A DNA stretch of 64,000 nt from Urbifossiella limnaea (lineage in GTDB: Bacteria > Planctomycetota > Planctomycetia > Gemmatales > Gemmataceae): contig NZ_CP036273.1 in the NCBI RefSeq assembly GCF_007747215.1, forward strand, positions 3,270,322 to 3,334,321. The letters run 5' to 3'. The notes beneath the pieces were generated by a model, which saw nothing but the letters and a program-made list of their open reading frames with translations, had not been told where the DNA came from and did not search any database. Of this stretch, positions 1-64,000 are shown one piece after another. Both the position numbers and the translations under genes were made by a program. Position 1 is the first letter of the stretch; each line of letters opens with the position of its first letter.

Positions 1-574
1 AGACGTCCACGATCTGGCGGGTCGTGACCCCCAGCCCGTAGTGGAGCCCGGCGGACAAGACGACGGTGCGGTTGCCGACGGTGCAGCCGGGGAGGGCGTC
101 GGGGACCGGGGGCTCGACCGGCTTCCGGCCGCACGGGCACCAGTCGCGGTGGATGGTGTGCTCGGTCAGCTCGGGCCGGAGGTCGTCGGGGACGTCCTCG
201 ACGAGGCGGGTGCGGGTCCGTCCGGTGCGGGTGCGCCGCCCACCGCAGTCGGGGCAGGCGGGGAGTTGGTGCGACTGGTGGCGGTCGATGTGCTCGGGTC
301 GCGGGCGTGGGGTGCCGGGGTGGCCGGGCACGGCCCGGCGTTTCTTCCGCGGGGGCGTGGCCGACGGCCTGGCATACGGCGGGACGGTGCCCGGGGGCGT
401 GTGGGCACCGCCGGCGGGCGCGGGTGAGCCGAGGGCGGTGCAGAGTTGGAGGAGGAAGAAGATGGCGGCGGCCCGGTCGCGGGGCAACGCCGCCTCGGCC
501 TGCCCGGCGGTCAGGGTGCCGGCGCGGAAGGCCGCGACGAAGGCGTCATCGAGGATCGGGGCCACGGCGGGCAT
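1..574 (-). CDS. IS66-type transposase, N-terminal part (runs off left edge)
   Basis: I read an open frame from the ATG at 574 to base 1 on the minus strand, 191 codons with no stop. It holds a basic linker (PPRKKRRAVPGHPG, residues 74-87), then a zinc-finger-like segment with C107-x2-C110 and C146-x-C148, followed by TVGNRTVVLSAGLHYGLGV. This order matches the N-terminal zinc-binding and start of the catalytic part of IS66-family transposases (TnpC). The DDE catalytic core would lie left of the window, so completeness cannot be judged. No terminal inverted repeat is evident between 575 and 648. The family call is good; whether the element is active is unknown. Confidence 0.75.
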   Translation of the reverse strand, partial: MPAVAPILDDAFVAAFRAGTLTAGQAEAALPRDRAAAIFFLLQLCTALGSPAPAGGAHTPPGTVPPYARPSATPPRKKRRAVPGHPGTPRPRPEHIDRHQSHQLPACPDCGGRRTRTGRTRTRLVEDVPDDLRPELTEHTIHRDWCPCGRKPVEPPVPDALPGCTVGNRTVVLSAGLHYGLGVTTRQIVDV

Positions 575-648
575 GCCCGCGGTTCTCGGGATCCCGCCGA
601 GAAGCGCAAGCCCTGTTCTGGAGGCTGAAGGGTTACGGTCATTCCAGG

Positions 649-2262
649 TTACGGCCCGTTGTCGTGGATGATCTCGCACAGCCGGCCCAGGACGCGGCCC
701 TCGCGCGCCGATCCGGTCTCGCGCGACACCGGCACGTTGTTCACGAACATGGCGAAGTACAGCGTCGCGCCGCCCTTGGTGATCATCGTCCCGGCCAGCG
801 CCTTGCTGCGGAGGAGCCACCGGTCGTTGGCCACGTCCGTCCAGTACAGCGTACCCGTCTTGGCGAACACCTTGCCGCGGGCCGGGCTGTCGCGGCCCAC
901 GACCGCGGCCAGCGTCCCGTCCACCCCGAGCACCGGGAGCCCGGCCCGGTAGGCGGCCCACTCCGGCCGCGCCGCCATGCCGCGCAGCAGTTGCACCGTC
1001 GCCCGCGCCGACACGCAATCCGCCTCCGCCCCGCCCGCCCCGCCGCCGAACGAGAACGCCCCCGCGTCCACGCCCAGGTCCGTCAGCAGCCGCCGGCCGC
1101 GGCGCAGTCCGTCGGCGGCGGTGGTGCGGCCGTCGCCGACCGCGACCAGGCACGGCAGCGTGCTGGCGTACAGGTTGTGGCTCACCTTCAGCGTCACCGT
1201 CGTCAGGTCGCTCAGCGGCGCCGACTTCAGCGTCGCCGCCTTCGTGAGGGTGGCGTAGTCGCCGCGCGGCGGCAGCGTCGGGAGGCCGGGGCGGATCACC
1301 GCCGCCTCGCACCGCACGCCGTTGCGCCGCAGCGCCTCGACCAGCAGCGCCCGCGCGAACAGCGCCGGCTCGGCCACCGGATGGATGGCCACGACCGCCT
1401 TGCCCGCGGCCGGCACCCGGCCGCGCACCGCGAGGTGGTTCGGCCCCACGGCCAGTACCTCGACCTGCGCCTTGGCCTTCTCGTCGGCCGTGCTCACCTG
1501 CGCGTCCACCTGGAAGAACGCCGTCTCGGGCCGCGTCTTCACCGTCGCCGGGTCGCCGGCCTTCGCCCCGGGCGTCACGATCACGTCGACGACGTTGTCG
1601 TTGACGGTGACGGGCGAGACCACGTCCGGGCCGCTGCCCGAGCTGCGGGCGCGGGCGAACAGCCGGTCGTCAATCATCACCTCGCCCTCGACGGCGTTGA
1701 CGCCGCTGGCCTTCACCTGCCGGGCGATGTCGTTCAACCCCGCGAGCGGGTCGGCGTCGGTAAGGTACGCCTCGGCCAGCCCGCTACCGGCGTAGGTGTG
1801 GTCGCTGTTCTTCCACACCGTCTTGCCGTCGGGGCCGGTGCGGCCGCCCATGATCGGGTCGCCGGACGCGACGAGGATCAGGTCGCCGCGGAGGGTGCCG
1901 TTGAGCAACAGCCCGCGGCGGAACACGTCGGTGACGAAGGTGTGGTCCGCCCCGAGCGCGAGCAGCGCCGCGGCACACGTGAACAGCTTCGTGACCGACG
2001 CCGGGGCGAGCATCTGGTCCGGGTTGCGGGCGTACACCGGGTTGCCGTCGGCGTCGACGACGAGGATGCCCCAGCTGGCGTGGGTGTAGTCGGGGCCGGT
2101 CACGACCTCGTCGATCAGGCGCGCGAGGCCGGCCGGCGGCCGGGCCGGCGCAGGAACGGCGACGAGGCACACGACCGCGGCGGCGGGCACGGCCGAGAGG
2201 GCGAGGAAGCGGAGCAGTCGGCGCACGGGGGCGACCTCGGGGGATGACGGGTTTGGTGACAA
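649..2262 (-). CDS. dacB: D-alanyl-D-alanine carboxypeptidase/endopeptidase (PBP4 family)
   Basis: Periplasmic class C penicillin-binding protein that trims or cleaves peptidoglycan cross-links. All three active-site motifs are visible: S89-V-T-K92 (nucleophile serine and lysine), S361-H-N363 and K468-T-G470. An N-terminal hydrophobic stretch at residues 15-35 serves as signal peptide or anchor. The 537-residue length fits PBP4/DacB, which carries extra domains inserted between the first two motifs. The gene stands alone on the minus strand, divergent from hisF, with only about 65 bp between the two start codons, so both promoters must share that space. Confidence 0.93.
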   Translation of the reverse strand: MSPNPSSPEVAPVRRLLRFLALSAVPAAAVVCLVAVPAPARPPAGLARLIDEVVTGPDYTHASWGILVVDADGNPVYARNPDQMLAPASVTKLFTCAAALLALGADHTFVTDVFRRGLLLNGTLRGDLILVASGDPIMGGRTGPDGKTVWKNSDHTYAGSGLAEAYLTDADPLAGLNDIARQVKASGVNAVEGEVMIDDRLFARARSSGSGPDVVSPVTVNDNVVDVIVTPGAKAGDPATVKTRPETAFFQVDAQVSTADEKAKAQVEVLAVGPNHLAVRGRVPAAGKAVVAIHPVAEPALFARALLVEALRRNGVRCEAAVIRPGLPTLPPRGDYATLTKAATLKSAPLSDLTTVTLKVSHNLYASTLPCLVAVGDGRTTAADGLRRGRRLLTDLGVDAGAFSFGGGAGGAEADCVSARATVQLLRGMAARPEWAAYRAGLPVLGVDGTLAAVVGRDSPARGKVFAKTGTLYWTDVANDRWLLRSKALAGTMITKGGATLYFAMFVNNVPVSRETGSAREGRVLGRLCEIIHDNGP

Positions 2263-2327
2263 GGTAGCACAACGGCCCCGGCTTCGCCCCGTTGACCGCG
2301 CCGTCCGCGGCCGCTAGCATCAGTTCA

Positions 2328-3110
2328 ATGCTGACCAAGCGGATCATCCCCTGCCTGGACGTGGACCGCGGCCGCGTTGTGAAGGGGACCAACTTCGTCG
2401 GCCTCCGCGACGCCGGCGACCCCGTCGAGGTCGCCCGCCGGTACGACGAACAAGGCGCCGACGAGCTCGTCTTCCTGGACATTTCCGCCAGCCACGAGGG
2501 CCGGGCGATCCTGCTCGACATGATCCGCCGCGTGGCCGAAACCATCTTCATGCCGTTCACCGTCGGCGGCGGCATCCGCACCCTCGACGACGCCACGCAG
2601 ATCATCCAGGCCGGGGCCGAGAAGGTGAGCCTGAACTCGGCCGCGGTGCGGACGCCGGGGCTGATCCGCGAGGTGAGCGAGAAGTTCGGCCGCTGTGCGA
2701 CCGTGGTGAACATTGACCCCAAGCGGGTGACGCGCGACGGGCGCGAGACGTGGGAGGTGTTCGTGAACGGCGGCCGAATCCCCACGGGGCTCGAAGCCGT
2801 GGCGTGGGCGCGGCGCGTCGAGGAGCTGGGGGCCGGCGAGATCGTCCTCACGTCGATGGACGCCGACGGCACCAAGAACGGCTACGACCTGCCGATGGTG
2901 GAGGCGGTCAGCCGGGCGGTGAACATTCCGGTGGTGGCGAGCGGCGGGGCCGGCTCGCCGGAGCACCTGCGGGCGGCGTTCGCGGCCGGGGCCGACGCGG
3001 CGCTGGCGGCCAGCATCTTCCACTACAACGAGTTCTCGATCCCGGACACGAAGGCGTACCTCGCCGCCCGCGGGGTGCCGGTCCGGGTCGCGCCGAAGCT
3101 GACGGCCTGA
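2328..3110 (+). CDS. hisF: Imidazole glycerol phosphate synthase cyclase subunit HisF
   Basis: Makes imidazole glycerol phosphate and AICAR from PRFAR with ammonia supplied by HisH, in histidine synthesis. The (beta/alpha)8 barrel is clear: [20 protein letters not shown] with catalytic D11, FTVGGGIRT, and [14 protein letters not shown] holding the second catalytic aspartate, then [13 protein letters not shown] for phosphate binding. I chose the ATG at 2328 (260 residues), since the family starts with this [11 protein letters not shown] sequence; an upstream TTG at 2292 would add an unconserved tail. No other his gene is in the window, so the pathway is dispersed, as is common in planctomycetes. 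Confidence 0.97.
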
Positions 3111-3131
3111 CTCACATCACGGAGCCCGTTC

Positions 3132-4304
3132 ATGGCCGGCATGTCGTTCCAGTCGCCGCACCCGATCAACGGCACCGAGCCGGGGCTGAAGGTCGCGCAG
3201 CCGGTCCCCGGCGAGCCGATGATCAACCAGCTGTTCCGCACCGTCATGCTCCACAAGGGCTCCGACCTGCACCTCAAGGCGGGCCTGCCCGGGATGATGC
3301 GCCTCCGGGGCGTCATCCAGAAGATGAACACGCCCACCCTGTCGCAGGAACACCTGGAGAAGCTGATCTACCCGATCCTCCGCGAGAAGGACCGCAAGGT
3401 GCTGGAGGACACCGGCGGGGCCGACTTCGCCCACGTCATCGGCGACGACGAGGCCCGCTACCGGGTGAACCTGTTCAAGCAGCGCGGCAAGTTCGCCGTC
3501 GTGGCCCGGCTGGTGAACCAGAGCATCCCGTCGTTCGCCGACCTCGGCCTGCCGGACAGCATCGAGACGCTGTGCCACTACGAGCAGGGGATGGTGCTGC
3601 TGGCCGGCGTGACCGGGTCGGGCAAGAGCACCACCATCGCGTCGATGCTCGACTACATGAACGCGACCGAGGCGCTCCACATCCTCACCATCGAGGACCC
3701 GATCGAGTTCGTGTTCAAGGACAAGATGTCCATCATGAACCAGCGCGAGGTCTTCCTCGACGTGTCCGACTGGCACACGGCGCTGAAGCACGCCGTCCGC
3801 GAGGACCCGGACATCATCCTGGTGGGCGAGATGCGCGACGCCGAGACGTTCGAGGCGGCCGTCCACGCGGCCGAGACCGGGCACGTCGTGTTCGGCACGA
3901 TCCACGCGTCGAACGCCTACAGCACGATCGACCGCATCCTCGGCCTGTTCCCGCCGAGCCAGCACGGGGCGGTGCGGCAGTCGATGGTGTTCAACCTCAA
4001 GGCGGTGGTGGCGCAGAAGCTCATCCCGTCGATCAAGCCGGGCAAGAGCCGGGTGCCGACGAACGAGATCATGATCGTGAACCCGACGATCCGCGACCTG
4101 ATCCTGAAGCACCGCGACGAGAAGCTGCTGGACGCGATCCGCTCGTTCTACAACGAGGGGATGCTCGACTTCAACGAGAACCTGCGGCAGCTCGTGGAGC
4201 GCGGCGACGTGGACAAGTCGACGGCGCTCGAGTTCAGCCCGAACGCCGACCAGCTGAAGATGATGATCAAGGGGATCAAGGTCGCCACGTCGGGCCTCGT
4301 CTAG
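3132..4304 (+). CDS. pilT: Type IV pilus retraction ATPase PilT-like protein
   Basis: Hexameric secretion-superfamily ATPase that powers pilus retraction (twitching) at the inner membrane. The 390-residue sequence carries Walker A (GVTGSGKSTT, about residue 157), the Asp box (TIEDPIEF), Walker B (ILVGEMRDAETFEAA) and the His box (GHVVFGTIHAS), in the correct order. The N-terminal PAS-like part begins with GSDLHLKAGLPGMMR, typical of PilT/PilU. It follows hisF by 21 bp but has no functional link to it. No pilus structural genes are nearby, so PilT versus PilU cannot be settled from this window. Confidence 0.9.
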   Translation: MAGMSFQSPHPINGTEPGLKVAQPVPGEPMINQLFRTVMLHKGSDLHLKAGLPGMMRLRGVIQKMNTPTLSQEHLEKLIYPILREKDRKVLEDTGGADFAHVIGDDEARYRVNLFKQRGKFAVVARLVNQSIPSFADLGLPDSIETLCHYEQGMVLLAGVTGSGKSTTIASMLDYMNATEALHILTIEDPIEFVFKDKMSIMNQREVFLDVSDWHTALKHAVREDPDIILVGEMRDAETFEAAVHAAETGHVVFGTIHASNAYSTIDRILGLFPPSQHGAVRQSMVFNLKAVVAQKLIPSIKPGKSRVPTNEIMIVNPTIRDLILKHRDEKLLDAIRSFYNEGMLDFNENLRQLVERGDVDKSTALEFSPNADQLKMMIKGIKVATSGLV

Positions 4305-4367
4305 CCTCTGGGTACGGCCCGCGGCGGAGGTCGATTCGCGTCGGTCCCACACGCCACGCCAACGCCC

Positions 4368-4388
4368 GCCCGGGGCTGCACCCCGGGC
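4368..4388. terminator. Short GC hairpin between convergent pilT and tyrS
   Basis: Perfect 8-bp inverted repeat (GCCCGGGG / CCCCGGGC, 5-nt loop CTGCA) lies in the 106-bp gap where pilT (+) and tyrS (-) converge. There is no T-tract, so it is either a weak bidirectional terminator or a 3'-end stabiliser. Confidence 0.45.
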
Positions 4389-4410
4389 CACCCGCCGACG
4401 CCCGCCGGGC

Positions 4411-5610
4411 TCAGGAGCCGAGCCGCAGGCGGGCCACCTTGCGACCCAGGCGGACGACCAGGCCGTCGGCCACGGGAACCGCCGCCTTCGCGTCGGCGGG
4501 CTTGGTGCGGTCGGGGCCGTAGTTGAACGCCCCCTCGTCGATCTTCCGGCGCGCTTCCCCGTTGCTCGCGCAGAACTTCGCCAGCACGATCAGCTTCACC
4601 GCCGACACCGCCCCGTCGGCCACCTCCGCGGCCGGGACCGTGAACTCGGCGATCGCCTCCGGGTCGCCCTTCTCCTCGAACTGCTTCCGCCAGTCGGCCA
4701 GCACCGTTTCCGCCGCCGCGGCCCCGTGGTACTGCCGCACGATCTCGGCACCCAGCGCCTTCTTCGCCTCGTTCGGCTTGCCGGCCAGGATCGCGTCGAT
4801 CTCGCCCGGCGTGCGGTCGGTCAGGAGCGTGTACCACTCGCGCATCAGACCGTCGGGGATGCGCATCGTCTTCCCGAACTGCTCCCGCGCCGGCTCGGCC
4901 AGCGCCACGTAGTTGCCGACCGACTTCCCCATCTTCTTCTCGCCGTCGGTGCCGCGGAGGATCGGCATCGTCAGGCACACCTGCGGCTCCTGCCCCGCCG
5001 CCCGCTGGAGGTCGCGGCCGACCATCAGGTTGTACAGCTGCTCCGTGCCGCCGAGCTCCACGTCGGCGCGGACCTCGACGCTGTCCCACCCCTGCATCAG
5101 CGGGTACAGGCACTCGTGCAGGTAGATCGGCGTGCCGGATTTGATGCGGTTCGAGAAGTCGTCGCGCTCGAGCATCCGCTGGACCGTGGTGCTGCCGAGC
5201 AGCTTGAGCATGTCGGCGAACCCGAACTTGTTGAACCAGTCGGCGTTCGGCCGCACCTCGGCCTTCGTGATGTCCACCACCTTGGCGATCTGTTCGAGGT
5301 AGGTGGCGGCGTTCTTCTCGATCTGCTCGGGGGTGAGGCCGGCGCGGGAGGAGTCGCGGCCGCTCGGGTCGCCGACCGCGGCCGTGGCGGTGCCGATGAT
5401 GAGCACCGCGGTGTGGCCGAGCTCCTGGAACTGCCGCAGCTTCCGCAGCGGCACCGTGTGGCCCAGGTGCACGTCGAAGCCGGTGGGGTCGATGCCGTAC
5501 TTGACGCGCAACGGGCGCCCGGCGGCGAGTTTCTTGCGGAGCTCGTCGGCCTTCTCGATGTGGGCCGCGCCGCGGGTGAGGAGGGCGAACTGCTCGTCTG
5601 CGGTGGGCAT
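4411..5610 (-). CDS. tyrS: Tyrosyl-tRNA synthetase
   Basis: Class I aminoacyl-tRNA synthetase that charges tRNA-Tyr. The HIGH-like motif is H48-L-G-H51 in the context KYGIDPTGFDVHLGHT, and the KMSKS-like motif is K226-M-G-K-S230. A C-terminal S4-like RNA-binding segment (LIVLAKFCASNGEARRKIDEGAFNYG) follows. At 399 residues the length is right for the TyrRS group with the lysine-rich KMGKS loop (TyrZ-like). The start is the first ATG, 33 bp past a long inverted repeat at 5643-5707 that separates it from the upstream ribosomal operon on the same strand. Confidence 0.96.
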   Translation of the reverse strand: MPTADEQFALLTRGAAHIEKADELRKKLAAGRPLRVKYGIDPTGFDVHLGHTVPLRKLRQFQELGHTAVLIIGTATAAVGDPSGRDSSRAGLTPEQIEKNAATYLEQIAKVVDITKAEVRPNADWFNKFGFADMLKLLGSTTVQRMLERDDFSNRIKSGTPIYLHECLYPLMQGWDSVEVRADVELGGTEQLYNLMVGRDLQRAAGQEPQVCLTMPILRGTDGEKKMGKSVGNYVALAEPAREQFGKTMRIPDGLMREWYTLLTDRTPGEIDAILAGKPNEAKKALGAEIVRQYHGAAAAETVLADWRKQFEEKGDPEAIAEFTVPAAEVADGAVSAVKLIVLAKFCASNGEARRKIDEGAFNYGPDRTKPADAKAAVPVADGLVVRLGRKVARLRLGS

Positions 5611-5642
5611 TGGTGGTCCGTGGATGGCGGCTCGTGTGAGCC

Positions 5643-5707
5643 GTTAGGCCGGGGCGCAAGCCCCGTCGGGCTGATACAACCCGACGGGGCTTGCGCCCCG
5701 GCCTAAC
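5643..5707. terminator. 28-bp perfect inverted repeat, probable terminator of rpsP-trmD-rplS-yraN
   Basis: Arms 5643-5670 and 5680-5707 are exact reverse complements with a 9-nt loop (CTGATACAA). The structure lies just downstream of yraN on its strand and just upstream of tyrS. It lacks a T-run, and the perfect 28-bp match is longer than a normal intrinsic terminator needs. Each arm itself contains a smaller palindrome (GGGGCGCAAGCCCC), so alternative folds are possible. Confidence 0.6.
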
Positions 5708-5734
5708 AAGCGGAAGGGCGGCCGTAGTGTGATT

Positions 5735-6142
5735 CTACCCGTGGAACTGGAAGCGGCCGGTGGCCTCGAAGGCGTGAGGGAAGTGGCGGACGACGGGTTC
5801 GCGCGCCGTCGGCGGCCAGCACAGCACCAGCACGTCGAACCGGACGGCGACGCCCTCCAGCAGCCGGCGGCGGGCGAGAAAGCGAACCGCCGCCCCGGTG
5901 ATCTTCCGCTGCTTGCGGAGGTCCACGGAGGCGGCGGTGCGTTCCCAGTCGTCGGTCGCGGTGCTGCGGACCTCCACCACCACCACCGTCTCGCCGTCGA
6001 GAGCGATCAGGTCGATCTCGCCGGCCGGGTCGGTCACGTTGGCGGCGACGACCCGGTAGCCGAGGCCGCGGAGGAAGCGGGCGGCCGCCCGCTCGCTGCG
6101 GCGGCCGAACCAGCGCCGCCACCACGGCCGGCGGGCGAACAC
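5735..6142 (-). CDS. yraN: YraN / UPF0102 family nuclease-fold protein
   Basis: Small restriction-endonuclease-like protein of unknown cellular role, conserved next to ribosomal or rnhB genes in many bacteria. At 135 residues it has the family core: GYRVVAANVTDPAGEIDLIALDG with the acidic E-x-D, then VVVVEVRS (the E-x-K/R element), ending in VRFDVLVL. The start is a GTG at 6142, three bases after the rplS stop, so it is the last gene of the rpsP-trmD-rplS-yraN operon. The usual ExK lysine is replaced by arginine in EVRS. Confidence 0.88.
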   Translation of the reverse strand: MFARRPWWRRWFGRRSERAAARFLRGLGYRVVAANVTDPAGEIDLIALDGETVVVVEVRSTATDDWERTAASVDLRKQRKITGAAVRFLARRRLLEGVAVRFDVLVLCWPPTAREPVVRHFPHAFEATGRFQFHG

Positions 6143-6145
6143 GGC

Positions 6146-6664
6146 TTACTTCTTCTTCGCGGCGGCGGCCTTCTCGGCCTCCTTCTTCGCCTTCTTCTTC
6201 GCGGCCGTCTTCGACACCCCGCCCTCGGTCGAGACGCGGGCCGCCGCCGCCTCCTGCGCGGCCTTGGCGTCGGCGATCGCGGCGGCCTTCAGGTTGGCGT
6301 CGAGCGTCGCCTGCCGCTTCACGTCTTCCTTCACCTTCGTCGCCTTGCCGACGCGGTCGCGGAGGTAGTAGAGCTTGGCGCGGCGGACCTTGCCGGCCTT
6401 CTTCACCACGATCTTGGCGATGCGCGGCGAGTGGACCGGGAAGATGCGCTCGACGCCCTCGCCCTGCACGATGCGGCGGACGACCATCGTCTCGCGGACG
6501 CCGCCGTTCTGGCGGGCGATGACGGTGCCCTCGAACACCTGGACGCGCTCCTTGGCGCCGTCCAGGAGCTTCTGGTGGACCTCGATCGTGTCGCCGACGC
6601 GGAAGTCGGGCACGTCGGACTTCAGCTGCGGCTCCTCGACGAGCCGGATGTGGGGAGCGTTCAT
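6146..6664 (-). CDS. rplS: 50S ribosomal protein L19 with lysine/alanine-rich tail
   Basis: L19 sits at the 30S-50S interface. The core is recognised by [47 protein letters not shown] and [17 protein letters not shown]. Bacterial L19 is about 115-120 residues; this one is 172, the excess being a C-terminal tail rich in alanine and lysine (from about residue 120, ending EKAAAAKKK). Such basic tails are frequent in planctomycete ribosomal proteins. The ATG overlaps the trmD stop by four bases (ATGA), so translation is probably coupled. Confidence 0.95.
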
Positions 6665-7338
6665 GGCCTCGGGTTCCTGCTACGCTGGTCGCTTTGTTCT
6701 TTCCGCCACTTCGCCACCGCCCCGTGGTTGCCGCCGAGCAGCACCTCCGGGACTTCCAGCCCGCGGTAGACGCGCGGCCGGGTGAACTGCGGGTACTCGA
6801 TCCGGCCGTCCTCGCTGTGGCTCTCGTCGGCCGCGCTCGCGGCGTCGCCGAGCACCCCGGGCACCAGGCGGATCACGGCGTCGATCACCACCATCGCCGG
6901 GACTTCACCGCCGTTGCACACGAAGTCGCCGACCGAAATCTCGCGCGGCTTCAGCACCTGCCGGATGCGGTCGTCGAAGCCTTCGTACCGCCCGCAGAGC
7001 AGGAGCAGCCGCGGCTCGGTGGCCAGCTGCTCGACCACCCGCTGCGTCAGCCGCTCGCCGGCGGGCGTGAGCATCACCAGGGTGCCGGGCGGCTCGGCCT
7101 TCGCCCGCACCGCCTCGACCGCGTCCACCACCGGCTGGGCCATCAGCACCATCCCGGGGCCGCCGCCGAACGGGCGGTCGTCCACGCGGGTGTGCTTGTC
7201 CTGCGTCCAGTCCCGCATGTTCCAGGCGTGGACCTCGACGAGCCCGGCGGCGATGGCGTCGTCGAGGAGGCTCTGCCGGACGTAGCTGTCGAACATCCCC
7301 GGGAACAGCGTGAGGACGTCGAAGCGGACGGCGGCCAT
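6661..7338 (-). CDS. trmD: tRNA (guanine-37-N1)-methyltransferase
   Basis: SPOUT-class enzyme that methylates G37 of tRNAs reading CNN-type codons, preventing +1 frameshifting. The 225 residues include the N-terminal [15 protein letters not shown], the [13 protein letters not shown] loop, the trefoil-knot SAM site [13 protein letters not shown] and [26 protein letters not shown]. The order rpsP-trmD-rplS is the classic bacterial arrangement, although rimM, which normally lies between rpsP and trmD, is absent here. The start lies 7 bp after the rpsP stop. Confidence 0.96.
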
Positions 7339-7345
7339 GGGCGTG

Positions 7346-7660
7346 TTACTGGGCCGGCGGCGGGTTCTTGGCGGCCTCGGCCTTCGCGGCGGCCTCGGCC
7401 TCCAGCGTCTCGCAGCGGCTCATGTGCTTGCGCAGGATGGCCTCGACGTTCTCGGACGCCTTCGCCCCGACGCTCTGCCAGTACTTGATCCGGCTCGGGC
7501 GGAGGGTGACGGACTTGTCCGCATCCGGCACGTGCGGGTCGTAGGAGCCGAGCTCCTCGATGGCCCGGCCGTCGCGCGGCTGGCGGCCGTCGATGGCCAC
7601 AATGCGGTAGTAGTGCCGGTGCGTCCGGCCCATCTGCTTCATACGGATGCGGACTGCCAC
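7346..7660 (-). CDS. rpsP: 30S ribosomal protein S16
   Basis: Assembly protein of the 30S body. The start is the GTG at 7660, because the family begins with (M)AVRIRMKQMGR; the frame stays open far upstream but that part shows no similarity to S16. At 104 residues it has the expected GRTHRHYYRIVAIDGRQPRDGRAIEELGSYDP core and a short alanine-rich tail. It is the first gene of the rpsP-trmD-rplS-yraN unit, so the promoter should lie between 7661 and about 7750. Confidence 0.95.
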   Translation of the reverse strand: MAVRIRMKQMGRTHRHYYRIVAIDGRQPRDGRAIEELGSYDPHVPDADKSVTLRPSRIKYWQSVGAKASENVEAILRKHMSRCETLEAEAAAKAEAAKNPPPAQ

Positions 7661-7852
7661 GGCGCGAGACCCCACAAGGCGGCGGTTCACCAGGAACGGT
7701 TGTGATAGCGGGCGGGCGACGGAGCGGCCAGCGTGGGGGCGGAATTGAGCCGGCAAGTTTCGGATTTCCCGCGGGGCCGTGGCGGTTCGCGGCGGTACTC
7801 TCTGGGGCCGATCGGCTGTACCAGGCGCCGTGGCACTATCCGGAGACTCGCG

Positions 7853-7981
7853 ATGCTCCGACTGGTGTTCCTGTTCACGACCACCGCCTTGCTCGTCGCA
7901 GCCACGCCGACCGAGGGTCAGGACAAGGCTATGTACCCTCTCCCCTCGGGGGAGAGGGTCGCGGCGAAGCACGCGGGGTGA
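7853..7981 (+). pseudogene. Truncated secreted-protein start fused to a dispersed repeat
   Basis: A 42-codon frame starts MLRLVFLFTTTALLVAATPT, which looks exactly like a signal peptide, and at about residue 26 runs into repeat-derived sequence (MYPLPSGERVAAKHAG) that ends it. I read this as the 5' end of a lost exported-protein gene cut by repeat insertion or deletion. It could also be a genuine tiny secreted peptide, but the junction with the repeat argues against that. Apart from this and the hairpin repeat, 7661-8027 holds no gene I can support. Confidence 0.35.
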
Positions 7982-7990
7982 GGGTGCGAA
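7932..7990. repeat. Dispersed CCCTCTCCCC hairpin repeat
   Basis: A 10-bp stem (CCCTCTCCCC at 7936-7945, GGGGAGAGGG at 7949-7958, loop TCG) is followed by GTCGCGGCGAAGCACGCGGGGTGAGGGT. This has the form of the short hairpin repeats scattered in intergenic DNA of many GC-rich bacteria. Only one copy is in the window. It abuts the end of the ATPase gene on the minus strand. Confidence 0.5.
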
Positions 7991-8027
7991 CCACGTCGGA
8001 TGATGTCCAGTCGGCCCGTCCCTCCCG

Positions 8028-9038
8028 TCACAGCGGCGGGAGGGGCGGCAGGTCGGCGAGGCGGCTGCGCTTCCGCGGTAGCTCGAAGCGGAACGGGTCG
8101 CCTTTCGTGCCGCGGCCGCACTGCTCGGCCAGGCCCTCCCGCACCGCCCGGTGGAGCCAGCCGTACAACTGCTGACTCGACGGCGCCGGCCGGTCCTCCG
8201 GCCACGTCGCCAGCAGGTCGCGGACGCTCGCCGCCGTCGGCCGCCCGGCCAGGAGCCGCCGCACCTCCTCCCAGTTCTCGCGGAACCGGGCGTCGGCCCC
8301 GTCGGCCACCACCCGGAACTCCGGCGTCCCCACCACCCACTCGTACACCACCGACTCCGGGGCCGACGGGTGCCGCGACCGCACCGTCAGCCGGCGGCGG
8401 TTGGCGTCGGACGCGAGCCGGCCGAAGCGGCCCAGCTCCAGCGTCGCGTCCACGTACCCCAGCAGCACGCCGCTGCCGCGCGCGGCGCTGCCGTCCTCCG
8501 ACTTCTCCTTGCGGGGGTGGTGGAGCACCAGCACCGCCGTGCCGCCCTCGGCCAGCCGGCGGAGCGGGTGGAGGAAGTCGAGGAGCGCGCCCGGGTCGCA
8601 GTCGCTCCGGCCGGGGAGGAAGGTGGCGAGCGGGTCCACGACGAACAGGTCGATCGGGGTCTTCGCGCGGTCGTCCTCCGCGGCGCGGACCAGGGCGGCC
8701 CACTCGGCCGCGGTCGGCCGGCCGGGGAACGGGCGCGACACGAGCCGCGTGCGCTGGCCGCACGGGATCGCGGCCCGGCGCGCGGCCCAGTGGTGCCGCG
8801 CCTCCTCCGAGACGACGACGGCGTGGCCCGGTGCGGTGGCCCGGCCGAGGAACGGCTCGCCGGCGTCGAGGGCGCGGAGGAGGCCGGCGAGGAGCGTGGT
8901 CTTGCCGGTCTTCCACACGCTGGTGAGGAGGGCGACATCCCCGCGGGCGAGGAGCCCGTCCCAGAGCCACCCGGCGTGGGCGTCGGGAACGGGGTCAACG
9001 TGGTCCAGCAACTCCGGGGCGTAGGCGGTGGTGCTCAT
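8028..9038 (-). CDS. Orphan RecA/RepA-like AAA ATPase
   Basis: P-loop ATPase of the RepA/AAA_25 type: GDVALLTSVWKTGKTTLLAGLL gives a Walker A at about residues 40-48, IDLFVVDPLATFLPG a Walker B, and VLVLHHPRK the downstream strand with the HH signature. A C-terminal helical region (residues 245-336) resembles the winged-helix tail of such proteins. I chose ATG 9038 (336 residues) because it has a good GAGGAAG ribosome site 7 bases upstream; the frame continues open upstream through a repeat. Relatives occur in phage-, plasmid- or element-borne DNA-processing loci; no helicase, primase or integrase partner is next to it. Confidence 0.72.
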   Translation of the reverse strand: MSTTAYAPELLDHVDPVPDAHAGWLWDGLLARGDVALLTSVWKTGKTTLLAGLLRALDAGEPFLGRATAPGHAVVVSEEARHHWAARRAAIPCGQRTRLVSRPFPGRPTAAEWAALVRAAEDDRAKTPIDLFVVDPLATFLPGRSDCDPGALLDFLHPLRRLAEGGTAVLVLHHPRKEKSEDGSAARGSGVLLGYVDATLELGRFGRLASDANRRRLTVRSRHPSAPESVVYEWVVGTPEFRVVADGADARFRENWEEVRRLLAGRPTAASVRDLLATWPEDRPAPSSQQLYGWLHRAVREGLAEQCGRGTKGDPFRFELPRKRSRLADLPPLPPL

Positions 9039-9059
9039 GATGTGACTTCCTCGAACGGA

Positions 9060-9125
9060 CTTTTTTATGAGTCGGTGACATGTTTCCGCGAATCGACCCC
9101 CCTCGGCCGGAAACAATGATCGCCG
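9060..9125. repeat. 65-bp two-copy repeat, copy A (leader of the ATPase gene)
   Basis: Bases 9061-9125 match 18737-18801 at 60 of 65 positions, in the same orientation (TTTTTTATGAGTCGGTGACATGTT... through ...CGGCCGGAAACAA). In copy A it ends 22 bp upstream of the ATPase start, so on the minus strand it forms the gene's 5' leader or promoter. Substitutions are scattered and there are no gaps, consistent with selection on the sequence or a recent duplication. Confidence 0.85.
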
Positions 9126-9496
9126 CTGGAGCGAGCGGGAAGAATGTCGGTTGAGCCTGAATTGGCACGCGGGCTGCATTACTGGATGTGGGCGGGGCAT
9201 GAGAGTCTGGATCGAATGGGCGACGATCCAGACCCGTGCCCCGCCTCTTTTCGTTTTCGCAGCCGCACTGCCTGCGAAATCCCCCACGAAAACTAGCAAT
9301 TACGCCTCGAAACCGTGAAAGAACGGCCGGGCACGTTCGTTTTGTCGTGGGTGCCACGGCGGGCGTGTTGAGCAACACACTGCCGAAAAATGGGAAGTGA
9401 ACTGCCGACTCGGGCGGGTGTCACGAACCGCGGGTTCGCGCGAGACACAACGGTCGGGCGGCGGTATGCTGGCGGCACCCTGCACCGGGAGCCGTC
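9126..9496. other. Gene-free region with a two-part hairpin
   Basis: No coding frame here has recognisable content. The notable structure is an inverted repeat in two blocks, GGCGGGGCA (9191-9199) with TGCCCCGCC (9237-9245) and TCTGGATCG (9206-9214) with CGATCCAGA (9224-9232), followed on the plus strand by TCTTTTCGTTTT. That is the form of an intrinsic terminator or structured RNA read rightward. The rest appears to be promoter space for the divergent ATPase and VPS10-like genes. Confidence 0.5.
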
Positions 9497-12148
9497 ATGG
9501 TCCGACCGATCCTCTGTGCCGCGGCCTTCTGCGGCCTCCTGGCCACGTCTGCCGTCCGCTCGCAGCCCGAGGGCGCACCCGCGCCGCCGACGCCCTACCA
9601 GAGGGTGTTGAGCGGATTGAAGGCGCGGTGCATCGGCCCCGCGAACACGGGCGGCCGCGTCACCGACGTGGCGGTCGTGGAGAGCAGCCCGGACACGTTC
9701 TACGTCGCCAGCGCCGGCGGCGGCGTGTGGAAGACCACCGACGGCGGCGAGACGTTCAACCCCGTCTTCGACGCGCAGCCGACGCAGTGCATCGGGGCGG
9801 TGGCGGTGTGTCAGGCGAAGCCGGAGGTGGTGTACGTCGGCACCGGCGAGGGGAACCCGCGGAACAGCGTGTCGTGGGGCAAGGGCGTGTACCGCAGCGC
9901 CGACGGCGGCAAGACGTGGAAGGCGTGCGGCCTGGAGAACACTCACCACATCGGCCGCGTCGTGGCCCACCCCACCGACCCGGACACGGCCTACGTCGCG
10001 GCCGTCGGTCACTTCTGGGGGCCGAACCCCGAGCGCGGCCTGTTCAAGACGACCGACGGCGGCAAGACGTGGGCGCACAGCCTGAAGATCGACGACGACA
10101 CCGGCGTGGTGGACGTGGCGCTCGACCCGGCCGACCCGAACACCCTGTACGCCGCGGCGTGGGGCGTCCGCCGCGACGGCTTCAGCGGCCCAAACCCGGC
10201 CAAGCAGACGAACGCGAAGGGCGGCCTGTTCAAGTCGCAGGACGCCGGCAAGACGTGGGACAAGATGGCCGGCGGCCTCCCCGAGCGGGGCTACGGCCGC
10301 TGCGGCGTCGCGGTGTCGAAGAAAGACCCGAACATCGTTTACGCAGTCGTCCAGACCGACAAGACGAAGGCGGTCACCAACATCGGCCAGGTCGCCGAGC
10401 CGGGCGGCCCGGCGGACAACGGGGGCGTCTTCCGCTCGGCCGACCGCGGCAAGACGTGGGAGGTCGTGAACCAGCTGGTGCCGCGGCCGTTCTACTACGG
10501 CCAGGTGCGGGTCGACCCCGAAGACCCCGAGCGGGTGTACGTGCTCGGCGTGTCGTTCCACTACTCGACCGACGGCGGCAAGCACATGAAGACGGCGCCG
10601 ACGGCCGGCGTCCACAGCGACATGCACGCCCTGTGGGTGAACCCGAAAGACCCCAAGCACATGATCCTGGGCACCGACGGCGGCTTGTACGTCAGCAAGG
10701 ACCAGGGGAAGAACTGGGCGATGAGGCGCGGCATGGTCATCAGCCAGTTCTACGGCGTGGCAGTGGACAGCCGCACGCCGTACCGCGTGTACGGGGGCTT
10801 GCAGGACAACGGCACCTGGGGCGCCCCCGTGTCCACACCCTTCGCGGACGGCGTGACCGTGGCCGACTGGAAGCGGATCGGCGGCACCGCCGACGGCTTC
10901 CAGGTGGCCGTGGACCGCGACGACCCGGACGTGATCTACCACGAAATCCTGTTCGGCGGCCTGAACCGCACGAACTTGAAAGCTCAGAAGGGGGACCAGA
11001 CCAAGAAGATCCGCCCCGGCCCGCCGACGAACCAGCCGACGCCCGGTCAGCCGCAGCAGCCCGCGGCCCCGAACCGGTTCAACTGGAACGCCCCGTTCAT
11101 CCTGTCGCCGCACGACACCAAGGTGCTGTACTTCGGCAGCCAGTACGTGTGGCGCTCGTCGAACCGCGGCGACACGTGGACGAAGCAGAGTCCCGACCTG
11201 AGCCGGGTGAAGGGCGCGGCCGCGAACGGCCGCACGATCCTGACGCTCGCCGAGTCGCCGGTGAAGGGGCTGGTGCTGTGGGCCGGCACCGACGACGGCA
11301 ACATCTGGGTCAGCAACCAGACGCGGAACAAGTGGGCGGAAGTCGGCCAGAACCTGGAGGACGTGCCGAACGACCGGGCCATCTCGAAGATCGAGTGCGA
11401 CCACAAGGAGCCCGGCACCGCCTACGTGGCCATCGACCGGCACCGCAACGACGACACGAAGCCCTACATCTTCAAGACGACGGACTTCGGCGAGACGTGG
11501 GAGCCGATGGTGAAGGGGCTGCCGGCCGGGGCCGTGGTCGGCGTCGTGCGGCAGTCGTCGAAGAACCCGAAGGTGCTGTTCGCGGGCACCGAGATGGGCC
11601 TGTACGTGACGCCGGACGGCGGCAAGAACTGGCACCACCTCAAGAACACGGGCCTGCCGCCGGGCGTGCGCGTGGACGACCTGGTGATCCACCCGCGCGA
11701 GCGCGAGCTGGTGATCGGCACGCACGGCCGCGGCGTGTGGGTCATGGACATCGCCCCGCTGGAGCAGCTTTCGGAAGAGGTGTTGGCCGCCCCTGCGCAC
11801 CTGTTCGACGTGAAGCCGTCGGTGGCGGTGAAGCAGGTGCCGCGGCCCGCCCCGGCGAAGGGTGCGGAGCTGCTCGGCAAGGCGTTCGCCGCCGCGAACC
11901 CGCCGGCGGGTGTGCCCGTGGCGTTCTACCTGGGCAAGGGCGCCGCAAAGGCCGAGGTGACGCTGACGGACAAGGCGGGCAAGACGATCGCGTCGAAGGC
12001 GTTCGACGGGCTCGCGCCGGGCCTGTACGGCGCGGCGCTGCCCGCGCCCCCGGGCGAGTACACGGTGACGCTCAAGGCCGCGGGGGCGACGAAGACCCGC
12101 ACCGCGGTCGTGACCAAGGAAGGCGAGATGCCAGCGGACGACCAGTAG
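9497..12148 (+). CDS. Secreted VPS10/sortilin-like BNR (Asp-box) repeat protein
   Basis: An 883-residue exported protein with signal peptide MVRPILCAAAFCGLLATSA. It is made of many beta-propeller Asp-box units: KTTDGGETF, RSADGGKTW, KTTDGGKTW, KSQDAGKTW, RSADRGKTW, VSKDQGKNW, RSSNRGDTW, KTTDFGETW and VTPDGGKNW. This pattern belongs to the VPS10/sortilin-like ten-bladed propellers, often labelled glycosyl hydrolase in planctomycete genomes although no catalytic residues are established. A C-terminal Ig-like beta segment (residues 790-870) follows. The function is unknown; a binding or hydrolytic role in the periplasm is inferred. Confidence 0.8.
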   Translation: MVRPILCAAAFCGLLATSAVRSQPEGAPAPPTPYQRVLSGLKARCIGPANTGGRVTDVAVVESSPDTFYVASAGGGVWKTTDGGETFNPVFDAQPTQCIGAVAVCQAKPEVVYVGTGEGNPRNSVSWGKGVYRSADGGKTWKACGLENTHHIGRVVAHPTDPDTAYVAAVGHFWGPNPERGLFKTTDGGKTWAHSLKIDDDTGVVDVALDPADPNTLYAAAWGVRRDGFSGPNPAKQTNAKGGLFKSQDAGKTWDKMAGGLPERGYGRCGVAVSKKDPNIVYAVVQTDKTKAVTNIGQVAEPGGPADNGGVFRSADRGKTWEVVNQLVPRPFYYGQVRVDPEDPERVYVLGVSFHYSTDGGKHMKTAPTAGVHSDMHALWVNPKDPKHMILGTDGGLYVSKDQGKNWAMRRGMVISQFYGVAVDSRTPYRVYGGLQDNGTWGAPVSTPFADGVTVADWKRIGGTADGFQVAVDRDDPDVIYHEILFGGLNRTNLKAQKGDQTKKIRPGPPTNQPTPGQPQQPAAPNRFNWNAPFILSPHDTKVLYFGSQYVWRSSNRGDTWTKQSPDLSRVKGAAANGRTILTLAESPVKGLVLWAGTDDGNIWVSNQTRNKWAEVGQNLEDVPNDRAISKIECDHKEPGTAYVAIDRHRNDDTKPYIFKTTDFGETWEPMVKGLPAGAVVGVVRQSSKNPKVLFAGTEMGLYVTPDGGKNWHHLKNTGLPPGVRVDDLVIHPRERELVIGTHGRGVWVMDIAPLEQLSEEVLAAPAHLFDVKPSVAVKQVPRPAPAKGAELLGKAFAAANPPAGVPVAFYLGKGAAKAEVTLTDKAGKTIASKAFDGLAPGLYGAALPAPPGEYTVTLKAAGATKTRTAVVTKEGEMPADDQ

Positions 12149-12167
12149 ATTCCGTCCCAGTCCGCGG

Positions 12168-12193
12168 AGCCCGGGGACGGCCGCCCCCGGGCT
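12168..12193 (+). terminator. Hairpin after the VPS10-like gene
   Basis: Arms AGCCCGGGG (12168-12176) and CCCCGGGCT (12185-12193) pair perfectly over an 8-nt loop, 19 bp after the stop codon and before the next start at 12264. No T-tract beyond TTG follows. Confidence 0.5.
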
Positions 12194-12263
12194 TGTTCGC
12201 TGCCGTTGCCCGCCCCGCACTGGTCCGGTAGCCTCAAGTTACGCAACCTTCCGGAGTCCGCCG

Positions 12264-15200
12264 ATGACCCCGCCGGCCCGCCTCATCGCCGCCGCGTTCG
12301 CCTGCCTGCTCGCCGCCGGTGTCGTCGCCACCGCCGTCCCGCCGGACCAGATCGACGGCCCCGCCGGGTCGGGCGGGAAGGGCTCGGCCGAGGAAGCCTT
12401 GGTGACGGTGCAGATCGAGAAGGGGCTGAAGGTCGGCGTGTGGGCGGCCGAGCCGCTGATGGCGAACCCGGTGGCGTTCGCGTTCGACGAGCAGGGCCGC
12501 GCCTACGTCGCCGAGACGACGCGGTTCGGCAACGGCGTCCCGGACACGCGCAGCCACATGAAGTGGCTCGACGAGGACCTCGCCAACCGCAGCATCGCCG
12601 ACCTGTTGGCGATGTACCAGAAGCACAAGTACCAGGGCTTCGAGAAGTATTCCGACCAGCTGCGGGTCGTGTGGGACAGCACCGGGAAGGGCCGTGCTGA
12701 CAAGAGCGGCGTCTTCTCCGGCGGCTACAACCGCGCGCAGGACGGGCTCGCCGCCGGCGTGCTGGCCCGCCGCGGAAGCGTGTATTTCGCGTGCATACCC
12801 GACCTGTACCGGCTCAAGGACACGAAGGGCACGAACACCGCCGACGTGAAGGAGAGCCTGTTCACCGGCTTCGGCCCGACGGCCCAATTCCTCGGCCACG
12901 ACCTGCACGGTTTACGGATGGGGCCGGACGGCCGGCTGTACTTCAGCATCGGCGACCGGGGCTTCAATGTCACGACGAAGGAAGGAAAGCAGCTGAGCTA
13001 CCCGAACACGGGGGCGGTCCTCCGCTGCGAGCCGGACGGGAGCAACCTCGAAGTCGTGCACTCGGGCCTCCGCAACCCGCAGGAGCTGGCGTTCGACGAC
13101 CTCGGCAACCTGTTCACCTACGACAACAACTCCGACAGCGGCGACCAGGCCCGGTGGGTGTACGTGGTGCAGGGCGGGGATAGCGGCTGGCGCGGCGGCT
13201 ACCAGTACGGCACGCTGTACCACCCGCCGGGCACGCCGCAGGGGAACCGCGGCCCGTGGAACGTCGAAAAGATGTGGCTGCCGATTAGCCCGACCAGTGA
13301 GCCGCCGGCGTTCGTCGTTCCCGCGCTGGCGAACTTCGGCAGCGGCCCCGCCGGCCTGACGCACTACCCCGGCGTCGGCCTGAACGACAAGTACCGCGAC
13401 CACTTCTTCGCCTGCGACTTCACCTCGTCGCCGAGCAGCCGGATTTGGGCCGTGGCCGTGAAGCCGAAGGGGGCCGGGTTCGAGGTGGCGAAGCACGAGC
13501 CGTTCGTCCGCGGGATGGTGCCGACGGACTGCGAGTTCGGCCCGGACGGCGCGTTCTACTGGTCCGACTGGACGGGCGGCTGGAACCCGCCGAACAAGGG
13601 CCGCATCTACCGCGTCACCGACCCCGAGGCGATGAAGAACCCGGCCGTGGGGGAGGCCAAGACGCTGCTCGCCGCGGGCTTCGAGAAGCGCGACACGGCC
13701 GAGCTGCTCAAGCTGCTGGGCCACCCGCACCAGCAGGTGCGCACCGAAGCCGGCATCGAGCTCGGTGCCCGTGGTGCGGACAACGCCGTGGCGAACGGGC
13801 TCACCGCGGTCGCCGCCACGTCGAAAGACCGGTTGAGTCGCGTTCACGCCGTATGGGCGCTGGGGATCGTCGGGCGGCAACACTCGCACGCGATCGCGCG
13901 GCTCACCGGACTGGTGACCGACGCCGACGCCGAAATCCGCGCCCAGGTGTTCCGAACGCTGGACTCGTTCCCGCACCTCCCGCACGTCCTCGCCTCCGTT
14001 CTCTCGCGCGGTTGCACGGACGCCGACCCTCGCGTTCGGGCGTTCGCGGCCGCGGCGTTCCGCCGGCTCGACCGCCCGATCGCCGTGATCACCCCGGGGT
14101 CCGAGGCCGAACGCGTCGTGCCCCTGCTCGAAGTGCTCAAGGCGAACGCCGACGCGGACGCTTACCTCCGGCACTCGGCGGTGGTCGGGCTCGTCGGGCA
14201 GACCGCCGACTCGCGCGAGCTGGCGCGGATGTGGGCGGCCGTTCGTGACCGCTACGACGTGCCGGCCGTGCGGCTCGGGGTGGTGCTCGCCCTGCGCCGG
14301 CACCGCGGCGCGGAGCTGGCCGGCTTCCTGGCCGACCCCGACGCGAAGATCGCTGCCGAGGCCGCCCGTGGGGTCTACGACGAGCGGATCGCCGGAGCGC
14401 TGCCCGCGCTCGCGGCGCTGAGCGACGGCAGCCGGCCCGACCCGATCGCCTACCGGGCGCTGGCCGCGAACTACGTCCTCGGTACGCCAGAAGCGGTCGG
14501 CCGCGTCGCTAGATTCGCCGCCCGCACGACCGAGCCGGACCATCAGCGCGTCTTCGCCCTGAAGCTACTTGCCGACTGGACTAGCCCGCCGCGCCGCGAC
14601 CCGATCACCGGGCTGACGCACGACCTGCCGCGGCGCGACTCGGCGCCCGTGGCCGCGGCACTGCGGCCGCTGCTGGCGGGCGTGTTCGCCGGCTCCGACG
14701 CGGTCCGCGCCGAGGCCACGCAGGTGACCGCGAAGCTCGGCATCACCGAGGTCGGCCCGCTCCTCAGCGCCGTCGTCCGCGACGAGAAGGCGTCGCCCGG
14801 CGACCGTGCCGACGCACTCGCCGCGCTGGTCGCGGTGAAGGCGGCGAACCTCGCCGAGATGACGAGCTACGCCCTCGCCTCGCCGCTGCCGCGGCTCCGC
14901 GCCGCCGGCCTCACTGCGAAGGCGAAGGCCGACCCCGCCGCGGTCCTCCGCGACGTGCCGGGCCTCGTCCGCGACGACAAGACGAGCGTGGCCGAGAAGC
15001 AGGCGGCGCTGGCGATCCTCGGCAAGGCTGGTGAAACGGCCGAGGGGGATAAGCTGCTGTCCGAACTCCTGGCGACGGCGACCGCGGGGAAGGGCCAGAC
15101 CGACATCCTGCTCGACGTGCTGGAGGCGGCCGACGCGCGGGCGAAGGGGAAGGCGAAGCTGCACGCTGCTCTAAAGCAGGACGCCTCGACCTACCGGACG

Positions 15201-15704
15201 GCCGCGGGCAAGTCGGCCGACAAGCTCGCCCCGTGGGCCGAGGCGCTGGCCGGCGGCGACGCGGCCCGCGGGCGGAGCGTGTTCCTGAACAACAACGCCG
15301 TGTACTGCCAGCGCTGCCACCAGCTCGACGGCCAGGGCGGTGAGGTGGGGCCGGCGCTAAATGGCATTGCCGCCCAGCCCGGCAAGGACCGCCGCTACCT
15401 GCTCGAAGCCGTCGTGCTGCCGTCGGCCCAGATCGCCAAGGGGTTCGAGACGGCCGTCGTGACGCTGGCCGACGGCCGCGTCGTGAGCGGCGTCGTGAAG
15501 GAAGACACCCCGCAGCAGTTGAAGCTCGTGACGCCCGAGAACCGCGAACTAGTCATCCCGAAAGAGGAGATCGAGGGCCGCCGCACCGGCCCGTCGGCGA
15601 TGCCGGAGGACCTGCACCCCAAGCTCACCCGCCGCGAGCTGCGCGACCTGGTCGAATTCCTCGGCAGTCTCCGCGACCCCGCCCCGAAGGGAGGCCGCCC
15701 GTGA
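12264..15704 (+). CDS. PVC-type c-haem membrane-bound dehydrogenase-like protein with HEAT repeats
   Basis: A 1146-residue exported protein with signal peptide at residues 5-25. The domain order is typical of the planctomycete/verrucomicrobial PVC family: an N-terminal six-bladed propeller resembling soluble sugar dehydrogenases (residues about 45-450, e.g. VAFAFDEQGRAYVAETTRFG and SGLRNPQELAFDDLGNL), a long HEAT-like helical array (about 475-960), and a C-terminal cytochrome c domain with C1015-Q-R-C-H1019. The last part (VTLADGRVVSGVV...ELVIPKEEIEG) is the conserved haem-domain tail. It probably moves electrons from a carbohydrate oxidation in the periplasm; the substrate is unknown. A Uma2 gene is coupled to its end. 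Confidence 0.85.
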   Translation: MTPPARLIAAAFACLLAAGVVATAVPPDQIDGPAGSGGKGSAEEALVTVQIEKGLKVGVWAAEPLMANPVAFAFDEQGRAYVAETTRFGNGVPDTRSHMKWLDEDLANRSIADLLAMYQKHKYQGFEKYSDQLRVVWDSTGKGRADKSGVFSGGYNRAQDGLAAGVLARRGSVYFACIPDLYRLKDTKGTNTADVKESLFTGFGPTAQFLGHDLHGLRMGPDGRLYFSIGDRGFNVTTKEGKQLSYPNTGAVLRCEPDGSNLEVVHSGLRNPQELAFDDLGNLFTYDNNSDSGDQARWVYVVQGGDSGWRGGYQYGTLYHPPGTPQGNRGPWNVEKMWLPISPTSEPPAFVVPALANFGSGPAGLTHYPGVGLNDKYRDHFFACDFTSSPSSRIWAVAVKPKGAGFEVAKHEPFVRGMVPTDCEFGPDGAFYWSDWTGGWNPPNKGRIYRVTDPEAMKNPAVGEAKTLLAAGFEKRDTAELLKLLGHPHQQVRTEAGIELGARGADNAVANGLTAVAATSKDRLSRVHAVWALGIVGRQHSHAIARLTGLVTDADAEIRAQVFRTLDSFPHLPHVLASVLSRGCTDADPRVRAFAAAAFRRLDRPIAVITPGSEAERVVPLLEVLKANADADAYLRHSAVVGLVGQTADSRELARMWAAVRDRYDVPAVRLGVVLALRRHRGAELAGFLADPDAKIAAEAARGVYDERIAGALPALAALSDGSRPDPIAYRALAANYVLGTPEAVGRVARFAARTTEPDHQRVFALKLLADWTSPPRRDPITGLTHDLPRRDSAPVAAALRPLLAGVFAGSDAVRAEATQVTAKLGITEVGPLLSAVVRDEKASPGDRADALAALVAVKAANLAEMTSYALASPLPRLRAAGLTAKAKADPAAVLRDVPGLVRDDKTSVAEKQAALAILGKAGETAEGDKLLSELLATATAGKGQTDILLDVLEAADARAKGKAKLHAALKQDASTYRTAAGKSADKLAPWAEALAGGDAARGRSVFLNNNAVYCQRCHQLDGQGGEVGPALNGIAAQPGKDRRYLLEAVVLPSAQIAKGFETAVVTLADGRVVSGVVKEDTPQQLKLVTPENRELVIPKEEIEGRRTGPSAMPEDLHPKLTRRELRDLVEFLGSLRDPAPKGGRP

Positions 15705-16315
15705 GCGTGCTGATCACCGACCCCGACCTGGCCGCGGACGTGGTGAAGGCCCGTTCGGAATCCGACGGCGACCGGTACACCGAGGTCTGGGACGGAGTCG
15801 TCGTCATCCCCGCACTGCCGAATAACGAGCACCAGAACCTCGTGATGCGGCTTGGTGTCCCGTTCGCCACGGTCGTGGACTGGGAGGCTGGCGACAGCGT
15901 GCAGCCCGGCGCGAACGTCAGCGACCGGGTAGCCGGCTGGAAGCAGAACTACCGCTGCCCCGACGTGGTCGTGACCTTTGCCGGCGGGCGGGCGAAGGAC
16001 TGCGGCACGCACTGGTGCGGCGGCCCCGACTTCGTCGTGGAGATTCGCAGCCCGAGCGAAGACCCGCGCGACAAGCTCGACTTCTATGCCGCCGTCGGCA
16101 CCCGCGAAGTGTTGGTCATCGACCGCGACCCGTGGGCGCTGGAGTTGTTCCGGCTCGACGGGCTGGTGCTGCTGTCCGAGGGGCGGGCCGATGAGGCGAC
16201 CGCGGCGGTGCTCACATCCGCGGTCATGCCGCTGACGTTCCGCGTGCGTGAAAATTCGCCGCGACCGGCGATCGTCATCACGCACACCGGCACGGGGCAG
16301 ACGTGGACGGCGTGA
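15701..16315 (+). CDS. Uma2 family (DUF820) nuclease-like protein
   Basis: A 204-residue protein with the Uma2 PD-(D/E)xK-like fold. Key segments are RYTEVWDGVVVIPALPNNEHQ, the YRCPDVVVTFAG strand with the acidic residue, and DFVVEIRSPSEDPRDKLDFYAAVGTREVLVIDRD, where E-I-R-S-P-S and D-K-L correspond to the catalytic region. Uma2 proteins are widely multiplied in planctomycetes and cyanobacteria, and their substrate is unknown. The GTG start overlaps the PVC cytochrome stop (GTGA), implying translational coupling. Its stop directly abuts the stop of the convergent phosphoesterase gene with no base between. Confidence 0.85.
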   Translation: MSVLITDPDLAADVVKARSESDGDRYTEVWDGVVVIPALPNNEHQNLVMRLGVPFATVVDWEAGDSVQPGANVSDRVAGWKQNYRCPDVVVTFAGGRAKDCGTHWCGGPDFVVEIRSPSEDPRDKLDFYAAVGTREVLVIDRDPWALELFRLDGLVLLSEGRADEATAAVLTSAVMPLTFRVRENSPRPAIVITHTGTGQTWTA

Positions 16316-17143
16316 CTAAGCGGAGCGGAGGGTGAGGAGCGTTAGCTCCGGCGGGCTGCGGAACCGCATCGGGGCCGTGACCGTGCCCAGCCCGCGCGAC
16401 ACGTAGACCTGCGTGGCCGGCGCCTGAACCAGCCCCTTCAGGTACTTCTGCCCGTACCGGCTCGGCACGATCGGGGCGCCGAAGCCCGGCACGTACAACT
16501 GCCCGCCGTGGGTGTGGCCGCTCAGGATGAGGCCGACGCGGTCGTCACGCAGCTTCTCGGCGAAGTCGGGGTTGTGGCTCACCACCACGCAGGCGTCGTC
16601 GGCGTGGGCGTCACCGAGGGCCGACTCCAGGTGCGTCTTGCCGCACCACAGGTCGTCCACGCCGGCGAGGCGGAGGCGGTGGCTGCCGCGTTCGAGCCAC
16701 ACGCCGGCGTTCGTCAGCTCCATGATTCGCGACGACCGGAAGCCGGCGTGCGACTCGGCGATGCCGTGCCAGTAGTCGTGGTTGCCGAGCACGCCGAACA
16801 CGCCGAGCGGCGCCTTCAGCCCGGTCAGCACCTCGAAGCACGGCCCGATGTACCGCGCCTCGCGGGTCGAGTAGTCGCCGCCGAGGACGACCACGTCCGG
16901 CTGTAGCGCCAGCGTCGTGCGGACGACCGCGGTGACGTGGTCGAGGTCGACGTACGGGCCGTGGTGAATGTCGGCGAGGAACGCGACGCGGAGCCCGTCG
17001 AACGCCGCCGGCAGCCGCGGCACGACGACTTCAGGCCGTTCGACGACGACCGCCCCGGCTTCGTAGAGGCCGTAGCTGGCACCAACAACCGGGCCGACGA
17101 CCCCGGCGGCGACGGCGGACTTGAGAAACGTGCGACGATCCAT
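16316..17143 (-). CDS. Tat-exported calcineurin-type metallophosphoesterase (YkuE/YaeI-like)
   Basis: A 275-residue enzyme beginning with a twin-arginine signal (DRRTFLKSAVAAGVVG). All dinuclear metal-binding motifs are present in order: DIHHG, GGDY, GNHDYW, VVSHNPD and SGHTHGGQ. The family includes YkuE/YaeI phosphodiesterases, some of which hydrolyse UDP-diacylglucosamine-like lipids; the Tat signal puts this one outside the cytoplasm, so a phospholipid or exogenous phosphodiester substrate is more likely. It stands alone between Uma2 (convergent) and the RNA ligase (same strand). Confidence 0.88.
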   Translation of the reverse strand: MDRRTFLKSAVAAGVVGPVVGASYGLYEAGAVVVERPEVVVPRLPAAFDGLRVAFLADIHHGPYVDLDHVTAVVRTTLALQPDVVVLGGDYSTREARYIGPCFEVLTGLKAPLGVFGVLGNHDYWHGIAESHAGFRSSRIMELTNAGVWLERGSHRLRLAGVDDLWCGKTHLESALGDAHADDACVVVSHNPDFAEKLRDDRVGLILSGHTHGGQLYVPGFGAPIVPSRYGQKYLKGLVQAPATQVYVSRGLGTVTAPMRFRSPPELTLLTLRSA

Positions 17144-17293
17144 CGGTCGCTCCGCGGGCGAGGAACTGAGGTTTAGATAAGCAGGCCGCGGGCCGCGAAG
17201 CTAGAGCAGGATCGGGTGACGTGCAAGAAAAAGCGTCGGAATTCCGGTCAGTCGTGGGGTTCGCGCGCGGAAGCCTGTTCACATCCGTTAACA

Positions 17294-17323
17294 CCGGCCG
17301 GGAGCTCCGCGGCTCCCGGCCGG
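17294..17323 (-). terminator. Hairpin downstream of the RNA ligase gene
   Basis: A 12-bp perfect stem (CCGGCCGGGAGC at 17294-17305, complement at 17312-17323) with a 6-nt loop lies 7 bp after the ligase stop. No strong T-tract is present. It would end ligase transcription before the phosphoesterase gene. Confidence 0.6.
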
Positions 17324-17330
17324 CGTGGTG

Positions 17331-18392
17331 TCACTCGTCAAACTTCAGCAAGAACTTCGGGTTGATCACCTTGAAGCTCAGCCGCCCGCCCAGGTCCGGG
17401 TCGTACTCCTCGGCCGGCGGCCGCAACACCACCCCCTCGCGCTGTACCCTCGGGTTCAGCGCGCTCGTCCCTTCCGCGAACGCGACGAGCTGGTCGACCG
17501 TGTGGTCGAGCACGAGCGTGCCGAGCTGCGGCACCGGCGGGAGGCCGACCGCGGCGAGCACGTCCGCCGCCGCGGCGTGATCCACCCACCGGCCGGCGCC
17601 CAGGTCGAGGACGCTGAAGACGCGCAGGCCGATGTCGTTCAGCCCGTACTTGTTCCCCTGCACGCCGGGACCGATCACCTCGGCCTGCACGGCCACGTCC
17701 GCCCCGAGACGGTCGCGGGCCTCGCGCAGTTTCTCCTCCAGGTTCAGCGCCCGCGCCACGCGCACCAGGCCGTTCGACTCGTCCGTCTCGTCGAGCCACA
17801 GGTTGCGGCTACACGCGCCGAACTCGCCGTCGCGGAGGAAGGCGGTGAACGAGGTCCCGTCGAGCTTCTCGGTGACGACAAACGTCCGCCCGCGGTGCCG
17901 CTCCAGCACGGCTTCCAGCAACTGCACGCGCGTCTCGTCCGTCTTCGACAGGAAGCCGGGGAACGGCCCCTTGACCCGGCCCGCGAACCCGGCCGGCGCC
18001 GGCGGCTCCCACTTCCGCACCCCGAGCGCGGCCGTCACGTCGGCCCCCTCGGCGGTCGGGGCGTCGGCCGGCAAGATCGCCAACGGGAAGCAGATGCCCT
18101 GCGACACCTGGCCGCGGAGGCGGACGGTTTTGATGCGGAACCCGGCCGGCGTGACCTCGCCGGTGACCGGGTCGGTGAGGGCCGGCTTGAAGCTGCCGGC
18201 GCGGAGGAACTCGAACTCCGGCCGCTCGGGCAGGAGCGAGTCGATCTCGCAGTAGACGACGCGGTCGCCGGGCCGGTACTCGCCCGTCTTGCCGACGACC
18301 CACCAGCCCAGGACGCGGACGCGCTCGATGGCCTCTGCCCCCGGGATGGGTTCGACGGCGTTGACAGTCTGGATGCTGGCGAGGGTGCGCAC
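17331..18392 (-). CDS. ATP-dependent RNA ligase, Rnl5 (DraRnl) type
   Basis: A 353-residue nucleotidyltransferase with the architecture of Deinococcus radiodurans RNA ligase: an N-terminal OB-like module (residues 1-110, including PGDRVVYCEIDSLLPERPEFEFL and IKTVRLRGQVSQGICFP), then the adenylyltransferase domain with motif I K176-L-D-G179 (VTEKLDGTS), a motif III/IIIa region (VFSVLDLG), motif IV (REGVVLRP) and motif V (LSFKVINPKFLLK). DraRnl seals 3'-OH/5'-PO4 nicks in RNA strands, including those in mixed duplexes. It lies beside tRNA-Gln on the same strand but behind that tRNA's terminator. No end-healing kinase or phosphatase is adjacent. Confidence 0.88.
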   Translation of the reverse strand: MRTLASIQTVNAVEPIPGAEAIERVRVLGWWVVGKTGEYRPGDRVVYCEIDSLLPERPEFEFLRAGSFKPALTDPVTGEVTPAGFRIKTVRLRGQVSQGICFPLAILPADAPTAEGADVTAALGVRKWEPPAPAGFAGRVKGPFPGFLSKTDETRVQLLEAVLERHRGRTFVVTEKLDGTSFTAFLRDGEFGACSRNLWLDETDESNGLVRVARALNLEEKLREARDRLGADVAVQAEVIGPGVQGNKYGLNDIGLRVFSVLDLGAGRWVDHAAAADVLAAVGLPPVPQLGTLVLDHTVDQLVAFAEGTSALNPRVQREGVVLRPPAEEYDPDLGGRLSFKVINPKFLLKFDE

Positions 18393-18459
18393 GGCGGCCT
18401 CCGGTTGTGACGGAAGAGAGCGGCCGGCCGGGTGCGGGGTTCGGGAAGTGGAAAAGTGA

Positions 18460-18493
18460 GAGGCCCGCCGCGAGTCGCCTCGCCGCGGGCCTC
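18460..18493 (-). terminator. Intrinsic terminator of tRNA-Gln
   Basis: Arms 18460-18474 and 18479-18493 pair at 14 of 15 positions over a 4-nt loop. Read on the minus strand, the stem is followed by TCACTTTTCC, a short T-rich tract. It lies 11 bp past the 3' end of the tRNA and before the RNA ligase start. Confidence 0.7.
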
Positions 18494-18504
18494 ATCCCAC
18501 CGAG

Positions 18505-18575
18505 TTGGGGATCTAGGATTCGAACCTAGACTAACTGAGTCAGAGTCAGTCGTGCTACCGTTACACCAATCCCCA
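18505..18575 (-). tRNA. tRNA-Gln (anticodon CUG)
   Basis: On the minus strand a full cloverleaf is present: acceptor stem TGGGGAT/ATCCCCA, D-arm GGTGTAACGGTAGCAC, anticodon stem ACTGA/TCAGT around loop CTCTGAC giving anticodon CTG, and T-arm CTAGG-TTCGAAT-CCTAG. The discriminator is A and CCA is not encoded. This tRNA reads CAG, the favoured Gln codon in GC-rich genomes. Confidence 0.96.
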
Positions 18576-18735
18576 GCGGTTCTGACTCAACGCCGGCATC
18601 TTACTCACAACTTCCGCGGTCGGCAAGGTCGCCTCCCACGGGCCGGCAGGTCGCGTCCCGCGCGGGAACCCGACGAATCCCTTGATGTCGATCATGGTTC
18701 CGGCACAGTTGGGCACTTCGACTCGTCGGAACAAA
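18576..18735. other. Spacer upstream of tRNA-Gln, no gene supported
   Basis: This stretch contains the promoter region of tRNA-Gln (minus strand). A 44-codon minus-strand frame starting at 18695 runs into the tRNA itself and is not credible as a gene. The part next to the repeat (GACTCGTCGGAACAAAC) weakly resembles the leader of the ATPase gene next to copy A, hinting that an ATPase relative once stood here. Confidence 0.4.
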
Positions 18736-18801
18736 CTTTTTTATGAGTCGGTGACATGTTGCCGCGAATCGACCCACCCCGGCCGGAAACAAGAATCGCC
18801 G
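18736..18801. repeat. 65-bp two-copy repeat, copy B
   Basis: Matches copy A (9060-9125) at 60 of 65 positions without gaps, same orientation. Here it lies about 160 bp upstream of tRNA-Gln (on the tRNA's strand) and about 85 bp upstream of the divergent dipeptidase start. No ATPase gene is attached to this copy. Confidence 0.85.
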
Positions 18802-18884
18802 TGCGAGTGTGGTTGGGAATGGACGTGCCCGCCGGCCACCGGGGCGGTATTCTCACCGTGCCTCCCCGCCGCCGAGACACCGCC

Positions 18885-20102
18885 ATGCGCCTCGCCTTCC
18901 TGCTCCTCGCGCTCGCCGCCGGGGTCGCCCCCGCCCAACCGGCGCCGAAGGCCACCCCCAAAGATATTGTCGTCACGCCGGAAGCGCTCGCCGTCCACCG
19001 TGACGCCCTCCTCGTGGACGGCCACAACGACTTGCCGTGGGAGCTACGGCAGAAGGACGGCCCCGCATTCCGGTCGATCAACATCGGCGTGCCGCAGCCG
19101 CGCTTCCACACCGACATCGAGCGGTTGAAGAAGGGTAACGTCGGCGTGCAGTTCTGGTCGGCCTACGTGCCCACGGACACGGTCAAGAAGGGCGTCGCGG
19201 TCCGCACCACGCTCGAGCAGATCGACATCGTCCACCAGCTGTGCGCGCGGCACCCCGAGGCGTTCGAGATGGCTTACGGCACCGCCGACATCGCCCGCAT
19301 CCGCAAGGCCGGCAAGATCGCCTCGCTCATCGGCGTGGAAGGCGGTCACTCCATCGACAACTCGCTGGGCGTCCTCCGCGACTACTATCGCCTCGGCGTT
19401 CGCTACATGACACTCACTCACTCCGAGTCGCTCGACTGGGCCGACAGCTGCTCCGACGCCCCGAAGGCCAACGGCCTCAGCCCGTTCGGCGAAGAGGTCG
19501 TCCGCGAGATGAACCGCCTTGGGATGCTCGTGGACCTGTCGCACGTGTCGCCGGAGACGATGAAGGCCGCGCTGAAGGTGACGCGGGCGCCAGTCATCTT
19601 CTCGCACTCGTCGGCCCGCGGCGTCGCCGACCACCCGCGGAACGTGCCCGACGACGTGCTGCCGCTCGTGAAGCAGAACGGCGGAGTGGTGATGATCAAT
19701 TTCTACTCCGGGTTCTTGGTACCGGAGGGCGCCCGCGCCACCCGGCGGATGTTCGAGGTCGCTCGCGAGTTCCGCAAGAAGTTCCCCGACGAGGACGCCT
19801 TCCAGGAGGCGATGAAGGCGTGGTCGAAGGAGAACGACTACCCGGCCGGGACCGTCGGCACGATCGTGGACCACATCGACCACGTCGTGAAGCACGCGGG
19901 GATCGACCACGTCGGGCTCGGCTCCGACTTCGACGGCGTGCCGCGGTTGCCGCACCAAATGCACGACGTGTCGTGCTACCCGTTCATCACGCAAGAGATG
20001 CTGACGCGCGGGTACAGCCGGGAGGCGATCCACAAGGTCCTAGGCGGGAACGCGATGCGGGCGTTCTCCGCGGCCGAGCGGGCGGCGGCGGCGAAACCCT
20101 GA
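18885..20102 (+). CDS. Membrane dipeptidase, peptidase M19 (renal dipeptidase family)
   Basis: Zinc dipeptidase of 405 residues with signal peptide [19 protein letters not shown]. Family landmarks are in order: DGHNDLP (H-x-D zinc ligands), [12 protein letters not shown] with the bridging glutamate, [18 protein letters not shown] with a histidine ligand, [22 protein letters not shown], and [13 protein letters not shown] chose ATG 18885 because it starts a clean signal peptide; an open frame extends to 18756 through the repeat. It probably cleaves dipeptides (including D-residue ones from peptidoglycan) in the periplasm. Confidence 0.92.
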
Positions 20103-20163
20103 GGTTGCGTCCGCCGCCGCCGCGGGGTATACCGGTCGGCCCCACCCGGCACAGGGACGTGCC

Positions 20164-21201
20164 ATGCCGACCCCGCCCGCCGACCGCCTCGCGTTCGCCC
20201 GGGACGTGCTGCGCGCCGAGGCCGCGGCCGTCGCCGGCGTCGCCGACCGGCTCGGGGCGTCGTTCCTCGCCGCCGTCGAAGCGCTCCTCCACTGCCGCGG
20301 CCGAGTCGCCGTCGTGGGCGTCGGCAAGTCGGCCGACGTGGGGGCGAAGATCGCCGGCACGCTCAACTCGACCGGCACCCGCGCCTACACCCTCGACGCC
20401 ACCCGCGCCGTTCACGGCGACCTGGGCATGGTTCACGCCGACGACGCAGCGCTGCTCCTCTCCCACAGCGGTGAGTCGGACGAGATCGTCCGTCTGATCG
20501 GGCCGCTCCGCAAACTCGCCTCCGCGCTCGTCGGCGTCACCGGCAACCCAGCCGGCACCCTGGCCCGGTGTGCCGACATTGCGGTGGTGTACGGCCCCGT
20601 CCAGGAGGCGTGCCCGCTGGCGCTTGCCCCGAGTTCCAGCACGACCGTCATGCTCGCACTCGGCGACGCGGTCGCGTTCACGCTCCTCCAAGAACGCCGC
20701 TTCACGGCCGAGGACTTCGCCCGATACCACCCGGCCGGCAGCCTCGGCCGCCGGCTTGCCACCGTGTCCGACGTGATGCGGACCGGCCGCGAACTCCGCA
20801 TCGCCCCCGCCGCGGCGACCGTCCGCGAGGTGTTCGCGCGGGTGCATCACGAGGGCCGCCGCACCGGTGCCGTGATGCTCGTCGACGACGCCGGCCGACT
20901 CGCCGGACTGTTCACCGACAGCGACCTGGCCCGGCTGTTCGAGGCCCGCCGCGACGGCTCGATGGACGAGCCGGTCGAACGGGTCATGACGCGGGCGCCG
21001 GTCGTGACCGGCGTCGGCGCACGGGTCGGGGAGGCGCTCGACATCCTGCGGGCGCGGAAGTTCAGCGAGCTGCCGGTCGTGGACGACGACGGCCGGCCCG
21101 TCGGCATGATCGACATCACCGACCTGATCGGGCTCGCGCCGCCGTCCGTTCCGGCGGAAACTCGCCCGCCGCTCCGCCTCGCCGACCGCCGCAGCGCGTA
21201 G
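20164..21201 (+). CDS. kdsD: Arabinose-5-phosphate isomerase
   Basis: Converts ribulose-5-phosphate to arabinose-5-phosphate, the first step to Kdo for LPS. The N-terminal SIS domain holds VAVVGVGKSADVGAKIAGTLNSTG, LLLSHSGESDEIV and ALAPSSSTT, and a GSLGRR signature follows. Two CBS domains make up residues about 205-335 (VMRTGRELRIA..., VMTRAPVV... and FSELPVVDDDGRPVGMIDITDL). At 345 residues it is a full-length KdsD. It starts a tight plus-strand unit with kdsC (1-bp gap) and the giant Lpt-like gene, the same functional order as E. coli kdsD-kdsC-lptC-lptA. Confidence 0.94.
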   Translation: MPTPPADRLAFARDVLRAEAAAVAGVADRLGASFLAAVEALLHCRGRVAVVGVGKSADVGAKIAGTLNSTGTRAYTLDATRAVHGDLGMVHADDAALLLSHSGESDEIVRLIGPLRKLASALVGVTGNPAGTLARCADIAVVYGPVQEACPLALAPSSSTTVMLALGDAVAFTLLQERRFTAEDFARYHPAGSLGRRLATVSDVMRTGRELRIAPAAATVREVFARVHHEGRRTGAVMLVDDAGRLAGLFTDSDLARLFEARRDGSMDEPVERVMTRAPVVTGVGARVGEALDILRARKFSELPVVDDDGRPVGMIDITDLIGLAPPSVPAETRPPLRLADRRSA

Positions 21202-21202
21202 G

Positions 21203-21748
21203 ATGCACCACTCTCCCCCGGCACTGATGCCCGACCTCGCCGCCCGTGCCGCCCGAATCCGGCTGCTGCTCCTCGACGTGGACGGCGTGCTGACAGACGG
21301 CCGCATCGTGTACTCCGACGACGGCACCGAGGTGAAGCGGTTCCACGTCCGCGACGGCTCGGGGTTGAAGTTCTGGCGCGACGCCGGTAAGCGGGCTGCG
21401 ATTGTGTCGGGCAGAAGTTCCGCGGCCGTGACCCGCCGCGCGGCTGAGTTGGGGATCGCGCCGGTGCTGCAGGCGCAAGCGGACAAGGTGCCGGCGTTCG
21501 AGCGAGTGCTGGCCGAGGTCGGCGTGTCGGCCGACGATGTGTGTGCGATCGGCGACGACCTGCCGGACCTTCCCGTGCTGTTGCGAGCCGGATTGGCCGT
21601 GGCGGTAGCCGACGCGGCACCCGAGGTTCGTTCCGCGGCCGATTACGTGACCGCGGCGCCGGGCGGGGCCGGGGCGGTCCGCGAAGCGATCGAGTGGCTG
21701 ATGACGCTGACCGGCGAGTGGCAGCGGGTTGTCGCGTCGTTCCGCTGA
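21203..21748 (+). CDS. kdsC: 3-deoxy-D-manno-octulosonate 8-phosphate phosphatase
   Basis: HAD phosphatase without a cap domain that releases Kdo. Motif I is LLLDVDGVLTDGRI, motif II IVSGRSSAAV, and the C-terminal acidic motif is CAIGDDLPDLPVL; KRFHVRDGSGLKFW between them is typical of KdsC tetramers. It has 181 residues from the ATG at 21203; a second ATG at residue 9 could also serve as start. Its position between kdsD and the Lpt-like gene fixes the assignment. Confidence 0.94.
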   Translation: MHHSPPALMPDLAARAARIRLLLLDVDGVLTDGRIVYSDDGTEVKRFHVRDGSGLKFWRDAGKRAAIVSGRSSAAVTRRAAELGIAPVLQAQADKVPAFERVLAEVGVSADDVCAIGDDLPDLPVLLRAGLAVAVADAAPEVRSAADYVTAAPGGAGAVREAIEWLMTLTGEWQRVVASFR

Positions 21749-21763
21749 CGGGGGCAAGCGATC

Positions 21764-24700
21764 GTGTGGACGCCGCGGCGGGTTCTGCTCCTTCTCGCCG
21801 GTACCGCGCTGTTCGCCGCGGTGTACGGGGCGTACGCCGGCGCCCTCGGCTGGATCGACGGCCTGCCACAACTCCCGGCCAAGGCGCTGGCCCGTTCCGA
21901 CGGTACGTTCCGGCCGCCCGAGCGGCCGGTGCTGCCGACGGTGCAACTCCTCCGCGAGGCGTTCGGCCCCGGCTGTGAGGAGGAGAACACCACCACCTAC
22001 GCAAACCAGTTCACGTTCAAGAGCGGCGACTCGTGGGTCGTCGTGGCCACCGGGCGGGTGCCGAACCCGGACGGCAAGTCGGTCACGCTCAGCCCGTTCA
22101 GCGTCGCCGTGTTCGGGAAGCCGAAGCCGCCGCACCTGCGGGCGCCGGGCGAGGTGTCCGAGGTCAGCACGTTCCACGCCGACAAGGCCGTGCTGGAGTT
22201 CGACCGGGTCGTGACGGGCCTGGCCGACATGGTCAAGGCGAAGGTGCTGCGGCTCGAACTCGTCAGCGACCCCGAGGCGACGACCGCGGACAAGCGGCGC
22301 GGCCTCGTCCACATCACCAACAACCAGCGCACCTCCGACCCGAACCGGTCGCTGGTGGTGCGGACGCCCGGCCCCGTGTTCTACCGCGACCCGAAGAACG
22401 CGGACCGCAAGGCCGCCGGCCCGGACGTGTGGACCGACGCGGCGATCGAGGTGGTCGATAAGCAGAACCTGCCGCGGGCCTACGGCGCCCCGGCGCCGCC
22501 GACGGCGACCACGCGGGCCAAGGATTTGCAGGACGCCGGAGTCGTGCCCGACATCCTCTCCGGCCGCCGCTTCCCGCCGCCGACGGTGACGGCCGTCGGC
22601 CTCAAGGTGTTTCTCGAAGACAAGGACGCGAAGCTCGTCGCGGTCAAGAAGGGCTCGGCCGGCTTCTCCGGCGTCCGCCGCCTGGAACTCGGCGAGAAGG
22701 TGCTGCTGAACCTGTGGGTGGACGCGCGGCAGTCCGTGATGGCGAGCCCCGGAGGGGCGACGAGTCCGCTCAGCGTCGTCGAGGAACCGCCGGCCGCGGC
22801 CGCGGTCGTCGGCGGGCTGTTCGCGGCCGTCCAGTCCGTCCGCCGGCTCGACCGCGCGCTGTTGCAGATCGAGACGCTCGGCCCATTCGCTTACGACGCG
22901 GAGAAGAACGTCGGCCGGTTCGACGTGGTGCCCGCGGCCGAGGCGGGGGTGCAGGATTACGTGCAGGTCCACAAGCTGCCGCCGCGGGGCGGGACCCAGC
23001 GGTTGTTCAGCCAGGTGCTCGAGATCGAGTTCAACGGCCCGCCGACCGGCGGTAAGGCGCCCGAGCCGAAGGCGGCCGGGGCGGGGCCGTCGTTCAAGGA
23101 GCTGCGGGCGTGGACGTACACCCCGGGCCGACTCGTCATGGTGTCGTCCGACGCGGACCGGCTCAACGCCTTTGGCACGAAGTTGGTCCACGACGAGACG
23201 TCCAACAAGTCGGTGCTGACCGGCGCGCCTCTGACGGCGATCCGCGGTAACGAGGCGCGGGCCGACAAGAAGGAAGCCGGCGAGAGCGTGCTGACCGCCG
23301 GCGCCGCCGGCCGCCCCGCGACGCTCACGATGACCAGCACTACGACAGGCGCGAAAAAGTCCACGGCGGCACTGATCGAGGGCGCCGGCACGATGAAGCT
23401 GTTCGACCCGAACAGCGGCACGCAGTCGGTTGAGGCGGCGTGGGCGCAGTCGATGTCGCACACGCGCGAGACCGCCCAGAACCGCGAACTGGACCTCCTC
23501 ACGTTCACTGGCGCCGCGTCGTTCGACGATCGCAAGGCTGATTTTTGGCTGAAAGGGAACGTGCTGAAACTGTGGCTCGACCCGGCTGCGGGCCAGGGCG
23601 GCGGCCAACCGCTGCCGCACCAGGTGCAGGCGCTCGGCGACGTGTCGAGCCACTCGACGGACTACGACATCGAGCGGGCCGACCACCTCAATGTGGTATT
23701 CACGGAGGGCGTGAACACCCCAACCGTGCGGCCCGCGGCGCCAACTCCCGCGGCTCCGGCACAGCCCGTCACGGCGCAACCGAATTCGCCGACTCCAGCC
23801 CCCGCGGTCGCGTCCGCACCACAGCCGAAAGAGGAGCCGCGGCCGAAACCGCCAATCCGCATCCGCGCCCGACTCATCAACACAACCGTCGAGCGGGTCG
23901 CCTTCAAGAACGACTTCGAGGGGCTGGACCGGCCCGGCACGAAGATGCCCGGCCTCTCGCCGTCCGACCCGGTGTCGCGGACGCCGACCGGCGGTACGAA
24001 GTATCAGCTGAAGCACGTCAGCTGTGAGGGGAGCGATAAGGTTCGCGGCCAGGACGCGCCGCTCGTCCACCAGGACCCGACCGACCCGGGCAAGCAGCCC
24101 CGTGGCATCGACATCTACGGCACGAGTCTGCACCTCGACCAGACGCCGGACGGCGCCGTGATGACCGTGACCGGCGAAACCGGCCGTCCGGGGCAGGTGC
24201 ACCACGAAGGGATGTCCGTGGTCGGCCCGAAGGTCGTGATCGACCAACTGCGAAACCGACTGTCCGTCGAGGGGGGTGGGTCGCTGGCGATGCCCGTGGG
24301 GAGTACGCTCGCCGGCAGCGAGCCGCAGAAAGCCCCCGTGGCCGCCGGCAAGAAGGACGCGCCGCCCGCGCCGCCCATCGTGATCCACTGGCGCGACGAA
24401 ATGCGGTTCGAGGGGGCGCTGAAGACGGCGGAGTTCATCGGCCGGGTGCGGACGATTCAGGGTGAAGCGTCGGTGGTGTGCCACACCATGCAGGTGTTCT
24501 TCGACAAGCCGGTGGTGTTCAACCCGGCCCGCCCGGCGGGGGCCACCCCCGGCCCGCGCGGCGACGCGAAGATCGATCGCGTGTACTGCTACAACGCCCC
24601 GGGTGACGCCCCCGACGAACCACGCGACGCCCACGAAGTGCATTACACCGAGGTGCAGCGCGACCCCACCGGCCGGCTCACGAAGTGGCAATTCCTCCGC

Positions 24701-25369
24701 TCCGCTTCGCTGGAAATGACGGCCAAGACTGCGGACGCCCCCGGCCAGGAACCGTATCAGCAGCTACTCGCCACCGGTCCCGGCGAGGTCCGCATCTGGC
24801 AGTACGGCGAGAAGAACGTCTCTCGGGCGCAGCCCTCCACCCAACCGATGACACCCCCCGTCCGCCCCGCGCCGGCCGAGGGTGAGATGAAGCTCACCGT
24901 GGTGAAGTTCGCCGGCCGCATGGTGGCCAAGGACAAGGGCCGGCTGTACCAGGAGGCGGAGTTCTTCACGGAACAGAACGGAAGCGCGCCGATCGAGGTC
25001 GTCCACGCCCCCGCGTCCGAGCCCGGCGCCGCGATCGCACCGGCGAACCCGCCGGTCGGCACCGTCACGCTTCGGTGCGCCGAGCGGCTGGTGGTGTCCA
25101 CCCACCGCCCGGAGGGGCAGCCCGCGGCCCAGCGGATGGATGCTTACGGGAACGTCTTCATTCGGTCCGACGAGTACGACGGCTGGGGCGAGGTGGTGAA
25201 TTCGGACGGCCGGTACGTCACGCTGTCGGCGGCCGGCAACGCCCTGGCGCGTATCACCCACCGGTTCAACGGCAGCGGCAACATCGCGCGGCGGATCGTT
25301 TACGACCGGGCGACCGGCGACTACCGCGTCACCGAGAGTGCAGGGGCAACGATCCAGCCGCCCCGCTGA
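21764..25369 (+). CDS. Giant LptC/LptA (OstA)-like LPS-transport protein, putative
   Basis: A 1201-residue protein starting at GTG, 15 bp after kdsC. One N-terminal membrane segment (LLLLAGTALFAAVYGAYAGAL) is followed by an LptC-like beta region, a long middle region of beta-rich repeats, a Pro/Ala linker at about 652-697, and a C-terminal OstA/LptA-like part (about 790-1201) with repeats such as KTAEFIGRVRTIQGEASVVCHTMQVFFD and QRMDAYGNVFIRSDEYDGWGEVV. E. coli LptC and LptA are about 190 and 185 residues, so this would be a single-chain bridge several times longer. The assignment rests on synteny with kdsDC and motif style, not on strong identity. Confidence 0.62.
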   Translation: MWTPRRVLLLLAGTALFAAVYGAYAGALGWIDGLPQLPAKALARSDGTFRPPERPVLPTVQLLREAFGPGCEEENTTTYANQFTFKSGDSWVVVATGRVPNPDGKSVTLSPFSVAVFGKPKPPHLRAPGEVSEVSTFHADKAVLEFDRVVTGLADMVKAKVLRLELVSDPEATTADKRRGLVHITNNQRTSDPNRSLVVRTPGPVFYRDPKNADRKAAGPDVWTDAAIEVVDKQNLPRAYGAPAPPTATTRAKDLQDAGVVPDILSGRRFPPPTVTAVGLKVFLEDKDAKLVAVKKGSAGFSGVRRLELGEKVLLNLWVDARQSVMASPGGATSPLSVVEEPPAAAAVVGGLFAAVQSVRRLDRALLQIETLGPFAYDAEKNVGRFDVVPAAEAGVQDYVQVHKLPPRGGTQRLFSQVLEIEFNGPPTGGKAPEPKAAGAGPSFKELRAWTYTPGRLVMVSSDADRLNAFGTKLVHDETSNKSVLTGAPLTAIRGNEARADKKEAGESVLTAGAAGRPATLTMTSTTTGAKKSTAALIEGAGTMKLFDPNSGTQSVEAAWAQSMSHTRETAQNRELDLLTFTGAASFDDRKADFWLKGNVLKLWLDPAAGQGGGQPLPHQVQALGDVSSHSTDYDIERADHLNVVFTEGVNTPTVRPAAPTPAAPAQPVTAQPNSPTPAPAVASAPQPKEEPRPKPPIRIRARLINTTVERVAFKNDFEGLDRPGTKMPGLSPSDPVSRTPTGGTKYQLKHVSCEGSDKVRGQDAPLVHQDPTDPGKQPRGIDIYGTSLHLDQTPDGAVMTVTGETGRPGQVHHEGMSVVGPKVVIDQLRNRLSVEGGGSLAMPVGSTLAGSEPQKAPVAAGKKDAPPAPPIVIHWRDEMRFEGALKTAEFIGRVRTIQGEASVVCHTMQVFFDKPVVFNPARPAGATPGPRGDAKIDRVYCYNAPGDAPDEPRDAHEVHYTEVQRDPTGRLTKWQFLRSASLEMTAKTADAPGQEPYQQLLATGPGEVRIWQYGEKNVSRAQPSTQPMTPPVRPAPAEGEMKLTVVKFAGRMVAKDKGRLYQEAEFFTEQNGSAPIEVVHAPASEPGAAIAPANPPVGTVTLRCAERLVVSTHRPEGQPAAQRMDAYGNVFIRSDEYDGWGEVVNSDGRYVTLSAAGNALARITHRFNGSGNIARRIVYDRATGDYRVTESAGATIQPPR

Positions 25370-25374
25370 GCCGC

Positions 25375-25436
25375 GCGGGGGTGGGAGGGCGACGGGGTGA
25401 CACCCGGGTGTCACCCCGTCGCCCTCCCACCCCCGC
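25375..25436. repeat. 62-bp perfect palindrome after the giant Lpt-like gene
   Basis: Bases 25375-25405 and 25406-25436 are exact reverse complements (31-bp arms, no spacer; centre CACCC|GGGTG). It lies 5 bp past the stop codon and 72 bp before mgtE. It could act as a terminator or mRNA 3' stabiliser, but there is no T-tract and the perfection is unusual for a terminator. Confidence 0.7.
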
Positions 25437-25507
25437 ACCCCTTCACGGGTTCCCCGTCACGTCCCACAACACACCAGTAGGCTTACAACCTCCACTAGGA
25501 GGGGCCG

Positions 25508-26938
25508 ATGCCGCACCCGCTGTTCACCCCCGAAGTCCGGATGATGCTCCAGGAGCGGAGCGACGCCGGGCTGCGCGAGTTTTGCGAGTCGCTCCATCCG
25601 GCCACCGTCGCCGAGGCGCTGGACGACGACTTCACCCCCGAGCAGGTGTGGGAGGCGATCAGCCACGCCGACATCCGCACCCAGGCGTCGGTGTTCGAGT
25701 ACCTGCCGCCGGCCCGGCAGGTCGAGATGATCGAGAAGGCCCGCCCGCAGGTCGGCCAGCTGCTCGGCAAGATGTCCCACGACGACCGCGTCGATCTCGT
25801 CCGCCGCCTCCCGGAGGACGTTCACGAGAAGCTGCTCCGGCTGGTGGACGAGGCCGACCGCCGCGACATCGCCACCCTCGGCCAGTACGGCGCGGACACC
25901 GTCGGCGCGATGATGACGACCGACTACGCCTGGCTCCCCGGCACCCTGACCGCGGCCGAGGCCATCGACCAACTCCGCCAGCAAGCCCCCGACCGCGAGA
26001 CGATCTACTACGTGTACGTCCTCGACGAGGCGGCCCGGAAGCCCGACGGCACGCTCGCCCCGCGGCGGCTCCTCGGCGTGGTGTCGCTGCGCGACCTGAT
26101 CCTCGCCCCGCGGCACGCCCTGATCCGAGACCTGATGGAGAGCGAGGTCGAGGCCTTGCGGTACGACGAGGACCGGGAGGCGGTGGCGAAGCTGTTCGCG
26201 CGGTACGACCTCATCGCCGTGCCGGTCGTGGACGACCGGTTCGGCCTCCTCGGCATCGTCACCCACGACGACGTGCTCGACGTCGTCCAGGCCGAGGCGA
26301 CGGAGGACTTGCAACGACAGGCCGGCGTCGGCCGTATCGAGGGGACCTACCTGGAGGCGTCGTTCCGGCAGGTGTGGCTGAGCCGGGCCGTGTGGCTGGT
26401 GTTTCTATTCCTCATGCAGATGGTCACGATCAACGTGATGGCCCATTACGAGGGAAAGCTCGACGGCGGGGCGGGGCGGCCCGACGGCCGCGGGCTGGCG
26501 TTCCTGATCGTGTTCATCCCGCTGTGCCTGTCGGTGGGCGGGAACGCCGGCTCGCAGGCCTCGACGCTCGTAACCCGTGCGCTGGCGCTCGAACAGATTC
26601 GGGCGCGGGACTGGCTGCGGGTGTTCCGCCGGGAACTGCTCATGGCTCTCGCCCTCGCCGCGGCGCTCGGCGTCCTTTCGGTCGCGCGAACGTACTGGTT
26701 CACGCCCACGGACGTGCTGGTGAAGGTGCCCGACGACGGGTTCTGGAGCCTGGTGTGGGTGGTGACGTTTTCCGTCATGGGCATCTGCCTGACCGGCGCG
26801 CTCGTCGGCGCTATGCTGCCGCTCGGAATCAAGTCGATCGGGTGGGACCCGGCACTGATGTCCGGGCCGCTCATCGCCACGCTGTCGGACGTGCTCGGCA
26901 TCATCATCTACTTCAGCATCATCGGCCTGTTCTTCTGA
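25508..26938 (+). CDS. mgtE: Magnesium transporter MgtE
   Basis: Mg2+-gated channel in the inner membrane. The 476 residues show the usual order: MgtE N domain (LHPATVAEALDDDFTPEQVWEAI..., residues about 30-130), two CBS domains (about 135-260: TTDYAWLPGTLTAAEAIDQLR and LIAVPVVDDRFGLLGIVTHDDVLDV), a plug helix, and five C-terminal membrane segments including VFIPLCLSVGGNAGSQAST, the pore-signature region. An AGGAGG ribosome site precedes the start by a few bases. A second Mg2+ system, CorA, is at 36.9 kb. Confidence 0.95.
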   Translation: MPHPLFTPEVRMMLQERSDAGLREFCESLHPATVAEALDDDFTPEQVWEAISHADIRTQASVFEYLPPARQVEMIEKARPQVGQLLGKMSHDDRVDLVRRLPEDVHEKLLRLVDEADRRDIATLGQYGADTVGAMMTTDYAWLPGTLTAAEAIDQLRQQAPDRETIYYVYVLDEAARKPDGTLAPRRLLGVVSLRDLILAPRHALIRDLMESEVEALRYDEDREAVAKLFARYDLIAVPVVDDRFGLLGIVTHDDVLDVVQAEATEDLQRQAGVGRIEGTYLEASFRQVWLSRAVWLVFLFLMQMVTINVMAHYEGKLDGGAGRPDGRGLAFLIVFIPLCLSVGGNAGSQASTLVTRALALEQIRARDWLRVFRRELLMALALAAALGVLSVARTYWFTPTDVLVKVPDDGFWSLVWVVTFSVMGICLTGALVGAMLPLGIKSIGWDPALMSGPLIATLSDVLGIIIYFSIIGLFF

Positions 26939-26945
26939 TCCCCTT

Positions 26946-27575
26946 TCATCCCTTTGCAGCAGTCCCCTGGCCCGAGACGATCACGCGCCTCCCCTCGACC
27001 CGCACCAGGCGGTTGGCGATCAGCCGCACCGCCTCGGGGTAAGCCTCGCACTCGGCCGCGGACACCCGCGCGGCGAGCGAGTCTGGCGTGTCCTCGCCCA
27101 GCACCGGCACGCACTTCTGTACCAGCACGGGGCCGGTGTCGTAAGTGTCGTCGGCGAAATGGACGGTGCAGCCGCTCACCTTCGCGCCGTAGGCCAGCAC
27201 TGCCTCGTGGACGTGCCGGCCGTACATGCCGTGGCCGCCGAACGCCGGTAGCAGCGAGGGGTGGATGTTCAGCACGCGGCCGCGGTAGTCGGGTGGGATC
27301 GGCAGGAGGTGGAGCCAGCCGGCGAAGCATACTAGCTCGGGGGCGAAGCCGCGGGCGGCGTCCCACACGCGCTCGGCGAACCCCGGCCCGCGTGCCGCCA
27401 CCGTCGCCGGCACGCCGGCCCGCCTCGCCCGCTCGACCCCGAACGCGTCCGACCGACTCGATACCACGCCGACCACTCGGGCGGGGAGTGAGCCGTCCGC
27501 GCAGCGATCCAGTAGGTTTTGCAAGGTAGTGCCGCCGCCGCTGACGAAGCAGACGAGGCGCAACGGGTCGGGCAT
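26946..27575 (-). CDS. purN: Phosphoribosylglycinamide formyltransferase
   Basis: Transfers formyl from 10-formyl-THF to GAR in purine synthesis. The 209 residues carry VSGGGTTLQNLLD (phosphate loop), FAGWLHLL, VLNIHPSLLPAFGG with catalytic Asn and His, and CTVHFADDTYDTGPVL with the catalytic aspartate. It converges on mgtE with a 7-bp gap and is divergent from the 1307-residue gene. purD is 30 kb away, so the pathway is dispersed. Confidence 0.95.
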   Translation of the reverse strand: MPDPLRLVCFVSGGGTTLQNLLDRCADGSLPARVVGVVSSRSDAFGVERARRAGVPATVAARGPGFAERVWDAARGFAPELVCFAGWLHLLPIPPDYRGRVLNIHPSLLPAFGGHGMYGRHVHEAVLAYGAKVSGCTVHFADDTYDTGPVLVQKCVPVLGEDTPDSLAARVSAAECEAYPEAVRLIANRLVRVEGRRVIVSGQGTAAKG

Positions 27576-27664
27576 CGGGGGCCGCCGGGCTTGGGGAATC
27601 GACGCGGGTGTTTTATGCTATCAGGGAACGGGGTTGACCCCCGGGCGAAAGGACCGACCCGCGG

Positions 27665-30600
27665 ATGGACGGCATCTACCCCGAGCTGGCCCGCCGGACC
27701 GACCCGGCCAAGCTCCTCGGCTACCTCAACTTCTCCGACGGCCGCCCCGACCCCCGCTTCCAGAAGGGGCTCGCGGACGGTTACGCGCTGCTGCACGAGC
27801 ACGGCGACGCCGCGCCGTGGCTCACGCTCCTCGACTGGCTCGGCCGAACACTTGGCGACCTGGCCGCGTCCGGCGCCGCCGCGTTCCGCGACACCGCGCA
27901 GGCCTCCGGCGTTCTCGCCGCGGCGGTGCTCCTGCCGCAGGCGTACCGCGACCACCACGCCGACCTGCTCGCCCACCAGCCGGACGCGGAGCTGTTCACG
28001 CCGTTTTTCCTGGCCCGCGGCTTCGAGGCCATCCTGCGACACGGGGCGCCGTGGGACGTCGCAGGTGCCGTCCGCGCGCTGAACGACTTCGTCGGCTACC
28101 GGCCGATAGCCGTCCTGGAGACGCGCCCGAACACGGACTTCTACCCGCACGAGAAGGTGCGCCCGATCCCGCTCTACCTCAAGGGCGCGGGCGTTGCTCC
28201 GGGGCGCTACGCCGACCTACTTCGGCCGGCTCTCGAACTTCTGGCGCAGACCGCGCCCGAGCTACTGGACGAGGCCTGCTTCGACCCCGAACGGATGGAC
28301 GAGCTCGCCTTCGACCCGCGCGCCCACGACCACTTCCATCCAATCAACAAGCGGCCGAACGTGCTGTTCGGTGAGTGGGACCCGCACACCATCGACGCGA
28401 AAGGGTTCTACCGGCGGTTCGTGCTACGTCAGATGACCCTTGACACGCTCTTGACGTGGGTTCACCCGCCGGCTGGCGTGGCTGTCGGTGACCGCGGCGA
28501 GCGGCTGTTCGAGGCGTCGGCCGTACTCGCCGGAACGATCCTGATGGGCGCCGGCGTCAGTGGCTCCGGGCCGACTACCTACGACTCCACAGTCACGTTA
28601 TCGAAGCTCGTGCCGCGCATCGCCCGCTACCGCGACGGGTTCTACAAGAAACTGCTCGCCAACCTCCCGGGCGCACACGGCGACCGACTTCGCGAGGAGG
28701 CGGAGACGCGGAAGCAGCCGTTCGCCGGGGTCCGGCAGTACCTCAACCAGGCCATCGCCACCCAGCGCGCGGCCCACCTCCAAGACCGTCGACTCGCGCA
28801 GTTGTTCGGCGCGATGGGCTACCCGTTCGCGGCCCGGGAGCAGGCGAAGAAGATTGCCGCGCCCGCGGTCCGCGTCGGGACCGAGGTCCGCGTCCGGCAG
28901 ACGGAAGCCGACTTCGCGACCGACCGCGGCGAACTCGATGAAGCGGCCCGGCTGCTCGGCGAGGTCGAAGACCTGCTGCGCCGCGGCATCGACTGTGGGG
29001 CCGTACTCGACCCGTGGAACGTGCTCGGCTACCAGGGGCTGTTCCCGATCTTCCCCGGCCGCGAGGATACCGTCCGCGACCCGCGCGCGGAGGAACTGAT
29101 CCACACCGTCGGTCGGCAGTTCGACCTGTACGCGAAGGCCGTCAGCGCGGCCGCGGTCGCCGGCGACTCCACGATCCACAACCGGCTCGACCGGGCGATG
29201 CGCGCCCTGGCCGAGTGGTGGGACCGATTCGCCACCTGCACCGTGACCGACCTGCCGCGCATCCACGGCGGCGAACGCGCCGACGCCGCCGGGCACGTCG
29301 CCGCGGCCCTGGCGGCGTGGTCGAGGCGCGACCCGGGCGGGAACGACCTGGCCTTCTGGCGTCAGCACCGCGACGGCTTCACGAGCCCCGCCGCGTTCGC
29401 GCAGGTGATTGCCGCACTGCTCCGCCACGAGGAGTGGAAGGCCGGCATGGGCCTCCTCATGACGTGGCTGTCCGAGAGTGACGCGGTGCCGCTCGAAGAC
29501 CCGTCCGCGTCGTTCGACGACTTGGCCGAGAGGTGGCTGACCGGCGTCGTTGGAACGACTACCTTTCCGCCGGCCGAGCGCGCCGCGCTCGTGCGCCGCT
29601 TCTTCGAGCTGTTGGAGGTGAACGCGGAGGACAAGTTCACGCCCGCCGATGAGTGGCTGCCGGGTGTCGTGGCCCCTCACGATGAGAATGACGAGGACGA
29701 TGAGGACGACGACACGTTCGCGTCGGCCTACGAGGGGATGACGTTTCAGGACTCGGCCGACGACGGCGAGGAGGGTTCGGTCGCGGACGGCGCCCCGCAG
29801 TCGGTCGGTGACTTCCCGCTGGAGGGCGAGGCGAATGACCTGGAAACCCGGCTCAAATTCTTCCACATGGTCGCACGGCTCTGGCGCGTCGCGGCCCGCC
29901 CGGAAGTGTGGGGCCGCGGCGACCCGGCCGCCCACGACACGCTCGCCGGCTGGCTCGGCTCGGCTCGACGCAGCCGGGCGGCGTTCGCGCGATTCCTGGA
30001 TCGGGTGCGCGAGATCGCCGTCCCCGAGCCGATCGGCGGGCACGAGGGGATGATCGAATTCGACCGCCGCCGCGCCCTGAAGGGACACCTGCTCGATCTC
30101 GGCGTCGCGACTTGTGTCGAAGCGGGGCGAGCGGCACTGGCGCTGTCCGCCGTACTCGCCGCGGGTGGTGAGCTGCCCGCTCCCGGCGGGGCCACTCCCG
30201 AGGCGGCCGACGACCCCGCCGCACCGCCGGACTGGGAACCCCTGCTGATCCCGGTCGAGCGCGCCGTGGCGACGCGAGACGCGGCTCAGGTGCGGCGGCT
30301 GTTGCCGGCGTTCGTCGCCCGTTTCCGCGGCGAGCCGCTCCTGTACTGCCCGCCGTCGGACGGGGGCCAACCCGCCCCGGTGCTCCGGGCGCAGACCGCG
30401 CTGCACGCCCTCGAGGACCTGCTGACGCGGCTGCCCCGGCTCGGCCTACTCCGCGAGACGTTCCACCTCACGAAGCTGGGCCGCACGATGGAGTGGAACA
30501 GCCCGCCGACCGGCCGCCGGGTCAGTAGCTTCGACCAGTTGTTCCGCACCGCCCTGGTCGGCGTCGTCGACACCCTGTTGGCGTCGGCCCCGGCGTGGGG

Positions 30601-31588
30601 CAAGGACGGCGCCCCGGACGGCCCGCTCGCCGCGATGCTGTTCCGCATCGCCGACGAGTTCCAGAAGCTGTGGGTCGAGCACAGCCAGTCGCTGCGGCTC
30701 TCGGTGCTGGAAGCCGTGACCGACGAGGCCGACTGGGAGGCGGTCCGCGGGTTCGTCGCGCGGTACGGCAGCGACCTGTTCACGGTTCCGTTCCTGGGCC
30801 TGTCGAACATGCGCGGCATCCTGGCCCGCGGCGTGGGGCCGTGGCTCGACCACGAGGCCGAGTTCGCCGACCCCGACCGCCGCCCACGGCTCGTGGACGA
30901 CTGGGAAGAGGGGAAGCTCGACAAGCCACGGACGGCGCGCGCGGCGGAGTTGGTGCTGCAGGCGCTGGTCGAGCACTACGACGAGTACCGCGACTACAAC
31001 ACCACGACGACGCAGAGCGACTACGGGGAGAACATCCACATCCTCCTGGACTTCCTGCGGCTGAAGGTGAAGTACGACCGCGCCGCGTGGCGGATGCGGC
31101 CGTTCGCGCTGGCCCACGAGGTGCTGTGCCGCCGCGGCCAGGACGTGCTCGCGGCCCGCTGGCGCGAGACGATCCAGGGCCGCACGCAGAAGCTCGCCGA
31201 GGAACTGCTCGAGGAACTGGGCAAGCGCGAGACGCGCTACGCGGTCCGGTTGCGGACCGTGCGCGACCGGCTCGAGGAGCGGTTCCTCCTGCCACTAGAG
31301 ATCGACCGCGCGGCGGCTCAGGTCGGCCCCGCGGCCGAGGCGGCGAGGGCCGGCGAGGCCGAGGACGGCCCGGCGTTCGTGCGGCTGCTCGTGGCGATGT
31401 CGCCGTTGCGGGACACGGTCAGCGGCGTGGGGCTGGAGGTGCCGGTGTGGGTGCGGCGGCTCGAGGACGCGTTGCGCCAGTCGCGCGACCCGGACGCCGC
31501 GGACGCGGCCGACACGGTGCCTCTGCCGCTCGACTTCGCGGATCTGAAGAAGCAAATCCAGGAGTGGGACCGGCCGCTGGGGGAGTGA
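27665..31588 (+). CDS. Very large cytoplasmic protein of unknown function (1307 aa)
   Basis: I do not recognise this protein. It starts at ATG 27665 (MDGIYPELARRTDPAKLLGYLNFSDGRPDP) and has no signal peptide or membrane segment. It is mostly helical in composition, with a highly acidic stretch at about residues 670-705 (HDENDEDDEDDDTF) that separates an N-terminal half from a C-terminal half rich in RLL/ALE patterns. No P-loop, nuclease or protease signature is obvious. Codon use matches the neighbours, so it is not an obvious import. It stands alone, divergent from purN. I suspect a lineage-restricted planctomycete family. Confidence 0.75.
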   Translation: MDGIYPELARRTDPAKLLGYLNFSDGRPDPRFQKGLADGYALLHEHGDAAPWLTLLDWLGRTLGDLAASGAAAFRDTAQASGVLAAAVLLPQAYRDHHADLLAHQPDAELFTPFFLARGFEAILRHGAPWDVAGAVRALNDFVGYRPIAVLETRPNTDFYPHEKVRPIPLYLKGAGVAPGRYADLLRPALELLAQTAPELLDEACFDPERMDELAFDPRAHDHFHPINKRPNVLFGEWDPHTIDAKGFYRRFVLRQMTLDTLLTWVHPPAGVAVGDRGERLFEASAVLAGTILMGAGVSGSGPTTYDSTVTLSKLVPRIARYRDGFYKKLLANLPGAHGDRLREEAETRKQPFAGVRQYLNQAIATQRAAHLQDRRLAQLFGAMGYPFAAREQAKKIAAPAVRVGTEVRVRQTEADFATDRGELDEAARLLGEVEDLLRRGIDCGAVLDPWNVLGYQGLFPIFPGREDTVRDPRAEELIHTVGRQFDLYAKAVSAAAVAGDSTIHNRLDRAMRALAEWWDRFATCTVTDLPRIHGGERADAAGHVAAALAAWSRRDPGGNDLAFWRQHRDGFTSPAAFAQVIAALLRHEEWKAGMGLLMTWLSESDAVPLEDPSASFDDLAERWLTGVVGTTTFPPAERAALVRRFFELLEVNAEDKFTPADEWLPGVVAPHDENDEDDEDDDTFASAYEGMTFQDSADDGEEGSVADGAPQSVGDFPLEGEANDLETRLKFFHMVARLWRVAARPEVWGRGDPAAHDTLAGWLGSARRSRAAFARFLDRVREIAVPEPIGGHEGMIEFDRRRALKGHLLDLGVATCVEAGRAALALSAVLAAGGELPAPGGATPEAADDPAAPPDWEPLLIPVERAVATRDAAQVRRLLPAFVARFRGEPLLYCPPSDGGQPAPVLRAQTALHALEDLLTRLPRLGLLRETFHLTKLGRTMEWNSPPTGRRVSSFDQLFRTALVGVVDTLLASAPAWGKDGAPDGPLAAMLFRIADEFQKLWVEHSQSLRLSVLEAVTDEADWEAVRGFVARYGSDLFTVPFLGLSNMRGILARGVGPWLDHEAEFADPDRRPRLVDDWEEGKLDKPRTARAAELVLQALVEHYDEYRDYNTTTTQSDYGENIHILLDFLRLKVKYDRAAWRMRPFALAHEVLCRRGQDVLAARWRETIQGRTQKLAEELLEELGKRETRYAVRLRTVRDRLEERFLLPLEIDRAAAQVGPAAEAARAGEAEDGPAFVRLLVAMSPLRDTVSGVGLEVPVWVRRLEDALRQSRDPDAADAADTVPLPLDFADLKKQIQEWDRPLGE

Positions 31589-31645
31589 GAGGGCTGGGTA
31601 TCGGCGGCGGCGGTGCTACGCCGCCGGCTGTGAAATCCAGTTCCG

Positions 31646-32305
31646 TCACCACGGCTTTTCCATCATCGACACGATCTGAATCGCCATCGCGTTCACGGCC
31701 CGCTGCTCGGCCGTCGTGCTCGATTCGCCCAACTCGGGCAGCTCGCGGCCCGTCGCTACCAGCCGCGTCGGAGGGGCAAACTGCACCACCTCCGGGGGCG
31801 GCGGGGTGGGATTGGTCGGGTCGAACACCGGTGGCGCGTCGCCCGGAATCACCGGCACGCCCGCCGGCCCCGGCTGCCGCCCGCGCTTCGGCGCGGAGAG
31901 AATCTCCCCGCTCCGCAGGTCTCGCCACAGCACGTCCACGCTGAGCACCAGGTCGGCTTCGCGGATCAAGTTCTGAAGATTACGATTCAGCACCGACTTG
32001 TCGATGCCCACGACGTTGGCCTGCAACTCGGTGTCCGCCCGCTCCGGGTCGGAAACCACTTTGAACCGCGTCCGCCGGCCGATTTCACGGACCACGGCAC
32101 GCTGCAGATCGAGTTCGAGCCCGCGGTACGGCCCAGTCTGGAACGCCCGGTTCGTAAATGTCGGGACGTACACCGTGTGGATGTTGCAGTCGTAGAGGGC
32201 GTCGGCACCGAGCTTGTAGCCGAACACGGTCGGCGCACCGCCCTGGCAGCCGACGGCCACGGCGAGGACGATGACCCCGCCGACGGCGGGGAGCGTGCGG
32301 GTCAT
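31646..32305 (-). CDS. lptE: LptE-like LPS-assembly lipoprotein
   Basis: A 219-residue lipoprotein; the signal ends in VAVGC with lipidated C20. The mature part fits the LptE fold: VFGYKLGADALYDCNIHTVYVPTFTNRAF, then AVVREIGRRTRFKVVSDPERADTELQANVVGI and ADLVLSVDVLWRDLRSGEIL. LptE plugs the LptD outer-membrane translocon. A proline-rich insertion (about 145-175) is unusual. It is the last gene of recO-bamD-like-lptE, 15 bp after the preceding stop. The call rests on size, lipobox and motif style. Confidence 0.75.
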   Translation of the reverse strand: MTRTLPAVGGVIVLAVAVGCQGGAPTVFGYKLGADALYDCNIHTVYVPTFTNRAFQTGPYRGLELDLQRAVVREIGRRTRFKVVSDPERADTELQANVVGIDKSVLNRNLQNLIREADLVLSVDVLWRDLRSGEILSAPKRGRQPGPAGVPVIPGDAPPVFDPTNPTPPPPEVVQFAPPTRLVATGRELPELGESSTTAEQRAVNAMAIQIVSMMEKPW

Positions 32306-32320
32306 GCGGGCCTCGCCGGG

Positions 32321-33556
32321 TCAGGGGGCGGCGTTATAGCCGGGCAACGTCGCGGGCTGCCTGACGGGGGCCGTCGGGGCGGCCGTCGGCGCGTCCGTGG
32401 GTAGAGCCTCGGGCTGCACCACGTTCGGTCGGCCCATCAGTTCGTCCCACTTCGCTTGCAGCACACGGATGGGATCGGTCCCCGGCGGCGTGCGGCCCTC
32501 GGCGATCGTCCGCATCAGGAATTCTTTGCGCTCCGTGGCCAGGTCGGCGTAACGGGTGCCGGCGTAGCGACGGCGGACGAGTTCGTAGTAGAACACGGCC
32601 GAGCCGGGGTGCCCAGTCCGCTCGTAGAACCGGGCCGTCTCAAAATCCTTCTCGGCCTGCTGGAACCGGATGGCGAAGCGGGCCCGGGTCATCCGCTCGG
32701 CCATGGCCGGGTCCTGGGTGATCTCGGGCACCGTCGCCTCGGCCATCTGAACGAGGTGGAGCGCCTCCGCGCACTTGCGGCCGTCGTAGATGGCGCCGCC
32801 GGTGGCGTTGTTCTTCGCCTGCACGGCGTAGGCGATGGCCTGCGGCCGCCACCGGCTGTCCGGGTGGAGCTCGACCAGCTGGCTGAAGAAGTGGTCGGCC
32901 TCGTCGAAGTTGCCGCGGACGAAGTTGACGTAGCCGCACCAGAACAGCGCCGTGTCGGCGGTCGGGCCGGTCACGTCGTGGGTGTGGATGTTCTCCAGCA
33001 CCTCGGTCGCCCGCCCCTCCTGCACCAGGAACGGCCGCGACTTGTCGAGCGGGTTGTTCCACTTCGGCGTCCACCGCATGACGCCCTTCTCCCCGGCCGC
33101 GGTGCGTGTGGTGATCTCGTCGCGGAAGTCGTCGAGCCAGTAATCGGAAATCTCGAACATCCGGGCGCACGCCTCGCGGCGGTGGGCACCGGTCGGGAAG
33201 TCCATCAGCAGGCGGTGGTAAGTGTCGACGGCGCGGGGGTAGTTGCTCTGCATCCGGTCGCACTCGGCCTGCATGAAGCGGGCGCGCTCGGCGAGCGTGG
33301 CCGGGTTGCCGGTGTTGTCGGCGAGCCGCTTGAACTTGTCACGGGCGTCGGCGTAGTTGGCGGCGGTGAACTCGCCCTCGGCCTCGGCCAGCTTTTCTTC
33401 GGCGCGGGCGTCCTCGTAGCTCTTGGAGAAGCGGAATTCGGCGACCCGCTCCTTGAACTTGGTGAAGCCCTGGCAGCCCGGGGCGACGAGGGCCACGGCC
33501 AGCGCCCCGGTGAGGAGCTGGAGCCCGCGGCACACCCGCCCGGCAGCGTCGGCCAT
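32321..33556 (-). CDS. BamD-like outer-membrane assembly lipoprotein (TPR repeats)
   Basis: A 411-residue lipoprotein with signal LALVAPGC-like end (C28 in ALVAPGC). The mature region is built of TPR-like helices: [69 protein letters not shown] and [28 protein letters not shown]. coli BamD is about 245 residues; this is longer by a C-terminal extension ending in a proline-rich tail. Position next to lptE supports an envelope-assembly role; a general TPR lipoprotein remains possible. Confidence 0.65.
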
Positions 33557-33583
33557 GACCTCTCCCCCGTTTCCGTTCGGTCG

Positions 33584-34306
33584 CTACCGGTCGGTGAGGA
33601 ACCGGTGCATCCGCGGCCGGCGGCCGAGCACGAAGCTGACCACCTGCCCGAGCACCGCCCGCACTTCCGCCCGCACCGGCTCGGCCACGACCCCCGTGGC
33701 GATGGCCCGCAGGGCGTCGCCGGTGAGCGGCCGGCGGTCCGGCTGGCTTGGGCTGCACGGGGTGCAGACCACTCCGCCGGCGGCCGGGCTGAACCACACC
33801 CGCGTCACGCCCCCAGGCACGGCCTTGCCGCACCCGGTACACACGTCGAGCCGCGGGCGATAGCCGAGTTCCTTGAGCCAAACAAGCTCGAATCGCGTCA
33901 CCGCGTCGACCGGCGACTCGCCCGGTTCGCCCAACTTCCGCAGCGTGTCGAGCGCGGCGTCGAACAGCTCGGGGTGCGGGTCGTAGTCCTGCGTCCCGTC
34001 GGACAGCAACTCGGCGACGTAGTACCCGGCGTTGAGCGCCGCCAGGTTCTCGCGCAGGGCGGGGAACTGCTCCTCCATCCGCGCCTCGGTGAGCAGGTCG
34101 AGCCCGCCCTGGGCCTTCCGCAGGAACACGACGCGGCACACGGTCAGCAGGTCGAACGAACAGTCGAAGCTACTCTTGAGCCGACGGCCGCCCTTCGCCA
34201 GGCCGCGCAGCTTGCCGAACTCGCGGGTGAACAGCGTCGTGATCCGGCTGGTCTCGCTCCAGTCGGTGCCGCGGACCACGAGTGCCAACGCCTGCTCGGC
34301 CGCCAT
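33584..34306 (-). CDS. recO: DNA repair protein RecO
   Basis: Loads RecA on SSB-coated single strands with RecR. The 240 residues begin with the OB fold ([37 protein letters not shown]), followed by the helical domain and a zinc finger (C-T-G-C ... C-T-P-C, about residues 155-185). It is the first gene of a three-gene minus-strand unit with the BamD-like and LptE-like genes, and is divergent from pdxH with about 75 bp between starts. Confidence 0.93.
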
Positions 34307-34381
34307 CGCTTCCCCCGGGGGTCGTTCCGTGATAGCACAGTAGAGGGGCGCGGCGAAGCCCGCCCGGCACGGAGAGGAAGC

Positions 34382-35020
34382 ATGGCGTCACTCGCGGACC
34401 TGCGGCAGGAGTACAGCGCCGGCGGCCTCTCGGAGGACGACGCCGGTCGCGACCCGTTCGCGCTCTTCCGCCGCTGGCTCGATCAGGCCATCGCCGCCGG
34501 TCTGCCGGACCCGAACGCTTTCACACTCGCCACCACAACGCCCGACGGTTGGCCGTCCGCGCGGGCCGTGTTGCTGAAGGGCCTCGACGAGCGCGGCTTC
34601 ACCTTCTTCACGAACTACGATAGCCGCAAGGGCCGCGAGCTCGAGGTTAACCCGCGTGCCGCGCTCGTCTTCCTGTGGCAGGCGGTCGAGCGGCAGGTGC
34701 GTGTCGAGGGTACGGTCGAAGTGGTGAGCGCGGCGGAGTCGGACGAGTACTACACGGTCCGCCCCCTCGGCAGTCGGCTCGGGGCGTGGGCGTCGCCGCA
34801 GAGCGTGGTGATCGCCGGCCGTGAGGTGCTGGAGCAGCAGCACGCCGAGTTGACGGCTCGCTACCCCGACGGAAACGTGCCACGGCCGCCGCACTGGGGG
34901 GGCTACCGGGTGCTGCCGCGGGTCATCGAGTTCTGGCAGGGGCGGCGGAGTCGGCTGCACGATCGCATCCGCTTCACGCGCGGCGGTGACGGGTGGGTGC
35001 GGGACCGGCTGGCGCCGTGA
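34382..35020 (+). CDS. pdxH: Pyridoxamine 5'-phosphate oxidase
   Basis: FMN enzyme that makes pyridoxal phosphate from PNP/PMP. The start is ATG 34382 ([11 protein letters not shown]), giving 212 residues; the longer open frame upstream is a shadow of recO. FMN and substrate segments are visible: [53 protein letters not shown], and the C-terminal [23 protein letters not shown], the PdxH signature. Confidence 0.95.
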
Positions 35021-35027
35021 AGGGTGG

Positions 35028-35495
35028 CTACTTCTTCAACATGCACGGCCGGGCCATCACGGCCACGATCAGCGTCTCGCCGTCGCGGGTGCGGTGCGGA
35101 GTCACTACGGGGAAGAAGCGGTCGCAGGTGCAGGTGTACGTCACCTCGCCGAGCCCCGGCGGGCGGATCTTCAGCGCCACCCGGCCGTTCTCGTCGCGCG
35201 GCCGCTCCACCTTCACCTCGAGCTTCTTGCCGTCCACGAGATCGAAGCGGACGCTGTCGCCGGGGGCCACGGACTTCGCTTCCGAGGCGTGGAGCTTGAA
35301 GCCAGTCAGCGCCGCGTCGCGCTTCTGCACTTCCTTCGCCAGTTCGACGAGCCGCTCGTCCACGCTCTTATTCGCGCGGGTGGCCAGCACCGTGACGACG
35401 GTGATGCGCACCGGCTGGTCCGGCGCCGGCTGGCACTCCCGCGGCGCACACACCGCCACGAACAGCCCGGCCACGGCGAGCATCGCAGGCTCCAT
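35028..35495 (-). CDS. Small secreted protein downstream of the sigma/anti-sigma pair
   Basis: 155 residues from ATG 35495, starting with MEPAMLAVAGLFVAVCAP, a likely signal peptide. The rest is a beta-rich domain (SVRFDLVDGKKLEVKVERPRDENG, then GLGEVTYTCTCDRFFPVV) with a C-x-C pair. I do not recognise the family. Its start is 5 bp after the anti-sigma stop, so it is the third gene of a sigma-anti-sigma-effector unit and probably belongs to that regulon or signalling route. Confidence 0.6.
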   Translation of the reverse strand: MEPAMLAVAGLFVAVCAPRECQPAPDQPVRITVVTVLATRANKSVDERLVELAKEVQKRDAALTGFKLHASEAKSVAPGDSVRFDLVDGKKLEVKVERPRDENGRVALKIRPPGLGEVTYTCTCDRFFPVVTPHRTRDGETLIVAVMARPCMLKK

Positions 35496-35500
35496 TCGGG

Positions 35501-36187
35501 TTAACGGGTCGCGCCGGGGAACAGCAGCGGGGCGTCGGTCGGGTTGCGCGTCATCCGCGGGCCGCCCATCGGCCACGCCGGGTGCTCCTCGGCTTCCTCA
35601 AGCTCCACGTCGTCCGAGGTCGCCAGTGTCAGCGGACCGGCCAGCGGCATCCCGCCGACCGGCAGCCAGCCGCCGGCCCCGGCGCCGTCCACGCGGTGAA
35701 CGTCGACTTCGGTATCGGCGGCGATCAGCAGCACGGGGATGCCGGCGAGCGGGTCGTCTGCACGGGCGACGCGCTCGGCCACCTGCTGGGGCAGGCGGGG
35801 GAACAGCAGGTAGCCGAAGCCGGCGAACAGGACGACGCACGCCGTCAGGGCGTAAGCGGCGACAGCGACCGCCCGCGCGAGCCGCCGCTCCCACGGCACA
35901 CCCACCGGTTCCGACAGCCGGGCGAGGGTGAGCCGCGCCGCGATTCCGTCTCGGGTCGAGTCCCAGGCTTCATCGCTCGGCCTTGGCGGCGACGCCTGAC
36001 ACCAAAGCCGCCAGTTCTCGGGCGACAGTCGCCGCTGAGCGTCAACGCACGGCTCCGCCGCGGGGTTCGCCGTGACCCAGCGCTCGACGGCGGCGCGGGC
36101 GCGGTCGTCCAACTCGCCGTCGGCGTAGGCGGCGAGAACGTCCGGCCAGGGGCCGGGGAGGTCGGCAGGGTCGGGTGCGGGAGTCAT
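35501..36187 (-). CDS. Membrane anti-sigma factor-like protein
   Basis: 228 residues. A cytoplasmic N-terminus with DVLAAYADGELDDRARAAVERWV, the usual opening of anti-sigma domains, is followed by one membrane segment at about 104-128 and an extracytoplasmic C-terminus. The zinc-binding H-x3-C-x2-C of ZAS-type anti-sigma factors is missing, so any inhibition would be zinc-independent. The start overlaps the sigma gene stop by four bases (ATGA), which makes the functional pairing very likely. Confidence 0.75.
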   Translation of the reverse strand: MTPAPDPADLPGPWPDVLAAYADGELDDRARAAVERWVTANPAAEPCVDAQRRLSPENWRLWCQASPPRPSDEAWDSTRDGIAARLTLARLSEPVGVPWERRLARAVAVAAYALTACVVLFAGFGYLLFPRLPQQVAERVARADDPLAGIPVLLIAADTEVDVHRVDGAGAGGWLPVGGMPLAGPLTLATSDDVELEEAEEHPAWPMGGPRMTRNPTDAPLLFPGATR

Positions 36188-36774
36188 GGGAGTACGCGGT
36201 CGGCCAGCAGCTTCTGGAGTTTCTGTCGGGCGTAGAACAGCCGGCTCATCACGGTGCCGATCGAAATCCCGAGCACGTCGGCGACTTCACGGTAGGAGAG
36301 CTCGCCGTCCACGTGCAAGACGAACGTCTGGCGCTGGGCCGCCGGCAGGGCCGCGAGGGCCGTGTCGATCAGGCGCCGCAGTTCGGCCCGTTGCAGACCG
36401 TGGTCCGGTGGCGGGCGGCCGTCCGGCCCCGCGCTCTCGGGTGTGGCCGGCACCGGCGGCCTGTCGTTCCACCCGTCGCGCTTGCGGCGGCGGCCCATGT
36501 CCAGGGCCGCGTTGCTCGCGATCCGCAACAGCCACGTCTTGAACGTGCTGTGGCCACGAAACCGGTCCAGGTTCGACAGTACCTTTACGAACGCGTCCTG
36601 CACTGCGTCGAGGGCGTCTGCCTCGTTACCGAGCAGCCTGAACGTCACCCGGTACGCCACCATCCGGTAGCGGCGGAACAACTCGTCCAGCGCAGACGCG
36701 TCGCCGCCGGCCGACCGCTCCAACAGTGCGGCGTCCGACACTTGCGGAGTGGGGATGGCCGGGGCGGCGGGCAT
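36184..36774 (-). CDS. ECF-family RNA polymerase sigma factor
   Basis: 196 residues with sigma region 2 (LFRRYRMVAYRVTFRLLGNEADALDAVQDAFVKVL and FKTWLLRIASNAALDMGRRRKR) and region 4 (ALPAAQRQTFVLHVDGELSYREVADVLGISIGTVMSRLFYAR). Regions 1.1 and 3 are absent, as in ECF sigmas. It leads a three-gene operon with the anti-sigma factor and a small secreted protein, so it is probably released in response to an envelope signal and activates its own operon. Confidence 0.93.
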   Translation of the reverse strand: MPAAPAIPTPQVSDAALLERSAGGDASALDELFRRYRMVAYRVTFRLLGNEADALDAVQDAFVKVLSNLDRFRGHSTFKTWLLRIASNAALDMGRRRKRDGWNDRPPVPATPESAGPDGRPPPDHGLQRAELRRLIDTALAALPAAQRQTFVLHVDGELSYREVADVLGISIGTVMSRLFYARQKLQKLLADRVLP

Positions 36775-36931
36775 GGCGCGGGGGGCACTCTGGGGTCCGG
36801 TCCGTGGGCACCCGACACGCGCATTCTACCCCGCCACCTGGCTAGACGCGACGACAGTCCCCGGAATTCACCGCGCCCCGTCGTACCAATATCAGTGGAC
36901 ACACGTCCGCAGCTCGCCCGGAGTTTCTGCC

Positions 36932-37963
36932 ATGCTGTCGCCACACCGATGGAACGCGGCCACCCACACCTATGAGGCCGTCCCAGGCTTCGCGCTCCCT
37001 TCGACGGCCCGCGAGATGCCGCCCGACGACATGCTGTGGATCGACCTCATGGACCCGACGCCCGAAGAAGAGTCCCGCGTCTTCGAGCAGTTCCTGCCGG
37101 TACACGCGCTGACGCTCGGCGACATTACCAAACCGCGCCGCGAACCGGAGCAGGGGGCGCACCTGCCCAAGGTCGAGGAGTTCGCCGACTACTTGTTCAT
37201 CGTCGTGAACCCACTCCCGCCCGGTCTCGCCGACCCGAAGGCGACTGGCGGCAGGCGGATCCGGCTCCGCGACCGCCCGCAACTGAGCGCCGTCCTGACC
37301 CGGCACGTACTCGTCACTCACCACTACACCGCGATGGACTGCGTCGCCGCCGTGTCCGGCTACGTCGCCCGGCACGGCGAGTGCGCCAAGCGCGGCCCGG
37401 ACTACGTGTTCCACCTCATCCTCGACGCCGTGGTGGACGAGTACGCCCCAGTGGTCGAGCGGGTTGCCGACCGCCTCGACAAGCTCGAAACTCGGGTGTT
37501 CCGCAACCCGAGCCCCGAGGAGCTTGCCCGGCTGCTGCGGCTGAAGCGACTCGTTTCGGGCCTTCGGAAGACGCTCATCCTCGAGCGCGAGGTGCTGTCC
37601 CGGCTGACGCGCGGCGAGTTCCAACTCGTAGACGACCGCGAGATCGCGTACTACCGCAACGTCTACGACCATCTCGTGCGGTACACCGAGCTCATCGAGT
37701 CGGCCCGCGAGATGGTCAGCGACCTGATGGAGAGTCACCTCGCCGCCGCGTCTAACCGGCTGAATCAGGTGATGAAGTTGTTGACGATGATCTCGACGGT
37801 CATCCTGCCGATGACGCTCATCGCCGGCGTCTACGGCATGAACTTCGAGGAGTCGGCGGCACCGGGCTACCACACCGACTGGGGCTTCGGCTTCGCCCTC
37901 GGCCTGATGACGGTCGTCGGCCTGGTCGCCTACGGCCTGTTCCGCTGGCGGCGGTGGCTCTGA
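36932..37963 (+). CDS. corA: Magnesium/cobalt transporter CorA
   Basis: 343 residues from ATG 36932. The cytoplasmic funnel domain spans about 1-280, with a long helix (ESAREMVSDLMESHLAAASNRLNQVMKLLTMISTVILP) leading into two C-terminal membrane segments separated by the Y-G-M-N-F selectivity motif, and a basic end (RWRRWL). The open frame to 36749 is discarded because nothing upstream matches CorA. A second Mg2+ system (MgtE) is at 25.5 kb. Confidence 0.93.
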   Translation: MLSPHRWNAATHTYEAVPGFALPSTAREMPPDDMLWIDLMDPTPEEESRVFEQFLPVHALTLGDITKPRREPEQGAHLPKVEEFADYLFIVVNPLPPGLADPKATGGRRIRLRDRPQLSAVLTRHVLVTHHYTAMDCVAAVSGYVARHGECAKRGPDYVFHLILDAVVDEYAPVVERVADRLDKLETRVFRNPSPEELARLLRLKRLVSGLRKTLILEREVLSRLTRGEFQLVDDREIAYYRNVYDHLVRYTELIESAREMVSDLMESHLAAASNRLNQVMKLLTMISTVILPMTLIAGVYGMNFEESAAPGYHTDWGFGFALGLMTVVGLVAYGLFRWRRWL

Positions 37964-38045
37964 CGGCCCTTGTCGTGACCCCCTCACGGGCTTAGGTTAT
38001 CAGCCGGAATAGCGATCACACGTCGGCCCCGACGGAGGCGATACG

Positions 38046-38474
38046 ATGGCGAAGCGGGCGGGTGGCGGGCGGCCGAGCCGAATGGACCTTCGCCGGCAGG
38101 CGGAGGCGGCCGAAGCCCAGGACGAGGAGAAGGAAGACGTCGAGGAGGCCGCCGAGGAAGAGGAAGCGGAAGAGCCGGACGCGGAAGCCGAGGCCGATGA
38201 CGGCGACGACGAGGGGAAACCGAAAAAGAAGAAGAAGGCTCCCGCCAAGAAGAAGGCTCCCGCCGCCAAGAAGCCGGCCGCCAAGCGCACCCGCACCGCC
38301 AAGGAAGTGCGGATGAAGGCGCTGTGGGTCGTTTTCGACAACGGCAGCAAGATCGTGGAGAAGTTCCCGTTCAACCAGAAGCCCGACGCCGAGGCGCTGC
38401 TCGCCAAGAAGATCGCGGAGAAGGAGGGGAAGGCCGTCTTCTACCTGAACCTCGTCAAGGAACCGCTCGAGTAA
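38046..38474 (+). CDS. Lys/Glu/Ala-rich low-complexity protein with small conserved C-terminus
   Basis: 142 residues. The first 60 alternate acidic blocks (EAAEEEEAEEPDAEAEADDGDDE) with basic repeats (KKKKKAPAKKKAPAAKKPAAKR), like the tail of histone H1/HC-type proteins. The last 55 residues form a compact domain: RMKALWVVFDNGSKIVEKFPFNQKPDAEALLAKKIAEKEGKAVFYLN. The basic repeats suggest nucleic-acid binding; the rest is unrecognised. It is a single gene followed by a clear hairpin terminator. Confidence 0.7.
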   Translation: MAKRAGGGRPSRMDLRRQAEAAEAQDEEKEDVEEAAEEEEAEEPDAEAEADDGDDEGKPKKKKKAPAKKKAPAAKKPAAKRTRTAKEVRMKALWVVFDNGSKIVEKFPFNQKPDAEALLAKKIAEKEGKAVFYLNLVKEPLE

Positions 38475-38481
38475 CGATCAA

Positions 38482-38509
38482 AAGCCCACCCGCCGCAGCG
38501 GGTGGGCTT
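38482..38509. terminator. Hairpin terminator between convergent genes
   Basis: A 12-bp perfect stem (AAGCCCACCCGC / GCGGGTGGGCTT) with a 4-nt loop CGCA, flanked by A on the left and T on the right, fits a bidirectional intrinsic terminator for the K/E/A-rich gene (+) and the PH-like gene (-). Confidence 0.8.
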
Positions 38510-38529
38510 CACCCATCTCACACCACAAC

Positions 38530-39423
38530 TCACCCTGCCACGACGGCCCGCTCGCGCAGGACCGTCTGAATCTGCTCCAGCCGGTAGCCGATCCACAGCA
38601 CGTTCGGGAAGCGGATCTCGTGCTTCTCGGCGCCGCTGGTGCGCACGATCAGGTCGCCGGAGAAGAAGCCCAGAATCCAGTGGCGGAACAGGTCGTCGCG
38701 CTGCTTCTCGAAGGCGATGCCGGTGGTGTCGTAGCTGCGGACCGAGTCGCCGATGTGCTCGCACACCCGCAACTGGCCTGGCGTGATGATCATGTACGTC
38801 CGCTGGTCGAACACGAACACCGACACCGCCCACAGGATCAGAGTCGCCGTGGCGATGAACAGGTAGCCGGCCATGTTGATGAAGATGTGGAGGTTGCCGA
38901 CTGCCCCGAGTAAGTTGTCCCACCCGTTTGGTATCAGTGTGATCGCCAGCGCCAGGATCAACAGGAACATCAGTACCAGGAATGACCACAGCCCGCGGAG
39001 CGGGATGTTGGTGATCAGAATCGTCAGCAGGAGGATCACGCAGTAAAGCGGCCCCATCCACGCCTTCTCGGAGATACGCGGGGTGAACGCCTGCGGCCGG
39101 GCCGGATCGCTCGACGCGGAGACGGCCCTTTCCAGGGAGCGGGTCTTGGCGTCTTTTGGCACGATGAGCTCGTACCGGTCCGTCTTTTCGTCCGACGCCA
39201 TCTTGTGTACCAGCGCGTCGGCCGGGATGACGGCGAGGCGGTGGTTCTCGAACAGCGTGATGAGAGCCATCACGTACCCGAGGAGCCAGATCGGCCACCA
39301 GTAGAAGATCGGCGAGTGGCTGACGAGCTTGATCTCGCGCGAGTTGGTGGTGGCGGGCATTTGCGAGGCGCCGGCGGTCGAAGCGCCGGGCGGGGCCGAC
39401 GAAGGCGGGAGGGCGCTGGACAT
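38530..39423 (-). CDS. Polytopic membrane protein with PH-like C-terminal domain
   Basis: 297 residues from ATG 39423. Predicted membrane segments are at about 38-58, 125-141, 145-165 and 178-204. After the last segment comes a soluble domain (VFDQRTYMIITPGQLRVCEHIGDSVRSYDTTGIAFEKQRDDLFRHWILGFFSGDLIVRTSG) that has the look of bacterial PH (YdbS/DUF304-type) domains. The role is unknown. It is a single gene and the open frame upstream of 39423 is low-complexity. Confidence 0.65.
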   Translation of the reverse strand: MSSALPPSSAPPGASTAGASQMPATTNSREIKLVSHSPIFYWWPIWLLGYVMALITLFENHRLAVIPADALVHKMASDEKTDRYELIVPKDAKTRSLERAVSASSDPARPQAFTPRISEKAWMGPLYCVILLLTILITNIPLRGLWSFLVLMFLLILALAITLIPNGWDNLLGAVGNLHIFINMAGYLFIATATLILWAVSVFVFDQRTYMIITPGQLRVCEHIGDSVRSYDTTGIAFEKQRDDLFRHWILGFFSGDLIVRTSGAEKHEIRFPNVLWIGYRLEQIQTVLRERAVVAG

Positions 39424-39545
39424 CGGGTTCGGCCTCGTGGGGTGGCGCCGCCGCGGCGGCGTTGTCCGGGGTATTCGGGCGCCGCGGTCGGTTCTTGGCA
39501 CGGGAGCGCGGCTAGGCTAGACCCGCGGCGCCCCGGAGTCAAGCG

Positions 39546-39863
39546 TCACGCCTGTTCCGGCACCTCCAGCACCACGTCGTCGCCCTCGACGTGTACGGGG
39601 TAGCAGCCGATTCGTACCTTCGGGTTGTCGGCCCAACTGCCGTCGTCGAGGCGGAACCGCCAGTAGTGCCACGGGCACGTCACCACGCCGCCTTCAACGA
39701 ACCCGCCGGACAGAGACGCCCCCATGTGCGGGCACAGGTCGTCGACGGCGAAGAACCGGCCCTCGTGGTGGAACACGGCGACGTCCTTGCCGTTCACCTC
39801 CACGACCGTGGTCGCGCCGGCCGGCAGGTCTGTCGTCTTGCCGAGGGGAATCCGCTGGCCCAC
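39546..39863 (-). CDS. Small Rieske [2Fe-2S] ferredoxin
   Basis: 105 residues with both Rieske boxes: C44-P-H46-M-G and C63-P-W-H66-Y-W, the four ligands of the cluster. The overall form (GQRIPLGKTTDLPAGATTVVEVNGKDVAVFHHEGRFFAVDD) is like NirD and dioxygenase-type ferredoxins. There is no signal peptide, so it is cytoplasmic. No oxygenase or reductase is adjacent, so the partner is unknown. It is divergent from the CYTH gene. Confidence 0.9.
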   Translation of the reverse strand: MGQRIPLGKTTDLPAGATTVVEVNGKDVAVFHHEGRFFAVDDLCPHMGASLSGGFVEGGVVTCPWHYWRFRLDDGSWADNPKVRIGCYPVHVEGDDVVLEVPEQA

Positions 39864-39924
39864 GTCGCACCTCCGCCACGGAACGATTGTTCGTAGTGTA
39901 TCAGCCGTTACCGGGGGCGCCGCC

Positions 39925-40482
39925 GTGCTCGAAGTCGAGTTGAAGTACCGCGTCGCGGACCAAGCCGTCGTGCTGGCCCGCCTGACCGCACTCGGGGCGG
40001 TGCACGTCGGTGAGGCGGTCGAGGTCGACCACTACTTCAACGCCCCCGACCGTGATTTCCGCTCCACCGGCGAGGCGTTTCGCCTCCGCCGCGACGGCGC
40101 GAGCAACCGCTTCACGTACAAGGGGCCGAAGCAAGCGGCGGTGACCAAGACGCGTACCGAGATCGAACTGGCCGTCGCCGACGGCGACGGCGGCGCGGCG
40201 GACGCCGAGCGGCTCGTCCAGGCGCTCGGGTTCAGCGCGGTTGCGGTCGTGAAGAAGACTCGCGCCGTGTACGACTTGCCGCGCGGCGACTTCACCGCCA
40301 CCGTCTGCCTCGACGTCGTCGTCAACGTCGGCACGTTCGTCGAGGTGGAGGTGGTCTGCGGCGAAGCCCAGGCCGCGCTCGCGGAGGCGACGGTGCTGAC
40401 GCTCGCGGCCGAGCTCGGGCTGCGGGACCCCGAACCGCGTTCGTATCTGCGAATGCTGCTGGTAGCGGAGGGCCGGGAGTGA
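39925..40482 (+). CDS. CYTH-domain protein (class IV adenylate cyclase/triphosphatase-like)
   Basis: 185 residues from GTG 39925, giving MLEVELKYR with the E-x-E-x-K signature at the very start, which decides the start codon. The tunnel residues continue in HYFNAPDRDFRSTGEAFRLRRDG, FTYKGPKQ, RTEIE and FVEVEVVCG. This is the CyaB/ThTPase superfamily; members hydrolyse triphosphates or, rarely, cyclise ATP. The substrate is not decidable here. The panC start overlaps its stop (GTGA). Confidence 0.85.
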   Translation: MLEVELKYRVADQAVVLARLTALGAVHVGEAVEVDHYFNAPDRDFRSTGEAFRLRRDGASNRFTYKGPKQAAVTKTRTEIELAVADGDGGAADAERLVQALGFSAVAVVKKTRAVYDLPRGDFTATVCLDVVVNVGTFVEVEVVCGEAQAALAEATVLTLAAELGLRDPEPRSYLRMLLVAEGRE

Positions 40483-41324
40483 CGCCGGTGGTGACGACGA
40501 TCGCCGAGGTCCGCGCCGCGGTCGCGGCTGCGCGACGGCGGGGCGATGCAATCGGCTTCGTACCGACGATGGGGGCGCTGCACGAGGGGCACGCGGCGCT
40601 CGTCCGCGCGGCCCGCGCTGCCGGCGGGTTCGTGGTCGTGTCGGTGTTCGTGAACCCGACCCAGTTCGGGCCGTCGGAGGACTTTGCCAAGTATCCCCGC
40701 ACCCTGGACGCCGACCGCACGCTGTGCCACGAGGCCGGCGCCAACCTGGTCTTCGCCCCGAATGCGGCCGATATGTACCCCGCGCGGTCGGTGACGTTTG
40801 TGGAGGTGACGGAGCTGGACCGCGAGCTCTGCGGCCCGCGCCGGCCGGGGCACTTCCGCGGCGTCTGCACCGTGGTGCTCAAGCTGTTCAACGTGGTGCT
40901 TCCGGACCGCGCCTACTTCGGGGCCAAGGATTACCAGCAGGCCCGCGTCGTCACGCAGATGGTGCGCGACCTGAACGTGCCGGTCGAGGTGGTGGTCGAG
41001 CCGACGGTCCGCGAGGCGGACGGGCTGGCGATGAGCAGCCGCAACCGCTACCTGAGCGCGGCCGAGCGGGTAGCCGCGCCGTCGATCCACCGGGCGCTTC
41101 TTGGTGTGCGGGCTCGTGCGGCGGGCGAGCGTGACGTGGCGGCGCTCGAAGCCGGATTGAGGGCCGAACTGGAGGCGATACCCGGGGCGCGGCTGGATTA
41201 CGCGCAGGTCGTGGACGCCGAGACGTTGCAACCCGTGGCGCGCGTCGAGCGGCCCGTGGTGGCGGCAGTCGCCGTGTTCCTGGGCACGACGCGGCTCATC
41301 GACAACGTGGTGATCGACACCTGA
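40479..41324 (+). CDS. panC: Pantothenate synthetase
   Basis: Joins pantoate and beta-alanine with ATP. The 281 residues have VPTMGALHEGH (HIGH-like), FVNPTQFGPSEDFAKYPR, GVCTVVLKLFNVVLPDRAYFGAKDYQQ, and MSSRNRYLS (KMSKS-like). The start is a GTG whose last two bases form part of the preceding TGA, so it is coupled to the CYTH gene. No panB or panD is in the window. Confidence 0.95.
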   Translation: MTPVVTTIAEVRAAVAAARRRGDAIGFVPTMGALHEGHAALVRAARAAGGFVVVSVFVNPTQFGPSEDFAKYPRTLDADRTLCHEAGANLVFAPNAADMYPARSVTFVEVTELDRELCGPRRPGHFRGVCTVVLKLFNVVLPDRAYFGAKDYQQARVVTQMVRDLNVPVEVVVEPTVREADGLAMSSRNRYLSAAERVAAPSIHRALLGVRARAAGERDVAALEAGLRAELEAIPGARLDYAQVVDAETLQPVARVERPVVAAVAVFLGTTRLIDNVVIDT

Positions 41325-41328
41325 GTTG

Positions 41329-41370
41329 CCGCTCGCGGCTTCATGCTGCCCGACGCGAAGCCGCAAGCGG
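41329..41370. terminator. Hairpin between convergent panC and epimerase
   Basis: A 14-nt inverted repeat with one mismatch (CCGCTCGCGGCTTC at 41329-41342 with GAAGCCGCAAGCGG at 41357-41370) fills most of the 55-bp gap between two convergent stops, fitting a shared terminator. Confidence 0.6.
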
Positions 41371-41379
41371 TCGTGCTGC

Positions 41380-42393
41380 TTACACCTCGTCCGCCGTCGT
41401 CACCGGCGGCGGCTTTGGCGCATCGAGGTCGCTGGTATCGAGCCGCCCCTCGACCTGCAACCGGCGGAACACGTCCACCGTCGCGCGAATCCCGTCCTCG
41501 AGCGGCGTCTTCGGCATCGGCCCCAGGTCGCGCTCGATGCCGGCGTCGGACAGGTCGTACGCGATGGCGATCTGCGACGTGCCGACCGTGACCAGCGTCG
41601 CCGCCGCGGGGAGCACCCGCGTCAACGCCTGGTGGTAGTCGGCGAGCGTGACGACGGCGCCGCGGAGGTTGTAGCTCTTGGCCCCCTGATACGGCCGCAC
41701 CAGGCTGAGGATGAAGGCCTGGGCCACGTCGTCGACGTACTGGAAGTCGCTCCACCCGCCGAAGCTGATGGCGTAGGGTCGGCCGAGGAGCACGGCCTTG
41801 ATCGCCTTGGTCGGCTCGCTGGTCATGCCGAGGTCGCGGCCGGGGCCGTACACGGTCCACGGGCGCAGGCCGACGCTGCTGATGCCGTGGTCCTGGAAGT
41901 AGATGCGAGCGTTCCCCTCGTTGCAGCACTTGAACACGCCGTAGTGCGTGCTCGGGATCAGTGGCGCGTCGTCGGGCTGGCTGCCGGCCGGGTACTTGTC
42001 GGGGCCGCCGAATACCGCTGCGGAGCTGGCGTAGACGAGCCGCTGCACCTGCGAGCCGGTCGCCTTGATGCCCTCGAACACGGCCAGCGTGCCGAGCACG
42101 TTCACCCTCGCGCCGAGCATCGGGTCGACGCGGCACGTCGGCACCTGAAGTCCGGCCAGGTGGATGACGTGCGTGATGCCGTGGGTGCGGATCGCGGCCG
42201 TGAGCGCGGCCAGGTCGGTCACGTCGCCGGGGACGAACTTGCACTTCGCCACGTCGGCGTCGGACAGGATCAGGCGGAAGCGGCGGGGGTCTTCCTTCAG
42301 GTCGAAGACGAAGACGTCGTCGCCGCGGGCCAGGAGGGTGCGGGCGATCCACGCCCCGATGAACCCGTACCCGCCGGTGATCAGCACACGCAT
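41380..42393 (-). CDS. NAD-dependent sugar-nucleotide epimerase/dehydratase (extended SDR)
   Basis: 337 residues from ATG 42393. The Rossmann motif GGYGFIGAW opens the protein and VFDLKEDP binds the adenosine ribose; the catalytic set is SSAAVFG with Y-x3-K in THYGVFK. The remainder (GLRPWTVYGPGRD) is typical of NAD-dependent epimerases. The substrate is not determinable; UDP- or other nucleotide sugars for envelope polysaccharides are probable. It lies 32 bp after gyrA on the same strand and may be read with it. Confidence 0.85.
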   Translation of the reverse strand: MRVLITGGYGFIGAWIARTLLARGDDVFVFDLKEDPRRFRLILSDADVAKCKFVPGDVTDLAALTAAIRTHGITHVIHLAGLQVPTCRVDPMLGARVNVLGTLAVFEGIKATGSQVQRLVYASSAAVFGGPDKYPAGSQPDDAPLIPSTHYGVFKCCNEGNARIYFQDHGISSVGLRPWTVYGPGRDLGMTSEPTKAIKAVLLGRPYAISFGGWSDFQYVDDVAQAFILSLVRPYQGAKSYNLRGAVVTLADYHQALTRVLPAAATLVTVGTSQIAIAYDLSDAGIERDLGPMPKTPLEDGIRATVDVFRRLQVEGRLDTSDLDAPKPPPVTTADEV

Positions 42394-42425
42394 CGGAAGC
42401 CAGCCCGTGAGTTTGGGAGAGTTCG

Positions 42426-45131
42426 CTACGCCGGCTCGACCGCGGTCCCGGCCGGCTCCACCGTTTCGGGGGCGACCTTCGCCAGCGTGGCGAGCTTGTC
42501 CCCCTCGTTCAGGTTCATGACCCGCACGCCCTGGGTGTTGCGGCCCACCAGGCGGATCGTGTCCACCTTGCACCGCGTCACCATGCCGCCCACGGTGATG
42601 AGGATCACCTCGTCGCCGTCGCGGACGGACGACACGCCGACCACCTTGCCGTTCTTCGCCGTCACCTTCACGTCGCGGAGCCCCTTGCCGCCGCGGCGCT
42701 GGCGGCGGTAGCGCATCGACGACCGGTCCTCGCCGCCCTCCGTCTCGGTCCCCTCCTCGGGCTCGGTCTCCGTCGGCTCCGGCCCGGCGTCGTCGTCGCC
42801 GTCCGCGGCGTCGGCCGTGTTCGCGCCGAACGGCGTTCGCTTCCCGTAGCCCAGCTCGCACACCGTCAGCAGGAAGCCGTCCGGGTCGGCGACCGTCATG
42901 CCGACCAGCTCGTCGTCGCCGACCAGGTTGATCCCCTTCACCCCGTACGTGCCGCGGCCCGTGGCGCGGATGTTCGCCTCGGAGAAGCGGATGGCCATGC
43001 CGTTGCGGCTGCTCAGCACCACCTCGTCGCCGGCCTTCGTCAGGCCGACGCCGATCAACTTGTCGTCGTCGTCCAGGCCCATGCCGATGATCCCGCCGGC
43101 GCGCGGCCGGCTGTAGTCGGTCAGCTTCGACTTTTTCACGAGCCCCTTGCGGGTGGCCGTTAGCAGGAACGCCCCCTCGACGAACTCCCGCACCGCGACG
43201 ATGCCCGACAGTTTCTCCTCCGGCTTCAGCGACAGCACGTTGGCGATGGACCGGCCCGGCGAGGTGCGCGCGGCCTGCGGCACCTGCCACACCTTGAGCC
43301 AGTACAGCTGCCCCTTGTCGGTGAAGCAGAGGAGGTAATCCTTCGTCGCGGCGGTGAAGAAGTGCTCGACGAAGTCGTCGTCACGCAGGCCGCCCTGGAC
43401 GCCCTTGCCGCCGCGGTGCTGCACCCGGTACTCGCCCACCGGCATCCGCTTCACGAACCCCTGGTGGCTGACGCTCACGACCACCTGCTCGTCCTCGATC
43501 AGGTCTTCCATCGACACGTCCGCCGCGTCGCCGCTGATCTCCGTCTTGCGGGCGTCGCCGAACCGGCTGCCGATGTGCTCCAGGTCGTCCCGGATGACCT
43601 TGCGGACGTTCGCGTCGTCGCCCAGGAGCGTCTCGAAGCCTCGAATCTGCTCGCGGAGGTGGGTGTACTCCTTCAGAATCTCCTCGCTCTCCAGCGCCGC
43701 AAGTTGGCCGAGCTGCAGCCGCACCACGGCCTCGGCCTGTAGCTCCGTCATGCGGTACACCGCCTGCGCCCCCAACTCGCGTTGTAACCCGCCGAACGCC
43801 TCGGCCCCGATGGCCCGCTCCATCAACGCCGCAGGCACTTCCATCTGTTGCAACCGCAGCTTGGCCTCGGACCGGTTCGGCGACGTGCGGCAGATGCGGA
43901 TCACCTCGTCGATGTCGGCGATGGCGATGAGCTGGCCTTCGAGGACGTGCCCGCGCCGCTTCGCCTCCCGCAGCAGGTACTCCGTCCGCCGCCGAATCAC
44001 CTGGACGCGGTGGTCCAGGAATTTCTGCATCATCTCCTTGAGCGTCAGCAACTGCGGCCGGCCGTCGACGATCGCCAGCAGGATGATGCTGACCGTGTCC
44101 TGCAGCGGGCTGAACTGGTAGAGCTGGTTCAACACTAGATGCGGGTCGGCCCCGCGCTTCAACTCTATGACGATGCGGACCGGCTCGCCGGTGCGGGCGC
44201 TCGACTCGTCGCGCACGCCGCTGATGCCGGCGATCCGCTCCTCCTTCACCAGTTCCGCGATGACCTCCTGGAGCTTGATCCGGCTGACCTGGAACGGCAC
44301 CTCGCGAATGAGGATGCTCGGCGACTTCCCCTTGCCCTCCTCGACGATGTCCACCCGCGCCCGCAGGGTGATCTTGCCGCGGCCGCGGGCGTAGGCGTCC
44401 ACGATCCCCTGCCGACCCATCACGATGCCGCCGGTCGGGAAGTCCGGGCCGGGCACGAGTTGGATCAGGTCGCCGAGGGTGGTGTCGGGGTCTTCGATGA
44501 GCCGAACCAGCGCCGCGCACACCTCCCTGAGGTTGTGCGGCGGGATGTGCGTGGCCATGCCCACGGCGATGCCGTCCGCACCGTTCACTAGCAGGTTCGG
44601 GAACCGCGCCGGTAGCACGAGCGGTTCGCGGTACTTGCCGTCGTAGTTGTCGACGAAATCGACCGTCTCGTGGTCGAGGTCGTCGAGCAACTCGGCCGCG
44701 ACGGGCGAGAGCTTGGCCTCGGTGTACCGGTGGGCGGCGGGCGGCAGGCCGGCGATCGAGCCGAAGTTGCCCTGCCCGTGGATGAGGCGGTAGCGGAGAA
44801 CCCAGTCCTGGGCGAGTCGCACGAGCGCGTCGTAGATCGACGCGTCGCCGTGCGGGTGGTAGCGCTTCATCGTCTCGCCGATAATCCCGGCGCACTTGCT
44901 CGTCGCGGCGGTGGGGCCGAGGCCGAGGTCGTTCATCGCCACGAGGATGCGGCGCTGCGACGGCTTGAGGCCGTCGCGGACGTCCGGCAATGCCCGGGAC
45001 ACGATGACCGATTGGGCGTAAGTGAGGTAGCTGTCGCGCAACTCGTCCACGATGTCGAGTAGCGGGATGGGAGCCCCGCTCGCCTCGGCCGGGCCGCCGG
45101 GGGCGGGCGGCGGTGGGGTGTCGTCGGCCAA
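42426..45131 (-). CDS. gyrA: DNA gyrase subunit A
   Basis: 901 residues. The catalytic tyrosine is Y136 in AAHRYTEAKL, and the quinolone region is HPHGDASIYDA, with alanine (A97) where E. coli has S83. The breakage-reunion domain is followed by a six-blade beta-pinwheel. A GyrA-box-like heptad is present in the first blade (Q571-HRGGKG577) and a second, fully canonical QRRGGKG at 811-817. An acidic insertion (about 775-805, rich in D/E/T) precedes the latter. GyrB is not in the window. The canonical box supports true gyrase rather than topoisomerase IV. Confidence 0.93.
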   Translation of the reverse strand: MADDTPPPPAPGGPAEASGAPIPLLDIVDELRDSYLTYAQSVIVSRALPDVRDGLKPSQRRILVAMNDLGLGPTAATSKCAGIIGETMKRYHPHGDASIYDALVRLAQDWVLRYRLIHGQGNFGSIAGLPPAAHRYTEAKLSPVAAELLDDLDHETVDFVDNYDGKYREPLVLPARFPNLLVNGADGIAVGMATHIPPHNLREVCAALVRLIEDPDTTLGDLIQLVPGPDFPTGGIVMGRQGIVDAYARGRGKITLRARVDIVEEGKGKSPSILIREVPFQVSRIKLQEVIAELVKEERIAGISGVRDESSARTGEPVRIVIELKRGADPHLVLNQLYQFSPLQDTVSIILLAIVDGRPQLLTLKEMMQKFLDHRVQVIRRRTEYLLREAKRRGHVLEGQLIAIADIDEVIRICRTSPNRSEAKLRLQQMEVPAALMERAIGAEAFGGLQRELGAQAVYRMTELQAEAVVRLQLGQLAALESEEILKEYTHLREQIRGFETLLGDDANVRKVIRDDLEHIGSRFGDARKTEISGDAADVSMEDLIEDEQVVVSVSHQGFVKRMPVGEYRVQHRGGKGVQGGLRDDDFVEHFFTAATKDYLLCFTDKGQLYWLKVWQVPQAARTSPGRSIANVLSLKPEEKLSGIVAVREFVEGAFLLTATRKGLVKKSKLTDYSRPRAGGIIGMGLDDDDKLIGVGLTKAGDEVVLSSRNGMAIRFSEANIRATGRGTYGVKGINLVGDDELVGMTVADPDGFLLTVCELGYGKRTPFGANTADAADGDDDAGPEPTETEPEEGTETEGGEDRSSMRYRRQRRGGKGLRDVKVTAKNGKVVGVSSVRDGDEVILITVGGMVTRCKVDTIRLVGRNTQGVRVMNLNEGDKLATLAKVAPETVEPAGTAVEPA

Positions 45132-45309
45132 CGTCGGCTCCTGTGGTTCCGGGAGAAATTCGCGGCCCGGACCGGATTGCGATGCACGTCGGGCGTAAGG
45201 ACGTTATTTTAGTGGAAGCCGGGGGTTCGAACCACCCGCGTAGGGGCGTTCGTGGTACCTTTTTCCTCGCCCGAACGTCAACCGCGGCAACGGGTTCTGG
45301 GAGCGAGCA

Positions 45310-45948
45310 ATGCGACGACCGCTGGGGGCGCTTCTGGGGTTGGTTCTGGCTATCGCGACCGCGTCCGGCCAGGCCGGTGGCGTGACGCCCGCCGCCGACG
45401 AGACGCGGTCAAAGCTGCTGAAGGTGAAGCTGTCGCTGAACTTCAACCGGATGCCGCTGCGCGAGGCGCTCAAGGAGATCGCACACCTGGTGACCGAGAA
45501 CACCGAGAAGCCGATCCTCTGGACCTACGCCGCGGACGGCGGCGTGCCGAACGTGCCGGTCACGTACAACTGCAAGGATAAGGCAGTCGAGGCGATTCTC
45601 GACGACCTGTTCAAGCAGCACGGTCTCGGGTTCACGGTGCTCTCCGGAGACGACCACCCGCGTGACGGCTGGGTCCGCCTCGGCCCCGGCAAGGAGCGTG
45701 GCGAGGTCAAGAAGTTGTCCCCACTGGTGCTCGCGCCGCCGACCACGACGACGCCGACCACGCCGGCGGTCGTGCCCGACGACCCGAACGAGGCGGCAGG
45801 GCTGGCCCGGCTCAACGCTGCGAAGGGGCTGCTGACGGAGGGGAAGGCGGCCGACGCCAAGCTGATCCTGAACGTGGTGATCGGCAAGTACGGCAAGACG
45901 AAGGCGGGGGCGGAGGCGAAGGACATCCTGGAGAAACTGAACAAGTGA
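45310..45948 (+). CDS. Secreted STN-like domain protein
   Basis: 212 residues with signal peptide MRRPLGALLGLVLAIATASG. Residues about 38-115 (KLSLNFNRMPLREALKEIAHL...NVPVTYNCKDKAVEAILDDLFKQHGLGFTVL) resemble the secretin/TonB short N-terminal (STN) domain. A Thr/Pro linker and a C-terminal helical hairpin (NEAAGLARLNAAKGLLTEGKAADAKLILN), TPR-like, follow. It could belong to an envelope complex; no secretin is next to it. The Aat start overlaps its stop. Confidence 0.6.
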   Translation: MRRPLGALLGLVLAIATASGQAGGVTPAADETRSKLLKVKLSLNFNRMPLREALKEIAHLVTENTEKPILWTYAADGGVPNVPVTYNCKDKAVEAILDDLFKQHGLGFTVLSGDDHPRDGWVRLGPGKERGEVKKLSPLVLAPPTTTTPTTPAVVPDDPNEAAGLARLNAAKGLLTEGKAADAKLILNVVIGKYGKTKAGAEAKDILEKLNK

Positions 45949-46688
45949 CGCCCGACCGGCCGAACCGTCGCGGCCGCGCGCCGGACGTGCCGTGGCTCGA
46001 CCCCGCGAACGGCCCCCGCGACTGGCCGCTCGGGTACGGCGGGTCGTTGACGCCGGATCTGCTGCGGAAGGCCTACGCGGCCGGCGTCTTCCCGTGGTAC
46101 AACCCCGGCGAGCCGGTGCTGTGGTGGTCGCCGGACCCGCGCGCCGTCATCGAACTGGACGGCCTCCACGTCAGCCGGCGGTTGGCACGCACGATTCGCT
46201 CGGGGAAGTTCCGCACCACGGTCAACCAGGCCTTCCGCGACGTGATGCTCGGCTGCGGCGAGTACCGCGCCGAGGGGACCTGGGTCCACGAAGAGATGGT
46301 GACGGTGTACACGGCGCTGCACGTCGCAGGGGACGCGCACAGCGTCGAGGTGTGGGCGCCGACCGACTCGGGGGCGTGGGAACTGGCCGGCGGCATCTAC
46401 GGCGTCGCGGTCGGCGGGCTGTTCGCCGGGGAGTCGATGTTCCACCGCCGCACCGACGCCTCGAAGGTGGCGCTGGCCACGCTCGTCGAGCGGCTGAAGG
46501 CGCGTGGGTTCGTTCTGTTCGACGTGCAGATGACGACCGACCACACGGAGCGGATGGGGGCGACGAACATTTCCCGGGCCGAGTACCTTGCCCGACTGCG
46601 CGACGCGGTGGCCCTGACGCACGTCCGGTTCGCCGATTCTGCGTCGGCGCCGTCTTCGATCGCACCCGATCGCGGCGAACAGCCGTGA
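45945..46688 (+). CDS. aat: Leucyl/phenylalanyl-tRNA-protein transferase
   Basis: Adds Leu or Phe from tRNA to N-terminal Arg/Lys of proteins, tagging them for ClpS-ClpAP. The 247 residues contain YAAGVFPWYNPGEPVLWWSPDPRAVIELD, TWVHEEMVTVYTALH, GGIYGVAVGGLFAGESMFHRRTDASKVAL and FVLFDVQMTTDHTERMGA, the family core. The start is a GTG overlapping the STN-like gene's stop. No clpA or clpS is in the window. Confidence 0.95.
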   Translation: MTPDRPNRRGRAPDVPWLDPANGPRDWPLGYGGSLTPDLLRKAYAAGVFPWYNPGEPVLWWSPDPRAVIELDGLHVSRRLARTIRSGKFRTTVNQAFRDVMLGCGEYRAEGTWVHEEMVTVYTALHVAGDAHSVEVWAPTDSGAWELAGGIYGVAVGGLFAGESMFHRRTDASKVALATLVERLKARGFVLFDVQMTTDHTERMGATNISRAEYLARLRDAVALTHVRFADSASAPSSIAPDRGEQP

Positions 46689-46890
46689 CTGCTCGGGCCG
46701 GCGCCCTACGTCTGGCCGATTCGTGCCACCTCGGTAGCGTCGCCACAGGACTCGGCCGCGCTGTCCCGTGGGACCCAGGAGCGAAGACGACACCTGGCGG
46801 TGGCGAAGCCGGGACGATGCTCACGCGACCGAATCGTGCGTCCAGTGGCCGCGAGCTGGGGAGCTCGGGCTGGTGTGATCGGAGACAGAC

Positions 46891-47937
46891 ATGTACCCGA
46901 CACGTAGAGCGTTCCTGGCTACCGGACTGACACCAGCAGTATCACTAGCCGACGAGCCACCGCCTGCGGCTACGAACCTCGGCTTGCTGCTTTACTCCTA
47001 CGGCATTCGAGCGCGTGCTGAAGGCGCTGGGTTCACCGACCCGGCGAGCTTCATCACACTGGCTCGCGAGCGGGGCGCGAGTGCGGTGCAGGTGCCGCTC
47101 GGTCGGCGGACGGAAGCCGCCGCAGCTTTGATCCGTCGGGCCGCCGAGGCGGCCGGCGTGGCGGTCGAGGGAATCGTGAGCCCGCCCCCGGACACGGGCG
47201 CCGGGCGAGACCAGTTCGCGGCCGAGTTGGGGACTGCCCGCGCCTGTGGGGCGGAAGTCGTCCGCACGGTCTTGATGGCGGGCCGCCGCTACGAGCTGTT
47301 CTCACGGGCCGACGAGTACGCTGCGTTCGCCCGGACCGCAAAGGCGACGCTGGAACGGGCCGAGCCGGTCGCTCGCAGCGCCGGCGTCAAGCTGGCCGTC
47401 GAGAATCACAAGGACTTCCGCACGGACGAACTGCTCGACCTGTTGCGAGGTCTGGCGAGTCCGTGGGTCGGTGTGTGTGTCGACACCGGCAACAACCTCG
47501 CGCTGCTCGAGGACCCCGCCGCCACGGTCGCCGCCCTGGCGCCGCTCGCGTTTACTGTTCACTTGAAGGACATGGGATTGGAAGAGTACGCCGACGGCTT
47601 CCGCCTCGCGGAGGTGCCGCTGGGGCAGGGCGTACTCGACCTGCCCGCCGTCGTCGCCGCCCTGCGCAAGGGGAACCCGCGCGTCCGGTTCCAACTCGAA
47701 ATGATCACGCGCGACCCCCTCCTCGTTCCGTGCCTGACCGATCGCTACTGGGCGACGCTCGGTCGCGTCCCCGGCCGCGACCTGGCGCGAACGCTGGCGC
47801 TCGCTCGCCGCACTTCCCGCAAGGAACCGCTCCCGCGCGTCTCGCAACTGCCGCCGGCTCAGCAGGTGGCCGCGGAGGAGCGACACGTGCGCGAGTCGTT
47901 CGCGTTCGCGGCCCGCACGCGGCTTCTGGCCGGGTGA
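46891..47937 (+). CDS. Tat-exported sugar phosphate isomerase/epimerase-like TIM barrel
   Basis: 348 residues. The N-terminus (YPTRRAFLATGLTPAVSLA) has a twin-arginine-type signal. The barrel belongs to the xylose isomerase-like/AP endonuclease 2 superfamily: AVENHKDFRTDELLDLLRGL, GVCVDTGNNLALLEDP and TVHLKDMGLEEY hold the usual metal-binding Glu, Asp and His. Many planctomycetes carry dozens of such exported paralogs of unknown substrate. About 200 bp upstream (46689-46890) shows no gene. Confidence 0.8.
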   Translation: MYPTRRAFLATGLTPAVSLADEPPPAATNLGLLLYSYGIRARAEGAGFTDPASFITLARERGASAVQVPLGRRTEAAAALIRRAAEAAGVAVEGIVSPPPDTGAGRDQFAAELGTARACGAEVVRTVLMAGRRYELFSRADEYAAFARTAKATLERAEPVARSAGVKLAVENHKDFRTDELLDLLRGLASPWVGVCVDTGNNLALLEDPAATVAALAPLAFTVHLKDMGLEEYADGFRLAEVPLGQGVLDLPAVVAALRKGNPRVRFQLEMITRDPLLVPCLTDRYWATLGRVPGRDLARTLALARRTSRKEPLPRVSQLPPAQQVAAEERHVRESFAFAARTRLLAG

Positions 47938-48036
47938 ATGGAACGGCGAATCGGCCATCGGGTTTCTCATTCGCACTTCATGCCGGCGGGGGTAAACTCC
48001 AGTAGGGACTGGTTCGTCGGCCCCAGAGGGCAGTCC

Positions 48037-48744
48037 GTGCGCGTGTTACTCGTCGAGGACAATTCCTCACTCGTCCGCGCCTTTCGTCAAGGGCTCGAAG
48101 AGGAAGGCTTCGCCGTCGACGTGGCCACCGACGGCGAAGAGGCCGACGTGAAGGCCCGCACCACCGGGTACGACGTGGTCGTGCTCGACATCATGCTGCC
48201 GAAGGTGGACGGGCTGACGCTGCTGAAGAGGTGGCGGACCGACGGTATCAAGACCCACGTCCTGTTGCTCACCGCCCGCGGCACCGTGTCGGACAAGGTG
48301 ACCGGCCTCGACACCGGGGCCGATGATTACCTGACAAAGCCGGTGGACTTCGACGAACTGTGCGCCCGCGTCCGCGCCCTGATCCGCCGCGGGCACCAGC
48401 AGAAGGACCCCGTGCTGCGCTGCTACGACATGGAGATCGACACCGCGGCCCGCACCGTCCGCCGGGCCGGGCAGGTGATCCACCTGACGCCGCGCGAGTA
48501 CGCCTTGCTGGAGTTCCTGGCCTTCCACCGCGGCAAGGTCGTGACCCGCAGCATGATCTGGGAGCACCTGTACGACGAGTACGACGAGAACACGTCGAAC
48601 GTGGTGGACGTGTACATCCGCTACCTGCGGAACAAGATCGACAAGGGCTTCGACCCCGCACTGATCCTGACGCGGTGGGGCGAAGGCTACATGCTCCGCG
48701 GCGACGACGACCCGCCGGCCCCGCCGGCCGCGAAAAAGGGGTGA
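48037..48744 (+). CDS. OmpR-family two-component response regulator
   Basis: 235 residues from GTG 48037 (MRVLLVEDNSSLVRAF), with an AGAGGG ribosome site before it. The receiver domain has the acidic E7-D8, phosphoacceptor D51 in VVLDIMLPKVDG, T in LLLTARG and K in DYLTKPVDF. The C-terminal winged helix (LTPREYALLEFLAFHRGKVVTRSMIWEHLY...VVDVYIRYLRNKI) is OmpR/PhoB type. The upstream frame to 47938 is not family-like. It is paired with the kinase 7 bp downstream. Confidence 0.94.
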   Translation: MRVLLVEDNSSLVRAFRQGLEEEGFAVDVATDGEEADVKARTTGYDVVVLDIMLPKVDGLTLLKRWRTDGIKTHVLLLTARGTVSDKVTGLDTGADDYLTKPVDFDELCARVRALIRRGHQQKDPVLRCYDMEIDTAARTVRRAGQVIHLTPREYALLEFLAFHRGKVVTRSMIWEHLYDEYDENTSNVVDVYIRYLRNKIDKGFDPALILTRWGEGYMLRGDDDPPAPPAAKKG

Positions 48745-48751
48745 CAGCCCC

Positions 48752-50797
48752 ATGCGTTCCATCCGCCGGTCGCTCCTCGGCTACTTCCTCCTGCTGCTCG
48801 CCGTGGCCCTCGGGCTGATCGCGGCGTTCGTGGACCGCTACGCCGTGGGGGCCGTCCGCGCCCGCGAGGAGTCGGAGTCGAACCGGATCACCGCGGCGTT
48901 CGACGCCCGCAAACTCGAAGCCCAAGCCAAGTTCGACGCGGAACTCGTGCAGGAGGCCCGGAGCCTGGCCGGGGAACTGAACCGCACGTTCTTCAAGGCC
49001 TGGGGCCGGTTCCGCCCGCCCGACCAACCGCGGCCAGGGGGGAAGGGCCCGCCGGAGCCGAAGTCTCCACCCGAGCTGAAGGGCATCGAACCCCGCCCGA
49101 GTTTCCCGGGTAAGGCGCCCGACGAGGACGGCCGCGAGTACCTCCGTCGTGTGACCGCCCTGATGCTGCAACCGCCCGCAGCCGGGAACTGGCTGCCGAC
49201 CGCGGAGGCGGCGTCCGCGACCCACAGGGCGTGGAGCCCGGGATGGATTTCGTTCGCCTCGCCGCGCACGGCGACGCGGGTGCAGATACCCGAGATGCTG
49301 CACCGGCCGTTCGTGGAGGGCGGCGATCACACGGGCTACTACCAGTTCCACGTCGTTGCCGACTACCCCGGCCGGCCCTGGCAGGCGATCGGCACGGTCC
49401 GCCCGGCTCGCCTCCACCACGACCTGCCGCTCGACCTGGCGCGCGTGGAGGACTCCGAACGTGAACTTCTCCCCGCCGACGAAGTTCGTGTCGAGGGTCA
49501 GGGGGTATTCCGGCGGGCCGTCGTGTGGACCGCGGTCACTCCGCAGGGGTCACGACCGCTGCTCATTCCCGTATGGCACGAGAATCAGTCGTACTCCTCA
49601 GGCGCGGGGGCGCGTGCGACCTCGTTCTTCTACCCCCCGATCGGCCCGAGCCCGCGGGCCTTCCGCCCCGACTTCTGGCTCCGCGTCTTCGTCCATGCCG
49701 CGCGGCCGCAGGCGGAACTCGACAGCCGGTTCGTCGCCGCGGCCGCCGAGCGGGACCAGGAAATCGTGCGCGTCCACTCCGAGTCGCGGGAGGAACTGAC
49801 CAAGCTCCGCACCCGCCTCGCCGCCATCGCCGTCGGGTCGTTCCTGGCGCTCGTCATCGGCGGGTGGTTCATTGTCGCCCGCGGGCTCGCCCCGGTGCGG
49901 ACACTGTCGGACGCCGTCAGTCGCGTCTCGGAGAAGGACTTCGCCCTCCCCGTCTCGTCGGCGGCGCTGTCGGTCGAACTCGCCCCGATCCACGCCCGAC
50001 TGACCCAGACCCTCGACCAACTGCGGGCCGCATTCGCCCGGGAGAAGGATGCCGTGGCCGACATCTCCCACGAACTCCGCACGCCGATCGCGTCGCTCCT
50101 CGCCACCATCGACGTGACCCTGCGGAAGTCGCGCACCCCGGAGCAGTACCGGGCCACGCTCGAAGACTGCCGCGGCATCGCCAAACAACTCGGCCAACTC
50201 GTCGAGCGGATCATGACGCTCGCCAGCCTCGACGCCGGCACCGCGCGCGGTGCCGTCAGCCGGGTGGACGCGACCGAACTCGCCGGCAGTTGTGCCGTCG
50301 TCATCCGCCCGTTGGCAGAGGCCCACGGGCTGTCGTTCACGCTGTCCGCGGTCGGCCCTGCTGAGCTCGACACCGACCCCGACCGGCTTCGTGAAGTGCT
50401 GATGAACCTGCTGCACAACGCGGTCGAGTACAACCGCGCGGGCGGCCGCGTCGAACTGGCGGTCCGGGCGGACGCGGGGCGGGTTGTGTTCGAAGTGCGC
50501 GACACCGGCATCGGCATGACCGACGAGGTGCGGGCCAAGATTTTCGAGCGGTTTTACCGGGCCGACGCCTCCCGCACCGCGACCGGCGTCCACGCCGGGC
50601 TCGGGCTGGCGATCGTCAAGGAGTACGTCGAGCGGCTCGGCGGTGCGATCGAGGTTGAGAGCACCCCCGGCGAGGGCTCGGTGTTCCGTGCCACATTCCC
50701 TGCGGCGGCCGGACAACCGGAATCCCTCGCCCCGCCCCCCGACGCCGCGCGCCCGGAACCCCGGGTGCGGTCCCGCCCCACGCCCGCCGCGTCCTGA
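48752..50797 (+). CDS. Membrane sensor histidine kinase
   Basis: 681 residues. An N-terminal membrane segment (8-28) is followed by a large periplasmic sensor region (about 30-355) with no recognised domain and a Pro/Lys-rich loop near residues 90-120. A second membrane segment (IAVGSFLALVIGGWFIVARGL) and HAMP follow, then the H-box with phosphoacceptor H440 (DISHELRTP), an N-box (LMNLLHNAVEYNRAGG), and G-boxes (VRDTGIGM, FYRAD, GLGLAIV). It partners the upstream regulator; target genes are unknown. Confidence 0.93.
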   Translation: MRSIRRSLLGYFLLLLAVALGLIAAFVDRYAVGAVRAREESESNRITAAFDARKLEAQAKFDAELVQEARSLAGELNRTFFKAWGRFRPPDQPRPGGKGPPEPKSPPELKGIEPRPSFPGKAPDEDGREYLRRVTALMLQPPAAGNWLPTAEAASATHRAWSPGWISFASPRTATRVQIPEMLHRPFVEGGDHTGYYQFHVVADYPGRPWQAIGTVRPARLHHDLPLDLARVEDSERELLPADEVRVEGQGVFRRAVVWTAVTPQGSRPLLIPVWHENQSYSSGAGARATSFFYPPIGPSPRAFRPDFWLRVFVHAARPQAELDSRFVAAAAERDQEIVRVHSESREELTKLRTRLAAIAVGSFLALVIGGWFIVARGLAPVRTLSDAVSRVSEKDFALPVSSAALSVELAPIHARLTQTLDQLRAAFAREKDAVADISHELRTPIASLLATIDVTLRKSRTPEQYRATLEDCRGIAKQLGQLVERIMTLASLDAGTARGAVSRVDATELAGSCAVVIRPLAEAHGLSFTLSAVGPAELDTDPDRLREVLMNLLHNAVEYNRAGGRVELAVRADAGRVVFEVRDTGIGMTDEVRAKIFERFYRADASRTATGVHAGLGLAIVKEYVERLGGAIEVESTPGEGSVFRATFPAAAGQPESLAPPPDAARPEPRVRSRPTPAAS

Positions 50798-50867
50798 AAT
50801 AGACGCCCGCCCGCCCGACCGGGTAGAACGGACACGTAGGTCCGGTTTCCGGCGGGGGGGCACGACG

Positions 50868-51743
50868 ATGCGCGGCGTGTGGGTGTCGGTCCTGTTCGTC
50901 ACGGCCGCGGCCGTCATGTCGTTCAACACAGGATGCGGCGGGTCCGAAAAGTCGCTACCCCAGCACGTCCCGGAAAACACCGGCCAGGCGGGTGCTACTG
51001 CGGTTGTCGCCGTGCCGGACAAGTCTGAGCCGGCCGCCGTCGCGGTCGTGGGGCGCGCCGTCAAGGCGGCCACCGACGGCAACCCGGCGCGCGTCGAGCG
51101 GGCGAAGGTGAACCGCCTGAGAATGAAGGGCACGGTTATGGGGCCGAACGGCCCAGTCCCCTCGCGGCGCCTCGTCGAAGCGGTCTGGCCCGACCGATTG
51201 GCCCAGACCGACGAGTTCGGTTCCGACTCGGGGTTCGGTAAGACGCTCGTCCGCCTCCGGCGGCCGGTACTGTGGGTGGGTCGTATCGCCGAGGGGAAGG
51301 CGGTGCCGGTCGAATTCGCCGACGGCAAGGCGCCCGAGGCGGCGATCGCGGCCGAGTCGGTCGGGCGGCACTGGATGGCCGTCCTGGTCCCGCTCGCCGA
51401 CTCCCGCACGGTCGTGTTCGACGCCAAAAAGTTGCTGCTGAACGGCCAGCCCGCCGACGTGATCCGCGCGGCCGCACCGGGCACGCCGGTCTTCACCTTG
51501 TGGTTCGACGAGAAGTCCGGCTTGCTGCTTCAGGTGGGCTTTTCACAGGTCGAGCCCGGGAACACGAAGCCGACCGACAAAGTGTTCACGCTCCGCGACC
51601 ATCGCGCGACCGACGGCCTGATGGTGCCGGGGCGTATCGAGTACCGGCAGAGCGCGCTGCCGCTGCCACTGGAGGAGTGGGCAGTCGAGGGATGGGAGTT
51701 CCCGGAGCGGATCGAGGAGGGAGGATTCGACCCTCCCAAGTGA
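50868..51743 (+). CDS. Probable exported lipoprotein of unknown function
   Basis: 291 residues from ATG 50868. The signal (VWVSVLFVTAAAVMSFNTGCGGS) ends in an N-T-G-C sequence, an imperfect lipobox that still suggests lipidation. The mature part (VNRLRMKGTVMGPNGPVPSRRLVEAVWPDRL, then PVFTLWFDEKSGLLLQVGF) resembles outer-membrane lipoprotein-sorting-type beta folds (LolA/LppX-like), a weak impression only. It follows the two-component pair by 70 bp and converges on mlaD with a 5-bp gap. Confidence 0.55.
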   Translation: MRGVWVSVLFVTAAAVMSFNTGCGGSEKSLPQHVPENTGQAGATAVVAVPDKSEPAAVAVVGRAVKAATDGNPARVERAKVNRLRMKGTVMGPNGPVPSRRLVEAVWPDRLAQTDEFGSDSGFGKTLVRLRRPVLWVGRIAEGKAVPVEFADGKAPEAAIAAESVGRHWMAVLVPLADSRTVVFDAKKLLLNGQPADVIRAAAPGTPVFTLWFDEKSGLLLQVGFSQVEPGNTKPTDKVFTLRDHRATDGLMVPGRIEYRQSALPLPLEEWAVEGWEFPERIEEGGFDPPK

Positions 51744-51748
51744 CGCGG

Positions 51749-53236
51749 TCAGGGACGGTAGCCCTGCACCGGACCGCGGCCGCCGTCCGGCGCCGGGCGG
51801 GTCGCGGGCACCGCGGGCGGCCAGTCGGGGCGGTAGGCCGGCAGCCCGGGCGGCACCGGCGTGGGTGCGAACGGCGAGTCCTTGAGCCCGCTGCTCGGGC
51901 GGACCGCGCCACCCACGCCGATCAACTCGGGGCGACGTGCTACTTTGTCGGCGAACACCTCCAGGTCGCCGGCGATCCGCTCCGCCCGTGCCAGCACCCG
52001 GGCCAGTGACGCCGCGGCCGCGTCGACGTTGTTGAACAGCGTCGGGTCGGTCAGCAGTCGTTGCGCCGTGCCGTTCTCGCGGGCGAATGCCTGCACCACG
52101 CCCCGCACGTCGGTCAGTACCGCGTTGAGCGACGCCGCCGTCTCGGCGACGTCCTTCGTCAATGCCTCCGACCGCGCCGCGAACGGCCGGACGACCCCGC
52201 GCAGCTCGGTAATCGCGTCCGGCACCGCAGACGTGCGAGTGTCGAAGTTCCGGATCGTCTTTTCCGTCTCGTCCAACACGGCTTGCAGCCCGCCGGACAC
52301 TTTCAGGATGTTCAGCCCGATGGCATTCAGGTTCTTCAGGAGGGCCGTCACTTCCTTTTGGTTCTCGGGCGAAAGCACCTGATTGACCGACTCCAGCGCC
52401 TCCCGCGCCGCCTTGGCGGCACCGGCCACGTCGGGCTCAATCCGCTTCACGCTGCCGCGGAGTTCGTCCACCGCGGGGCGGACGGTGGCGACGAGTGACC
52501 GGATGTCGCGGAGTGTGTTACGCAGGTTGTCCGCCTCAGCCCTGTCGATCGGCGGGCCGAGCGCAGAGATGGCGCCCGGCGGGGGCGCCGGGTTCTCGGC
52601 ACCGCCGACGAAGTCCTGAATCGCCTTGTTGGTCTTCTGCACCTCGGGGATGAAGGCGCGCACGTCCCGGCCGAGGAGTTCGTACTCTCGCAACGTCTTT
52701 TCGAGCTGCGGGGCGACCCGCTCGATCTTCTCGAACGACGCGACGACGCGGTCGAGTGACTGCTGAGCCGACGACAGCACGCCGGACGCCGGAGTCAGCA
52801 GGCTGCGGGGGGTGATGGGCGGCACGCCGGCGATCTCGCTACCGGGAGGGATGTCGTCGCCGCGCGGCAGCGGCTGGCCGGCGGTGTCGAGCTTCGGGAG
52901 GAAGTCGAGGGCGGTGTCGCCGTTGAGGAGGCCGCGGGTGATGGTCGGCGCCTCGTTCGTCCGCGGCGGGTGCTTCGGGTCCACGGTGATGTGCACCCGC
53001 ACCTCGCCGGTGGCGGCGTCGAGGTCGATCTGCTTCACCTCGCCAATCCGGACGCCGGACTTGCGGATGGGCGTGCCCTGCGTCAGGCCGGGCGCCTCGG
53101 GGAACAGCACGGTGTAGTTCAGCTTCGTGGCGAACAGCTGCGGCGCCTTCCCGAACAACACGACGAGCACCGCGAGGACGACGAGCGTCGCCCCGACGAA
53201 CAGCCCGAGCCGCATCCGCATCTTCTGCTCTGCCAC
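51749..53236 (-). CDS. mlaD: MlaD-family MCE lipid-transfer protein
   Basis: 495 residues. One N-terminal membrane helix (LGLFVGATLVVLAVLVVLFG) is followed by the MCE domain (KLNYTVLFPEAPGLTQGTPIRKSGVRIGEVKQIDLD, residues about 38-120). The rest is a long helical coiled-coil region and a proline-rich C-terminus. E. coli MlaD is 183 residues; this one has the extended form seen in plant TGD2 or actinobacterial MCE proteins. It follows mlaE and mlaF in the operon, forming the inner-membrane lipid-transport complex. Confidence 0.88.
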   Translation of the reverse strand: MAEQKMRMRLGLFVGATLVVLAVLVVLFGKAPQLFATKLNYTVLFPEAPGLTQGTPIRKSGVRIGEVKQIDLDAATGEVRVHITVDPKHPPRTNEAPTITRGLLNGDTALDFLPKLDTAGQPLPRGDDIPPGSEIAGVPPITPRSLLTPASGVLSSAQQSLDRVVASFEKIERVAPQLEKTLREYELLGRDVRAFIPEVQKTNKAIQDFVGGAENPAPPPGAISALGPPIDRAEADNLRNTLRDIRSLVATVRPAVDELRGSVKRIEPDVAGAAKAAREALESVNQVLSPENQKEVTALLKNLNAIGLNILKVSGGLQAVLDETEKTIRNFDTRTSAVPDAITELRGVVRPFAARSEALTKDVAETAASLNAVLTDVRGVVQAFARENGTAQRLLTDPTLFNNVDAAAASLARVLARAERIAGDLEVFADKVARRPELIGVGGAVRPSSGLKDSPFAPTPVPPGLPAYRPDWPPAVPATRPAPDGGRGPVQGYRP

Positions 53237-53275
53237 GTTGCACCGGTGGACAGGAAGGCCACGAACCCCCGGGAG

Positions 53276-54064
53276 CTACTCCTCCGCGCCGATCCGACGG
53301 GCGGCGTCGCCCTCCACGAACTCACGAACACGCGGGTCGGTCGCGGTCGCCAGCCCCGCCGGGGGGCCGTCGTACAGCACCTGCGGCTCGTCCGCCTTCA
53401 GCCGGCCGACGGGCTCCAGCATCACCACGCGGTCGGCCACCTTGTGGACCGTCCGCAGCTCGTGCGTCACGACGATGCTCGTCACCGGCCGGCGGCTCCG
53501 GGTGCGGAGGATGAGTTCGTTGATCACGTCCGTCATGATCGGGTCGAGGCCGGTGGTCGGCTCGTCGTACAGCATCACGTCCGGGTCGAGGGCCAGCGCC
53601 CGCGCCAGGCCGACGCGCTTCCGCATCCCGCCGGACAGTTCGGCCGGCATCTTCGGCTCGGCGGCCTCGGTGAGCCCCACTTCGGTCAGCCGGTCTCGCA
53701 CCCGACTGCGGATGTCGGCCTCGGCGTACCCGCCCTTCGCGCGGAGGCCGAACGCCACGTTTTCGAACACCGTCAGGCTGTCGAACAGGGCCGCCTGCTG
53801 GAACAGGAAGCCCATCCGCAGCCGCATCTTCGTCAGCTCGGACTCGCCAAGGTCCGACACGCTGCGGTTCTCGAACAGCACGTCGCCGGTGGTCGGCTTC
53901 AGCAGGCCGACCAGGAGCTTCAAAGTCACCGTCTTACCGCAGCCGCTCTCGCCGATCACGCACACGGTCTGATGTGGCTCGACCGACAGGCTCAGGTCGC
54001 GCAGCACCGCGTGCCGGCCGAACCGGACGGACACGCCGCGGAGTCGGATGAGCGGGTCGGCCAC
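53276..54064 (-). CDS. mlaF: Lipid-transport ABC ATPase MlaF
   Basis: 262 residues. Walker A is GESGCGKTVTLKLL, signature LSGGMRKRVGLARALALDPDVMLYDEPTTGLDP with Walker B, and the H-loop is VTHELRT. The MRKRVGLARA form is typical of MlaF/YrbF. The start lies 1 bp after the mlaE stop. MlaB (STAS) and MlaC (periplasmic shuttle) genes are absent from the cluster. Confidence 0.93.
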   Translation of the reverse strand: MADPLIRLRGVSVRFGRHAVLRDLSLSVEPHQTVCVIGESGCGKTVTLKLLVGLLKPTTGDVLFENRSVSDLGESELTKMRLRMGFLFQQAALFDSLTVFENVAFGLRAKGGYAEADIRSRVRDRLTEVGLTEAAEPKMPAELSGGMRKRVGLARALALDPDVMLYDEPTTGLDPIMTDVINELILRTRSRRPVTSIVVTHELRTVHKVADRVVMLEPVGRLKADEPQVLYDGPPAGLATATDPRVREFVEGDAARRIGAEE

Positions 54065-54065
54065 G

Positions 54066-54917
54066 TCATATCACCTTCGACTTGGCGTCGGGCCAGATCA
54101 TGTCGTGGACGCTGTTGGCAAACATCGACAGCACGAAGTCCAGCACGATGATCGACACGAAGGAGAACACGAACGCCTGCGTCGCGGCCCGGCCGACGCC
54201 CGCCGCCCCGGGCTTGCTGTGGAAGCCGCGGTGGCAGGCGATCAGCGCCATCACGCCGCCCAGCACGAACGCCTTGGCCACGCCGACGAACACGTCCCAC
54301 ACGCCGACGTAGTTCCGCGAGTGCTCCCAGTAGTGATGCGTGTCGATGCCGTAGACGTGGAGGCAGATGATGGTGCAACCCACCAGGCCGGCCACGTCGG
54401 CGAACACGGTCAGCATCGGGATCATCAGCAGCGAGGCGAGGAACCGCGGGGCCACGAGGTGCTTCACCGGGTCGACGCCGAGACACGCCAGGGCGTCGAG
54501 CTGCTCGCTGACGCGCATCGTCGCCAGCTCCGCGGCCATCGCCCCGCCGACGCGGCCGGCCAGCATCACCGACGACAGCACCGGGCCCAGTTCGCGCACC
54601 ACGGACAGGTGAATCACCGCCCCGAGCGACGTTTCGAGGCCGACGGTGTGGAACTGGTTGTAGGTCTGCACCGCCAGCACCATGCCGATGAACAGCCCGG
54701 TGATGATGACCACGGACAGGCTGTTCAGGCCGATGTCGACGGCGACGCGGAGCCACTCGCGGCCGCTGAACGAGCGGCGGAACATGCCCGAGATGGCGCG
54801 GGTCGAGAAGAGCGTCCAGTCGCCGAGGCCGACGAGCGCGGTAGCGATCGGGCCGCCGATCGGGAGCACGTCCGCGTCGGGCGGCTTCGGCGGGGCGGGC
54901 GGCGTCTCGACGGTCAT
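54066..54917 (-). CDS. mlaE: Lipid-transport ABC permease MlaE
   Basis: 283 residues from ATG 54917. MlaE landmarks are LIGMVLAVQTYNQFHTVGLETSLGAVIHLSVVRELGPVLSSVMLAGRVGGAMAAELATMRVSEQLDALACLGVDPVKHLVAPRF, then several membrane segments. A short Pro-rich N-terminus precedes the fold. It leads the mlaE-mlaF-mlaD operon, so the promoter should be in 54918-55017. Confidence 0.93.
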   Translation of the reverse strand: MTVETPPAPPKPPDADVLPIGGPIATALVGLGDWTLFSTRAISGMFRRSFSGREWLRVAVDIGLNSLSVVIITGLFIGMVLAVQTYNQFHTVGLETSLGAVIHLSVVRELGPVLSSVMLAGRVGGAMAAELATMRVSEQLDALACLGVDPVKHLVAPRFLASLLMIPMLTVFADVAGLVGCTIICLHVYGIDTHHYWEHSRNYVGVWDVFVGVAKAFVLGGVMALIACHRGFHSKPGAAGVGRAATQAFVFSFVSIIVLDFVLSMFANSVHDMIWPDAKSKVI

Positions 54918-55017
54918 CGGCCACCCGGGGTTGGTGTCGGCTTCCCGACCGGGGCGGCGGTACGGACCGTAACGATTGTATCGGCGCGGGAGTTCGCGCG
55001 GGTTGAGGCCGAACGCA

Positions 55018-55049
55018 GAAAGCCCGCCGGTCGCGGCCGGCGGGCTTTC
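55018..55049 (-). terminator. Hairpin terminator after the site-2 protease gene
   Basis: A 13-bp perfect stem (GAAAGCCCGCCGG / CCGGCGGGCTTTC) with a 6-nt loop lies 5 bp downstream of the protease stop, separating it from mlaE. The outer A:T pairs supply a T-rich 3' edge. Confidence 0.75.
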
Positions 55050-55054
55050 TCTGC

Positions 55055-55906
55055 TCAGTTCAAGATTTCTCGAACGGCGACGCCGTCGCGCCACTCCACC
55101 CACGCCCGGCGGCGGGCGTCCCACACCCAGCCGCTGAACGTCTCGTGGGGCCGCACGTCGATCACACGTATCGCGCCGCCGTCTTCGCCGGACCGGCCCC
55201 ATCGCCAGCGGCTGTCCTCGGCGCGGACGGCGGCCAGCTCGGCGTGGCCGAGCAGGAACACGACCACCGCCACGAACGTCAGCATGAAGTGGCCCGCCAT
55301 CAGGCCGTACACGCCGCCCACCACCGCCAGCACGCTGCCGACGCCGACCGCGGCTTTCGTCGCGTCGAGGCGAGACATTCCCGTGGCGAGCACGGCACGC
55401 AGCACGCGGCCGCCGTCCATCGGGAACGCCGGGATCAGGTTGAACAGCAGCAGGAACAGGTTCGCCTGCATCAGCCGGACGACGAAGCCGTCCACCGCGT
55501 CGAGGGCGCTGGGGTCGAACGAGCCGGGCAAGGCCACGCCGCCGCCGAGGAGCCCGACGAAGATGCCGGCCGCGATGGCGAGATTCACCGCCGGCCCGGC
55601 CAGCGCGATCACCACCTCCTGCCCCGGCTTCTCGGGCATCCGTTCGAGGCTGGCCACACCGCCCATCGGGTAGAGCGTGATGTCGCGGGTGCGAACGCCG
55701 TAGTAGCGCGCGGCGAGGGCGTGGCCGACTTCGTGGAGGGCGACGCAGCCGAACAGCGAGAACAGGAACAGTACTTCGCCCGCGGCCCCGCTCACGTTCC
55801 CACCGGCGACGCCGCCGACGAGCACGAACAGTGGCAGCAGCCAGAACGTGCCGTGGACGTACGTGTCGATGCCGAAGAACTTGCCGAGCCGCAGTGAGCC
55901 GAACAT
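55055..55906 (-). CDS. Site-2-type zinc metalloprotease (peptidase M50)
   Basis: 283 residues from ATG 55906, with a GAGGGG ribosome site in front. The zinc motif H58-E-V-G-H62 lies in a membrane segment and the second metal site is in NLIPAFPMDGGRVLRA. Multiple hydrophobic segments flank these, as in SpoIVFB-like rhomboid-independent intramembrane proteases without a PDZ domain. Substrates may be membrane anti-sigma factors or signal peptides; nothing local identifies one. Confidence 0.9.
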   Translation of the reverse strand: MFGSLRLGKFFGIDTYVHGTFWLLPLFVLVGGVAGGNVSGAAGEVLFLFSLFGCVALHEVGHALAARYYGVRTRDITLYPMGGVASLERMPEKPGQEVVIALAGPAVNLAIAAGIFVGLLGGGVALPGSFDPSALDAVDGFVVRLMQANLFLLLFNLIPAFPMDGGRVLRAVLATGMSRLDATKAAVGVGSVLAVVGGVYGLMAGHFMLTFVAVVVFLLGHAELAAVRAEDSRWRWGRSGEDGGAIRVIDVRPHETFSGWVWDARRRAWVEWRDGVAVREILN

Positions 55907-56001
55907 GGGTGTTTCCCCTCGGGAGGGGATACCGCCCACGCGGCCCCGCCCTCACACTCTATTCGAGGGGAACCGGACGGGATTGGGTGCGGGGATCGCC
56001 G

Positions 56002-57291
56002 TCACTTCTTCTTCAGCGCCTTGTCCGCGATGTCGGTGCGGAAGTGCATCCCGGGGAAACTGATGAGTTTCACTGCCTCGTAGGCCCTGGCCTTCGCCGC
56101 CCGCAGGTCGTCTCCCAGCGCCGTGACCGCCAGCACCCGGCCGCCGTCGGTCAGGACGCGGCCCTTGACGTCCAGCTTGGTGCCGGCGTGGAACACCTTC
56201 ACTCCCGAGAGGGCATCGGCTTCGTCGATGCCCAGGATTTGCTTGCCGGTGTCGTATTTGCCGGGATAGCCGCCCGAGCACAGCACCACGCACACGGTCG
56301 GCCGGGCGTCCCACTCGATCTTGCCGTCGAACTGGTCGAGTCGCTCGTCGGCCACGGCTTCGAGTAGGTCGAGCAGGTCGGTCTTGAGCCGCATCAGTAG
56401 CGGCTGCGTCTCGGGGTCGCCGAAGCGGGCGTTGAACTCCAGCACCCGCACGCCTTGGTTCGTCATCATGATGCCGGCGTACAGCACCCCCTGGAAGGGA
56501 AAGCGGCCGCGCTTCATGGCGTGGACCGTCGGCACGAACACGCGGTCCTCCAACTCCTTCAGCAACTCCGGCGTGCCGATCGGGGCGGGGCAGTACGCGC
56601 CCATGCCGCCGGTGTTCGGCCCCTTGTCGCCGTCGTGGACGGCCTTGTGGTCCTGGCACGGCGGCAGTGGAAGGATGGTGCGGCCGCTTACCAGCGCCAG
56701 CACGCTGACTTCCTCGCCGTCGAGCCGCTTCTCGACCACGATCCGCCGGCCGGCTGTGCGGCCGAACTCGTCGCGCACCATGATTCGCTCGACGGCCTTT
56801 TGCGCCTCCAGCGTGTCCTTGCACACCACCACGCCCTTGCCCGCCGCGAGGCCGTCGGCCTTCACCACCACGGGGTAGTCGCGGCTCTGCACGTAGGCGC
56901 GGGCCGGGTCGGGGTGGTCGAACACGCGGAAGTCGGCGGTCGGCACGTCGGCGTGGCGCATCAACTCTTTGGCGAACACCTTGCTCCCCTCGACCCGCGC
57001 CGCCTCCTTGGACGGGCCGAACACCTTGTACCCTTTGTCGCGGAGGAAGTCGGCGAGGCCGGCGGCCAGCGGGTCCTCGGGGCCGATCACCACGAGGCCG
57101 ATCTGCTCCTTGGCGCAGAAGCGGTTCAGCTTGTCCGTCTCGGTGTGGTCGATGGCCACACTCACGGCCCCGTCGCGGGACGTGCCGGCGTTGCCGGGCG
57201 CGCAGAACAGCTTCCCCAGCCGCGGCGACTGCTTCAGCTTCCAGACCAGGGCGTGCTCCCGGCCGCCCTTGCCGATCACCAGTACGTTCAT
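56002..57291 (-). CDS. purD: Phosphoribosylamine-glycine ligase (GARS)
   Basis: 429 residues from ATG 57291. The ATP-grasp ligase is shown by MNVLVIGKGGREHALVWKL, GPEDPLAAGLADFL, PVVVKADGLAAGKGVVV, HDGDKGPNTGGMGAYCPAP and VRVLEFNARFGDPETQ. It makes GAR, the substrate of PurN found at 27 kb. It is divergent from the metal-binding lipoprotein gene, with a candidate operator between them. Confidence 0.96.
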   Translation of the reverse strand: MNVLVIGKGGREHALVWKLKQSPRLGKLFCAPGNAGTSRDGAVSVAIDHTETDKLNRFCAKEQIGLVVIGPEDPLAAGLADFLRDKGYKVFGPSKEAARVEGSKVFAKELMRHADVPTADFRVFDHPDPARAYVQSRDYPVVVKADGLAAGKGVVVCKDTLEAQKAVERIMVRDEFGRTAGRRIVVEKRLDGEEVSVLALVSGRTILPLPPCQDHKAVHDGDKGPNTGGMGAYCPAPIGTPELLKELEDRVFVPTVHAMKRGRFPFQGVLYAGIMMTNQGVRVLEFNARFGDPETQPLLMRLKTDLLDLLEAVADERLDQFDGKIEWDARPTVCVVLCSGGYPGKYDTGKQILGIDEADALSGVKVFHAGTKLDVKGRVLTDGGRVLAVTALGDDLRAAKARAYEAVKLISFPGMHFRTDIADKALKKK

Positions 57292-57400
57292 GGACAGCCG
57301 CGGACGGGGGTGCGATGCCGACACCCCGCAAGTGTATTCACGAGTTGCTCGGGCGGGACGGGTTTCAAGCAACGGCTTGCCTTCAGTTGGAGTTTCGGCT

Positions 57401-57423
57401 AGACTAACAGCATTGATTAGTCT
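57401..57423. promoter_or_regulatory. Palindromic operator candidate upstream of the metal ABC genes
   Basis: AGACTAA (57401-57407) and TTAGTCT (57417-57423) are exact reverse complements around a 9-bp spacer, 27 bp before the binding-protein start. Position and AT-rich half-sites in a GC-rich genome fit a site for a metal-responsive repressor (DtxR/MntR- or Fur-type). No matching regulator gene is present in the window. Confidence 0.5.
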
Positions 57424-57450
57424 GTGCTTCTCGCCCACGAGTGAGTGCTG

Positions 57451-58386
57451 ATGTCCCTCGCCCGTTGGTTGCTTGTGCTGGGCTGTGGTGTAGTCGCTGG
57501 ATGCGGCGGCGGCGGACCGCCCGAGTTCACCGCGCCGCCCGTGAAGGTCGTGTGTACCACCACGATCGTCGCTGATCTCGTGAAGCACGTCGGCGGGGAC
57601 CGTGTGACGGTGGACGTGCTGATGGGGCCGGGCGTGGACCCGCACCGCTACATCCCCACGGCCGGCGACCGGGCCAAACTGGAAGGGGCGCACCTCGTCC
57701 TCTTCAACGGTCTGCACCTCGAAGGCAAAATGACGGACACGTTCGAGAAGTCGCGCCGCCGGTTCCGCGCCTTTGCCGTCACCCGCGACCTGCCGGCCGA
57801 CAAACTTCGCGCAGCCGACACCGACGGCGGCGAACACGACCCGCACGTCTGGTTCGACGTGAAGCTGTGGGCCGGAACGATCGGTCCGGTGCAGACGGAA
57901 CTGTCGAAGCTCGACCCGGCCGGGGCCGCCACCTACTCGGCGAACGCCGAGGCGTATCGCAAGGAACTCGACGTCCTCGACGGCGAAGTACGCGCGGCGC
58001 TGGGGAGGCTGCCGAAGGAGCGGCGCGTGCTGGTGACGGGCCACGACGCCTTCGGCTACTTCGGCCAGGCGTACGGCGTCGAGGTACGGGGGTTACAGGG
58101 CGTGAGCACGGCCAGCGAGGTGGGCACCGCCGACCTGGACCGGCTGGCCGACTTCCTCGGCTCGAACCGCATCCCGGCCGTATTCACCGAAACGTCGATC
58201 CGCGACGACGGCCTTCAAGCGGTGCTCGAAAATACCCGCAAGAAGTACGGCCACAGCGTGCGGCTTGTCGGCGGCGACAACGCCCTGTACTCGGACGCCC
58301 TCGGCGCGCCGGGCACGCCGGGCGGCACATATGCCGGCATGGTGCGGCATAACGTGAAGGTGATCGTGGACGCCCTTGCGAACTAG
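57451..58386 (+). CDS. Metal ABC transporter substrate-binding lipoprotein (TroA/ZnuA cluster)
   Basis: 311 residues, lipobox ending VVAGC (C18), then a glycine spacer. Metal ligands expected from TroA are H65 (DPHRY), H132 (DPHVW), H198 (TGHDAFGYF) and D282 (LYSDALG), the three-His-plus-Asp set used by Zn or Mn/Zn binding proteins. There is no His-rich loop like that of ZnuA. The downstream ATPase starts 13 bp later. Whether Zn2+ or Mn2+ is carried cannot be fixed. Confidence 0.88.
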   Translation: MSLARWLLVLGCGVVAGCGGGGPPEFTAPPVKVVCTTTIVADLVKHVGGDRVTVDVLMGPGVDPHRYIPTAGDRAKLEGAHLVLFNGLHLEGKMTDTFEKSRRRFRAFAVTRDLPADKLRAADTDGGEHDPHVWFDVKLWAGTIGPVQTELSKLDPAGAATYSANAEAYRKELDVLDGEVRAALGRLPKERRVLVTGHDAFGYFGQAYGVEVRGLQGVSTASEVGTADLDRLADFLGSNRIPAVFTETSIRDDGLQAVLENTRKKYGHSVRLVGGDNALYSDALGAPGTPGGTYAGMVRHNVKVIVDALAN

Positions 58387-58399
58387 GAGTGCGGTTGTG

Positions 58400-59278
58400 A
58401 TGCGGTCGCCGGATGTTGCCGCCGAGCGGTCGGGTTGCGGGCCGTCCCATGGGCCCACGGTCCCCGCGCCTGAGAGTCCCCCCGCGATCGACGTTCACGA
58501 CCTGACCGTCGCCTACGGCGAGAAGCCGGTCCTGTGGGACATCGACCTGACGGTGCCGGCCGGCGTGCTGATGGGCGTGGTCGGCCCGAACGGGGCCGGC
58601 AAGACGACGCTCATCCGCGCCATGCTCGGCCTGCTGAAACCGGTCGCCGGACGGGTGCTGGTCCAGGGGAAGCCGTACTCGGCTCGCGACCGGCTGGTCG
58701 CCTACGTCCCGCAGCGTGGCACCGTGGACTGGGACTTCCCCACGACCGTGCTCGACGTGGTGACGATGGGCACTTACGGCCGCCTCGGCTGGTTCCGCCG
58801 GCCGGGGGCGAAGGAGCGGGCGGAGGCGACGGAGGCGCTGGGCCGCGTCGGCATGGCGGGGTTCGCCGGGCGGCAGATCAGCCAGCTGTCGGGCGGGCAG
58901 CAGCAGCGGGTGTTCCTGGCGCGGGCACTGGTGCAAGACGCGCCGGTGTACCTGATGGACGAGCCGTTCCAGGGCGTGGACGCGGTGACGGAGCGCTCCA
59001 TCATCGACATCCTGCGCGACCTGCGCTCGCGCGGCCGGACGGTGGTGGTGGTGCACCACGACCTGAACACCGTGCCGGCGTACTTCGACTGGGTGACGCT
59101 TCTAAACGTGCGGGTGGTGGCGTCCGGCCCGGTCGCGGAGGCGTTCACGCCGGCGAACCTGCGGGCCGCCTACGGCGAGCGGGTGACCGTCGTGGGGCCG
59201 GTTTCCACCCCCCCCGGCCTGACCCGGCCGGGTGGAAACCGGCCCCACGACGGTCACCCGCGCATCGACGACGGGTGA
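58400..59278 (+). CDS. Metal ABC transporter ATP-binding protein (ZnuC/MntB-like)
   Basis: 292 residues from ATG 58400, or GTG 58397 one codon earlier; AGGAG lies at 58385-58389. Walker A is GPNGAGKTTLIR, signature LSGGQQQRVFLARAL, Walker B VYLMDEPFQGVD, H-loop VVVHHDL. The region PQRGTVDWDFPTTVLDVV is typical of the Mn/Zn/Fe group. The last about 35 residues (from VTVVGPVST) are encoded inside a 32-bp perfect inverted repeat plus flank and do not look like the family C-terminus. No permease gene follows. Confidence 0.9.
   Translation: MRSPDVAAERSGCGPSHGPTVPAPESPPAIDVHDLTVAYGEKPVLWDIDLTVPAGVLMGVVGPNGAGKTTLIRAMLGLLKPVAGRVLVQGKPYSARDRLVAYVPQRGTVDWDFPTTVLDVVTMGTYGRLGWFRRPGAKERAEATEALGRVGMAGFAGRQISQLSGGQQQRVFLARALVQDAPVYLMDEPFQGVDAVTERSIIDILRDLRSRGRTVVVVHHDLNTVPAYFDWVTLLNVRVVASGPVAEAFTPANLRAAYGERVTVVGPVSTPPGLTRPGGNRPHDGHPRIDDG
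59179..59261. repeat. 32-bp-arm perfect inverted repeat at overlapping convergent gene ends
   Basis: Arms 59179-59210 and 59230-59261 are exact reverse complements with a 19-nt loop. The repeat lies inside the 3' end of the ATPase gene and includes the stop codon of the convergent ceramidase gene (stop at 59254-59256). It could form a bidirectional terminator, though no T-tract is present. Confidence 0.75.
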
Positions 59279-60717
59279 ACGCCGTCGATGACGTTCATCA
59301 TCCCCGCCACGGCTTCCAGCAGCGTCTCCAAACTTCCCGCGGCCACGGCCGCGATCTCCGACTGATAGATGACGTGGCTGTACGCCGCCGCCGGGGGCAC
59401 GTACCCCGGCTGCCAGTCGTCGCAGATCGTCGCCACGATCACGGCCCGTCCGGGGAAGCGGCGCCGCAGTTCGACCTGGAACCACTGGTACAGCTCACCC
59501 GCGGCAAACACCCACCACGCCCCGCCGAGCGACCACACGCCGACGCGGTACGGGTACGTCGGCCCCGCCGGCAGCGCCGCCAGTCGGGCGAGTTGCCGCG
59601 TCATCCGCTCGGCGTGCGCCCGCGCCTCGCGGACGCGCTCGGTGTTCTCTTCCGCGCTGGCCGTCGCCTCCGCGTCCCGCCACTTCCGCAACTCGGCCTC
59701 CGTCGCGGGGCGGGTCGGCAGGTCGTGCCGGTACGGCAGCGGCACCACGTCCTGCGCCCCGCCGAACGACGCCTGACTGGTAGCCTCCTCGGGGCTTTGT
59801 GGCCGGTGCGCCCAGGTGCCGAGGGTCGCTCCGGACACGACCGGGCCGGTGTAAGCGAACACGGTCCCCGGCGGCGGCAGTGCTTCGAGCCCGGACAGCG
59901 CCGCGAACCCCAGCCGCCGGCCGTTGCGGTCCGCGACCGCCGGGTCGCCGACGTAGCCCTCCCGCGGGCCCAGGTCGCCGGACGCCCCCTGGAGGAACAG
60001 GCACGGCGCGCCGGTCTCGCGCTCGACCACTTCGCGCATCGCCCCCACGTAGTCGGGGCTCACGAGCGTGTTCTGCCACGCCAGCGTCGTCGGGTGGCAG
60101 GCGTAGTTCACCACCGTGCCGAGTGTCACCCCGCTGTCACTCACGGCGCGGGCAAGCGTCACGGTGTCGTCGGCGGGGCCGGCGGGGTTGAAGCCGCACA
60201 CGATCTGCTCGGTCGCGGCGTCCCAGTAGTCGCGGTGGCGGGCGAGGTCGCACTTCGCCAAGCCGTACACGATCGTCGCCGGCGTCAGGTCCCGTGCGGC
60301 GTCCGCGGCCAGTTCCGCACACACGGCCGCGACGCGGTCGAGGTACGGGCCGATGAGGTCGCCGCCGGGGAGGTCCGCGCGCGACCGCGACAGCCACGCC
60401 GAACCGTGGGTGTGCGACAGCGCCAGGTGGACACGACCGACACCGATCCCGGCCGCCGCCGCCGCGGCCGCGCGGATGCAGTCCGCCTCCGCGCCGTCGA
60501 GGAGGCAGTGGTCGATGCCGAGGACGAGCAGTCGAGCCGGTCCGTCGGCGGCTTCCATCAAGAGCGCCGTCGCGGCGAGCGGGCGGTGGACGCCGGTGGC
60601 GCGCTCGTGCAGCGCGGCCCCCCACATGCGGTGGTAGATGCCCGCAGGTGGAGTGATGTCGGCGCGGGCGAACGCGGCCCGGCAGCGCGTCTGCGGCGTG
60701 GTCACGCGAGTCGTCAC
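59254..60717 (-). CDS. Neutral/alkaline ceramidase-like hydrolase
   Basis: 487 residues from GTG 60717, overlapping the MFS stop by four bases. The family core is in place: RAAFARADITPPAG, LVLGIDHCLLDGAEADCI, VHLALSHTHGSAW (metal-site histidines), VVNYACHPTTLAW and FLQGASGDLGPREGYVG. Planctomycetes carry many such proteins labelled neutral ceramidase N-terminal; substrates may be other amides. There is no clear signal peptide, so a cytoplasmic role linked to the sugar-acid operon is possible. It ends inside a long palindrome. Confidence 0.8.
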   Translation of the reverse strand: MTTRVTTPQTRCRAAFARADITPPAGIYHRMWGAALHERATGVHRPLAATALLMEAADGPARLLVLGIDHCLLDGAEADCIRAAAAAAAGIGVGRVHLALSHTHGSAWLSRSRADLPGGDLIGPYLDRVAAVCAELAADAARDLTPATIVYGLAKCDLARHRDYWDAATEQIVCGFNPAGPADDTVTLARAVSDSGVTLGTVVNYACHPTTLAWQNTLVSPDYVGAMREVVERETGAPCLFLQGASGDLGPREGYVGDPAVADRNGRRLGFAALSGLEALPPPGTVFAYTGPVVSGATLGTWAHRPQSPEEATSQASFGGAQDVVPLPYRHDLPTRPATEAELRKWRDAEATASAEENTERVREARAHAERMTRQLARLAALPAGPTYPYRVGVWSLGGAWWVFAAGELYQWFQVELRRRFPGRAVIVATICDDWQPGYVPPAAAYSHVIYQSEIAAVAAGSLETLLEAVAGMMNVIDGVHPSSMRG

Positions 60718-61913
60718 GTCGGCTCCTCGTACAGCGTGCGGGCCGGGTTCAGGAACACCCAGCACACGCCGGCCCCGGCGCACATCCCGCCGAACAGCAG
60801 GTACACGCCGTTCCAGTCGCCGGCCGTGCCGACCAGCTTCCCGGCGGCGTAGGGGAACAGCCCGGCGCCGACGTTCCCGGCCATGTTCATCGTGGCGAAC
60901 ACGATCGCCACGCGGGTGCCGCCCATCGACAGCGCCGCCGCGTAGGCCGCCGGCCCGGCCACGTAGGCGCAAAACGCCGCGACGCTCAGCAGCACCACCA
61001 CATCGACGGCCGCACTGGCGAAGTAGGCGGCCACGGCCGCGACCGCTGCCACGGCCATGCACACGGCCGAGAGCCCGCAGCGGCTCAGCTTCTCGCGGCC
61101 GGTCCGCCGCAGAAGCCAGTCGGACGCGCTGCCGCCGACCAGGGCGCCGACGACGCCCGCGAGCAGCGGCCACGTCGCGAGGCTGCCGGACTCCGCGGGC
61201 GTGACGTGCTTCGTCTCCTGGAGCACTCGCGGGAACCACGTGAAGAACAGCGCCGTCGCCCCGGCCCGCATCAACTGCTGGAGGCACAGCAGCACCATGT
61301 CGCGGTCGGCGACGAGGAGCGTCCAGTCAAACGGTTCGTTCTTCACGACGGGACGCGGGGCGTCGGGTCGTGGCACCGCGACGGCGAACAGCAGTGCCCA
61401 CGCCAGGCCCGGCACCGCGTATACGACCAGCACCGCCTGCCACGTCAGCGGGCCGAACAGCCGGCCGGTCACTTCCTGCGACAGCGCCGCGCCGCCGGCC
61501 ATGAAGCACGCGAGCGCCCCGGACGCGAGCCCCTGTTCGGTTTTGGGGAAGGTGGCGCCGATCGCCTTCGTCGCGCACGGGAAGATGCCCGCCTGTGCGG
61601 CTCCCATCAGCCCCCAAAGCAGTGCCAGCCCGACGAACCCGCCGGCGAAGCCGACCACGGCCGTGAGTGCGGACCACGTCACGGCGAAGATCAAGAGTGC
61701 GGGCTTGCTGCCCAGGCGGTCGGCGAGCCAGCCGGCGGGGAGCTGGAAGGCGGCGTAGCCGGCGTACCACGCGAACCAGACGATGCCCATCGCCTCGGGG
61801 GTGAGTCCGAGTTCGCCCTCGATCGCCTTCGACGGCACGCCCAGCGCCGACCGCTGGAGGTATGCGACGAGCGTGATAAGGCACAGGAATGCCAGCAGCG
61901 TGTAGCGCGTCAC
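60714..61913 (-). CDS. MFS transporter (anion:cation symporter-like)
   Basis: 399 residues from GTG 61913, which overlaps the stop of the upstream DapA-like gene (GTGA). It has 12 predicted membrane segments and the MFS motif GWLADRLGSKPALL after the second segment, and GASDWLLRRTG-like SASDWLLRRTGREKL in the mirrored position. The opening (YTLLAFLCLITLVAYLQRSALGV) and context suggest the ACS family of hexuronate/glucarate/galactonate carriers. Operon partners support import of a sugar acid. Confidence 0.87.
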   Translation of the reverse strand: MTRYTLLAFLCLITLVAYLQRSALGVPSKAIEGELGLTPEAMGIVWFAWYAGYAAFQLPAGWLADRLGSKPALLIFAVTWSALTAVVGFAGGFVGLALLWGLMGAAQAGIFPCATKAIGATFPKTEQGLASGALACFMAGGAALSQEVTGRLFGPLTWQAVLVVYAVPGLAWALLFAVAVPRPDAPRPVVKNEPFDWTLLVADRDMVLLCLQQLMRAGATALFFTWFPRVLQETKHVTPAESGSLATWPLLAGVVGALVGGSASDWLLRRTGREKLSRCGLSAVCMAVAAVAAVAAYFASAAVDVVVLLSVAAFCAYVAGPAAYAAALSMGGTRVAIVFATMNMAGNVGAGLFPYAAGKLVGTAGDWNGVYLLFGGMCAGAGVCWVFLNPARTLYEEPT

Positions 61914-62830
61914 CACGGCACACCGTGGAGCAAATCCTGGAGCCGGTCGAACAGCCGGTCCACCTCGGCGGCGGTCTCGGCGTCCAGCTCCCACCCGTAG
62001 GGGCCGCGGCGGCGGGCGGACGGGAACAGGCCGCGCTTCACCATCAGGTACTTCTCGACCGCAAGAAACCCGTCGAGGCCCGCTTGCAGTTGCAGGCTCA
62101 CGACCGCACACACGGGGAAGTACGCGCGGTAAGCCGCGGTCTCGTCGCCCGCGCGCAGCGCCCGCCACACGGCGACCACACCGTCGAGAAGGTCCATGCC
62201 GGGCATCGTGCCCGCGATGCCGCGGCGAAAGCTGTCGATGAGGTACACGCCGCCGGAACCCTCGAAGATGCGGGCTGCGCCGCCGGTCGCGTCGCGCAAC
62301 GCGGAGATGGTCGGCCCGTTCGGCGCGGCTTCCGGCTTGAACAGAATCTTGTCCGGCCCGTACCGCTCAAGGAGCTTCACGTACACCCCGAGCGGGATGG
62401 CTTGCCCGACGTAGCCGGACGCATCCTGCACGATGACTGGCCCCGCGATGGCGTCGGCTACGGCGCGGAAGTAGTCTGTGAGCTGTTCGACGCCGGGCCG
62501 CGCCGACAGCGGCGGCACGGCCATCACGGCGTCGCAGCCGACGCGCTCCGCGGCGACTGCGAACGCGACCGCCAGCTTCGTCCCTTCCGCCCCGACGGCC
62601 GCGAACACCGGCCCGCGCCCGGCGGCGGCCTCGACCAGCAACCGCGGCAGCTCGACGCGCTCGTCGGCCGTGAGCTTCAGCGTCTCGGACACCATGCCGG
62701 TGCCGAGCCCGTCGGCCCCGACGGCGAACGACCAGTCCACGGCGCGCGTCAGCGCGGCGGCGTCGATGCGGTCGTCGTCGGTGAACGGCGTGTGGGCGAT
62801 AGCCAGCACACCCTCAAGTCGCTTCGGCAT
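61910..62830 (-). CDS. DapA-family (DHDPS/NAL) lyase, sugar-acid aldolase candidate
   Basis: 306 residues, a class I aldolase-type barrel: LEGVLAIAHTPFTDDDRIDAAALTRAVDW, GTGMVSETLKLTADER, and KILFKPEAAPNGPTI, where the Schiff-base lysine is expected in LFKPEA. The tyrosine motif region reads VQDASGY, unlike true DapA, so lysine synthesis is not likely. It starts 3 bp after the dehydratase stop and precedes the sugar-acid MFS, fitting cleavage of a 2-keto-3-deoxy sugar acid or a related dehydratase role. Confidence 0.8.
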   Translation of the reverse strand: MPKRLEGVLAIAHTPFTDDDRIDAAALTRAVDWSFAVGADGLGTGMVSETLKLTADERVELPRLLVEAAAGRGPVFAAVGAEGTKLAVAFAVAAERVGCDAVMAVPPLSARPGVEQLTDYFRAVADAIAGPVIVQDASGYVGQAIPLGVYVKLLERYGPDKILFKPEAAPNGPTISALRDATGGAARIFEGSGGVYLIDSFRRGIAGTMPGMDLLDGVVAVWRALRAGDETAAYRAYFPVCAVVSLQLQAGLDGFLAVEKYLMVKRGLFPSARRRGPYGWELDAETAAEVDRLFDRLQDLLHGVPW

Positions 62831-62833
62831 CGC

Positions 62834-64000
62834 TCACCAGTCTCCGACGCTGCCGTCGGGGTAGAACACGCGCTGCGGCAACTCCTGCTGGAACGGGTGC
62901 CGCTTCACCTCGGTCTCGTCGATGGTGATGCCGAGGCCCGGCCGCGAGTTCGGCTTCACGAGCCGGCCCTTCGGCTCGATCGTGAACCCTTCGGCGACCA
63001 CGTCGCGCCGCCAGGGTACGTCTTCGGTCACCGTCTCGCAGATGGCGTAACTCGGCTGGCTGAAGCCGAATTCCAGGCTTGCCGCGGTGCTGACCGGTCC
63101 CTGCGGGTTGTGCGGTGCCAGAGCGATCCGGTGCGCCTCGGCGAGCGCGGCGATGCGGCGCGCCTCGGAGAGGCCGCCGCAGTGCGTGATGTCCACCTGA
63201 CACACCTCGCAGGCGCGGGCCGCGAACAGCCGCTGGAACTCGGCCAGGTTCGTGACGCGCTCGCCGGTGGCGATGGGCGTGACGACGGCGCGGTTGATGG
63301 CCGCGAGCCCGTCCACCGACTCGGGCCAGCACGGTTCTTCGAGGAAGTACAGGCCGTAGGGTTCGAGCGCCCGGGCGAACTGGAGCCCCATCGCCGGCGA
63401 CGGCCGGGCGTGGCAGTCCACCATGATGTCGACGCCGTCGCCGACCGCCGCACGCATCGCGGCGACAGCCGCCTCCGCGGTGCGGATCGGCTTCAGTCCG
63501 TCGAGCGGTAGCGTCGGCGGCACGGCCATGCACTTGAACGCGGTGTAGCCGTCGGCCACCGCCTGCCGGGCCAAGTCGGCGAAGCGCTTGGCGTCGTCCG
63601 CGGCCGTCTCGTAGAAGTCTTCCATCCGCCCGCCGCCCAGGTGGCAGTAGGTGCGGACGTGGTCGCGGACCGGCCCGCCCCACAGCTTCGCGCACGGCAC
63701 GCCGCACACCTTGCCGAGGATGTCCCAGAGCGCCAGGTCGATGCCGGCGATGGCGGTGGCGCGGACGATGCCGTGCCCGTGCCAGAAGTGCTGGCGGTAC
63801 ATCATCTGCCACAGGTGCTCGACCCGCGTCGGGTCTTCGCCCACCACCAGCTCGGCGATGTCCTCGACGGCCCCTACCACGGCGCGGGTGTGCCACTCGA
63901 GCGTGGCCTCCCCCCAGCCGAACAGGCCGTCCTGGTCGGTCACCACCTTTACGAACACCCAGTTCCGCATCCGGGCGTGACAGACGTGCGTCTCGACGCG
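62834..64000 (-). CDS. Enolase-superfamily sugar-acid dehydratase (galactonate dehydratase-like), 5' end cut by window
   Basis: The frame runs from the stop at 62834 through the window edge at 64000 ([19 protein letters not shown] at the visible N-terminus), so at least 389 residues minus a few initial ones are present. Metal ligands are in [10 protein letters not shown] (D and following H), [10 protein letters not shown] (E) and TGERVTN (E), with the catalytic histidine in [11 protein letters not shown]. The His pair and [20 protein letters not shown] point to the D-galactonate dehydratase (DgoD/GalD-like) group. The exact acid sugar is unproven. Confidence 0.85.

Follow-up and report, generated by a model that had tools for sequence, protein, structure and literature searches.

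Two stretches of the window, the 64,000-nucleotide piece of DNA that was analysed (positions 3270322-3334321 of a single planctomycete-like chromosome of 7,795,793 bases, 7.8 Mb), belong to a palindromic element dispersed through intergenic DNA, hereafter family 1, which is present in 43 copies. Copy A forms the leader of a gene for an AAA_25/winged-helix ATPase. The leader of a paralog of this ATPase belongs to a second dispersed family (family 3) and has the same place and orientation as copy A. The best joint explanation, which we consider probable, is that the AAA_25/winged-helix ATPase at copy A is the partner protein of family 1.

Family 1 and its two copies in the window

The sequence-only reading had drawn attention to a 65-bp repeat, and its 60 ungapped matches out of 65 were confirmed. 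Searching the same genome with the 65-mer gave 40 places with E values of 1.5e-27 to 4.1e-14, far beyond chance. A 20-base anchor, TTTTATGAGTCGGTGACATG, was found at 43 places when up to three mismatches were allowed; 36 of these are exact, none has three mismatches, and the backwards control gave 0. A 90-column profile built from the 43 copies re-finds them at 68-95 bits, while the next match lies at 45 bits. Around the anchor, positions from about -20 to +62 are strongly conserved and those out to -67 and +72 weakly; beyond these limits conservation is absent, so that the unit has a core of about 80 bp and weaker arms extending to about 140 bp. The limits first given to the repeat hold for the core; the weaker outer conservation falls outside them.

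The right half of the element contains a palindrome, TGTTTCCG-N19/20-CGGAAACA. Exact pairs of its arms occur 24 times in the genome, all with a spacer of 19-20 although spacers of 4-30 were allowed, and the control gave 0. The conservation profile of the family shows this central palindrome without sharp paired ends. The coordinates of the two copies and of the neighbouring features are collected in Table 1.

Table 1. Features at copies A and B of family 1 (window coordinates)
Feature	Position	Strand	Description
Repeat pair	9061-9125 (copy A) and 18737-18801 (copy B)		ungapped identity 60/65 bases
Copy A, family 1	9043..9135	+	core 9043-9125, weaker right arm to 9135; left side is the ATPase gene leader
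Copy A palindrome	9081..9115	strandless	TGTTTCCG-N19-CGGAAACA
Copy B, family 1	18672..18811	+	core 18719-18801; between tRNA-Gln and M19 dipeptidase gene
Copy B palindrome	18757..18791	strandless	TGTTGCCG-N19-CGGAAACA, one arm altered
tRNA-Gln	18504-18575	-	about 160 bp from copy B
AAA_25 ATPase gene led by copy A	8028..9038	-	336 aa; Pfam AAA_25 E 1.2e-19; RecA-like core in model
ATPase C-terminal part, predicted winged helix	8073..8312	-	pLDDT 83.8; winged-helix Z about 10; best Foldseek E 0.016

Copy A lies directly upstream of the AAA ATPase, as had been noticed from the sequence: the anchor begins 24 nt from the start of the gene at 9038 on the minus strand. The description of copy B as adjoining tRNA-Gln and having no ATPase was also borne out, since tblastn with three ATPases found neither an ATPase-like stretch nor an ATPase remnant near it. 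Two further statements about copy B were not upheld. The similarity of its flank proved to be about what base composition predicts (ungapped matches of 16/60 on the left and 19/60 on the right), and instead of a decayed ATPase leader it is an ordinary member of the family, scoring 84 bits with the family profile. The plus strand between copy A and the following gene also carries a long inverted repeat at 9189-9252, GGCGGGGC...GTGCCCCGCC, followed by a T-rich run. Judged from its sequence, it resembles a strong terminator or the end of a small RNA; this region is 85% conserved over 95 bp in a congener (G001).

The 65-mer had no match in 40 relatives. A profile search of 94 other genomes belonging to the same taxonomic family, five of them congeneric, gave no full copy of family 1; under stricter filters, five of the 94 each gave one weak partial match (E 0.006-0.008). 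Palindrome pairs were limited to two single pairs in these 94 genomes, both with other spacings. The exact core had no match in a collection of 84,980 species, in which the genome under study may itself be absent. About ten further sites of this genome (L085-L094, L098, L100) share the palindrome and have a different, GTCATTCTGGCCGCG-like left arm, and therefore represent a sister class. At one site of the sister class (L092), two elements lie back to back about 160 bp apart.

Gene context and folding of the copies

With a simple gene finder, all copies except one were placed between genes (42/43): convergent gaps hold 13 of them, same-direction gaps 22 and divergent gaps 7. The gene finder used a home-made hexamer model, and raising its threshold from 12 to 25 shifted the classes slightly. 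The lower threshold gave 14 convergent, 6 divergent and 10 and 13 same-direction copies; the higher one gave 13 convergent, 7 divergent, 9 and 13 same-direction copies and one copy overlapping a gene call. For most of the non-divergent copies (30 of 35) a stop codon is no more than 30 nt away; both orientations occur, and 21 of the 22 same-direction copies are closer to the stop than to the start side. The gaps that hold a copy are longer than control gaps, with medians of 189 versus 31 for convergent and about 260 versus 85 for same-direction gaps. This excess equals roughly one element length or a little over, which is what insertion predicts. The pattern is that of an inserted DNA element persisting at gene ends and not of a strand-specific leader.

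The 86 flanking proteins were compared with Pfam. Among the 25 of 201 families listed, none was matched by more than four of these proteins, and no transposase or AAA ATPase family was matched by two or more. A shared function of the host genes was rejected on the first of these results. A transposase parent beside the copies was likewise set aside to the extent that no transposase family among those listed was matched by at least two of the 86 proteins; one matched by a single protein may have gone unlisted.

Folding of family 1 as RNA was hardly better than that of shuffled sequences (mean z of -0.7 and -0.8 for the two strands). The consensus fold, calculated from 37 of the 43 copies after exclusion of the six without the left arm (L033, L036, L037, L039, L048 and L054), showed almost no covariation. 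A short local pairing of positions -8 to -1 with positions 6 to 13 had a mean probability of 0.67. No Rfam family matched the copies. An RNA element was rejected because no structure clearly exceeded the shuffles and Rfam gave no match to the copies. Elsewhere in the window, a mir-8229 match to Rfam at 15449-15495 was below the cut-off and away from the copies.

The ATPases and the repeats at their leaders

The ATPase at copy A is predicted to consist of a RepA/DnaB-like core followed by a winged helix. The model of the whole protein, made with three sequences in the input, has a pLDDT of 70.5 and a RecA-like core. For residues 8-242, the best VIA-align row was RSF1010 RepA (Z 16.7, 209 aligned, rmsd 4.1, 17% identity), with which chains of DnaB, Rad51 and KaiC tie in Z. 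The predicted fold of this part is shared with RSF1010 RepA and RecA-like hexameric ATPases; the differences from RepA are the low identity and the extra predicted C-terminal winged helix. An 80-residue C-terminal part, modelled alone, forms three helices and a hairpin and matches Zur, LmrR and Z-alpha at the Z given in Table 1 over nearly the whole domain, while the Foldseek E-values for this model are weak. A winged helix usually binds nucleic acid.

One paralog of the ATPase (6,624,289-6,625,275 of the same genome, L125) has 62% identity to it; it was found in the approximately 2.0 Mb of this genome that was searched, and further paralogs may therefore exist. One homolog, with 58% identity, is present in a Fimbriiglobus MAG. 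A search for phage, plasmid or viral-contig homologs gave no match, and a phage or plasmid origin of the ATPase was rejected on this basis. PHROGs matches were mostly to the helicase core, and PADLOC gave a single weak match, for the paralog. No match was found in NCBIfam, nor in the PDB by sequence.

Family 3, to which the leader of the paralog belongs, has 18 copies in the searched sequence, 17 of them within the 1.6 Mb sampled, which extrapolates to about 83 genome-wide. The count was made with a regular expression allowing up to four mismatches. This gave 25 matches, 24 of them in the 1.6 Mb (unfiltered extrapolation 117), and seven that looked by eye like chance matches were dropped (L119, L124, L216, L238, the second in L255 and two in L258). 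The 80 sampled stretches were hand-picked and hold no family 1 copy, and are therefore not a random sample for family 1. Of the repeated intergenic motifs assembled from the sample, family 3 is the longest; some shorter GC-rich words are commoner. Very frequent 14-mers were also seen in the 80 stretches, for example GACGGTGACGGTGA (30 places) and CCACGTCCGAGATC (29), and probably come from repetitive coding sequence.

The two families are homologous, with an alignment score of 31.5 versus a maximum of 16.5 in 1000 shuffles. The leaders of ATPase A and of its paralog align at 22.5, a score reached by none of 500 shuffles, and the next best of 291 upstream regions scored 16.5. Against their own families the leaders score 68 (A) and 66.5 (paralog), versus 19 and 15.5 against the other family. 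Each ATPase is also the nearest of the genes transcribed away from a copy on that side. For ATPase A the distance is 24 nt and the next 65 (20 such genes among 43 copies); for the paralog it is 66 nt and the next 84 (7 such genes among 18 copies). A family 3 match in the ATPase orientation was present in 3 of 1226 upstream regions (the ATPase with 64, the L112 gene with 61 and a third with 24), and one in the opposite orientation in seven of the 1226. By eye, the L112 gene reads like a transporter.

The leader of the Fimbriiglobus homolog carries a palindrome, TTGATTCCGG...CCGGAATCA, before the start codon and in the same orientation. This leader scores 19.5 when aligned with that of ATPase A (the best of 300 shuffles gave 18.5) and 18.5 against family 1, a moderate similarity that 0 of 300 shuffles reached. 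It has no likeness to family 3, for which 201 of 300 shuffles reach its score, and no clear likeness to the leader of the paralog (13.5). Two of the ATPases come from the roughly 2.0 Mb searched in the genome under study and one from elsewhere, so that the pairing rests on three loci. From these alignments, the link between ATPase and repeat appears hard to attribute to chance.

In 8 of 13 cases (hand-filtered), a right-hand gene that points away from family 3 starts 131-148 nt from the GACTC box, and the copies in L103, L111, L112, L116, L120, L199 and L211 belong to this start-distance cluster. A promoter role of family 3 at the clustered starts is possible.

Explanations of the pairing and related systems

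We infer that the most likely working is that of an autoregulated ATPase recognising the palindromes. The ATPase would bind the palindrome of its own family through the C-terminal winged helix, would use the leader copy to control its own gene and would also act at the dispersed copies. The copies may have spread by duplication and insertion, REPIN-style, and may have been kept mostly at the 3' ends of genes, where they would be least harmful or useful. That the ATPase might itself mobilise the copies is speculative. A more general version, which we hold to be rather unlikely, is a transposase-free REPIN-like system in which planctomycete RepA-like winged-helix ATPases each own, and perhaps spread, a genome-wide palindrome family. 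The palindromes would then start from the ATPase's own leader and be set down just after stop codons, and protein and repeats would change together from species to species.

To our knowledge, no gene partners of short palindromic repeats are better described than the RAYT transposases that go with REPs. If the present pairing is real, a second type of gene would be matched to such repeats one family at a time, and a new partner open to testing would be at hand: a RecA-like ATPase carrying a predicted DNA-binding domain, together with a likely autoregulatory site and either 43 or about 83 sites in the genome. The longest of the intergenic repeat motifs assembled from the sample would then also acquire a meaning.

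Three other explanations were weighed. That the repeat is a promoter or leader common to the members of a multi-copy ATPase family, with copy B as a decayed member, was the proposal of the sequence-only reading. One part of it stands, in that copy A does lead an ATPase and the paralog is led by a homologous second family. However, only one of the 43 copies found in the whole-genome search leads an ATPase, so family 1 does not serve as leader for an ATPase family with many copies; tblastn with the three ATPases detected none within 3 kb of the other 42 copies, and copies with no link to ATPase genes, the outcome named beforehand as refuting the proposal, speak against it, as does the assignment of the paralog's leader to a different family. 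We consider it very improbable. A transcription terminator or other 3'-end signal, bidirectional and independent of the ATPase, would suit the abutment of 30 of the 35 non-divergent copies on a stop codon, the T6 run and the strong conservation of the anchor sequence. It is nevertheless improbable, given folding near shuffle level on both strands with almost no covariation, a T run that does not adjoin a strong hairpin and the seven copies in divergent gaps.

The copies might also be ordinary REP/MITE-like repeats moved by an unrelated transposase, those at the ATPase genes being chance insertions or a meaningless inherited leader. Palindromic, multi-copy, intergenic and mostly 3' of genes, family 1 has the features of the REPs described in an excerpt of PMC3733652, and the genome contains three Y1-transposase (Y1_Tnp) genes, one of which lies about 1.2 kb from a family 3 copy with one gene between. 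Against this, the family 1 copies nearest to the three genes are 98, 172 and 350 kb away, and GTAG, CGTC or CTAC was found within 12 nt of either palindrome arm in 0 of the 43 copies (one has GACG). The repeat that adjoins the Y1 gene near 118.4 kb is a different one, and that the two paralogs have leaders from different, homologous families is not easily put down to chance. We therefore regard this explanation as doubtful, and a RAYT-driven REP was rejected for family 1 because the Y1 genes are distant and the tag is absent. The Y1 gene near 118.4 kb (118405-118851 of the genome, L101:4905-5351, minus strand) encodes 148 aa, and an adjoining palindromic repeat, CAGGCCGAAGGCCTGGGAGCCCTCAGCCCAGGGCAA, gives it what is, to judge by sequence, a classic RAYT/REP layout.

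Having no RAYT partner, no tag and only distant Y1 genes, family 1 is REPIN-like in layout and is not a member. It shares with REPs and REPINs the form of an extragenic multi-copy palindrome (43 copies, 42 intergenic, fixed spacing), but no Y1 (RAYT) gene is flanked by a family 1 repeat, the nearest being 98 kb away. MITEs are a class of small non-autonomous insertions near genes. Family 1 likewise looks like small non-autonomous insertions near genes, with longer gaps where a copy is present, but its inverted repeat appears, from the conservation profile, to be central and not terminal. MITEs are mentioned in the excerpt of PMC3733652. The same excerpt places REPs mainly downstream of coding regions and reports CGTC REPs without a dedicated transposase. 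Family 1 resembles these GTAG- and CGTC-tagged REPs in consisting of extragenic palindromes mostly 3' of genes; it differs in that the tag is absent in 43/43 copies and, compared with the REPs of that excerpt, in its longer conserved unit of about 80-140 bp. In the REPIN/RAYT system, as an excerpt of PMC3116915 describes it, every RAYT paralog has a separate REPIN group next to it. The likeness to this arrangement lies in short, palindromic, intergenic, many-copy repeats with different groups beside different paralogs of one gene family. Here, however, an AAA_25/winged-helix ATPase stands in place of the Y1 transposase, its gene has the repeat as leader, and the REP tag is absent. Nothing on the repeat or on the ATPase-repeat pair was found in the open-licence text of PubMed Central.

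The congener G001, with 81-84% identity over long matches, was compared at three loci. At locus A, G001 retains the flanks and shows only weak similarity in the syntenic stretch (16.0 vs a shuffle maximum of 14.0); no ATPase was detected in the stretch examined. At locus B the match ends after the RNA-ligase gene. In the gap that corresponds to L028, a family 1 site, G001 has another inverted repeat (L149:1515-1615), formed by AGTGTGGTGCGGCACTCCGTG and its complement about 60 bp apart. A pattern search of the five congeneric genomes gave 16 matches, at least four of which appear by eye to be protein-coding (L186, L190, L191 and L196). Six of the seven matches in G001 were tested by alignment with families 1 and 3: L183, L188 and L195 align with one or the other beyond 1000 shuffles, and L193, L194 and L197 with neither. 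With element-like sites of its own, G001 suggests, at few loci, a superfamily that seems older than the species and of which each species has its own sequence version.

Follow-up and report, generated by a model that had tools for sequence, protein, structure and literature searches.

The gene directly downstream of kdsD and kdsC in Urbifossiella limnaea very probably encodes the periplasmic bridge of the lipopolysaccharide transport (Lpt) system as one polypeptide, in which an LptC-like base is fused to a series of LptA-like units, LptC–(LptA)n. In most bacteria, the LptC-like base and the LptA-like units are separate small proteins that carry lipopolysaccharide (LPS) to the outer membrane. 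The Lpt system is already known; the one-chain bridge is new, and a literature search that lay mostly outside subscription papers and preprints turned up no paper that describes an LptC-LptA fusion in Planctomycetes.

A survey of 903 genomes described the Lpt system as ‘largely reduced’ in Planctomycetes (PMC8871954), and Speth et al., who used LptD to mark LPS insertion, reported it in all Planctomycetes then published (PMC3422733). The analysis presented here suggests that the planctomycete counterparts of LptC and LptA are present but fused, and that they have diverged beyond the reach of single-sequence searches.

The locus and its Lpt partners

The window, that is, the whole stretch of DNA analysed, comprises 64,000 nucleotides. 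Within it, kdsD, kdsC and a reading frame of 1,201 codons with a GTG start lie head to tail (Table 1). The end of kdsD and the start of kdsC are 1 bp apart, and 15 bp separate the kdsC stop from the start of the long gene. This arrangement had been claimed in an earlier note on the sequence, and it is borne out by the reading frame coordinates and by the TIGR00393 and TIGR01670 matches. The codon-position GC of the long gene (0.69/0.51/0.91) indicates that the plus strand is coding. A minus-strand frame of 1,191 aa (21116-24691), which covers most of the long gene on the opposite strand, was rejected on codon-position GC as a GC shadow. The next gene downstream is mgtE, at 25508, and the inverted repeat that precedes it overlaps the long gene's stop codon.

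Table 1. Features of the kdsD-kdsC locus and of the long protein, with positions in the window
Feature	Position	Strand	Evidence
kdsD, arabinose-5-phosphate isomerase (SIS + 2 CBS)	20164..21201	+	TIGR00393 243 bits (cut-off 203.7); Pfam SIS, CBS
kdsC, Kdo-8-phosphate phosphatase	21203..21748	+	TIGR01670 156 bits (cut-off 106.95)
Probable single-chain LptC-LptA-like bridge protein, 1201 aa	21764..25369	+	ORF, homology, profile alignment, model
N-terminal membrane helix, residues 4-31	21773..21856	+	hydropathy, model helix 4-31, conservation
LptC-like domain, residues 103-288	22070..22627	+	hhalign to LptC profile, probability 42-84% by column choice
OstA/LptA-like stretch 1, residues 371-514	22874..23305	+	hhalign probability 96.6-97.4
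OstA/LptA-like stretch 2, residues 473-591 (overlaps neighbours)	23180..23536	+	hhalign probability 52-62
OstA/LptA-like stretch 3, residues 577-647	23492..23704	+	hhalign probability 79-90
Proline-rich linker, residues 657-696	23732..23851	+	14 Pro in 40 residues
OstA/LptA-like stretch 4, residues 748-828	24005..24247	+	hhalign probability 53-78
Predicted LptA jellyroll, residues 778-962	24095..24649	+	model of 690-1201 vs LptA 2r1a/2r19
OstA/LptA-like stretch 5, residues 876-1018	24389..24817	+	hhalign probability 94-95; hmmsearch 873-915
OstA/LptA-like stretch 6, residues 1063-1182	24950..25309	+	hhalign probability 97-98; PF03968 at equivalent place in orthologues
44-nt inverted repeat, possible transcript end before mgtE	25362..25449		arms 86% complementary, no spacer

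The long gene is no chance occurrence in the family. Of 61 Gemmataceae genomes searched, 57 have a homologue, among them each of the 44 that are of good quality; the homologues are single reading frames of 1019-1330 aa. In all but a few of 42 Gemmataceae loci, kdsC lies directly upstream, usually less than 120 bp away. A gene-neighbourhood survey had been suggested as a check, and its outcome favours the original claim: it is the long gene itself that follows kdsC, and a search of the U. limnaea genome revealed no lptC of normal size.

The order kdsD-kdsC-lptC-lptA-lptB, to which this locus had been compared, is confirmed at the E. coli locus. The reported absence of lptB stands for the kdsD-kdsC locus of U. 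limnaea but not for its genome, where LptB is encoded at C1:637291-638022 (308 bits, cut-off 240). The genome also encodes LptF/LptG (C1:942560 and C1:4015141-4016232), an LptD of ~950 aa as a separate gene (C1:1828110-1830671), and LpxC (C1:2649146-2649958). With KdsD and KdsC added, it holds LptB, LptF/G and LptD alongside an LPS pathway. Every one of the 21 good-quality Gemmataceae genomes sampled has matches to LptF/G, LptD and LpxC; LptB scored above its cut-off in 24 of 26 genomes. Two of these partners have unusual lengths. This LptB (L253:2632-4173) has a long proline-rich C-terminal extension, giving 513 aa from the first start where ~240 aa is normal, and many of the Gemmataceae sampled likewise have long LptB frames, of 360-600 codons. 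LpxC sits in an open frame of 710 codons, far longer than LpxC alone, and is perhaps fused to another domain.

Architecture of the long protein

As a single sequence, the window protein gave no match in Pfam, NCBIfam or PDB searches, and its relationship to LptA emerges from its orthologues. PF03968 (LptA/LptD_N) matches 24 of 32 orthologues, with a best E-value of 4.6e-15. A local OstA HMM, derived from E. coli LptA together with OstA segments from other Planctomycetota, matched 41 of 43 Gemmataceae orthologues and the window protein itself (2.9e-7, Z=10000). With the same HMM, 501 neighbouring control ORFs yielded no match at E<=1e-3, nor did any sequence that had been reversed or shuffled. 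Two further matches were set aside: the only PF03968 match in the U. limnaea genome (C1:3912348; 13.4 bits, E 0.45) falls in a low-complexity, repetitive ORF, and the single match of the family profile in an hmmsearch against PDB sequences was judged to be due to chance.

The earlier note had placed a single membrane anchor at the N terminus, and this description holds. By hydropathy, residues ~6-26 form the sole hydrophobic segment, and the rest of the protein has no window resembling a transmembrane segment. The membrane helix lies after R5/R6, which implies an N-in orientation, and a conserved LG-x-IDGLPPLP motif follows directly behind it. The earlier note had also located OstA repeats at the C-terminal end. 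They are indeed found there, but profile-profile alignment indicates that they also fill the middle of the protein, from residue ~371 to 1182, while reversed controls of this alignment gave nothing above 3.2%. The number of modules, about six OstA-like stretches, is approximate because the boundaries of the stretches overlap. The repeats are divergent and contain long insertions. By size and topology, the protein differs from LptA, which is soluble in the periplasm, has ~160-190 aa and forms oligomers; the long protein has 1201 aa and is anchored.

The assignment of the N-terminal region to LptC is of moderate strength in Gemmataceae, and draws on profile alignment, position, topology and clearer relatives elsewhere in the phylum. 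The LptC-like segment is placed by hhalign solely at the N terminus, as a moderate match (67-84% when majority columns are used and 41-56% when window columns are used), and the reversed control had no LptC match. Pfam LptC (PF06835) matched one of 32 orthologues weakly (0.0087) and did not match the window protein; a local LptC HMM matched no Gemmataceae orthologue.

Structure prediction points in the same direction for part of the C-terminal half. A template-free AlphaFold2 model of residues 690-1201 has a mean pLDDT of 40.5 and is confident only in part. A Foldseek search of this model against the PDB nevertheless returned solved LptH/LptA structures as best matches (1.7e-4). In VIA-align, model residues 778-962 superpose on LptA (2r1a/2r19) with a Z of 12.4 and an rmsd of 3.1-3.2 over 126-127 residues. 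The strong matches are all Lpt jellyrolls, including those of LptA, LptC and LptD, and the first non-Lpt rows have a Z below 6. The beta-jellyroll fold that the earlier note proposed to look for is thus predicted for residues 778-962, in a model of low overall confidence that renders the other repeats poorly. For residues 1-664, the model (pLDDT 36.5) is too poor to judge a jellyroll, and the fold search gave no usable match. The low confidence arises because the AlphaFold2 input comprised three sequences.

Single-chain relatives across Planctomycetota

Clearer examples of the same architecture occur outside the family. In a survey of 119 Planctomycetota genomes with PF06835 and PF03968, the two families often matched within the same long reading frames. 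A relative of 664 aa in the same position matches Pfam LptC at 5.7e-19 and contains three OstA stretches (4.9e-20). Two others, of 1115 and 869 aa, match LptC at 1.1e-16 and 4.4e-11 and OstA at 2.4e-6 and 9.1e-16, respectively. These relatives, which carry both Pfam domains in one chain, together with the PF03968 matches among the orthologues, support the LptC/LptA-like identity first suggested for the long protein.

A second survey started from kdsC, so that its loci were mostly not selected by LptC or OstA matches. In 32 of 53 loci, the gene after kdsC encodes a single chain, 500 aa or longer, that is matched by the OstA or the LptC HMM; the E-values of these matches refer to a set of only 51 sequences. 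Overall, single-chain LptC/OstA proteins of ~500–1,380 aa were recorded in ~41 of the 63 family-level groups of the phylum. The tally began with 64 genomes in 42 family-level groups, and the removal of two (G067 and G097) left 62 genomes in 40-41 groups, plus Gemmataceae. The two removed genomes have ORFs of ~755-760 aa away from kdsC, with an OstA match near the N terminus, that may be LptD. The order kdsD, kdsC, long gene likewise extends to much of the phylum. Much of the phylum appears to build its LPS bridge as a single chain.

Other arrangements exist alongside the giant chains. One genome (G086) has separate small genes: the one that follows kdsC encodes an LptC of 174 aa, and an LptA of 167 aa is encoded at a different place. 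In another (G076) kdsD, an LptC-like ORF, an LptA-like ORF (301 aa) and lptB lie in a row. In two genomes of family f12 (L249:1780-2931 and L251:1653-2804), kdsC is followed by a 384-aa protein with two Lpt-like matches to the local HMMs; Pfam was marginal in one and gave no match in the other. This protein resembles a compact two-module LptC-LptA chain, and a separate LptA-like gene of ~167 aa is present elsewhere. In two genomes of the same class (G103 and G122; L175 and L176), a KdsC match was not found and a long OstA gene lies directly after kdsD. In G088 (L215:1793-6604), the gene after kdsC encodes 1604 aa with an N-terminal hydrophobic segment and no OstA or LptC match, and is possibly a more diverged form. 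A single phylum offers a natural series, with separate genes at one end, as in G086, a compact chain in between and giant chains at the other end.

Proposed mechanism and alternative explanations

The LptC helix of E. coli is lodged between LptF and LptG, and LPS follows a single path made up of the jellyrolls of LptF, LptC, LptA and LptD (PMC9972910). The order within the long chain, with an LptC-like base followed by OstA modules, matches this path, and a one-piece bridge is therefore inferred. The N-terminal helix and LptC-like jellyroll would be seated on the LptB2FG exporter. The roughly six LptA/OstA-like stretches would continue from there, in the same chain, as an unbroken beta-jellyroll slide, the C-terminal end of which would dock on the LptD jellyroll at the outer membrane. 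LPS expelled by LptB2FG would then travel along the chain, and LptA oligomers would be needed little or not at all. The identity of LPS as the cargo, the docking to LptF/G and LptD, and the span of the full periplasm by one chain are features that the protein would be expected to have under this model. On paper, ~1,000 beta-rich residues amount to several LptA equivalents, which by an estimate from the size of LptA is enough to cross the periplasm.

A stronger form of this proposal is that one polypeptide in Planctomycetota alone joins LptB2FG to LptD without LptA oligomers, and that the number of OstA modules fixes the length of the bridge genetically. That number would vary by lineage (384, ~655 and ~1,000-1,380 aa), possibly with the width of the periplasm. 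This form is tentative, with chances slightly short of even. Because the gene itself sets how many units there are, a one-chain bridge would help to test whether the Lpt bridge has to be a continuous slide whose length is defined.

The main competing explanation divides the bridge among two or more proteins. The long protein would then provide LptC and part of the bridge, and one or more separate OstA-like proteins would act as the LptA link to LptD. A candidate is a proline-rich protein of 322 aa from an internal ATG (C1:2567420-2568385; L252:1421-2386), which has an OstA/LptA-like stretch at its C-terminal end. It ranks second in the whole genome by its match to the OstA alignment, has a weak PF03968 match (0.035), and is matched in 13 of 26 Gemmataceae genomes, U. 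limnaea included. However, that stretch is the only one it has, and the protein goes undetected in half of the genomes with the long protein, although divergence may hide it. A division of labour of this kind is judged unlikely. The small protein could possibly be an additional piece of the Lpt bridge, and its existence weakens the case for a bridge made wholly of one protein.

Two further explanations depart from LPS transport altogether. AsmA-like bridges are typically large single chains anchored at the N terminus, and AsmA, TamB and YhdP proteins carry phospholipids, so that the long protein might be a bridge for another lipid that lies beside kdsC by chance. This is very improbable: no Pfam match to AsmA, TamB or YhdP families was found among 32 orthologues, the sequence matches are to LptA/LptD_N and the structural matches to LptA, LptC and LptD, and the linkage to kdsD-kdsC is conserved. 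Marginally less probable again is that OstA repeats gave rise to a protein with a structural role, in the envelope or as a scaffold, that has lost lipid transport. Divergent repeats, long insertions and a proline-rich linker would suit such a protein, but its presence in every good-quality Gemmataceae genome, in an operon-like order with Kdo genes, would not. Nor would the way in which it fills the LptC/LptA gap beside an otherwise nearly complete Lpt set. The fused LptC–(LptA)n bridge remains the preferred explanation.

Comparison with known systems brings out what is distinctive about this protein. Like E. coli LptC and LptA, it is encoded after kdsC and is predicted to have an N-terminally anchored LptC-like base followed by OstA jellyroll units. 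In E. coli, however, these are proteins of ~190 and ~185 aa, whereas Gemmataceae have one chain of 1019-1330 aa with about six OstA-like stretches, and lptB lies elsewhere. The N-terminal domain of LptD (PF03968) belongs to the same OstA/LptA domain family, but the long protein lacks an outer-membrane barrel and a separate LptD is encoded. The multi-domain OstA-like proteins of Bacteroidetes (PF13100, OstA_2) also carry more than one OstA unit per chain; unlike the long protein, they are not known to be fused to an LptC anchor and generally have a separate LptC alongside. TamB and YhdP share the idea of a large, single-chain bridge anchored in the inner membrane, but are built from other domain families. 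Finally, in Methylacidiphilum, from the related phylum Verrucomicrobia (PVC group), LptC and LptA are encoded by two adjacent, separate genes (Mfum_1153 and Mfum_1152; PMC10542722), in contrast to the one fused gene of the planctomycete.
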